From Candidatus Zixiibacteriota bacterium (lineage in GTDB: Bacteria > Zixibacteria > MSB-5A5 > GN15 > FEB-12), in assembly GCA_024278515.1 (NCBI GenBank), contig JAJRTA010000251.1, forward strand, positions 1 through 35,905: a DNA stretch of 35,905 nt, given 5' to 3'. Positions 1-35,905 of the stretch are shown here, piece by piece. The notes below the pieces were generated by a model that did no database searches, was not told the DNA's origin, and saw only the letters and a program-made list of their open reading frames with translations. The position numbers were made by a program, and so were the translations under genes. The first letter of the stretch is position 1; the number at the start of each line of letters is the position of its first letter.

Positions 1-1
1 C

Positions 2-2302
2 CTACCCCAGAATCCGCTTCAGTATAGACTTTACCGCTCCTTCGTACCGCTTGACCACCATTACCGCAGTCGGCGAGTAACGGGCCACTTTTTCCGGTAT
101 CTCACCGAACAGTACCCGCCGGAAGAACGGTTCCTTCGCCGCCCCTATAACCACCAGGTCGTAATCGCGCCCTGCTTTGGCTATCCCCCCGGCAACGGTC
201 CTGGCCGTGATCATTTTAGTATCCCACGAGGCCGGCCGGTCGACTTCTTCGAAGGTTTCATTCAGGTGCGCTTCAGCTTCCTGCTTCTGTTCCTCGGTCG
301 CCTGTTCCGGGACAACATATCCGGTCGTAACCGACATATTGTTGGCTGGTGCAATCGCGTTCAACATCGAAGCGGCCAGCCGGGCGTTCGGTCCGCCCGC
401 GGTGGGGAACAAGCAACTTGACAGCTCTGTCTTATCTTCGAATTTGACCAGCGCCATGTCGCATGGTACGTAGCGGATCACTTTGTCGGCGATATCGCCG
501 AACAGACGATCCCGCGTGTTGCTGTACCCCTTCCAGCCCATGATCAAAAGCTCCGCATTTTGAGCCTGAACCGCGGCGAGGATACCGTCGGACGCGCGGT
601 GAGCAATGACCAGCTCGGTTCCGATCTGTTCTTTATGTTCGGCGGCGGTTTCTCTGGCCTGTTTGAGCAATGCCTCACGATGATGCGCCAGGCGCATACC
701 GTCGTGCACCGGTACCTGGCGGGGCACTTCGACTACCGTCGCCGCAACGACTTTCAACCCGCGCTGTTTGGCGATCGGATAAGCCAGGTTCAACAACGCT
801 CCCATATTCGAGGGGTTGTGAAGCGCGACCAGTATGCAAGGCTCCCGCTCTTCTTCCGCGGTCGGTTTCTGAGGAATCAAAACCTGCGGCTGCAGTGCGG
901 ACGATTTCTTCTCGAACACGGCATAATACAACAACAGGCCGACCGCCACCCAGCCGATTGTCACAAACCAGGCCATCGGCTGAAACTTGAACTGGTACAG
1001 GGCCAGAAAGATGTTCAGCCCGAAGCCCAGAATCGGTGTCACCGGGTAGAACGGCAGCTTGTATTTTCGCGGCAGTTCCGGATGCTTTCGACGCAGCGCT
1101 ATTACCGACAGGTTGACCATGGCGAAGGTCAGCAGAAATATCAGGCTGGCCGCCGAGCCGACGGTTTCGATAGGCAAGGTCAGCGCCATGACGATCAATA
1201 TGACCCCGGTGACGAGGATGGCGATATGCGGGGTGCGTCGTTTTGAATGGATTTGCGCTACCTGTTTCGGCAGCCAGAGGTCACGCCCCATGGAAAAAGC
1301 CACCCGCGAGGCCGCCATCACCGTTGCATTGAGCGCCGACATGGTCGAGAGCAAACCGCCCAGCACGATCAGGGCAACTCCGAAAGCAGGCATAAAATCC
1401 TCGGCGGCGCGCACAATGGCTGTCTCCTTGAATTTCCCGAGGAACTCCCATGACGATCCCTCATCAGGGCTGATTGCGGCCAGGGCCACAAACAGGATGA
1501 GCATATAAATAATGATCGTGATGCCGAGAGAAATAAAGGTGGCTCGCGGAATATTCTTCTCCGGGTCTTTTATCTCCTCGGCGACTGTCGCAATCAAGTC
1601 GTATCCCTCGAAGGCGATGAAGGTCAGCCCCATGGCGACCAGTACACCTCCCATACCGTTCGGAAGGAAAGGCGTGAAACTATCCATCGCCTGTTGTGGT
1701 TCGTCGAAAACACGGGCCAGTCCGAACGCTACGAAAATACCAAGCACTATTATCTTGGAAATTGTCAGAACATTTTCCGTTTTACCGGTAACTTCTGCTC
1801 CCCGTACGTTCAGCCAGGTGAACCCGATGCCGACCATGAAAGTGACGGTCAGAATCGATCGATCATGCCCGATCAAACCGAAGACAAACTCCGATATCGA
1901 CGGAAAATATTTATGCACAAACTCCCAGAGATAACCGGCGAAACCAAGAGCATAAAGACTGCACGCGACGGTATAAGCGAACCACAACATCCATCCGGCG
2001 GTAAAACCAGCGCTGCCCGGAAAGGCCATGCGGACATAAGAATACCCACCGCCCGCTCGTGGATGAGCCGAGGCCAGTTCGGCATAGGCAAAGGCGGTCA
2101 GCAGAGTGACAACGGCGTTGAGAGCGAAAGCCAGCATCGAGCCGGGGCCGGCCTCGCCGGCCGCTATCCCGGTCAACACAAAAATACCGGCGCCGATCAT
2201 CGCCCCGACGCCGATCATGGTCGAGTCGAACAAGCCGAGGTCGCGAGCGAATGTTACCTGGCTGGTTTCACCGTTGACCGCTGGTTTTTCATTGCTGGAC
2301 AT
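2..2302 (-). CDS. APC-family amino acid permease with C-terminal tandem universal stress (UspA) domains
   Basis: Inner-membrane amino-acid/cation symporter of the APC superfamily fused to cytoplasmic regulatory domains. The 766-residue protein opens with the APC signature GVGAMIGAGIFVLTG (about residues 31-45), followed by about twelve hydrophobic helices to about residue 470, including FIAFEGYD...AEEIKDPEKNIPRA typical of the family. After a short linker, two UspA-like domains follow (about 490-625 and 630-750). The first keeps a near-consensus nucleotide motif (GWKGYSNTRDRLFGD, G-2x-G-9x-G). The second reads GAAKEPFFRRVLFGE and has lost the middle glycine, so it probably binds nucleotide poorly. 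Transport with USP-based sensing is known for this architecture; the substrate is not evident. The start is ATG at 2302 with no clear Shine-Dalgarno upstream. The stop TAG lies at the window edge, so the gene is complete. Confidence 0.93.
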   Translation of the reverse strand: MSSNEKPAVNGETSQVTFARDLGLFDSTMIGVGAMIGAGIFVLTGIAAGEAGPGSMLAFALNAVVTLLTAFAYAELASAHPRAGGGYSYVRMAFPGSAGFTAGWMLWFAYTVACSLYALGFAGYLWEFVHKYFPSISEFVFGLIGHDRSILTVTFMVGIGFTWLNVRGAEVTGKTENVLTISKIIVLGIFVAFGLARVFDEPQQAMDSFTPFLPNGMGGVLVAMGLTFIAFEGYDLIATVAEEIKDPEKNIPRATFISLGITIIIYMLILFVALAAISPDEGSSWEFLGKFKETAIVRAAEDFMPAFGVALIVLGGLLSTMSALNATVMAASRVAFSMGRDLWLPKQVAQIHSKRRTPHIAILVTGVILIVMALTLPIETVGSAASLIFLLTFAMVNLSVIALRRKHPELPRKYKLPFYPVTPILGFGLNIFLALYQFKFQPMAWFVTIGWVAVGLLLYYAVFEKKSSALQPQVLIPQKPTAEEEREPCILVALHNPSNMGALLNLAYPIAKQRGLKVVAATVVEVPRQVPVHDGMRLAHHREALLKQARETAAEHKEQIGTELVIAHRASDGILAAVQAQNAELLIMGWKGYSNTRDRLFGDIADKVIRYVPCDMALVKFEDKTELSSCLFPTAGGPNARLAASMLNAIAPANNMSVTTGYVVPEQATEEQKQEAEAHLNETFEEVDRPASWDTKMITARTVAGGIAKAGRDYDLVVIGAAKEPFFRRVLFGEIPEKVARYSPTAVMVVKRYEGAVKSILKRILG

Positions 2303-2469
2303 GTTTTATAACTGCAAACCGCGGTTTCGTCACAAGAACCCTGCGGCTTGTCACTTTCTTACATAAATACTCGAAATGATGCTAACCAGATTCTTATGAG
2401 GTTGTCAAGAAGTATATCGGGCGCAATAGATATTGAATGATGGTTTCTGTTCGGAAAGGCTGTTAAAGA

Positions 2470-2498
2470 TTGCAGATTTGTTTTGGTTTTGTTATTAT
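2470..2498 (+). promoter_or_regulatory. candidate sigma-70-type promoter for the DUF2914 gene
   Basis: TTGCAG (2470-2475, weak -35), a 17-base T-rich spacer, then TATTAT (2493-2498, 5 of 6 matches to the -10 consensus). It ends 35 bases before the start codon of the following gene. The -35 match is only 3 of 6, so this is a moderate prediction. Confidence 0.4.
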
Positions 2499-2533
2499 CG
2501 ATTTGACCGGAAAGTGAATCAAAGGAGGAACTT

Positions 2534-2965
2534 ATGGGCAAGACTCTTTTTCTGGTATCTGTCGTCATTATTTTGTTGTTTGTTTCAGTCGGCGCACAGC
2601 AGTCGGGCAACACTCCCACAAAGAAGTTCACTAAAGAGACGGCGTCCGATCTGACTGTCGAGGCCGCTCTGTGTACCTCGGTAGTCGACCGGGAACCGGT
2701 GGGCAAAGGGACCACATTCAGCTCCGATATCGGCGGGCTTTACCTCTGGAGTAAGGTTATGGGCGCGACCGATACGACCGTTGTCGAACATTTGTGGTAC
2801 TACAAAGGGGTTGAGATGGCATCGGTCAAACTGCCGGTTAAGTCTAAATCCTGGAGAACCTGGAGCAGAAAAAGAATTCTTCCTGAATGGACCGGCGCCT
2901 GGGAAGTCAAGATTGTCGATGCTGACTGGCGTGTTCTTAAAACTATTTCGTTTACTATCGAGTAG
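2534..2965 (+). CDS. secreted DUF2914 domain protein
   Basis: Small exported protein of 143 residues. Residues 1-21 form a signal peptide (MGKTLFLVSVVIILLFVSVGA). The rest matches DUF2914: two conserved segments, LYLWSKVMGATD and VVEHLWYYKGVEMASVKLPVKS, followed by a WRTWSRKRILPEWTGAWEVKIVD stretch in which the aromatic residues and the final strand are typical. In other proteins this domain is usually predicted to be an all-beta extracytoplasmic module; no enzymatic role is known. The start is well supported by AAAGGAGG (2520-2527), six bases before the ATG. The following gene lies 194 bp downstream on the same strand; co-transcription is possible but not shown. Confidence 0.85.
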   Translation: MGKTLFLVSVVIILLFVSVGAQQSGNTPTKKFTKETASDLTVEAALCTSVVDREPVGKGTTFSSDIGGLYLWSKVMGATDTTVVEHLWYYKGVEMASVKLPVKSKSWRTWSRKRILPEWTGAWEVKIVDADWRVLKTISFTIE

Positions 2966-3159
2966 ATAGTTTCAGTCTTTGCATCGAAACACAGCAGAAA
3001 CCGGCCATTATGATTGTATCGCTGTCGGCGGGTTAGCCGGTTACGCATAATTCTGTATCGAAGACGGTGGTCTTTGTCTGACCAGAATGTTTTCAGAACC
3101 AAGTCACGCCTGTTTGGTTATAAGATAAACGAACGGCAACTGGTGTTACTGTTAAGGCT

Positions 3160-4242
3160 TTGTATACCCGAATCGTAATAAAACTTCTGCTGGTCGTTGT
3201 TTTGATCGGTTCTGTACCGACGGCGTCGGCCAAACGTATTTGTGATCAGTGCAAACAGGTGATTACCGGGGGACGGAGTATTGAAGTCGATGGACGGTTT
3301 TTTCACACCGAACATTTTAATTGCGGCTATTGCTCGAAGTCGATCGGCTCACAGAAATTTTACGAACATGAGGGAGCATATTACGACAGCGACTGCTATG
3401 CCGAGCATATTGCAACTCGTTGCCGGTACTGTAACAAACCAATCCTTTCAAATTATGTCAAAGCTGAAGGCGAACCGTACCATCATGATTGCTATCTCGA
3501 TCATGTCGCGGTGCGCTGTGTTTTCTGCGGTATACCGATCAGCGACCAGTACTATACCGATCCGTTCGGTAATGTCTGCTGCTCGGAGCATTACGAAAAT
3601 GCCCCGGTATGTTTTTCCTGCAAACGGTTCCTGTACGGAGGGAAGGACAGCCCGCACCGGAAGTATGCCGATGGCCGTCTTATCTGCGGAAGCTGCCTTG
3701 CAACAGCGGTGACCGGCCTTGATGAAGCCGAGAAGATATTGCGGGAAATAAAAGAGCAGCTTAACGAGGCAGGTATCTCGATCAGCCCCAATGTTGATAT
3801 CAGCCTTGTCACGCTTGAACAGTTGCACGAGGTGTCGGATGAAGTACTTCCCGATCAACTGGGGGTGGCTGTCTTTGAGGAACAACGCTGGGATAATGGT
3901 GAAGTGGCCGCCCGGGATTACCGGATCCATGTCCTCGTCGGACTGCCTGAATATCATTTTCGGTCGGTTATCGCACACGAACTTATGCATGTCTGGATAT
4001 TCAGGAACGGACAGGCGGAAACTATCGACCCTCTGTTGTCCGAGGGAAGCTGTAACTACTCGGCCTACCTGATACTGCTCAGAGACAAATCGGAAGTGGC
4101 GGGCCTTATGCGTGAGCGTATGTTAGCTGATGATGATTCGGTTTACGGTGAAGGATTTCGCAAAGTAAAAGAATATGTGGAAAGGGTGGGCACAAACCGC
4201 TGGCTTGCCTACCTGAGAGACAATTCCCGTCCGCCGTGGTAA
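3160..4242 (+). CDS. secreted LIM-domain / DA1-like zinc metallopeptidase
   Basis: A 360-residue exported protein that combines LIM-type zinc modules with a DA1-like peptidase. Residues 1-24 are a signal peptide ending TASA. From 28 to 179 there are repeated C-x2-C knuckles (C28/C31, C55/C58, C88/C91, C120/C123, C151/C154, C176/C179) alternating with HFNC, DCYAEH, DCYLDH and CCSEH ligand sets, as in consecutive LIM fingers. A charged helical linker (about 187-205) precedes the peptidase domain: LGVAVFEEQ, the conserved VGLPEY, then AHELMHVWI with H273-E-L-M-H277, and a probable third zinc ligand E295 in LLSEGSCNYSAY. These match the DA1 C-terminal family, known mainly from plant DA1 growth-control peptidases. 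The catalytic residues are intact. The start is TTG at 3160; it is the only usable start after the upstream in-frame stop at 3121. The substrate is unknown. Confidence 0.88.
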   Translation: MYTRIVIKLLLVVVLIGSVPTASAKRICDQCKQVITGGRSIEVDGRFFHTEHFNCGYCSKSIGSQKFYEHEGAYYDSDCYAEHIATRCRYCNKPILSNYVKAEGEPYHHDCYLDHVAVRCVFCGIPISDQYYTDPFGNVCCSEHYENAPVCFSCKRFLYGGKDSPHRKYADGRLICGSCLATAVTGLDEAEKILREIKEQLNEAGISISPNVDISLVTLEQLHEVSDEVLPDQLGVAVFEEQRWDNGEVAARDYRIHVLVGLPEYHFRSVIAHELMHVWIFRNGQAETIDPLLSEGSCNYSAYLILLRDKSEVAGLMRERMLADDDSVYGEGFRKVKEYVERVGTNRWLAYLRDNSRPPW

Positions 4243-4266
4243 AATTGGCAGAACATTTTATCCGGT

Positions 4267-5157
4267 TCAGACATCGTGTTCGACCAGTTTTACTTTCCCC
4301 TTGCGTTCCGAGATATAAACCCCCATTGTGATAAACGCCGCGCCGGTAAGTATCCAGACTGTGACGGCCTCGTTCAAAAGCGCCCAGGCGGCGACCATGG
4401 TAAATAACGGCTCGATGTAGAGATAGGCGCCCACATCGGCAGCGGTAAAGCGGGACAGCCCTTCCGCCCACAGCCAGAAAGATACGGCCAGACAGAGTAC
4501 CCCGAGAAAAACAAGACTCAGAGTGGTAACAGGTTGCATGCTGAGATAAATCCCGATACCTGATGTAAACAGGGTGTAGGGTACAAACACAAGTCCGGCA
4601 ACCAGTGTCATCCAGAAAGTGGCCACCAGCGGATTGACCGTTCGGGTTATATCCCGCGTGGCAACGGTATAAAGCCCCCAGGTGACACACGAACCCAGCA
4701 CAATTACATCACCTCGCGAATTGATCCAGGCCAGATTGCTCCAGCTTCCGTTGGCGGTAAGAACAACTACCCCGAAAGTTGCAACGATGAAACCGATCCA
4801 GTGATGTTTGCTGAACGGTTCTCTCAGGTAAACCCAGGCCAGCGCGGCTACGAAAATCGGCGCAGTGGTTAGTATCCACGCAGTGTTGGAAGCGGTCGTT
4901 TCTTTCATCCCGGTGGCCATTACCCAGAAATGCAGAAAAACTAAAAACGAAGCAACGAACAGCCCGCCCTTTTTTTGCACCGGCCAGATTTTCAGTCTTT
5001 TGGCTTTGATAATAATAAACAAAGTTGGGGCGGCCAGCAGAAACCGCGCCGAAATCATCTCGACCGGCTCCAGTTCGCGCAGGACCACTTTGATGGCTAT
5101 ATAGGAGATGCCCCAGAAAAGAACCGGCAGCAAAAGAAACAGTGACGACAGCTTCAT
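4267..5157 (-). CDS. EamA/DMT-family transporter
   Basis: Integral membrane transporter of the drug/metabolite transporter superfamily, 296 residues from the ATG at 5157. It has about ten hydrophobic helices in two EamA repeats (about 5-135 and 150-285). The family hallmarks are LLPVLFWGISYIAIKVVL near the N-terminus, EMISARFLLA, and, in the second half, YLYIEPLFTMVAAWALLNEAVT. Family members export amino acids, sugars or other metabolites; the substrate cannot be read from sequence. A TTG at 5175 would add six residues, but neither start has a well-spaced Shine-Dalgarno. The gene converges on the LIM/DA1 peptidase gene with 24 bp between them and no visible terminator. Confidence 0.9.
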   Translation of the reverse strand: MKLSSLFLLLPVLFWGISYIAIKVVLRELEPVEMISARFLLAAPTLFIIIKAKRLKIWPVQKKGGLFVASFLVFLHFWVMATGMKETTASNTAWILTTAPIFVAALAWVYLREPFSKHHWIGFIVATFGVVVLTANGSWSNLAWINSRGDVIVLGSCVTWGLYTVATRDITRTVNPLVATFWMTLVAGLVFVPYTLFTSGIGIYLSMQPVTTLSLVFLGVLCLAVSFWLWAEGLSRFTAADVGAYLYIEPLFTMVAAWALLNEAVTVWILTGAAFITMGVYISERKGKVKLVEHDV

Positions 5158-5213
5158 ACTTCCGGCAATTAACAATTACCGGGTGACAAATACAAGAAAT
5201 TGCTTGGTCGGGT

Positions 5214-5227
5214 TGTCATATTTGACA
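5214..5227. promoter_or_regulatory. perfect inverted repeat TGTCA-N4-TGACA, possible operator
   Basis: TGTCA (5214-5218), TATT spacer, TGACA (5223-5227), about 57 bp upstream of the EamA transporter start. The spacing suits a dimeric regulator. No adjacent regulator gene is visible, and a 5-bp arm can arise by chance. Confidence 0.3.
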
Positions 5228-5260
5228 GGTCACAGTGTGGAGATTGACGGCATACGATCT

Positions 5261-5503
5261 TTACGATGATCGTTTGGTAAGGACGATGGTCAGACGTACC
5301 AGCGCTGTCAGTGCCCAGACAAACTCCAGAATGACAAATGGTACGGCTCCCCCGTCCCAGGCATACCAGGCGGCCAACATGGCCCCGATGATGTTCATCA
5401 GAAGATAAACAACGCTTCGTTCGGACAGTTTACGAAGCAGGTTCAGACCAAAAGCCGCAAGAAGAAGCGTGACTCCAAAAGAACCTATAACAACAGGCGA
5501 CAT
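5261..5503 (-). CDS. small CBU_0592-like membrane protein
   Basis: An 80-residue protein with about three hydrophobic segments: VVIGSFGVTLLLAAFGLNLL, VYLLMNIIGAMLAAWYAW and FVILEFVWALTALVRLTIVL. This resembles the short CBU_0592-type membrane proteins, whose function is unknown. The pattern of a small residue-rich second helix followed by an E-containing third helix (ILEFVWALTAL) fits that family. It lies 14 bp downstream of the ETF-ubiquinone oxidoreductase stop codon on the same strand and is probably co-transcribed with it. The family name is from memory of the motif and not from a search. Confidence 0.65.
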   Translation of the reverse strand: MSPVVIGSFGVTLLLAAFGLNLLRKLSERSVVYLLMNIIGAMLAAWYAWDGGAVPFVILEFVWALTALVRLTIVLTKRSS

Positions 5504-5517
5504 CCTACTGTAGTTCG

Positions 5518-6393
5518 TTACATGTTCTCATAGTTGGGACCTTCCCCGCCCTGGGGCACCACCCAGCGAATGACCTGGTACGGATCGGCGATATCACATG
5601 TCTTGCAGTGAACACAGTTCGAGGGAGTCAACTGGAGCTTAAGTTTCCCCTCGCGGTCGGGATCGTCAACCATCTCATAAACCTGCGCCGGACAGAAATG
5701 CCGGCACGGGTTGCCGTATTCTTCCGTACACTGGTTGTTGCAGATATCGGTGTCGGTGATAACCAGGTGCGACGGTTGTTCTTCCTCATGCTGTGTGCCG
5801 GATTTATAGACATCGGTCAGCTTGTCGAAAGTATACTTGTTGTCCGGCTTGATCGTTTCTTTCTCGGGCAGTTTGCCGGTGTGGCGTCCGTACTCATCGA
5901 GTTTGCACATGTACTCGTGGTCGTGTTTGTTGACGCGACGCTCGAACAGCCCTTTGCCTCCGGTCATCATCTGAAACATCCCGTGCGCCAGCCCCGGGAG
6001 CAGGCCGCCTTTGAACCCGGCATGGAAATTACGCGTCTTGTACAGTTCCTCTCTGGCCCAACTGTTGTCGAACCTGGTCTGGTAACTTTTCAAGGCCTCA
6101 GCGGAGAAGTCATTGTTTTTAAGACATTCGTAAATCGTCTCAGCGGCCATAAGGCCTGATTTTATGGCCAGATGGATCCCTTTCAGCCTCTGCGGATTCA
6201 GCATTCCGGCCGAGTCGCCGCATAACATCAGACCATCTGAGGTCAGCCGGGGAATGGCAAAGTAACCGTTGTCCGGAATTGTTTTGGCCCCGTAGTGGAG
6301 CATGGTGCCTCCTTCAAGAATCTTCCGCACAAACGAATGGGTCTTATAGCGCTGGAACTTCATGTGGGGATCGTTGGTCGGGTCGGGTGAATT
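5518..6393 (-). pseudogene. electron transfer flavoprotein-ubiquinone oxidoreductase, C-terminal part (after frameshift)
   Basis: Continuation of the ETF-QO gene in the -1 frame relative to the upstream part. It resumes with NSPDPTNDPHMKFQRYKTH, the segment expected right after the N-terminal part breaks off. It contains the FAD/ubiquinone-binding region (LTSDGLMLCGDSAGMLNPQR) and ends with the ETF-QO 4Fe-4S domain: C-x4-C...CRHFCPAQVYE and NCVHCKTCDIADPYQ, then the typical end VVPQGGEGPNYENM. This half has an internal ATG at 6363 but no good ribosome site there, so independent translation is doubtful. ETF-QO passes electrons from fatty-acid and amino-acid oxidation, via ETF, to the quinone pool at the inner membrane. 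No etfA or etfB gene lies in the window. Rejoined, the protein would be about 558 residues, normal for the family. Confidence 0.88.
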
Positions 6394-7193
6394 AGGCCGA
6401 CCGCATAGCCTATTGAAACCATCGTGTCGCTCATGGCATAAATCCAGCCGCCGCCGTACTCGTTGGAGGGTTGCGGCCATCCGATAGTGTGATACACCTG
6501 CCCGGCTTTGATCCGGCCTTCCGGAACCTGCCACACCTCTTTGACACCGGTCAGATAAGATTGCGGCAGACAGTCGGCAGTCAGATGGGGGAGTTTTTCA
6601 AACGCCTGACGGGTCAGGGAACCATGCACCCCTTCACAAAGAATCGTCACTTTGGCTTCGACAATCGAACCCGGCTCGAAGTTCGGTCGCGGGTTGCCTT
6701 CCTTGTCCAGACCCATATCAACAGTCTGCACCCCGGCTACTCGACCATCACGGACGATTAATTCAGAACCGGCCAGTCCGGCGAAAATATCGATCCCGGC
6801 CGCTTCAACTAACTCACCCATCCAGGCTGACAACCTGTTCAGGGATACTATGTAGTTGCCGTGATTGTCAACAGCTTTGGGAGTGAAAGGAAACCTGATC
6901 GCTGACTCTTTGCCGAAATAGTACATCGCATCAGCCGTCACCGGACTCTCCAGCGGCGCTTCTTTCTCGGCGAAATCGGGGATCAACTCTGACAGCCCCC
7001 GAGGATCCATAACCGCGCCGGACAGCGAATGCGCCCCTATATGGGAACCTTTCTCCATCAGGAGGACTTCGGGCATCTCAAGCCCCTCATCGGCCTGCAC
7101 CAACTGAGCCAGCTTATAAGCCAGAGACAGACCGGCAGGACCGGCTCCTACTATCAGTACATCGGTGGGAAGAACTTCACGCTCAATAGTCAT
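6360..7193 (-). pseudogene. electron transfer flavoprotein-ubiquinone oxidoreductase, N-terminal part (before frameshift)
   Basis: The N-terminal FAD-binding half of ETF-QO, with the dinucleotide fold DVLIVGAGPAGLSLAYKL (residues 11-28) and the family segments MEKGSHIGAHSLSGAV and GGGWIYAMSDTMVSIGYAVGL. Homology stops after Leu267 (codon 6395-6393). The reading frame then runs out of frame through HPTRPTIPT to a TGA at 6360. The downstream homologous segment begins in the -1 frame at 6393, so one base is missing at the local TTA/TAA run (6391-6394): CTAATTC would need to be CTAAATTC. No slippery heptamer is present, which argues against programmed frameshifting. The start is ATG at 7193 with AAGGA about seven bases upstream. 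Either a real inactivating mutation or a sequence error is possible. Confidence 0.88.
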
Positions 7194-7228
7194 TACAGAT
7201 TCCTTGTTGCATTATTATCGTCCGGGCA

Positions 7229-7256
7229 AATATAGCTGCTAAGACAACAGATGCAA
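7229..7256 (-). promoter_or_regulatory. candidate promoter for the ETF-ubiquinone oxidoreductase gene
   Basis: On the minus strand, TTGCAT (7256-7251), a 16-base spacer, then TATATT (7234-7229, 5 of 6 to the -10). It lies about 36 bp before the ETF-QO start. Confidence 0.4.
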
Positions 7257-7401
7257 CAATGAACCTGATGCTATTTATTGAAGAGCAATAGGATGGATTA
7301 TGTCGGGGTTAAGTCGTGCCCACCGATTGAGTAAATGGCATCGCGACAGTTTACCGACAACGGTACCGTACTCAGGAAGGCATTCTACAGAATGTATACA
7401 G

Positions 7402-7842
7402 CTACGAGCGCGCCGTCTGGGCTTTCTTTCCGGGCTTGTTTGATTTTGGTTGCGGCGGATCCTTTGAAGGCTCGGAACCGTTGTTTTCCAGTTGCAGCAT
7501 CTCGGCTATTTTGGCCTGATCGCATCCGATCAACAGCAACCGCCCGGCTTTTACGATCGGACGTTTCAACAGAGTGTGATCGGCGGCCATCAGTTTTATG
7601 ATCTCACCTCGACAGAGTCCTGAGTTGTTCAGGTTATGCTTTGAGTAATTCGGGGACGACGGGTTCAAAAAATGTTCCAGTTTCAGATGTCCGACAAGGC
7701 GAATCAGTTCACCTTCCGTAAGTGGATTCTCGGCCAGATCGCGGATCTGGAGAATAACACCGGATTCCTCCATAAACTTCCTGGTCTCCGCACATTTTTC
7801 GTCGTCTCCGTAAGTAAAATACAGCGCTCTCTTCGGAGCCAT
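7402..7842 (-). CDS. ArsC/Spx-family thioredoxin-fold protein
   Basis: A 146-residue member of the ArsC/Spx/YffB family. The N-terminal thioredoxin-like strand-turn ends with a single cysteine in C-A-E-T-R, matching the C-x3-R arrangement of glutaredoxin-dependent arsenate reductases. It is followed by the family segments ILQIRDLAENPLTEGELIRLV and, near the C-terminus, LLKRPIVKAGRLLLIGCDQAKI (compare the family RPIv motif). The last ~25 residues are a polar, proline/lysine-rich tail. The start at 7842 is fixed by AGGAGGT five bases upstream; a longer frame beginning at 7884 lacks this. No arsenic-resistance neighbours are present, so a general redox or regulatory role is as likely as arsenate reduction. 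It is transcribed from a strong predicted promoter about 160 bp upstream (see 8003-8032). Confidence 0.82.
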   Translation of the reverse strand: MAPKRALYFTYGDDEKCAETRKFMEESGVILQIRDLAENPLTEGELIRLVGHLKLEHFLNPSSPNYSKHNLNNSGLCRGEIIKLMAADHTLLKRPIVKAGRLLLIGCDQAKIAEMLQLENNGSEPSKDPPQPKSNKPGKKAQTARS

Positions 7843-7913
7843 GTTACCTCCTGATAACCTTTCCTCGGTCCGCTTTTGCGGCACCGGTCTGATAAACGAA
7901 ACCCCTGTCCACG

Positions 7914-7950
7914 CTGGTTCGGATTCTTACCGATACCCCTCGGTAACCAG
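7914..7950 (-). other. bulged stem-loop in the predicted leader of the ArsC-like gene
   Basis: CTGGTT (7914-7919) pairs with AACCAG (7945-7950), and ACCGA (7929-7933) pairs with TCGGT (7940-7944), giving an 11-bp discontinuous stem with a 9-nt bulge and a 6-nt loop. It sits between the predicted transcription start (near 7996) and the start codon at 7842, so it would be part of the mRNA leader. A regulatory role is inference. Confidence 0.4.
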
Positions 7951-8002
7951 CGGAGTTTTCGATTGTGAACATCCAACCACGGTCCCACGATTTCGGGAAC
8001 CG

Positions 8003-8032
8003 ATTAAAATATATTTTCTCATTCGTTGTCAA
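8003..8032 (-). promoter_or_regulatory. strong predicted sigma-70-type promoter for the ArsC-like gene
   Basis: On the minus strand: perfect TTGACA (8032-8027), an 18-base AT-rich spacer, and TTTAAT (8008-8003, 5 of 6). The predicted start near 7996 gives a leader of about 150 nt. Confidence 0.6.
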
Positions 8033-8375
8033 CTATATTTTTTACCAACCGGGCAGATGTTGTCTGTTTTCGGCAACTTTTGCAAGCTTGGCGTGACCTG
8101 CTTAAGCCGGTTCACTATATCTGAAAAACAACTGCGTGAATATTCCAGGGTTGTGTCAACGATCAACCACGTTGTTGTATCGGTCACCCCACATGACCTG
8201 TCGTCTGTACAATAAACCTTGATGTCAGTATCGGAAAATTGTCAGGCGTCTTTAGTCATTGGTGTGCCCATCATATTCAACGTCACAACACCGGATTTGG
8301 TTTCAGGGTTTCTGTAGTTTTTTCCTTTTTATCAGCGCCGTCGGCTTGATTTTGTGTGCCGTGCTGTCTCCTGCC

Positions 8376-8993
8376 TTACAAACGTACCGATACGCTCACG
8401 CCGTCACGAATCGGTAAAATAGTCGTGAAAAAACGGCTGTCGTTGTATAGTAGATGTGTAAACTCCTGTATTGCCCTGGTGGTTCTATCCGGCTTCTTAT
8501 CCATTACCCTGCCGGACCACAAAAGATTGTCGGTGATGAACAGGCCGTTTTTTTTCAGCCGGGAAGCGACCAGGTCGATCACCCGGGGATAGTCCTCTTT
8601 GTTGATATCGTTGAAGATTATGTCAAAAGGGCCGTCGTACTTTTTGAGTATCTTGAGCGCATCACCTACCCGGAATTCAAACTGGCTCTGGAGAGCCGCC
8701 TTTTTGAAATAGTTGAAAGCCTGCCTTTTGTTCCGCTTGTCCGAATCGGTCATCAGGATACTCCCCCGGGATCGAATAGCCATCGAAAACCAGAAGGCGC
8801 TGTACCCGAAACCCGACCCCAGTTCACAGATTTTTCGTGACCTGGTCGCAATGGTCAATTGGTACAACAGCCGTCCGACCAGCGGGCCGACAATCGGGAA
8901 CCCGTTTTCTCTGGCGTGTTCTTCCATCTCACGCAGTACCGGCGGCCGCTCAGGTATCACTGACTGAAGGTAATCATGGATTTTATCGTTCAT
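8376..8993 (-). CDS. class I SAM-dependent O-methyltransferase (CCoAOMT-like family 3)
   Basis: A 205-residue soluble methyltransferase. The N-terminal helices carry the family pattern LREMEEHARENGFPIVGPLVGRLL. The SAM-binding motif I is KICELGSGFGYSAFWFS (about residues 54-70). Motif II is followed by FDIIFNDINKEDYP, where the aspartates at the metal/substrate site of family-3 O-methyltransferases normally sit. It ends LPIRDGVSVSVRL, the usual terminal strand. It methylates a hydroxyl, probably on a small aromatic or catechol-like molecule, but the substrate cannot be assigned. The start is ATG at 8993 with only a weak ribosome site. It is divergent from the transglutaminase-like lipoprotein gene across a 296-bp gap, in which I see no clear promoter or structure. 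Confidence 0.9.
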   Translation of the reverse strand: MNDKIHDYLQSVIPERPPVLREMEEHARENGFPIVGPLVGRLLYQLTIATRSRKICELGSGFGYSAFWFSMAIRSRGSILMTDSDKRNKRQAFNYFKKAALQSQFEFRVGDALKILKKYDGPFDIIFNDINKEDYPRVIDLVASRLKKNGLFITDNLLWSGRVMDKKPDRTTRAIQEFTHLLYNDSRFFTTILPIRDGVSVSVRL

Positions 8994-9289
8994 TTCACTT
9001 ACGTCTTTCTGTCTCTACTCATTGTTGTTCAGACATCCTGTTGTTTGCATATTCCAATACAGCCATCGCAAACATTGTCTGGAAATCCTGTCTCAGGGTC
9101 GCCGGTGAAAACACCACAGGACTGGAACCTACCGGTTGGCCGGTCTTGGTAAGCCGGAATATACACAGACTTTTTCGTCTGGCAAATGATTTAGTTATTT
9201 TGATCGGAAAATTGTCCTCGAACTTGTATTTTTCAGAGTACCTTGTTAGCTTTGGCCGGACAATCTTGCCTGATGAAAAGGAAGAAGCA

Positions 9290-10867
9290 GTGAAAACCAA
9301 ACCCCGGTTCATACAGATATTGTATACGACAATCGCAATCATACTGGCCGGTTGTGCGGCCAGAGAGGAATTACCGGCTGATGTGGCCGCGACTATCGAA
9401 GCGGCCGGTGATAATGCCGTCGAGCTTCAGAAGGTGATTGACCATTATCAGGCCGAGGGAGACTCGCTCAAACTTGAAGCAGCTTTCTTTCTGATCGGCA
9501 ATATGGAAGGCCACGGTTATGCAACCTATGATCTGGTGGACACCCTGGGTGAGGCGGTTCCCTGGGATGTGACAGTTTTCCCCGATTATGATTCGCTTAA
9601 ATCGACTTTTGGGACTATGGAGGACGAGTACGGCGTTCTCGATTTCAAAAAGAACGACCTTGTCCCCGATATCAAGACCATCACTGCCGACTATCTGATA
9701 GAGCAGATCGACCTAGCTTTTGCAGCCTGGCGGGAGAGACCCTGGGCGAAACATCTGAGTTTCGAAGATTTTCGTCAGTATGTGCTTCCCTACCGGGGAA
9801 GTAATGAACCGCTCGAAAAGTGGCGGCGATACTTTTTCGAGAGATACAGCAACATCGCCGACCGTATGACCGACAGCACCGACCCGGTCGAAGCCGCGAC
9901 TTTGATCAACAATGACATCAAGACCTACTATACGTTCGATCCGCGCTACTACTACCATCCGACCGATCAGGGACTGTCCGAGATGCTCAGAACCGGAGTG
10001 GGGCGATGCGAGGATATGACCAATATCACCATTTATGCCATGCGCGCCAATGGGCTGGCCGTTACTTCGGACTACACACCGGCCTGGGCCGATGCCGGTA
10101 ACAATCACGCGTGGAATGCGATTATCGGCAAAGATGGTCAGGCCATTCCGTTCATGGGAGCCGAAGCCAGCCCGGGGTCCTATAGTCTTGGGTATCGCGC
10201 CGCAAAGGTTTATCGCAAAACTTTCAGTCATCAGAAAGACAACCTGGTCTTTCAGGATCGCAGGCAGGAAAAACTGCCGCGCTGGCTGGGCGGAAAAAGT
10301 TATGTCGATGTGACCGCGTCTTACCCGGCCGACCTCATGGAGAAAATCGTGACCAGACTGGACAGTGTGCCGCCGGATTCGATCGATCTGGTCTATCTCT
10401 GTGTATTCAATTCAGGGGAATGGAAACCGCTCGACTGGTCATGGATCGAAGACGGCGCAGGTGTTTTTGAAAACGTTCGCGGCAAACTCCTGTACCTGCC
10501 GGCTTTCTATGTCAACGAAGAGATTGTTCCGGCCGGAGCTCCGTTTATCAATCATAGTGCAAATGAAACACAACTGTTTCGATATAATCCCGATAGTACC
10601 TGCCGCTTGCGCTTAACCTCCACTACCCGGCGCAAGCAGGAAGCCTCCACCGACGGCATTGAAAAAACCTGGTTCAAGGCGGGAGTTGAATACGAGCTGC
10701 TCTACTGGGATAGTGAATGGAAATCCGCAGGCAAGAAAACAGCTTCTGATAAGCCGTTGGTTTTCACAAATGTTCCGGCCGGCTGTTTATACTGGCTGGT
10801 GGCCGATGGTTCAGATCATGATGAACGACCGTTCTACTATCACAACGACCGTCAGGTCTGGCTCTGA
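9290..10867 (+). CDS. transglutaminase-like domain lipoprotein
   Basis: A 525-residue predicted lipoprotein. The GTG start at 9290 is chosen because AAGGAAG lies just upstream and a signal peptide follows directly, ending in the lipobox IILAGC (Cys23); the open frame continues upstream only as an antisense shadow of the methyltransferase gene. After a helical region, the transglutaminase core has the catalytic cysteine in GVGRCEDMTN (C240) and histidine in GNNHAWN (H273). The third catalytic residue is not obvious. The remainder is beta-rich (VYLCVFNSGEWKPLDWSWIEDG) and resembles the extra domains found in bacterial transglutaminase-like proteins. Such proteins may act as proteases or crosslinkers at the cell surface; the partner is unknown. 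It converges on nth with 70 bp between. Confidence 0.85.
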   Translation: MKTKPRFIQILYTTIAIILAGCAAREELPADVAATIEAAGDNAVELQKVIDHYQAEGDSLKLEAAFFLIGNMEGHGYATYDLVDTLGEAVPWDVTVFPDYDSLKSTFGTMEDEYGVLDFKKNDLVPDIKTITADYLIEQIDLAFAAWRERPWAKHLSFEDFRQYVLPYRGSNEPLEKWRRYFFERYSNIADRMTDSTDPVEAATLINNDIKTYYTFDPRYYYHPTDQGLSEMLRTGVGRCEDMTNITIYAMRANGLAVTSDYTPAWADAGNNHAWNAIIGKDGQAIPFMGAEASPGSYSLGYRAAKVYRKTFSHQKDNLVFQDRRQEKLPRWLGGKSYVDVTASYPADLMEKIVTRLDSVPPDSIDLVYLCVFNSGEWKPLDWSWIEDGAGVFENVRGKLLYLPAFYVNEEIVPAGAPFINHSANETQLFRYNPDSTCRLRLTSTTRRKQEASTDGIEKTWFKAGVEYELLYWDSEWKSAGKKTASDKPLVFTNVPAGCLYWLVADGSDHDERPFYYHNDRQVWL

Positions 10868-10937
10868 CAGCGGCCGATTCCTGTCAGGTTCAGGATATTC
10901 GTTTTACAAAACAGGTTTCATGGCTGACCGGTCTGAC

Positions 10938-11594
10938 TTACCGGGCCGGTTGAAACGAGGGACATAGTTTACTCAAAATACACTCGGCACATTTCGGGCG
11001 GCGGGCGATACAGACAGCCCGGCCGTGCCAGATCATAAGATGCGCGTAGATGATCCAGTCGTTTTTCGGGACTACTTTCATCAGGTCGCGCTCAATTTTG
11101 ACCGGATCTTTCAGACTGGTCAGCTTCAACAGCCTACTGATTCGAGCAACGTGTGTATCGACGACAATCCCTTCGGCCATTCCGAACCCGGCGCCAAGAA
11201 TCACCGAAGCCGTCTTGCGTCCGACACCGGCCAGCCCGGTCAGCTCATCAAGTGTGCGAGGTATCTCCCCGTTGTAATTTTCCAGCAGTTGTTGGGCTGA
11301 TTTTTTGATCGACTTCGCTTTATTATTATGAAACCCGGTGGCGAAGATGTCCTGTTTGAGTTCGTCAAGCTCAGCTTCGGCGTAGTCTTTCAGCGAGCGA
11401 TACTTCCTGAACAAATCAGCGGTAACCTTATTGACGCGCTCGTCGGTGCACTGGGCCGACAGAATCGTTGCCACCATCAACTGATGTGTCGTTGTGAAAT
11501 CGAGCGAACATCGCGCGTCCGGATACTGCTTCTTCAGTTTGGCTATAATCCGTCTGCAACGGGTTTTCTTTTTATCGAGAGACTCACGAGGCAT
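10938..11594 (-). CDS. nth: endonuclease III (DNA glycosylase/AP lyase)
   Basis: Base-excision repair enzyme that removes oxidised pyrimidines and cleaves the abasic site; 218 residues from the ATG at 11594. It shows the helix-hairpin-helix LAGVGRKTASVIL with the catalytic lysine, the catalytic aspartate in VVDTHVARIS, and a C-terminal 4Fe-4S cluster C-x6-C-x2-C-x5-C (CIARRPKCAECILSKLC). A GTG at 11609 would add five residues. The chosen ATG has AAAAGG six bases upstream and overlaps the prmC stop by 11 bp, suggesting translational coupling. It is the last gene of the rpmE-prfA-prmC run. Confidence 0.96.
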   Translation of the reverse strand: MPRESLDKKKTRCRRIIAKLKKQYPDARCSLDFTTTHQLMVATILSAQCTDERVNKVTADLFRKYRSLKDYAEAELDELKQDIFATGFHNNKAKSIKKSAQQLLENYNGEIPRTLDELTGLAGVGRKTASVILGAGFGMAEGIVVDTHVARISRLLKLTSLKDPVKIERDLMKVVPKNDWIIYAHLMIWHGRAVCIARRPKCAECILSKLCPSFQPAR

Positions 11595-12462
11595 AGTCGG
11601 CCTTTTCACACGATAACACGACCAGCCGGTCCCAGTCGTTGTAGTCTTTCAGGATTGCAATAGACTTATAACGATCATCGTTTTCAGTCAGCCTGGCGAC
11701 CATCTCAGCCTGATCATAGCCGATCTCGAAAATCAGACGTCCTTTGGCTGAAAGATGGTCCGGCGCTTTTTTCAGGATCTCACGCACCGCATCGAGTCCG
11801 TCGTCTCCGGAAGTAAGGGATATTTTCGGGTCGGCTTTTACTTCCGGAGGAAGGTCGTCATATTCCGAATCATTGATATAAGGCGGATTGGACAGTATCA
11901 GATCGAACTGCTCATCGGATCGGACCGCCTCGAAAAAGTCAGACTCCCGGAACTCGATTTTTGCACTTCCGCCCAGTTCGTTTGCGTTTCTTTCAGCCAC
12001 TTCAATCGCGTTCGGTGAGATATCCAGTGCGACTATTTCGCAATCCGGTAACTCCAGCGCCATCGTGACCGAGATCACTCCGGAACCGACACCTATGTCA
12101 AGAATACGGGGAGATTCGATCCGGTGCTGTTGCACATAACGGATAGCTGTTTCGCACAAAAGTTCAGTTTCAGGCGTCGGAACCATGACAGCGGGTGAGA
12201 CAAAAAACTTTCGTCCGTAAAACCAGGCTTCTTCAAGGATATATTGAATCGGGTACCGGGTAAGCCGTTTTTCCATAATCGCTTCGAGTCTGGTGCGGAT
12301 GTCTTCGTTTATAAGCTCGATACCGTGCATGTACAGGTGGAGCCGCTCGCAGTCGAGCAGGTGGCAAAGGATTGTTTCAATCTCCCCTTTGGCCCGTTCG
12401 ATCCCCACAGCGGTTAACCGCTCTGCCTGGTCGGAGATGAATTTCTGTATACGCTCGGTCAC
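11584..12462 (-). CDS. prmC: peptide chain release factor N5-glutamine methyltransferase
   Basis: Methylates the glutamine of the GGQ motif in release factors RF1 and RF2, increasing termination efficiency. The 292-residue protein has the N-terminal helical domain (RLTRYPIQYILEEAWFYGRKFFV, family-typical), SAM motif I (ILDIGVGSGVISVTMA) and the diagnostic catalytic NPPY (LILSNPPYINDSEYDDLPPEV). Start is GTG at 12462. Its substrate gene prfA is two genes upstream in the same direction, with one unknown membrane protein gene between them (10 bp from prmC). It overlaps nth by 11 bp. Confidence 0.96.
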   Translation of the reverse strand: MTERIQKFISDQAERLTAVGIERAKGEIETILCHLLDCERLHLYMHGIELINEDIRTRLEAIMEKRLTRYPIQYILEEAWFYGRKFFVSPAVMVPTPETELLCETAIRYVQQHRIESPRILDIGVGSGVISVTMALELPDCEIVALDISPNAIEVAERNANELGGSAKIEFRESDFFEAVRSDEQFDLILSNPPYINDSEYDDLPPEVKADPKISLTSGDDGLDAVREILKKAPDHLSAKGRLIFEIGYDQAEMVARLTENDDRYKSIAILKDYNDWDRLVVLSCEKADYAS

Positions 12463-12472
12463 GTCTGTCCGC

Positions 12473-13441
12473 TCAACGAGTACCGGGACGGCGTTTTGAC
12501 CTGATCAGCCCGACTACGTATATCAGGGCAATCAATCCGATAAATCCATAGCAGACAGAATAAGTCAATCCCGGGCTGAACTGGATCGAGTGCGGAATCA
12601 GATAGATCGCGATCATCAGCACAAATGAAACCACGCCAAACCAGCCGAGCGTTTTCGGTGAGTAGAGGTCACGGTATTTTCCTTTGGTCAGGGATCCCAA
12701 TGAAACCAGCCAGACCATGACCAGGTACAGGAACAAAAGCTGAGTCTTGTTGTCGGTGGCGTCGGTGCCGAACGGCACGCCTTCCCAGAGTCCGCCAAAG
12801 GCAAAGTAGTTCATGGCTATTCCCCAGGGATAGCCGCCCAGAAACGAAGCCACTACCGCAAGGAATGTGTACCGGGCCATGGGACGGGCGTCACTGCCGC
12901 CGGATAGCAGTTTCAACGAATGCAGGAAGGCCATCACCACACAGAACACGGTGGCGAACATGAAAAAGATATGCGGGAAAAGCACGTAAGGCGGCACTTC
13001 TCCGATAAACCTGAACATCCAGGGCTTACCGGATTCCGGAATAAAAGTAGCCCTTCGTCCCCCGGTGTGATCGCGAATTTCGAAATAATAGAAAAACTTT
13101 TTACCGCGTTCCAGAGTTGAAAAATTGATGTAGTACAATCCGGCGGCTGAGTCTTCTACCAGTAACGGAATAGTCGAGTACTTGTACAGCGGAGTGTTTT
13201 CATCCTGACCGAACTTACTTTGACGGAAAACAGGTTTTAGCTGGCTCAGATTTTCACCTGTGATCTTCAGTTGAATCGTAGCCATGCTCTTTTCCGGCCC
13301 CTTGGGTACCGTGGTCATTTCAAAGGTGTAGCCGTTCTCGGAATGGGTGACAAATTCCGGCCGCCCGCGTGAAGTGGTCCGGGCGATATACAATAGCACC
13401 GCGGTCAGCAATAATGCTATGATAACTCTCAATATCTTCAT
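12473..13441 (-). CDS. polytopic membrane protein with extracytoplasmic beta domain, unknown function
   Basis: I do not recognise a family for this 322-residue protein. It begins with an N-terminal membrane anchor or signal (ILRVIIALLLTAVLLYIA). A polar, beta-rich stretch (about 25-150) follows, with Ig-like features: TIQLKITGENLSQLKPVF and AAGLYYINFSTLERGKKFFYYFEIRDHTG. Then come about five hydrophobic helices (roughly 152-172, 190-210, 235-253, 268-288, 296-314). The Ig-like segment could bind a ligand or partner on the outer face of the inner membrane. It starts at ATG 13441 with AGAGG seven bases upstream, 11 bp after the prfA stop, and sits between prfA and prmC. These two are usually adjacent, so it is an insertion in a conserved translation cluster. 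Confidence 0.75.
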   Translation of the reverse strand: MKILRVIIALLLTAVLLYIARTTSRGRPEFVTHSENGYTFEMTTVPKGPEKSMATIQLKITGENLSQLKPVFRQSKFGQDENTPLYKYSTIPLLVEDSAAGLYYINFSTLERGKKFFYYFEIRDHTGGRRATFIPESGKPWMFRFIGEVPPYVLFPHIFFMFATVFCVVMAFLHSLKLLSGGSDARPMARYTFLAVVASFLGGYPWGIAMNYFAFGGLWEGVPFGTDATDNKTQLLFLYLVMVWLVSLGSLTKGKYRDLYSPKTLGWFGVVSFVLMIAIYLIPHSIQFSPGLTYSVCYGFIGLIALIYVVGLIRSKRRPGTR

Positions 13442-13452
13442 CAGTATGCCTC

Positions 13453-14526
13453 TTAAGCTTCGCTCTGAAGTTGTAATCTCTTTTCCTGGTCGTGCTGCCT
13501 GAGCGGATCTATCAGCAGATCGACATCCCCGGCCAGCACCTGGTCAAGTTTATACACGGTCAGTTTGATGCGATGATCGGTTACCCGTGACTGCGGGAAA
13601 TTATAGGTGCGAATTTTGGCCGAGCGATCTCCGGTGGACACCATGGAGCGGCGTTCCTCGGTGATTTTGGCCTGCTGCTCAGACAATACCTGGTCGTACA
13701 GGCGGGCCCGAAGCACTTTCATCGCCTTGTTCCGGTTTTTCAACTGTGATTTTTCATCCTGGCAGGTGACCACCAGACCGGTCGGCAGGTGGGTTATGCG
13801 GACCGCCGAATCGGTCGTGTTCACCGACTGCCCACCGGGTCCGCTGGACCGGTAAACATCGACCTTGATCTCGTTTTCCTTGATTTCGATATCGACTTCT
13901 TCGGCCTCGGGAAACACGGCCACCGTTACGGCCGAAGTGTGAATCCGTCCCTGGGTTTCGGTAACCGGGACTCTTTGCACGCGATGGACGCCGGATTCAT
14001 ATTTCATCAGTCCGTAAACATTGTCGCCGCTGAGAGAGAAGATGATCTCCTTGAAACCGCCCACTTCGGACGGGTGCGAGTTCATCACCTCCAGCTTCCA
14101 GCCGTTCTTGTCGGCGAACCGCTGGTACATGCGAAACAAGTCGGCGGCGAAAAGCCCGGCTTCGTCACCGCCGGTACCGGCCCGGATTTCACAGACCGCG
14201 GCTTTGTCGTCATCGGGATCACGCGGCAGCAGCTTCAGCTTCAATTCCCGTTCCAGATTTTCCAGGTTGACTTCACCGGACTTGAGTTCCTCCTGGGCCA
14301 TGGCTACCAGCTCTTCGTCATCGCTTGAGGCCACGATCTCACGCGCCTCCGTCACCGTTTCATGAGCCCGGCGGTATTCTTCGGCTGTTTTCAGTACCGA
14401 TTCGACATGCCGTCGTTCACGGGTAAGGTCGATAAGTTTTTTCTGATCGGACAATATTTCCGGAAGAGCCATCTGGTCATCGATAGCTTTCAGACGGGAC
14501 CTCAGTTTTTCCACTATTTCAAGCAT
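13453..14526 (-). CDS. prfA: peptide chain release factor 1
   Basis: Recognises UAA and UAG in the ribosomal A site and triggers peptide release; 357 residues, the normal length. It has the catalytic GGQ in SSGPGGQSVNTTDSAVRI, and the RF1-type tripeptide anticodon PVT in VQRVPVTETQGRIHTSAVTV, which separates it from RF2 (SPF). The N-terminal coiled-coil domain and RAGTGGDEAGLFAADLFRMY are typical. Start is ATG at 14526 with GGAGA five bases upstream. It lies downstream of rpmE and the DUF1385 gene, a common order in bacteria. Confidence 0.97.
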   Translation of the reverse strand: MLEIVEKLRSRLKAIDDQMALPEILSDQKKLIDLTRERRHVESVLKTAEEYRRAHETVTEAREIVASSDDEELVAMAQEELKSGEVNLENLERELKLKLLPRDPDDDKAAVCEIRAGTGGDEAGLFAADLFRMYQRFADKNGWKLEVMNSHPSEVGGFKEIIFSLSGDNVYGLMKYESGVHRVQRVPVTETQGRIHTSAVTVAVFPEAEEVDIEIKENEIKVDVYRSSGPGGQSVNTTDSAVRITHLPTGLVVTCQDEKSQLKNRNKAMKVLRARLYDQVLSEQQAKITEERRSMVSTGDRSAKIRTYNFPQSRVTDHRIKLTVYKLDQVLAGDVDLLIDPLRQHDQEKRLQLQSEA

Positions 14527-14598
14527 AAATCTCCATCATCGAATAGTGCGTTAATTGTAACGGATGAAGCCGTTAACGGCAAGAAGATTAAAAAACAG

Positions 14599-15567
14599 CT
14601 AAGGAACCGCCACCTGCTGTGAGGCGATCCTTGAATCGGTGATGCCCAGCGACGCTTCCAAAGCCACGATAGCCACTTCGATCTGATCGATAGTCGGTTC
14701 CCGGGTGGTGATTTTCTGCACCCATAATCCCGGCTTGATCAGCGTCCTGGTGATGGCGTGATCGCGGGTTTTGCCCGACAGTTTCAGTAGTTCGTACGAA
14801 GTCCCGGCCACCAAAGGCAGCAGCGTAAAATGCAGACCGAAGCGAGTCAACACTTCAGGCGGATGACCGACCACGATCGCGTAAATAGTGTCGGAAACAG
14901 CGTAGACCAGAATAGCCAGCAAAGCCACGATCAGGATAAACGACGTTCCGCAGCGCGGATGGAAACGAGTATATTTTGCAGCAACCTGGGGGCTCAGCTC
15001 CTCGCCCATCTCGTAAGTAAAAATAGATTTATGCTCGGCCCCATGATACTGAAAGATGCGGCGGAACTCACCAAAGAACGAAATACCCCAGACATACAGG
15101 ATAAACATGGTCAGCCGAATAACACCGGCCAGCAGATTGAACCAGACGGCGTTCTTGGAAACACCGAAAAAGTTCGAGAGAGCCAGAGGCACGAAAAAGA
15201 AAATAAAAATCCCCATAGCCATGGCAAACACTACGGTCAGCCCCAGCATAAGATTGTTCGATCTGGCCGGTTTGGCTTCGAAATCTTCTCCTTTTTCCTC
15301 AGCCTCGAGCCTTTCCTGTTCCTTGATGGCGATATCCGCCGAGAAGTTCAGGGTTTTGATGCCCAGCACCAGCATTTCCACAAATGATATCGCGCCGCGA
15401 ACAACCGGCAGACTGAGCAGCTTCTTTTTCTTGGTCAGGGAGATATAGTCGTCGGTCTTGACCAGTATCCGGCCGTCGGGAGTTCGAACAGCGGTGGCGA
15501 TCTTGTCCGCCGACCGCATCATGACCCCTTCAATTACCGCCTGGCCGCCAACATTCAGATCGGGCAT
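14599..15567 (-). CDS. DUF1385 family membrane protein
   Basis: A 322-residue protein of the DUF1385 family (YqhQ-like). It begins with the family signature VGGQAVIEGVMMRSADKIATAVR, and carries the conserved YHGAEHKSIFTYE and HPRCGTSFILIVALLAIL segments. There are about four or five hydrophobic segments (about 108-132, 150-170, 205-230). Function is unknown; it is repeatedly found next to rpmE and prfA, which implies some link to translation or to ribosome maturation at the membrane, but that is inference. Start is ATG at 15567 with GGAG seven bases upstream. Confidence 0.9.
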   Translation of the reverse strand: MPDLNVGGQAVIEGVMMRSADKIATAVRTPDGRILVKTDDYISLTKKKKLLSLPVVRGAISFVEMLVLGIKTLNFSADIAIKEQERLEAEEKGEDFEAKPARSNNLMLGLTVVFAMAMGIFIFFFVPLALSNFFGVSKNAVWFNLLAGVIRLTMFILYVWGISFFGEFRRIFQYHGAEHKSIFTYEMGEELSPQVAAKYTRFHPRCGTSFILIVALLAILVYAVSDTIYAIVVGHPPEVLTRFGLHFTLLPLVAGTSYELLKLSGKTRDHAITRTLIKPGLWVQKITTREPTIDQIEVAIVALEASLGITDSRIASQQVAVP

Positions 15568-15683
15568 CTGTCAACTCCAATGCAAGAACTAATTGTATTC
15601 TCCCGCCAGCCAAAAAGAACAGGCGGCGCTATTAATAATACGCACCGCCCGGTCAAACCTGTCGCCAAAAAACCGGATTTTTA

Positions 15684-15896
15684 TTACTTCTGCTTCTGTA
15701 CTTTGGCGTACTTGCGGCGGAACCGTTCGACCCGACCGGCCGTGTCGACCAGTTTCTGTTTGCCGGTGAAGAACGGATGGCATTGCGAGCAGATTTCCAC
15801 GTTGATGACTTTGGCCGTTGAGCGGGTGGGGAAGCTGTTACCACACGCACAGGTAACGGTCAACTCGTGGTACTCCGGATGGATATTAGCTTTCAA
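15684..15896 (-). CDS. rpmE: 50S ribosomal protein L31 (zinc-binding type)
   Basis: A 70-residue ribosomal protein of the central protuberance region. It has [14 protein letters not shown] at the start and zinc-ligand cysteines in CAC and [14 protein letters not shown], so it is the zinc-containing C+ form. The start codon is TTG at 15896, preceded by GAGG about eight bases upstream. It is first in the run rpmE > DUF1385 > prfA > membrane protein > prmC > nth and has its own predicted promoter and a hairpin leader. Confidence 0.97.
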
Positions 15897-15935
15897 ATCA
15901 ATAACCTCAAGCGATTTTATTTCGTCTAACCCAAA

Positions 15936-15953
15936 GCCCCCATCGGCGGGGGA
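15936..15953 (-). other. GC-rich hairpin at the 5' end of the rpmE mRNA
   Basis: CCCCC (15937-15941) and GGGGG (15948-15952) enclose a 6-nt loop. It begins about three bases after the predicted transcription start and about 40 bases before the rpmE start codon. Known autoregulatory leaders of ribosomal L31 genes make a regulatory role plausible, but this hairpin has not been matched to any of them. Confidence 0.5.
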
Positions 15954-15962
15954 CAGCGGCTG

Positions 15963-15990
15963 AATATATGATATATTTCGGTTTTGGCAA
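15963..15990 (-). promoter_or_regulatory. predicted promoter of the rpmE-prfA-prmC-nth run
   Basis: On the minus strand: TTGCCA (15990-15985, 5 of 6), a 16-base spacer, and TATATT (15968-15963, 5 of 6). Predicted start near 15956, leader about 60 nt. Confidence 0.6.
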
Positions 15991-16216
15991 GTCCATAATT
16001 TACGATTCAGGACGGTTTTCAGTTTCCGACCAGCTACTTGATTATCTATTTATAACCGGTATAACCTGCGCCGACCCAGCCGGTTCCCTCCTATCGGGGT
16101 CCTTTTATGCAGTTTCACCGCAACCGGATCAGTACCGACGATATCTGATATGCTCGATTTCGGGCACTCGTGTGTCATGGCACTAAAGTAGTTCTGGGTC
16201 TTTTCTGGTTATATCT

Positions 16217-16849
16217 CTACTGAGATGAGTCCCTGTAACCTTCGATCATCCGGGCCGCCAGATGTTGGCCCAGTTCATGGGCTTGTTTTATAATCTCGTT
16301 ATCTTCGCGCGCTGTGGCGGAACGGGTGAAATCAGGTGATTTGTAAACTATACTGCCCTCGTTAACCAGATGCACCCATTTGAAAAAACCGGCCATTACG
16401 CGTCGCGCCCCCTCAAACCAGCCCCGCTCCCCTCCGACCAGCACCATTGCCGCCGGACGCAGGCGGTTAAGGCGGCGGATAAATTTATGATCCGGGTTGA
16501 TATTGCCGTAATCGGGCGGACGGAGGCAATTACAACGGTCGATAAACATCTTCGTCTGCGCCGACACGGAATCGAAATAGATAGGTGAACCGATGATCAG
16601 TCCGTCGCATTCGGTCAGGGCACGGTACACCGCAGTCAGGCCGTCATCGTAAAGACAGTATTCCGGCTCAGGTGACTTGCCGCACGCCTGACAGGGAATG
16701 AACTTCAGTTCGTTGAGGCGGACAGTTGTTGTACGGATAGGTTGCTGCTGCTTGATTGTATTTATAATCGTGTCGGCGATCTCGGCCAGCAGGAAATCGG
16801 TCGAGGATTTTTCTATCGGCGAACCTGAAATGGACAGCAGCTTAATCAA
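16217..16849 (-). CDS. flavodoxin-like NAD(P)H-dependent FMN oxidoreductase
   Basis: A 210-residue member of the NADPH-dependent FMN reductase / iron-sulfur flavoprotein group. It opens with the FMN phosphate-binding loop LLSISGSPIEKSSTDFLL, has the CQACGKS cysteine motif (family members use such cysteines for an iron-sulfur site or a disulfide), and the second FMN loop GSPIYFDSVSAQTKMFIDR. It probably transfers electrons between a pyridine nucleotide and a small acceptor. I place the start at TTG 16849 because GAGGGG lies six bases upstream and it gives the usual MIKLLSISGSP N-terminus; a longer TTG start at 16873 is possible. It overlaps the end of the ABC-F gene by 8 bp, so it is likely co-translated. 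Confidence 0.85.
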   Translation of the reverse strand: MIKLLSISGSPIEKSSTDFLLAEIADTIINTIKQQQPIRTTTVRLNELKFIPCQACGKSPEPEYCLYDDGLTAVYRALTECDGLIIGSPIYFDSVSAQTKMFIDRCNCLRPPDYGNINPDHKFIRRLNRLRPAAMVLVGGERGWFEGARRVMAGFFKWVHLVNEGSIVYKSPDFTRSATAREDNEIIKQAHELGQHLAARMIEGYRDSSQ

Positions 16850-18725
16850 AATCAATCCCCTCGAGTTCTTCAAGAAGAGCGTACAGGTTCAACAACTCGT
16901 TTTCGATTTCGCTTTTCTGGTTGGTTGCCCGGTTCAACTCTTCCCAGTCCTCCGGTGATATTTCGTTTTCAAGTTCCTGCTGTACTTTTTTGAGTTCGGT
17001 TTCAAGCTCTTCGATCTGTTCTTTGGTCTTTTGCAGTTTTTTCTTGTGACGTCCGCGCTGTCGGGATTTTTCTTTGAAGGCGAGGTAGTCATCTTTGGAC
17101 TTCGGTTCTTTCGGTTTTGTGGTTTCAACGGATGTTTCTGTTTTCTCTTTGAAATAAGCGTAATTACCGTTGTAAATCGTGGCTTTACCGTCATTCAAAT
17201 AAACAATCCGATCAACCACTCGATCCAGAAAATATCGATCATGGCTGACTATAAGACAACTGCCGTCATATTCCAGCAATGCTTCTTCCAGCCGTTCGCG
17301 CGAATCCATATCGAGATGGTTGGTCGGCTCGTCAAAGATGATAAGATTGGCCGGATGGTACAACAGTCGCGCCAGTGACAGTTTGGTTTTTTCGCCGCCT
17401 GAGAGGCTGGCCACGAGCTTAAAGGGGTCTTCGCCGGAAAAACCGAACCGCGCCAGATAGGAACGGATTCTGCCGATGGCCGCCATCGGTTCCATCTCCC
17501 ACATCGAATCGAGCACTGTCGACTCCGGGTCAAGGTCGGATAGCTCCTGATCAAAATAGGCGACATCCACCTGGTGTCCCAGTCGTATCTCGCCGCGAAC
17601 CGGCGTCAGCTCTCCGATCAATGTTTTCAGAAAAGTTGACTTGCCGGAGCCGTTGCGGCCGATAATACCGACCTTTTCCCCGCGGTATACATCAAGAGTA
17701 AGACTGTCAACCACCGCCGTATCACCATAGCCGAGACCGGCTTCCTTTACCGAAAGCACCAGAGCATAAGACCGTCCCGACGACTGCATTCCGATCTTTA
17801 CCGTGGAACCTTCCCCTTTGGGTTTGGCCAGTCTTTTTATCCGACCGAGATACTTGAGCCTGGATTGCGCCTGTCTGGTTTTCTGACCGGCCATGTGCCG
17901 TCTGACAAACTCCTCCAGCCGTTTGATCTCTTCCTGCTGGTGACGATAGAGATGTTCATGCTGATCGCGGCGGGCCTGACGTTCCTTCAGATAGTTGTCA
18001 AGGCCGCCGGTGTAGAATTCCAGCCGGGCGTGTCGCAATTCCCAGATTTTGTCGACAGTTGCCGACAAAAACATCCGGTCGTGCGAAACAACCACAAAAC
18101 TCCGCTCGGTTTCCCTGAGATATTCTTCCAGCCATTGCGTTGACTCGATATCAAGGTGGTTGGTCGGTTCGTCCAGGAGCAAAAGGTTGCCTTTCCCGGC
18201 CAGCGCTTTGGCCAGTCCGGCCCGATTCCGCTCGCCCCCGGAGAAGTTTTTGAGCCGGTCGGGGAAACGATGTTTTTCAAATCCGAGACCATGCAGGATG
18301 GTATGTACATCGTTTTCAAAATTGAACCCGCCTTCCAGCTCGAACTTGTTCTGCAACTCACCCAGACGGTCCAGGCGGTCCCGGTCGTGAGGATGAAATT
18401 GCAGCTCATGCTCCAGCCCGGTGATTTCTTTTCGCATTTCCGCCAGATCGTCACGCGCCGAGGCCACATACTCAAACAGGGTCAGATCACCATAGCCTGA
18501 GGTTTCCTGCTCGATGTAGTCGATTGAGCATTTCTTCGAGCGATGGACCTTCCCGTTTTCAAGTTCCATGCGACCGGAGATGATTTCAAACAGGGTCGTC
18601 TTGCCGCAGCCGTTCTTGCCGACCAGACCTATGCGGTCACCGGTTTTGATTGCGAAGGAAACATCTTCGAGAATTGTCTGGTGGTTGAACTTGAGTGATA
18701 ACCGTTCAGCCGTGACCAGTGTCAT
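16842..18725 (-). CDS. ABC-F family ATPase (Uup/YdiF-like ribosome-associated)
   Basis: A cytoplasmic duplicated ABC ATPase without membrane domains, 627 residues. Domain 1 has Walker A GKNGCGKTT (36-44), signature FSGGERNRAGLAKAL and Walker B LLLLDEPTNHLD. Domain 2 has GRNGSGKST, LSGGEKTKLSLARLL and FDEPTNHLDMDS. The inter-domain linker is the charged ABC-F type. A C-terminal coiled coil (about 560-627, KKLQKTKEQIEELETELKKVQQELE) resembles the Uup/YdiF group. ABC-F proteins act on ribosomes, in translation-factor or antibiotic-protection roles; which applies here is not evident. The ATG overlaps the preceding stop by 4 bp (ATGA). Confidence 0.94.
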   Translation of the reverse strand: MTLVTAERLSLKFNHQTILEDVSFAIKTGDRIGLVGKNGCGKTTLFEIISGRMELENGKVHRSKKCSIDYIEQETSGYGDLTLFEYVASARDDLAEMRKEITGLEHELQFHPHDRDRLDRLGELQNKFELEGGFNFENDVHTILHGLGFEKHRFPDRLKNFSGGERNRAGLAKALAGKGNLLLLDEPTNHLDIESTQWLEEYLRETERSFVVVSHDRMFLSATVDKIWELRHARLEFYTGGLDNYLKERQARRDQHEHLYRHQQEEIKRLEEFVRRHMAGQKTRQAQSRLKYLGRIKRLAKPKGEGSTVKIGMQSSGRSYALVLSVKEAGLGYGDTAVVDSLTLDVYRGEKVGIIGRNGSGKSTFLKTLIGELTPVRGEIRLGHQVDVAYFDQELSDLDPESTVLDSMWEMEPMAAIGRIRSYLARFGFSGEDPFKLVASLSGGEKTKLSLARLLYHPANLIIFDEPTNHLDMDSRERLEEALLEYDGSCLIVSHDRYFLDRVVDRIVYLNDGKATIYNGNYAYFKEKTETSVETTKPKEPKSKDDYLAFKEKSRQRGRHKKKLQKTKEQIEELETELKKVQQELENEISPEDWEELNRATNQKSEIENELLNLYALLEELEGIDFD

Positions 18726-20374
18726 GGCGATTCCTCGGTGTCACTGCCCCGCGCAAGGAGCATTTCGGCCAGCAGTAAGCCGGCCACGATCCACAGCAGC
18801 AGTTGCCAGAGTTCTTTGCCGAAGCGGAGTTCCGATACGGCCGCCGCCAGATCGGTCCCCGGCTCGAATTGATGGCTTTCGTCGAGACCAAGCGCGGTCT
18901 TCATCTGATCGGAATCCACCGCGGTCAGATCAGACTCGGCCGGGTTGATATTCAGCGCGAACCTGTCCACTTCCTGACCGAGGTAACTTACGCGATAGAT
19001 ACCGGGCTGATCGGTCGGCATCGGGCGGAAAACCAGCCGGTCGGATTCTTCCTCCGGGGGAATCGAATAAACCGAACTGTCCGGTGTCTGAAGCAAAAGA
19101 GACGCCTGCACCGAACCGCGGATATTCACGCTGCGCACGATCGGATCGCCCACCAGCAATTTCAGCTCTACTGTACTCAGGTCAGCCGCAAGGTACTCGA
19201 TAATTCTCGAAACAAACGGCACAAAGAACGCGTGGCCGGTCAAATCGGAAAATGTCGGAGCCATTGGACCGGTAAAGGTCAGCACATGACCGTTACCGTA
19301 CCGGTTTTCCACCAGAGCCGGACGGTCACCCGTAAAACGAAGAAGCACACGAGTGTCGCCGGCTACGCTCAGACGGGGCAGGGTGTAAAACTTCACTTCG
19401 GGCGGTCGGCCTTCCCTGAAGCCGAAAACGGAAAAGATGGGATGTTCCAGGTTGACCGAGCTGAAAGTGTAATATCCGGCGCGGGTGAATGATTTTTTGG
19501 CCGCCTGATCAAAAGTAATGCCGGTGGCCTGCGCCCACTTGCTGTTGAAATAATCAATATCGGTATCAGCCGAGTAGGTCACGAAAAGAGATTTGCCGCG
19601 ATCGACAAACGACCACAGTCGTTCGATATAACTGTCACCGATCCGCGGGGCGCCGGCCAGCACGATAACATCATAGTCCCGGAAATTGATGCCGGATAGT
19701 TGATCCGGCAGAGTCTGTTTGACCGACCAGTATTGGTTGATACCGGGTGAGGGGGAGAGAGCCAGAGAGACAAAGTCGGCCACGGCATCGCCCCGGATTA
19801 CAAGCACGTTGAACCGATCAGGAATGTGCAGGCTGAAATAGAAACGGTTGTCGCCCGCAAATTTGTCATCCGACAACTCGACCCAGCCGCTGTGAAAACC
19901 GGTATAGGAAACAGTTCGCGTAAACCGCACAACCGCCTCCTGACCGGCCTCCACGCGGACATCAGTCTGTGAAACACGATTGCCGTCCATATACAGCGAC
20001 GCGATCAAGTCATCACGATCCTCGGAACCGTAGTTTTTGATTACCGCGGAAAGCTCAAACTCATGGCCCGGCATCAGGAGACGGCCGCCGAAATCGAGAC
20101 TCGTTATGCCGCAGTTCTCGACCGGCTCAAGCGGCAACTCGATAAAACAGACGCGGATGTCCGAGGGTTTCTCAAGCGGCTGTTCCGGAAGGTTACGCCG
20201 TTGACGGTCCGTTATCAGGTAGATTTCGCGGTTCAGATTGTCGGAGTTTTCAAGCAGTTCAAAAGCATGGTCGATCCCTGAATTAAGATCAGCAATGGCC
20301 GCGCCCGGTTGCAAACGGCTGAGAAGTTCCGTGGGCGTAGACGCGGAAACAAACATAGCTTCATCATCCGACAT
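18722..20374 (-). pseudogene. BatA-like / VWA protein, C-terminal part after an in-frame TAA
   Basis: The larger C-terminal piece (550 residues) of a protein whose N-terminal part is at 20378-20797. The two are in the same frame, separated only by TAA and AAA (TAA-AAA-ATG, 20380-20372). It begins inside the von Willebrand A fold: AIADLNSGIDHAFELL and NREIYLITDRQ continue the VWA domain whose MIDAS motif lies in the upstream piece. Beyond it are beta-rich extracytoplasmic repeats, a GATase1-like Rossmann segment (YDVIVLAGAPRIGDSYIERLW), and a C-terminal helix (LWQLLLWIVAGLLLAEMLLA) that anchors the protein. Reinitiation at the ATG at 20374 is possible but would give half a VWA domain. It overlaps the ABC-F start by 4 bp. 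Rejoined length is 691 residues. Confidence 0.75.
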
Positions 20375-20377
20375 TTT

Positions 20378-20797
20378 TTAACCGCCGATCGGCAGTAAAA
20401 CCACCTGGTCGGCTTCTCCGAATGTTTCCAGCAACTCTCCGGCTCGTTTTTTAGCCAGCTCGAACAGGTTCCCGTCGGCAACATACCGGTTCATCGACGC
20501 GGAATTGTCGAAAAGTATCACCGCCGAAACCGAAGCATGAGAACCTACCCCCCCCTCCTGCAAGGTGGGGCGGGCAAAAGCCAGCACTACCCCCAGAATG
20601 ATCAGCATACGCAGAATCAGCAACAGCAGTTGTCGAATCTTCAGGCGACGCACCTGCCGTCGTTGCATCGCTTTCAGATGCCTCAGCGATGAAAACTCGA
20701 TCACCTTCACCCGGCGTTTGGAAAACAGGTGGATAATCAGCGGTATCAACGCGGCGGCGGCGGCGAACAGGACGGTTGAGTTCAGAAAGCTGAGCAT
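20378..20797 (-). pseudogene. BatA-like N-terminal membrane/VWA fragment ending at a premature TAA
   Basis: A 139-residue N-terminal piece of a BatA/aerotolerance-type protein. It has a first membrane helix (TVLFAAAAALIPLIIHLF), the basic BatA N-terminal motif (SKRRVKVIEFSSLRHLKAMQRRQVRRLKIRQLLLL), a second helix (to about 75) and the beginning of a VWA domain with the MIDAS motif DNSAS (D97, S99, S101). It stops at VVLLPIGG with TAA in the middle of the VWA fold. The next in-frame codons continue it (see 18722-20374). One base substitution (GAA, CAA or AAA to TAA) would explain the break. Bat proteins are envelope proteins tied to stress tolerance in other bacteria. It lies 10 bp after the TPR gene stop. 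Confidence 0.8.
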
Positions 20798-20807
20798 CTG
20801 TGATTAT

Positions 20808-22715
20808 CTAACGGCTGTAAGTTGTTTCGAGATACTGTCGGGCCTGGCGTTGATGATAAGTTGCCGATGAAATCGCCAGCACCTGCGCGTAATGTTCTTT
20901 GGCCGCTTCTCTGTCACCTTTCAGGTCGGCCAGTTTTCCGAGATAAAGATGGGTCATGCCGAGGTAGAAAGGACGAGTTTCGAGAAAGAGCGCTCCCTTA
21001 AGATAACTCTCCGCCGCTTTATACTTATCGAGACCGAGATATGACATCCCGAGCCATAGATGGACGGTTGGTGCCGGACCGCCGGTTTGCAGCGATGCTT
21101 CCAGCGCGCGGATTGCCTGGATGAAATACTGCTCGGCCAGGGCCTGGTCACTCTTGTCGTCCGATTCGCGCAACAGCTCCGCCAGCACGATCATACTGCC
21201 CAGATCAGGCCCGCCCTTGGAGGGGTTTTCCATCACCACTTCCAACTGCTTTCGCGCCTGATCGATTTCTCCCCGATGAATATAGAGCATGGCAAGGTTG
21301 AACCGCACGCTTTGATCGGTCGAATCGAGATCAAAAGCGGTGAACAGATCTTTGGCCGCTTCGTCGTACAAACCGTTCATCATCCGGTAAGATCCAAGGG
21401 CCTTCCACTGGCGGGCCGAACTGCTTTCCAGTTGCACCAGTTGATACTGTACATCGGTGGCCGAGTAATAGTCACCGTTGTAGAAGCAGGCCCGTTTCAA
21501 AAGCGCCAGAAGTGCCAGCGAATCGGTATGGTTCTGAGCTTTTCCCACGGCCGCACGGGCATAACGGAGCATCAGCCGGTAATCGAACATTGCTTCGGCC
21601 AGTTCCGCGTGGTAAAGCAGGGCACTACCGTCGATTGTGGAAGTATCGACGAAATGCATCCAGTTTTTCTCCAGTTCCTCGATCGAACTTCCGAACTGTT
21701 CTTCAAGCACGTTGCGAAGATTGAGATCATCAGCCGCCCGGTAAAACTGTTTGAATCGGTTGAATCCGTACTCGTTGACAAGGTACATTACAAATGTGGC
21801 CGCCGTACGGTCGGCGATATACGGATCGGCCGTATAATACTGCCACGTGTCGAGAAATGTATCAAGCGGCAGGGCCAGTCCCCGATCGACAATTTCCTTC
21901 ATGTCAAAAATCGCCAGCGAAAGATAGTTGGCGAGTCCCTCGGACACAAACGGCGGAGCATAACCGTAATTGCGCAGGACTATAGTGTAGGATAAAATAA
22001 ACGGATCGGCGGTGTTCATCTCCTGAGTGAAAAGGGCATGAGCCGTGGCGCGTGTCGGATCAACAGCCATGGCAAACCGCTTGTCCCAGATCACCGACGG
22101 CACCAGGCAGGGGCATAGATACACTGAGTATTTACCCGGCAGGCTGAAATTGTAGAGGTCCTGGATACGATTGTAGTGTTCCTCAAGAATACCTTTGACG
22201 GTGGTCCAGTAGAAATCACCCAGTGAGTTCGGGACGTAATGGATATCAAGATGAGCCGACGGCTGTATGTTAAACGTTCCCTCTTCATGATGATCGAATT
22301 CGCAAATGACCGAGTCCGGCTCTATCTTCTTCAGGGGCACCAGCTCAAACAGGTACTTTGTTGAATTCTTACCCTCGATATCACTGAGCCGGGCGGGCAG
22401 ACCGTATTCGACCCGAAAGTTTCGCGAGTAGGTGTTGGCTCCGGGGCCGAGAGTTATCAGGTGCACGGTGAATTCACAGCCTGAGGTATCGGCGGCCTTG
22501 ATCTCTATATCCAGCGAAAACGTAAGTAAAAATCCGGAGGTCGTCGTCCCGATCAGAAAGCTGTTGGTATCGCTGAACAGCAGATGGTTGGCGCCGTTGT
22601 TCGGATCAGTCTGGTAGATATTGATTGCTCCTTCGATTCCCTCCGCCGAGCGAACAGGTAAAGCCAGCGAACCGAAAAGAGTAATAATCGAGCTTAGAAC
22701 AATAGCAATCTTCAT
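20808..22715 (-). CDS. secreted TPR protein with a degenerate gluzincin (MA-family) peptidase domain
   Basis: A 635-residue exported protein. Signal peptide 1-23 (MKIAIVLSSIITLFGSLALPVRS). About residues 155-330 resemble the MA-like gluzincin fold: LDIHYVPNSLGDFY, then PPFVSEGLANYLS (SEG at 258-260), where active relatives carry a zinc-binding HExxH about 15 residues earlier. Here that position reads LSYTI (241-245), so the zinc site is lost and the domain is probably non-catalytic. From about 370 to 630 it has five or more TPR-like helix pairs. Start at 22715 is preferred: AAGGTG lies just upstream and a signal peptide follows; an alternative ATG at 22769 overlaps the comB stop (TAATG). Likely a periplasmic binding or scaffold protein. 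Confidence 0.78.
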   Translation of the reverse strand: MKIAIVLSSIITLFGSLALPVRSAEGIEGAINIYQTDPNNGANHLLFSDTNSFLIGTTTSGFLLTFSLDIEIKAADTSGCEFTVHLITLGPGANTYSRNFRVEYGLPARLSDIEGKNSTKYLFELVPLKKIEPDSVICEFDHHEEGTFNIQPSAHLDIHYVPNSLGDFYWTTVKGILEEHYNRIQDLYNFSLPGKYSVYLCPCLVPSVIWDKRFAMAVDPTRATAHALFTQEMNTADPFILSYTIVLRNYGYAPPFVSEGLANYLSLAIFDMKEIVDRGLALPLDTFLDTWQYYTADPYIADRTAATFVMYLVNEYGFNRFKQFYRAADDLNLRNVLEEQFGSSIEELEKNWMHFVDTSTIDGSALLYHAELAEAMFDYRLMLRYARAAVGKAQNHTDSLALLALLKRACFYNGDYYSATDVQYQLVQLESSSARQWKALGSYRMMNGLYDEAAKDLFTAFDLDSTDQSVRFNLAMLYIHRGEIDQARKQLEVVMENPSKGGPDLGSMIVLAELLRESDDKSDQALAEQYFIQAIRALEASLQTGGPAPTVHLWLGMSYLGLDKYKAAESYLKGALFLETRPFYLGMTHLYLGKLADLKGDREAAKEHYAQVLAISSATYHQRQARQYLETTYSR

Positions 22716-22768
22716 TTGCACCTTATACCTTAAGAAAGCTGAAAAGACGACAACAGCCTTTTTACCCA

Positions 22769-23497
22769 TTACCGGTCGTCCGGAATTAATCGACCTTCAT
22801 GCAGAAACGGAAGAACCGGTATGGAGTCGGTGGCCGCCGCTACATCCAGATCATTTTCGAAACCAAGACGGCTGAGAAACCGGCCATGTTCACTCTGAGC
22901 AATCGTCTGTTTGATCGCGCTCTTGTTGCTGCGATAGAGCAACATAGCCAGTGATCCGGCGTCGTTCAACGTCAGTTTGATCTTCTTGTCGGTGGCCAGT
23001 AAATGCAGAAGCATCCCGCCGCAGATGGTGTCTTCGATAGAAAACTGTCCGCTCCGTCCGGCGCAAAATATCACCAGATCTCTCCCTTCCCTGGCCACCC
23101 GGTCAGCCACCTTCGAGATATTGGTCAGGCTGCACGACAAAGTCAGGGCGGCCCCGGTAGCTTTCAGAAATGCTTCCGTGCCGTTGGTCGTGGTCATCAC
23201 CACATATTTGCCGCCGACCGCTTCGGCGCTGAATTCCGACGGCGAGTTGCCCAGTTGAAAGTTCTCTATCCTGACCCCCTGACGCTCCCCGGCCAGCACG
23301 GCCATATCGGAGCCGATCCTGGTCCACATTTCAACCGCTTCACCCGGTCCCTCGGTCGGTATAACACCCCGGGCGCCGGCCGCCAGCGCGGCGCTGATAC
23401 AGGTAGTGCAGCGAAGAACATCTATCACCACGGCCGTTTTGTCGGTAATCTCTGAAGCGGCGGCAGGTGTGGGGGTCAGGAACAGTTGAACATTCAT
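22769..23497 (-). CDS. ComB-family 2-phosphosulfolactate phosphatase-like protein
   Basis: A 242-residue member of the ComB family, whose archaeal founders remove phosphate from 2-phosphosulfolactate in coenzyme M synthesis. Family signatures are VIDVLRCTTCISAALAAGARGV, LAGERQGVRIENFQLGNSP and MTTTNGTEAFLKA, and a CGGMLLHLL segment near the C-terminal half. The protein is full length. No comA or comC homologue lies nearby, so a role in coenzyme M synthesis is not implied; bacterial ComB proteins are of largely unknown function. Start ATG at 23497 follows the gcvT stop by 9 bp, and its stop is 53 bp before the chosen start of the TPR gene. Confidence 0.92.
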   Translation of the reverse strand: MNVQLFLTPTPAAASEITDKTAVVIDVLRCTTCISAALAAGARGVIPTEGPGEAVEMWTRIGSDMAVLAGERQGVRIENFQLGNSPSEFSAEAVGGKYVVMTTTNGTEAFLKATGAALTLSCSLTNISKVADRVAREGRDLVIFCAGRSGQFSIEDTICGGMLLHLLATDKKIKLTLNDAGSLAMLLYRSNKSAIKQTIAQSEHGRFLSRLGFENDLDVAAATDSIPVLPFLHEGRLIPDDR

Positions 23498-23506
23498 AAT
23501 CCGGCC

Positions 23507-24613
23507 TTACCGATGTGAACCTTCCTTGTAGAACGGCGGCCTGACTACCCGGGCCGGGAACCTCCTGCCGCGAATCTCCAGTTCGACATGGCTGCCGATT
23601 CTGGCCAGACGGCGCGGCAGGTATCCAAGCGCGATCGGTTTCTGCAACGACGGTGAAAACACTCCCGAGGTCACTTTGCCGACCAGTTGATTGTCGGCAA
23701 TAAGATCGTAACCTTTTCGCGGTATAACACGACCGGACAACTCAAGGCAGACCAGACGACGGCTCGGTTTTTCTTCTTTGGTTCTTGCAAGGACATCCCT
23801 GCCGATGAAATCCTTGTCCAGATCGACAATCCAGCCCAGACCGGCTTCGATCGGGTTGGTGGTTTCATCTATGTCGTTGCCGTAGAGAGCCATTTTCATT
23901 TCAAGACGAAGACTGTCGCGCGCCGCCAGACCGATCAGTTTCAAATCATGTTTTTGTCCGGCTATGGTCACCGCCCTCCACAGCGGGTCGGTCTGGCCGG
24001 ATGTAAGATAAAGCTCGAAACCGTCCTCACCGGTGTAACCGGTGCGGGAAAACAACACCTGTTGGCCCGCCACCTCGGCGCTCGCCGCGGTATAGTAGGG
24101 CATGGCCTCAAGGTCATAATCCGTTAATTCGGAGAACAGCTTCTGCGCGTTCGGCCCCTGTATGGCCAGAAGACTGAAATCACCGGACCTGTTTACCAGA
24201 TCCACTTTGCCGTCCAGATGCGACTGGAGCCAGGCGAAATCCTTGTCGATATTGGCCGCGTTCACTACCAGCATATAGCGGTCTTCCAAACGGTAAACCA
24301 ACAGGTCGTCGACAATGCCGCCGTCCGGCCTGGTCATACAACTGTATTGGATTTGCCCTGTCTCAAGCGCCGCGACATTGTTGGTGGTCGTCCGCTGGAG
24401 AAACTCCCGCACATCCGGGCCGCTGACATCGAATTCTCCCATGTGCGATAGATCGAACAAACCGATATTGTCACGCACAGCCAGATGTTCGGCGTTGATT
24501 CCCTGATACTGAATCGGCATCATGAATCCGGCGAACTCGACCATACGGGCTCCGGCTTCTACGTGGTAGTCATAAAAAGCGGTTTTAACCGCCTGTTTTT
24601 CAAGCACTGTCAC
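23507..24613 (-). CDS. gcvT: glycine cleavage system T protein (aminomethyltransferase)
   Basis: Folate-dependent component that releases ammonia and passes a one-carbon unit from the aminomethyl-lipoyl H protein to tetrahydrofolate; 368 residues, the normal length. It shows FAGFMMPIQYQGI, DLSHMGEFDVSGPDV, the folate-binding region PDGGIVDDLLVYRL, TGYTGEDGFELYL, and the C-terminal barrel segment RRLVCLELSGRVIPRKGYDLI. The start is GTG at 24613 with GAGGA five bases upstream. No gcvH or gcvP lies in the window. It heads a run with comB and the TPR gene, from a predicted promoter just upstream, and its leader carries a GNRA hairpin (24623-24652). Confidence 0.97.
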   Translation of the reverse strand: MTVLEKQAVKTAFYDYHVEAGARMVEFAGFMMPIQYQGINAEHLAVRDNIGLFDLSHMGEFDVSGPDVREFLQRTTTNNVAALETGQIQYSCMTRPDGGIVDDLLVYRLEDRYMLVVNAANIDKDFAWLQSHLDGKVDLVNRSGDFSLLAIQGPNAQKLFSELTDYDLEAMPYYTAASAEVAGQQVLFSRTGYTGEDGFELYLTSGQTDPLWRAVTIAGQKHDLKLIGLAARDSLRLEMKMALYGNDIDETTNPIEAGLGWIVDLDKDFIGRDVLARTKEEKPSRRLVCLELSGRVIPRKGYDLIADNQLVGKVTSGVFSPSLQKPIALGYLPRRLARIGSHVELEIRGRRFPARVVRPPFYKEGSHR

Positions 24614-24622
24614 AGGTATCCT

Positions 24623-24652
24623 CGGTTACGGGCCTTTCGGCCCTGGTTACCG
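24623..24652 (-). other. GNRA-tetraloop hairpin in the gcvT leader
   Basis: On the minus strand GGGCC-GAAA-GGCCC (24643-24630) with an outer CGGT/ACCG stem (24652-24649 with 24626-24623). It overlaps or abuts the ribosome site GAGGA, so it could affect translation of gcvT. No glycine riboswitch consensus is present. Function is inference. Confidence 0.45.
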
Positions 24653-24657
24653 GCTCA

Positions 24658-24685
24658 AAGTTAGACCGAACAACCGAAATGTCAA
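24658..24685 (-). promoter_or_regulatory. candidate promoter for the gcvT-comB-TPR run
   Basis: On the minus strand a perfect TTGACA (24685-24680), a 16-base spacer, and a poor TAACTT (24663-24658, 3 of 6). The location, just after the preceding gene's stop and upstream of the gcvT leader, supports it. Confidence 0.4.
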
Positions 24686-24712
24686 CATCTTAGTTGGAAA
24701 GGCAATTCCCGG

Positions 24713-25390
24713 CTAACGAAGCTGGTAGACAAGAAGCCATCGTTTCAAATCTGCGAATTGCCAATAATGAAACTCATCGGCGTAGCAGCTCGTGAGATCA
24801 GATAGCTCCTGGCGCGCAGGGAAGTTCTTCACCACCTGGAAACGGCTGCCGTCAGGCAGGGTGCGAGTACGGATACGATTCCCCTGTTCGTCAAAATGTT
24901 CCGTTTCGCCTTCTGGCAGTTCACGCGGAAGCATGTCAAGGACTATCACAATACCGTTTGGGAGAAGTTTACGATGAAGGTTCTCAAGGAATGAAGACAG
25001 CCGTTCCAGCGGTATATGAGCCCACCAATCAGCCATGAAGGCAACCTCGCAACACTGCTCAACATCGTCAAGGGTGTAGGCGTTGCTTTCAACGAACTTT
25101 GGAGAAGTCGGCGTGTACTCTTTTTCCCGGGCGAGTTCGAGCATCGACCGATTAACGTCGGTGGCTGTTACATGTCGGCCTCGTTTTGCCAGCACCTGTG
25201 TCCAGTTGCCGGTGCCGCACGCGATTTCGAGGATATCCCGGCCGTCGATCATCGGCTCAAGCAATGCGATAACCGGCGCGAAAATCTTTTCCATCTGTTC
25301 GACGGAACGGTACGACATCAGTTCGTCATGGACAGGGGCGCGACGAGCGTAGTATTCATTCATTCCGTCAATAAGTCTGTCGCTATCCAT
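24713..25390 (-). CDS. class I SAM-dependent methyltransferase
   Basis: A 225-residue cytosolic methyltransferase, substrate unknown. Motif I is ILEIACGTGNWTQVLAKRG, followed by VTATDVNRSMLELAREK (acidic motif II end) and an ADWWAHIPLERLSSFLENLHRKLLPNGIVIVLDML segment typical of the methyltransferase core. I start it at ATG 25390 (MDSDRLIDGMNEYYARRA) because the codons further upstream run through a predicted terminator (25435-25464) and look non-coding. It is separated from the secreted CxxC gene by that terminator and from gcvT by a promoter, so it is probably transcribed alone. Confidence 0.85.
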   Translation of the reverse strand: MDSDRLIDGMNEYYARRAPVHDELMSYRSVEQMEKIFAPVIALLEPMIDGRDILEIACGTGNWTQVLAKRGRHVTATDVNRSMLELAREKEYTPTSPKFVESNAYTLDDVEQCCEVAFMADWWAHIPLERLSSFLENLHRKLLPNGIVIVLDMLPRELPEGETEHFDEQGNRIRTRTLPDGSRFQVVKNFPARQELSDLTSCYADEFHYWQFADLKRWLLVYQLR

Positions 25391-25434
25391 GGGCCTTGAT
25401 CTTCCGGGTTGACTTTCACCACCCTGTAAAGGAC

Positions 25435-25464
25435 AAAAAAAACCGCTCGGAGTCAACTGAACGG
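25435..25464 (-). terminator. rho-independent terminator after the CxxC secreted protein gene
   Basis: On the minus strand CCGTTC (25464-25459), a 10-base loop, GAGCGG (25448-25443) and then eight T residues (25442-25435). It lies 30 bp after the stop of the gene at 25494-25979. Confidence 0.7.
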
Positions 25465-25493
25465 GGTTGAACATATTACCGGACACTAAACCG

Positions 25494-25979
25494 TTAGTGC
25501 TCCGTTTCGGAGTGCATTTTCTCACGCTCATCCATCGAGCGCTGAGCAAAAGTATGCAGTTTCTCCACCAGCTCAGGCTTGTCCGACATCCACAGAGTGA
25601 TTTCTCCCTGATCGGTGTTGTAAATTTCCGGCATCACCCCGGCCATGATAAACCCGCCGTAGGCCGTGCAATGACCGCACATATAGGGCGGCGGCTCACC
25701 TTTGCCCATCGAGGCCATCATCTTTTCACCCTGCGCGGACATAGCTTTGCTGGCGCGATTAAGCGCTTCGCGGTAATCTTTGTCCACCGTGGTAACCGAC
25801 AGCACACCTTTGGAATGTTTGTAGTAAGTGGAGTTCATGTGCTCCATCAGCCCTTTTTCGGCGGTGATATGTTTACAGAAAACACAGTTTTCCATATCGA
25901 ACCAGGGCGGTTCCTCGGCGACGGCCATGGCGCATACCAGAGCGATCAGCCCGGCTGTCAGGACCAGAGTCTTTTTCAT
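25494..25979 (-). CDS. secreted CxxC protein rich in methionine and histidine, unknown function
   Basis: A 161-residue exported protein; I do not recognise a named family. Residues 1-21 are a signal peptide (MKKTLVLTAGLIALVCAMAVA). The mature part starts with WFDMENCVFCKH (C32, C35), has a second pair in YMCGHCTAYGG (C101, C104), and a methionine-dense stretch between them (KAMSAQGEKMMASMGK). The C-terminal tail is charged, with several histidines and methionines. Two CxxC pairs with nearby Met and His would suit a metal (copper or zinc) or redox site, but that is inference. The start has AAAGGAG five bases upstream, and a terminator follows at 25435-25464, so it is probably a single-gene unit. 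Confidence 0.75.
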   Translation of the reverse strand: MKKTLVLTAGLIALVCAMAVAEEPPWFDMENCVFCKHITAEKGLMEHMNSTYYKHSKGVLSVTTVDKDYREALNRASKAMSAQGEKMMASMGKGEPPPYMCGHCTAYGGFIMAGVMPEIYNTDQGEITLWMSDKPELVEKLHTFAQRSMDEREKMHSETEH

Positions 25980-26128
25980 TTGTTCTCCTTTATCAGGTTT
26001 TATAATAACAGAAAGTTATCTGTCTTCCGCTATCACAAATGGTACGTTGATTTTTGGAGGAAACAGGACAATTTCATTTGCTTATACTTCAAAAGCGGTA
26101 ATAAACAATTTAACGGGACGGACTGTGA

Positions 26129-27400
26129 TCAGAACTCGAATTCCAGCCCGATTATCGGCAGAATACTCCACTGATAGATGACATCTTCCTTTTTTTCGAC
26201 CTCGTTCCAGTAATAGCTGTAAACATTCTTGCGATTGTACACATTCCATACGGAAAAATACACGATCAGGTTGGAGCCGGAGAAATTATAGCGACGATCC
26301 ACCCGGAGGTTCATCGAGTGGTAGTCCGGCTGACGTTCTTCATTGACCCGCGCGCGATCCAGCACCGAGCGGTTTGTGAGTTGTGACATCTCCAGGTCCA
26401 GCGGTGTGTAGGGAGGACCTCCGGCAAAGATCCAGCGCGTGCTGAACTCCCATTTATTGTTTGGCTTGTAGCCGCCTTCGACTCCGAAGATCACACGATT
26501 GTCAAGAACCCGATCGCGCCAGATACCGTCAAGGCCCAGGTACTCAGCTTTGGACCATGAAAACGACACCAGCCCATAGAACCCTTCGACCAGTTTTTTC
26601 TGAAGAGTCAGTTCCACACCGTAAGAGCGGGCTTCGCCGTTATCCTGAAGGTATTCATAATTGCCGAAGAACCCGCGATAAACCAGCTCATCCGGTACGA
26701 ATAACTGCGGTTGATAGGGATCCATCGGGAAATTGTCATACTGTTTGTAATAGGTGTCGATTGTCAAACGGGTGCTTTCCGTAAGCAGGTGTGATACGCC
26801 GAGTACATAATGATAAGCGACCGGGTCGGCCAGATCGAGATTACGTCTGCGCTGAGCCAGCAGCCCGGCCGGCAGGCTCTGGTAGTAGATTCCGGTTGCG
26901 CCGTTCAGGCTGGTACGGTCGCTGAGACTCAAGCTGAGAGAAAACCGGGGGGAGAAATGCGATTGCCCGTTATACCTGAAATAATCATACCGCAGTCCGA
27001 ATGTTGTCGTCAGACGTGACAGCGGCCGCGTCACAAAACTGGCGAACAACCCCGCCCTGGGCGAATGCACTTTGGCGTCCATATTCAGAGGCGGCACCGT
27101 GTCACCGATAGGGTTGGTGTATTCGGCTACCCAGGCGTCATAGTCGTTCAGCAGATATTTCCCCTCGAAGCCGAACTCAACATGGTCGTACTCACCGATC
27201 TGATAGACATTGACATTGCGCAGTTGCACCGACCGCTCGTAAGAGTTTTCCCGAACAAGATCGGACGCCCCGACTGTTTCATACCATTTGCCGCGATACC
27301 GGGTGCCCAGAAAAGCAACCGATGTGTTCGCATACCCCCGCCGACCGAAGAGATACCGCCAGTTGGCGCCGACCGCGAATTCGTAACCATCGAAAATGCC
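26129..27400 (-). pseudogene. TonB-dependent receptor, C-terminal barrel part after an in-frame TAA
   Basis: Continues the receptor in the same frame directly after TAA at 27403-27401. The first codons give GIFDGYEFAVGANWRYLFG, a normal barrel strand, and the frame stays open to the stop at 26129. The strands are alternating-hydrophobic, e.g. LTTTFGLRYDYFRY, STRLTIDTYYKQY, GVELTLQKKLVEGFYGLVSFSWS, and the last residues are WSILPIIGLEFEF, ending in the terminal phenylalanine expected of outer-membrane proteins. A GTG at 27229 could start a fragment, but that would give a barrel without a plug. The tract from 26128 to 25980 holds no gene. Without the stop codon the full protein is 771 codons. 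Confidence 0.85.
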
Positions 27401-28444
27401 TTAAACCGAGTTGCCGTTTTCTTCGGAATCCTCACGGGTGAATTCGATTTTATCAATACCGGCCACACCGATCAGGGTCAGCTTGTTGGAAGGAGAAAAA
27501 TCATATACCAGCTTACCCTGGTAGTCTGAATACTCCGGCGCTATACCGGTGCCGATCGCCTCGACCAGAAGGTCAAGAAAACTACGCCGCACCGACAGCA
27601 TCCATGAACCCTTCCCGCCGGCCAGCGGTCCCTCGAAAACACCGCCGAATCCGGCGAAGTTCATATCAAGTTGACCGTCGAACTCTTCACGGTTGCCTTC
27701 GCGGAACTCTATACTCATCACCGAGGAAAGACGATCGCCGTAGGAAGCGGAAAAGCCACCGGCAGAGAAGGTCACATCACGCACAAAATCGACATTCAAA
27801 AGGCCGATCGGTCCACCTGATGATCCCTCCAGCGGATAGTGATTGATATTCGGTATCTCGATGTTATCAAGATAGAATGCATTCTCGGTCGGAGTGCCTC
27901 CGCGCACCACCAGACTGTTCATCCGGTCGTTGACTTTTGCAATACCGGGGAGAATGCTGACAATACGGCTGACATCACCGGCCGAACCGGGCGAGCGACG
28001 TACCTCCTCACCTGAAAAGCTGGTGGAACTGGTCGGAGCGTCCGGGCTGTCATCGAAATAGCTCCCCCGCACCACCATGTTTTCAACCGGTCGGGTCGTC
28101 TGGTGAAGCTCAACCTGAAGATAAGTCATGCGTCCCGAGCGGATGATGACATCGGGATAAACCATCGGGGCATGAGTTACGCTTGAGATGGAAACATTGT
28201 ATGAACCCACCGGGAGGTTTTTCACACTGAAATCACCGTTTTCGTCGGTAGCGGCTCCGCGCTCAAGGCCGATAATCATCACGCTTGCGCCGATTATCGG
28301 TGTCTTCGTCGTGGCGTCAAGCACCCGTCCGCTCAGACGCCCGGTTGGCGGTTTCCTTGCAGATTGAGAGTCGGCCATACTATGGTTTACAGCCAGTAGA
28401 ACAAACAGAAGCACCAATGCGGTTGGTCGTGATATGACGGACAT
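27401..28444 (-). pseudogene. TonB-dependent receptor, N-terminal part ending at a premature TAA
   Basis: The N-terminal 347 residues of an outer-membrane receptor for energised uptake. Signal peptide about 1-24. Then a carboxypeptidase-regulatory-like domain (GRLSGRVLDATTKTPIIGASVMI, ENGDFSVKNLPVGSYNVSIS), as common in SusC-like and related receptors. Then the plug: FSGEEVRRSPGSAGDVSRIVSILPGI, VVRGGTPTENAFYLDNIEIPNIN and the start of the barrel (ASYGDRLSSVMSIEFREG). It stops after NSV at TAA (27403-27401), and homology continues unbroken in the same frame. The start ATG at 28444 has GGAG five bases upstream. The substrate and TonB partner are unknown. The break may be a real nonsense mutation. 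Confidence 0.88.
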
Positions 28445-28550
28445 TGCTTCTCCGGAATACCAAACACTTTTGTTTTTACCTGCCTTGCCTGAAATAAGCC
28501 CGGCAGGGACTAATTCAATGAGAGAGTGTACGGGAATCAGCTATACAAAG

Positions 28551-29087
28551 TTACAACAATTCCGGCCTGTTATCTGATTCCTGCGCCGGAGGTCGGTGCT
28601 TGCCCATAATCATGCGCAGGAAAAGCAGCATGATCCCCGAGGTAATGGCCACATCGGCGAGATTAAAGGTCCACCAGCGGTGGATGGAATAGTTAAACAG
28701 GGTTACATCCGGGATATCGACATCAATAAAATCTACCACCTGACCCAGCCGGATACGATCGATAATATTCCCCAGCGCTCCTCCGGCGATCAGGGCCAGC
28801 GTGCAAGACAATATCCGGTCAGCCCGGGCAAGATAGATATAGTACAAAAGAAAAATCAGGATTAATGTCGAAGCGACAAGGTAATATGTCGATGAGCCCA
28901 GATTGGTGCCCATAGCCCCGCCGCGGTTGTAGACAAGAGTAAACATAAAGAACTCACCGAGAACTCTCACTGAACTGTCGTCGGCAAGTAAATAGACCGC
29001 CATTATTTTCGTTGCCTGATCGGCAAGCAACGCTGAAATAATTATAGCAACCGGCCAGAGAAGTGTTTTACCGTTTTGGGGGACCAG
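28551..29087 (-). CDS. lspA: lipoprotein signal peptidase II (start uncertain)
   Basis: Aspartic protease that removes signal peptides from prolipoproteins in the inner membrane. It has the conserved LADQATKI (first active-region motif), NRGGAMG, GGALGNIIDRIRLGQVVDFID with the catalytic aspartate, and FNLADVAIT with the second. The first helix (LLWPVAIIISALLADQ) lies upstream of the TTG at 29030, the first standard start codon. No in-frame ATG, GTG or TTG precedes it for at least 60 bp, although the frame is open. The best candidate is CTG at 29087, with AGAGGA eight bases upstream. That gives 178 residues, normal for LspA, and overlaps the end of the DksA/TraR-like gene by 20 bp. The gene order ileS-lspA is common. 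Confidence 0.85.
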   Translation of the reverse strand: MVPQNGKTLLWPVAIIISALLADQATKIMAVYLLADDSSVRVLGEFFMFTLVYNRGGAMGTNLGSSTYYLVASTLILIFLLYYIYLARADRILSCTLALIAGGALGNIIDRIRLGQVVDFIDVDIPDVTLFNYSIHRWWTFNLADVAITSGIMLLFLRMIMGKHRPPAQESDNRPELL

Positions 29088-29460
29088 TTTTATTGTCCTC
29101 TTCAGATGATTTGCACTCGATACAGAGTCGGGCGTGGGGAACTGCGGTCAGCCTGTCCTTGCTGATCTGCTGGTCGCATGAGCAACACTTTCCATAGCTG
29201 CCGTCCTCGATCCTGCGGAGAGCTTCATCGATGTGATAAACGAGCCGCCCGGACTTGGAAGCGAACATAAAGGCCATTTCCCGCTCCATCGCGTCGGTTC
29301 CCTGGTCGGCCATGTGATAGGAGTAAGAGGACAAATCCCCCGTGGAGTCCTTGATCGTCGAAGACACCGATGACTCCATCAGGATACCCATCTCTTTCAG
29401 CAGCTCCTTTTTCTTGGCCAAGAGCAGCTTCTGGTATTTTTTCATTTCGGATTTTCGCAC
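29068..29460 (-). CDS. DksA/TraR-family C4 zinc-finger regulator
   Basis: A 130-residue protein with a long N-terminal coiled-coil region (KKYQKLLLAKKKELLKEMGIL; then about 60-90) and a C4 zinc finger, C-x2-C...C-x2-C (KCCSCDQQISKDRLTAVPHARLCIECK). DksA/TraR proteins bind RNA polymerase through the secondary channel and alter initiation, often with ppGpp. The tip residues that mark true DksA cannot be judged with certainty, so I call it DksA/TraR-like. The start is GTG at 29460 with GGAGA six bases upstream. It is 13 bp after the ileS stop and overlaps the presumed start of lspA, so it is co-transcribed with them. Confidence 0.88.
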   Translation of the reverse strand: MRKSEMKKYQKLLLAKKKELLKEMGILMESSVSSTIKDSTGDLSSYSYHMADQGTDAMEREMAFMFASKSGRLVYHIDEALRRIEDGSYGKCCSCDQQISKDRLTAVPHARLCIECKSSEEDNKTGPPKR

Positions 29461-29473
29461 CGGATTCTCCGAA

Positions 29474-32400
29474 CTAAACCTTTACTACCGATATTTTGGT
29501 TTTTTCACCGTTTATGTTCCACTCCTGAACGTTGTCGTCGCTGTTTACGGACAGTTTCAACTCGTCGGCCAGGGTCTCGGCTCTGATAAACTCGTTATGT
29601 TTCTGTGCCGCCTTTTCAACCTGCTCGGTCGAACTGAGGGCGACCACAATGCGATCGGTGATTTCAAACCCGGAGGCTTTGCGCATGTTCTGAATCTTGT
29701 TGATCAGCTCACGCGCATACCCTTCGTGTACCAGTTCTTCATCAAGGTCGGTTACCAAAGCCACACTCAGTCCGCCGTCGGATTCAACGGCGAATCCCTC
29801 ACGCTCCTGTTTGATTACCAAAACCTCGTCCTCAGAAAGTACAACCTCGCCCCCCTCGAGAGCAACCACAAACTTGCCGGCTTTCTCACCAGCCTGAACC
29901 TCAGCCGAAGCCATCCCGGCAAGCTTCTGAGCGGTCTCTTTGGCGTCGGCTCCCAGCCGGGAACCGGCTGTCTTGAAATTCAGTTTGGCCGAGTAAGTCA
30001 CATAATCGGACAGATTTTCAACTGGTGACACTTTTTTCACGTTAAGTTCATCGCGGATAATATCCGTGAAACCGGAAAGCTGATCAAAGCTGAAATCCCC
30101 GGGCAGGTCGATCAGAAGTTCGGCCAAAGGCTGACGTACTTTCAGGTTGCGACGAGAACGGGCCGCTCGTCCGAGGGTGACAACTTTCTCAATCATACCC
30201 ATCGAACGTTCCAGTTCATTATCAATCAGCAACTCGTCTGCTTTTGGATAATCACTCATGTGCACCGAAAGGGGTGCTTTCGGATTATTGCCCATCAACT
30301 GCCTGAACAGCAGTTCGCTCATGAACGGCGTCACCGGGGCGGTCAGCCTGCAGATATCAACAAGGACGCGATAAAGGGTCAAATAGGCCCGCATCTTGCC
30401 CGGATCGTCACCTTCAGCCCAGAAACGGCGACGATTGTTGCGAACATACCAGTTGGAAAGCTCCTCGATAACGAAGTGCTGGATCAGGCGCACCGGGCGG
30501 GTCAGCTCGTAACCGTCAAAGTACGAGGCTACTTTACGGGTCAGGCTGTTGAAACGTGAAACTATCCAGCGGTCGAACCGGTTCGGCTCCCCGGCCCGCT
30601 TCTCAAGGAACTCATCTATCGAGACCTTTTCATCGGCGGCTCGTTCAACGATGTTGTCGATATTCGCATAAAGCGCGAAAAACGAGTACGTATTGCGCAG
30701 AGTATCAAAATATTTGCGAACAACTTCAGCCAGGGCGTCGGGATCAAACTTTGTCGGCACCGAGAGAGCGGAATTGGCCAGAAGATACCAGCGGGTCGGA
30801 TCGGCCCCGTATTTGTCCATGGTCTCGAACGGGTCGGTAACATTACCCTTATGCTTGGACATTTTCTTGCCTTCACGGTCAAGAACGAACTCCATCACAA
30901 CATTGTTTCGGAACGGTGGTTTATCGAAAAGTATTGTCGAGATGGCAAGGAGCGAATAAAACCAGCCACGTGTCTGGTCGACCGCTTCGCTGATAAAATC
31001 GGCCGGATATCTGTCCTTGAATTCTTTTTTGTGCTCGAACGGGTAATGCCACTGGGCGTAGGGCATTGAGCCTGAATCAAACCAGCAATCGAGCACTTCG
31101 GGAATTCGGGTCATTTCCGAGCCGCACTCGCACCTGAGTTTGACCTCATCCATCATCGGCTTGTGCAGTTCGACCTCATCGGGCGGGTTGACCGCTTCCC
31201 CGAGCAGTTGTTCAATCGACCCCACCGCTCGTTTCTTCTGACACTTGTTGTCATCACAAACCCAGATCGGGATCGGCGTACCCCAGAACCTTTCACGTGA
31301 AAGCGCCCAGTCGACATTGTTTTCCAGCCAGTCATGCATTCGACCGGTGCGGATCTCATCCGGATACCAGTTGATTGCGTTGTTGTTTTTGATCAACTGT
31401 TCGCGGAACTGCGTGGTTTTCAGATACCATGATTGACGAGCGATATAAATCAGCGGTGAGTCGCATCGCCAGCAGAACGGGTAGTTGTGTTCGTACAGTT
31501 CTTTCCTGAACAGACGGCCGCTTGCTTTAAGATCCCTGATAATTACCGGGTCGGCGTCTTTGACGAACATACCGGCATACTTTCCGGCCGACTCTTTGAA
31601 AATACCGTTGGCGGCGTTGGCCTGAAGCACCGGCAGGCCGTACTGTCGGCCGATTTCATAGTCGTCGGCGCCGAAACCGGGGGCGATATGCACTATCCCG
31701 GTGCCGTCTTCAAGCGTGACAAACTCTGCGTTAATGACATAAAACGCTTCTTCGGCCCGATCGGCAAAAAAATCAAAAAGAGGCACATACCTGCGTTTCA
31801 GGAAATCTTTCCCCTTGTACTTTTGAAGCGGGGGCTTGTCTTCATCGAACAGTTTGTTGACCAGCGCTTCAGCTAGCACCAGTTTTTCCCCTTCGTGTTC
31901 GATCATCACATAGTCAGCCTCCGGGTGCATACAGAGCGCTGCATTTGAAGGCAAAGTCCACGGCGTGGTGGTCCAGATCAGGTAGGAGAAATCATCATCA
32001 GCGGCTTTCACTTTGACAAAGACCGAAGGATCCCTGACCATCTCGTATCCCTGTGCCACTTCGTGCGAAGACAGACCGGTTTCACAGCGCGGGCAGAACG
32101 GCAGCGTTTTATAGCCCTGATAGATCAGGTCACGGTCGAAAAAGTTTTTGAGAATCCACCAGACCGATTCGATATACTCGTTTTTGAGAGTAACATAGGC
32201 GTCCTCGAGGTCGATCCAGTAACCCATACGGCGGGTAATCTTGTCCCACAGGTCAAGGTACTTGAAAACCGATTCTTTACATCTGGCGTTGAACTTGTCG
32301 ACCCCGTATTCGATCACCTGGGCTTTTGATTCCAGCTTGAGCTGTTTCTCGACCTCGATCTCGACCGGCAGGCCGTGAGTATCCCAACCCGCTTTGCGGT

Positions 32401-32647
32401 CGACCCGGAAGCCGTTCATTGCCTTGTAGCGACAGACCGTATCCTTAACCGTGCGGGAAATGACATGATGAATCCCCGGCCGGCCGTTGGCGGTCGGCGG
32501 GCCTTCGTAGAAGACGAAGTGCGGTTTGTCCTTGGCCAGCTCGTTGCACTTGTGGAACACATCCTCCTGGTCCCAGAACTCGAGGATTTTCTCCTCGGCT
32601 GAAGGGATGGTATAATTATCTTTTAACGGGTCGAACATCATGGTCAT
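29474..32647 (-). CDS. ileS: isoleucyl-tRNA synthetase, type 2, with GIHH variant of the HIGH motif
   Basis: Attaches isoleucine to tRNA-Ile; 1057 residues, in the size range of the type-2 (eukaryal-like) IleRS and longer than the type-1 enzymes. It has GPPTANGRPGIHHV near the N-terminus, where the normal class I signature HIGH is rearranged to G58-I-H-H61 (32476-32465). It keeps DTHGLPVEIEVEKQL, the editing domain, and KKMSKHKGN (KMSKS). The GXHH swap in type-2 IleRS is associated, from published biochemistry, with very high mupirocin resistance. Start ATG at 32647 with GAGGAAA four bases upstream. Operon with the DksA/TraR-like gene and lspA. Confidence 0.96.
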   Translation of the reverse strand: MTMMFDPLKDNYTIPSAEEKILEFWDQEDVFHKCNELAKDKPHFVFYEGPPTANGRPGIHHVISRTVKDTVCRYKAMNGFRVDRKAGWDTHGLPVEIEVEKQLKLESKAQVIEYGVDKFNARCKESVFKYLDLWDKITRRMGYWIDLEDAYVTLKNEYIESVWWILKNFFDRDLIYQGYKTLPFCPRCETGLSSHEVAQGYEMVRDPSVFVKVKAADDDFSYLIWTTTPWTLPSNAALCMHPEADYVMIEHEGEKLVLAEALVNKLFDEDKPPLQKYKGKDFLKRRYVPLFDFFADRAEEAFYVINAEFVTLEDGTGIVHIAPGFGADDYEIGRQYGLPVLQANAANGIFKESAGKYAGMFVKDADPVIIRDLKASGRLFRKELYEHNYPFCWRCDSPLIYIARQSWYLKTTQFREQLIKNNNAINWYPDEIRTGRMHDWLENNVDWALSRERFWGTPIPIWVCDDNKCQKKRAVGSIEQLLGEAVNPPDEVELHKPMMDEVKLRCECGSEMTRIPEVLDCWFDSGSMPYAQWHYPFEHKKEFKDRYPADFISEAVDQTRGWFYSLLAISTILFDKPPFRNNVVMEFVLDREGKKMSKHKGNVTDPFETMDKYGADPTRWYLLANSALSVPTKFDPDALAEVVRKYFDTLRNTYSFFALYANIDNIVERAADEKVSIDEFLEKRAGEPNRFDRWIVSRFNSLTRKVASYFDGYELTRPVRLIQHFVIEELSNWYVRNNRRRFWAEGDDPGKMRAYLTLYRVLVDICRLTAPVTPFMSELLFRQLMGNNPKAPLSVHMSDYPKADELLIDNELERSMGMIEKVVTLGRAARSRRNLKVRQPLAELLIDLPGDFSFDQLSGFTDIIRDELNVKKVSPVENLSDYVTYSAKLNFKTAGSRLGADAKETAQKLAGMASAEVQAGEKAGKFVVALEGGEVVLSEDEVLVIKQEREGFAVESDGGLSVALVTDLDEELVHEGYARELINKIQNMRKASGFEITDRIVVALSSTEQVEKAAQKHNEFIRAETLADELKLSVNSDDNVQEWNINGEKTKISVVKV

Positions 32648-32665
32648 TTTCCTCTAAAGCCGCTT

Positions 32666-32694
32666 AATTTAGACCAATTATCGACTGATGTAAA
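32666..32694 (-). promoter_or_regulatory. predicted promoter of the ileS-dksA-lspA run
   Basis: On the minus strand TTTACA (32694-32689, 5 of 6), a 17-base spacer, and TAAATT (32671-32666, 4 of 6). The predicted start is about 12 bases before the ileS start codon, so there is no room for a T-box leader. Confidence 0.45.
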
Positions 32695-32765
32695 GAGTTT
32701 TTGAGCAGGCTCATGCCCGACTTCCCTCACAATAAATGTTACTGAAAGGTGTTATTATACGCAGC

Positions 32766-32805
32766 GTATGTCCACGTGCACGGTGAGTCGGCGCACGAGA
32801 CATAC
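32766..32805. repeat. extended imperfect palindrome (hairpin)
   Basis: GTATGTC (32766-32772) pairs with GACATAC (32799-32805), and the inner CGTGC (32775-32779) pairs with GCACG (32793-32797), leaving a 13-nt loop and one small internal loop. It is outside the predicted leaders of ileS and purL. Confidence 0.5.
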
Positions 32806-32822
32806 CCGACTACGGACACGGG

Positions 32823-32852
32823 GCGTCATGCCGGACTCGATCCGATATCCAG
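32823..32852. repeat. fragment resembling a widespread palindromic intergenic repeat
   Basis: CGTCATGCCGGACTCGATCC followed by GATATCCAG. This resembles the CGTCATGCCGGA-N-TCCGGCATCCAG type repeat seen between genes in many bacteria. The right arm is altered (TCCGATA instead of TCCGGCA), leaving a 4-bp stem CGGA/TCCG. The identity is from memory. Confidence 0.4.
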
Positions 32853-32960
32853 AACAGCAGCAGGCAGGAACCCCTTGCTACTTCCGGCTCTCAACCGGCC
32901 ATAACTGCATTAAAATTTCGTCAATCCATATTCCCGGGGAAAGTCCAGCAAAACTCCCGA

Positions 32961-32989
32961 TTGACCCGCACGCGTTGTGACCCTATATT
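32961..32989 (+). promoter_or_regulatory. predicted promoter of purL
   Basis: TTGACC (32961-32966, 5 of 6), a 17-base spacer, and TATATT (32984-32989, 5 of 6). The predicted start near 32996 leaves a leader of about 20 nt, too short for a riboswitch. Confidence 0.6.
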
Positions 32990-33014
32990 CCACTCCTTAC
33001 TTTAAGGAGAAACA

Positions 33015-35255
33015 ATGTCCGCGAAATACAAGCAGCCCGAAGTCACCCCGGAAATGGTCGAAGCTCACGGCCTCACTAAAGACGAACATGAAAAAATCAA
33101 ACAGACCCTCGGTCGCGAAATGACCTACACCGAACTGGGTATCTATTCGGTGATGTGGTCCGAACACTGTTCCTACAAGAACTCTATCGCCCTGTTGAAA
33201 ACATTACCGCGCGAAGGGAAAAACCTGCTGGCCAAGGCAGGCGAGGAGAACGCCGGCGCGGTCGATATCGGCGACGGGATGGCCGTAGTATTCAAAATCG
33301 AATCGCACAACCACCCTTCAGCAGTGGAGCCGTACCAGGGCGCGGCAACCGGCGTGGGCGGGATTCTTCGCGATATTTTCACAATGGGGGCCCGTCCGAT
33401 AGCCGCGTTGAACTCGCTTCGCTTCGGTTCGCCGGACAATCCGCGGGTGCGGTATCTGGTGGACGGGGTGGTGCGCGGAATTGGCGACTACGGCAACTCG
33501 TTCGGGGTGCCTACTGTGGCCGGTGAGGTTTATTTCGATGAAGCTTACACCGGCAATCCGCTGGTCAACGCGATGGCCGTCGGGATTGTCAAAAGCGATG
33601 GGATAGCTTCGGCTGTGGCCAAAGGGGAGGGCAACCCGTTGATGATTGTCGGCAGTAAAACCGGTCGCGATGGTATCCACGGGGCTACCTTTGCCTCCGA
33701 GGAACTGACAGAAGAGTCCGAGGCCAAACGTCCTTCGGTGCAGATCGGCGACCCGTTCATGGAAAAACTTCTGCTGGAGGCCACCCTTGAAATCATCGAG
33801 AAAGATCTGATAGTCGGCATTCAGGATATGGGGGCCGCCGGAATTACCTGCAGTTGTTCTGAGATGTCGGCTAAGGGGGAGTGCGGCGTGCTGGTCGATA
33901 TCGAAAAAGTGCCGGTACGTGAAACCGGCATGACACCGTACGAAATACTGCTCTCCGAATCACAGGAACGTATGCTGGTTTGTGTCAAAAAAGGGTGTGA
34001 GGATGCGGTAACCGAGGTCTTCGACAAATGGGGCCTCGATTCGACTATCATCGGCCATGTTACAAATGACAAGCTGATGACTGTGCGTTATCATGGCGAG
34101 ATTGTCGCACAGATTCCGTCGGCATCTCTGGTGCTTGGTGGTGATGCGCCGGTTTATCACCGTGAGACGAAACGTCCGGCTTATCTTGATGAGTATGCCG
34201 AGTTGGATATCGACGCGCTTCCGATTGATCGCGACTGGAGCGCGGATTTGCTGAAGCTGTTGTCGTCACCGAACATCTGTCACAAGGGATGGGTGTACGA
34301 ACAATACGACTCGACTGTCCGCACCAACACGGCGGTCGGCCCCGGATCCGATGCTGCAGTGTTGCGACTGCGCAAAACCAGCAAGGCGCTGGCCATGAGC
34401 ACCGATTGCAACGGTCGCTATTGCTATCTCAACCCGCGCCGTGGCGCGCAAAGCGCTGTTGCCGAAGCGGCTCGTAACATCGTCTGCTCCGGCGGGCAGC
34501 CGCTGGCCGTGACCAACTGTCTCAATTTCGGGAACCCGTATAAGCCTGAAATCTATTATGGCTTCGCCGAAGCGGTGGCCGGAATGGGTGAGGCCTGTGT
34601 GGTATTTGACACGCCGGTCACCGGCGGGAATGTGTCGTTCTACAATGAAGACCCGGAACGGGCGGTGTTCCCGACCCCGACTATCGGCATGGTCGGCCTG
34701 ATTGCCGATGTAAAGCATATCACTACCCAGTGGTTCAAGCAGGACGGTGATGTGGTTTTCCTGCTGGGGAATAACAGCAGTGCTATAGGCGCCTCCGAGT
34801 ACCTGCACACGGTGCACGGTATGACGCGGGGAGAGGTGCCTCCGCTCGATCTTAAGTTCGAGAAGCATCTCCAGGATGGGCTGCTTGCAGCTATTATGCG
34901 CGGCTGGATCCGGTCGGCGCACGACTGCGCCGACGGCGGACTGGCCGTGGCGCTGGCGGAATGTTGTGTGTCGAATCGCGAACAGCAAACCGGAGCGGTG
35001 CTGACATTAAAGGACGATCTTCGTCCCGACGAGCTTCTTTTCGGTGAAACGCAGTCACGCGTAGTAATCAGTTGCGCCCGGGAGAGTGCTTCGTCGGTTC
35101 AGGAGTTTTTCGACAAACTGAAATTACCCTGCACACAAATCGGCACGGTCGGCGGTGACCGCCTGGTGATCAATGACCTGGTAGATCTGCCGCTTGAGAG
35201 GATGGATGCCGCTTTCTTTGACGCCATGCCTGCCTTTATGGAGAAAGTGGGATAA
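33015..35255 (+). CDS. purL: phosphoribosylformylglycinamidine synthase subunit PurL
   Basis: Fourth step of purine synthesis, converting FGAR to FGAM with ATP and ammonia from glutamine; this 746-residue form is the small PurL that works with PurQ and PurS, neither of which is in the window. Motifs include [64 protein letters not shown] and, near the C-terminus, [16 protein letters not shown]. The start ATG at 33015 has AAGGAG six bases upstream and the promoter lies at 32961-32989. The next gene begins 109 bp downstream. Confidence 0.97.
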
Positions 35256-35364
35256 AGGGTTGAACACATTCCGTCCTTCGTGTTCCTCTCTCAGTGGGGA
35301 AGGAAAGCTCGGATCACTCGCCGGACCGCTGGTGTGGTTGTGATATTTTAAGGTCAACATTGCA

Positions 35365-35905
35365 ATGGCCCTCTACATCTTTTCAGACGCGCACCTGGGT
35401 GCTCATGACGACGCGCTGGAAGCACGTAAACAGCAAAAACTGGCGGCGTTGTTTGACCTGGTGCGCACCGACGGCGACCGGCTGGTTATCCTCGGCGACC
35501 TGTTTGATTTCTGGTTCGAGTACAAGCACGCGATTCCCAGGTACCATCACCGGGTGCTGTGCATGTTGACCGGACTGGTCGAGAGTGGTATCAAGGTCGA
35601 CTACGTAAGCGGCAACCATGACTTCTGGATGGGTGACTTCTTTTCGCGGGAAATTGGAGTCAGCATCTACCGGGATACCTGCGACCTCGAATATGAAGGG
35701 AAACACCTTCATCTGATTCATGGTGACGGACTGGCCAAAGCTGACCGCGGATACCGGTTTCTCAAACGTATCCTCCGTAACCGCTTCAACATCTGGCTCT
35801 ACCGCAAACTGACACCGGACTGGGCGATCCCGCTGGCTAAAGCGGTTTCCGGTTCTTCGCGCAACTACACTTCAGGACGCGACCCGGATTTTGTCGCTGA
35901 CTACG
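35365..35905 (+). CDS. UDP-2,3-diacylglucosamine hydrolase-like metallophosphoesterase, partial
   Basis: N-terminal 180 residues of a calcineurin-like metallophosphoesterase; the gene runs off the window. Metal-binding motifs are intact: SDAHLG (D-x-H), LGDLFDFWFEY (GDxxD), SGNHDFWMGD (GNHD) and LIHGDGL (GD/HG). This combination and the FLKRILRNRFNIWLYRKL segment match LpxH-type lipid A enzymes, which release lipid X from UDP-diacylglucosamine. No lpx neighbours are visible, and related families have other substrates, so LpxH is likely but not certain. Start ATG at 35365; AAGG lies 11 bases upstream, a little far. Confidence 0.83.
   Translation, partial: MALYIFSDAHLGAHDDALEARKQQKLAALFDLVRTDGDRLVILGDLFDFWFEYKHAIPRYHHRVLCMLTGLVESGIKVDYVSGNHDFWMGDFFSREIGVSIYRDTCDLEYEGKHLHLIHGDGLAKADRGYRFLKRILRNRFNIWLYRKLTPDWAIPLAKAVSGSSRNYTSGRDPDFVADY

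Follow-up and report, generated by a model that had tools for sequence, protein, structure and literature searches.

DA1 governs how large organs grow in plants and crops, and LIM domains such as those it carries are regarded as mainly eukaryotic; the abstract of Burroughs, Iyer and Aravind 2011 (Mol Biosyst 7:2261) reportedly predicted that those of prokaryotes partner membrane-associated peptidases. Proteins of the plant DA1/DAR family (Arabidopsis DA1; PF12315) follow the order LIM, LIM-like and HExxH...E peptidase; plant DA1 carries N-terminal ubiquitin-interaction motifs (UIMs) and is intracellular and activated by ubiquitylation. DA1 is a latent peptidase that needs activation: the C274Y substitution in its LIM-like domain entails the loss of both ubiquitylation and peptidase activity, and changing HEMMH to AEMMA abolishes cleavage (PMC5322733). 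Binding to one substrate, WUS, involves the LIM plus C-terminal part of DA1 and, in WUS, the C-terminal region (PMC11143343). In their remarks on bacterial proteins, Dong et al. 2017, with reference to Burroughs et al. 2011, describe DA1 relatives as resembling Roseiflexus proteins with LIM-like CxxC pairs (PMC5322733), and it is by that published description that we liken the protein examined here to bacterial DA1-like proteins.

Here, we describe a gene in the window (the whole 35,905-nucleotide stretch of DNA that was analyzed) whose product shares with plant DA1 the order of LIM, LIM-like and peptidase modules, with both Pfam models matched above their cut-offs, and differs from it in carrying a signal peptide in place of UIMs (Table 1). 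We consider this protein likely to be an extracytoplasmic, ubiquitin-independent DA1-type zinc metallopeptidase, in which the LIM array docks the substrate and the LIM-like module supports or gates catalysis. An initial sequence-only reading implied that a fusion of LIM domains with a peptidase was new; this did not hold, since plant DA1 has the very same layout and similar proteins from bacteria had already been reported (PMC5322733). Because the combination is DA1's own and the bacterial likeness has been published, the protein is best viewed as a well-preserved further member rather than a new kind, and what is added here is the phylum breadth and the domain anatomy of bacterial DA1-type LIM peptidases.

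Table 1. Features of the LIM/DA1-like metallopeptidase gene and its product, with positions in the window
Feature	Position	Strand	Description
LIM/DA1-like metallopeptidase gene	3160..4242	+	360 aa; TTG start, TAA stop; predicted exported; included in 22-member alignment
Signal peptide, residues 1-24 (MYTRIVIKLLLVVVLIGSVPTASA)	3160..3231	+	Predicted cut after ASA; no lipobox; by inspection and hydropathy
LIM domain 1, residues 28-82	3241..3405	+	Modules 1+2: C28 C31 H49 H52 / C55 C58 D76 C79; Pfam LIM, ligands assigned by spacing
LIM-like pair, residues 88-147	3421..3600	+	Modules 3+4: C88 C91 H108 C111 / C120 C123 C141 H144; second Pfam LIM stretch
Module 5, residues 151-179	3610..3696	+	C151 C154 C176 C179; last zinc module
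DA1-like peptidase domain, residues 182-360	3703..4239	+	Pfam DA1-like; AlphaFold
HELMH, residues 273-277	3976..3990	+	Predicted zinc ligands H273 and H277, predicted catalytic base E274; invariant in 22-member alignment
E295 (SEG motif)	4042..4044	+	Predicted third zinc ligand; invariant in 22-member and 60-member alignments
C298	4051..4053	+	Near-invariant Cys, one helical turn past E295
Y329-G330-E331-G332 motif	4144..4155	+	Y329, G330 and G332 in 60/60

The open reading frame contains no internal in-frame stop, and, over the 50 codons ahead of the first zinc cysteine, the frame offers no ATG, GTG or other TTG farther upstream; the resulting leader of 27 residues is in line with those of the relatives, the nearest homologue having 26 residues from its ATG. 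The LIM fingers and the DA1-like peptidase proposed from the sequence alone were both borne out by profile searches. The Pfam LIM model (PF00412) was matched with an e-value of 2.1e-13 (50.8 bits, curated cut-off 22.9) and with the spacing of a double zinc finger, and the Pfam DA1-like model (PF12315) with an e-value of 3.2e-12 (46.7 bits, curated cut-off 25); both matches are significant in all 22 aligned members. The DA1-like matches cover the active-site part of the profile (positions 82-130) and, in relatives, its C-terminal part (166-212), not the whole of its 213 positions. No NCBIfam family matched the protein above cut-off. Around HExxH, there is a weak resemblance to the IrrE/PprI-type peptidases (Pfam M78, E = 0.005, below cut-off); these are intracellular regulators of the DNA-damage response that lack LIM domains, and the similarity is not significant.

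The signal peptide, also part of the sequence-only reading, is recognizable on inspection by a positively charged start, a hydrophobic core and an AxA site, and most relatives have similar leaders: comparable ones precede all 22 aligned relatives and, under a crude rule (a charged start and a hydrophobic core ahead of the first zinc cysteine), a signal peptide was found in 57 of 70 distinct members, several of the failures being truncated contigs or artefacts of the rule. About six members seem truly to be without one, namely, L092, L094 and L100 (Spirochaetota), L105 (Bacteroidales), L107 (Fusobacteria) and L084 (one cyanobacterial copy), so that export does not extend to every family member. 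Given the signal peptide of most relatives, an extracytoplasmic site, in the periplasm or at the cell surface, is likely for the protein, which would leave the cytoplasm through Sec and lose its leader to signal peptidase after A24. No UIM profile matched the protein, and since only the signal peptide precedes C28, leaving no room for UIMs, this is not a ubiquitin-activated DA1. The lack of a UIM combined with the extracytoplasmic site makes control by ubiquitin unlikely, and the bacterial peptidase would need none.

Five zinc modules can be delineated by spacing between residues 28 and 179, comprising six C-x2-C pairs, in keeping with the five or more LIM-like knuckles counted at first reading; shuffles of the same protein, which contains 17 cysteines, yielded a mean of 0.76 such pairs (maximum 6 in 20,000). 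The first LIM domain is canonical, with the junction H-x2-H-F-x-C-x2-C found in paxillin and PINCH. The assignment of the array to LIM agrees with the spacing C-x2-C...H-x2-C/H-x2-C-x2-C...C/D-x2-C, which is present, and the significant structure matches are all LIM proteins. The modules differ sharply in conservation. Each of the 60 aligned relatives retains C120, C123, C151, C154, C176 and C179. The N-terminal LIM, by contrast, is truncated or lost in 5 of the 22 aligned members and, in the 60-member alignment, 7 proteins lack module 1, 16 lack module 2 and about 9 lack module 3. Modules 4 and 5 and the peptidase are all that remains in the smallest members (Spirochaetota L092, L094 and L100; Bacteroidales L105). 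With the cysteines of modules 4 and 5 invariant and modules 1-3 variable, the former are the obligatory partner of the peptidase and the N-terminal LIM is an add-on. Across 61 related genomes, every LIM match falls inside these peptidase ORFs; LIM domains in these bacteria are thus tied to one predicted exported peptidase.

In the proposed mechanism, the N-terminal LIM modules would use structural zinc for folding and serve as docking sites for protein substrates, and the last LIM-like modules would pack on the catalytic domain, either holding the peptidase or gating it, as suggested by their conservation and by the effect of the cysteine mutation in the LIM-like domain of plant DA1. The docking role leans on the plant enzyme, given that the LIM and C-terminal region of DA1 binds WUS. 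That the LIM array recognizes substrates at the cell surface is a plausible reading. A different role for the array, as a localization or scaffold module that binds an envelope protein or itself and leaves the peptidase to act on whatever is nearby, is conceivable and on the whole doubtful: LIM domains generally bind protein partners, and N-terminal LIM modules that vary in number and are missing in some relatives behave as a tether might, but the binding of a substrate by the corresponding part of plant DA1 argues, by analogy, for docking.

The peptidase site was located as first described, with HELMH at H273-H277 and SEG at S294-E295-G296. H273, E274, H277 and E295 are present in all 60 aligned members, the invariance of the active site in this wide set being partly a result of selection, because the wider scan that contributed relatives was seeded on the motifs AHELMH[VA]W and EG[ST]C and its ORF filter required HExxH. 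The search of 61 genomes involved no motif seed; its aligned ORFs were then chosen by the HExxH filter, which all matches passed except one broken copy. In that copy (G028:C72:13643-14807; L023, L025, L029), the coding sequence is broken across several reading frames or at least two, reflecting either decay or a sequencing error. C298 is found in 22 of the 22 members of the smaller alignment and in 53 of 60, with alanine in the other 7, and Y329 may be an oxyanion or substrate-binding residue. The presence of HExxH and a distal glutamate, with LIM and LIM-like modules immediately ahead of the peptidase, places the protein among the DA1-like peptidases. Catalysis would be of the gluzincin type, with zinc bound by H273, H277 and E295 and water activated by E274, as read from the motif, and the outcome would be limited cleavage of envelope proteins.

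AlphaFold modeled the whole chain with a mean pLDDT of 92.6 and a pTM of 0.77, and the peptidase domain alone with a pLDDT of 95.9 and a pTM of 0.91. The model has HELMH inside a helix (residues 264-283) and E295 inside the next one (291-307), the arrangement required of a gluzincin; how the LIM array sits against the peptidase is less certain, the pTM of the whole chain being only 0.77. Neither sequence search nor fold search of our PDB copy returned a significant solved structure covering the DA1-like peptidase domain, and the best fold match for the peptidase alone was PprI (E = 0.18, not significant). As the domain seems to lack a solved relative in that copy, the small exported members could supply one. 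Being compact, confidently modeled and without need of ubiquitin, a bacterial member would be convenient both for solving the structure of a DA1-like peptidase and for testing how LIM-like modules control activity. The proteins of the 22 related-genome loci (L001-L022), like the one here (window positions 4234-4239), stop at nearly the same place and have an aromatic end, W in 8 of the 22 (mostly PPW) and GY in 9 (mostly FPxGY), which could anchor the C-terminus within the fold or act as a self-inhibiting tail.

The host belongs to Candidatus Zixibacteria (Zixiibacteriota), to judge by the named relatives nearest in sequence, which are members of this phylum. The gene is present in 23 of the 61 searched genomes, including the host genome, and a DA1-like match was found in 40 of 132 searched Zixibacteria genomes compared with 0 of 14 control genomes. 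Its occurrence within the genus is patchy, with 2 of 7 genomes carrying it; the nearest relative, at 50% identity, belongs to the same genus. A wider scan of contigs identified 64 loci in Zixibacteria, Marinimicrobia, Calditrichota, Ignavibacteria, Krumholzibacteria, Eisenbacteria, Bacteroidota, Spirochaetota, Fusobacteria, Cyanobacteria and others; the relatives come from about ten phyla of bacteria, with identities of 24-50%, and in a tree of 60 members, grouping by phylum exceeds chance. No relatives were found among the viral contigs or among the plasmids searched, and a phage or plasmid origin was set aside.

This distribution bears on the possibility that a eukaryotic (plant) DA1 gene was recently transferred into bacteria, or that the gene is a contaminant, as the mainly eukaryotic reputation of LIM domains might suggest. 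We regard a recent event as refuted: DA1-like matches recur in nearly a third of the Zixibacteria genomes, the relatives across phyla are divergent and grouped at the phylum level, the genes flanking the locus are bacterial, and the nearest relative, at 50% identity, comes from the same genus. The converse history is offered as a conjecture that we would not favor at present, namely, that bacteria are where DA1-type LIM peptidases arose, as enzymes of the envelope gated by the LIM-like module without ubiquitin, and that plants later took the enzyme and added UIMs as a control. If this were true, the exported bacterial members would represent a minimal system for the switching of an enzyme by a LIM-like module.

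Clustering of the ORFs around the gene in relatives and examination of the immediate neighbors at 57 distinct loci revealed no conserved partner gene beyond the local synteny of close relatives, and hence none that would point to a substrate; the gene seems to work alone. The same result tells against a role of catalysis in maturing the protein itself or a single dedicated partner, the LIM-like modules acting as a latch, in place of general proteolysis of partners. Such a role would accord with the latency of DA1 (PMC5322733) and with modules 4 and 5 never being lost; nevertheless, with no gene recurring beside the peptidase gene in these loci, we think it unlikely and retain limited cleavage of docked envelope proteins as the preferred reading.

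Several other genes were noted in the course of the analysis. A 653-residue TPR-repeat protein is encoded at window positions 20808-22769 (-); a segment in its N-terminal half, FVSEGLANYLSLAIFD, looks like the latter half of a gluzincin site, and the protein has no Pfam peptidase match at an e-value of 0.01. A gene for a DUF2914 protein with a hydrophobic leader (window positions 2534-2965 (+); Pfam, 6.1e-18) lies 198 bases upstream of the peptidase gene on the same strand; it was considered as an operon partner and rejected, as it does not recur beside the peptidase gene in relatives. At two other loci (L045 and L066), the peptidase gene is preceded, at a distance of 25-35 bases, by the end of a low-molecular-weight-phosphatase/ArsC-like gene, and ArsR-like and ACR3-like genes lie nearby (all named by eye), an arrangement that is probably local synteny.
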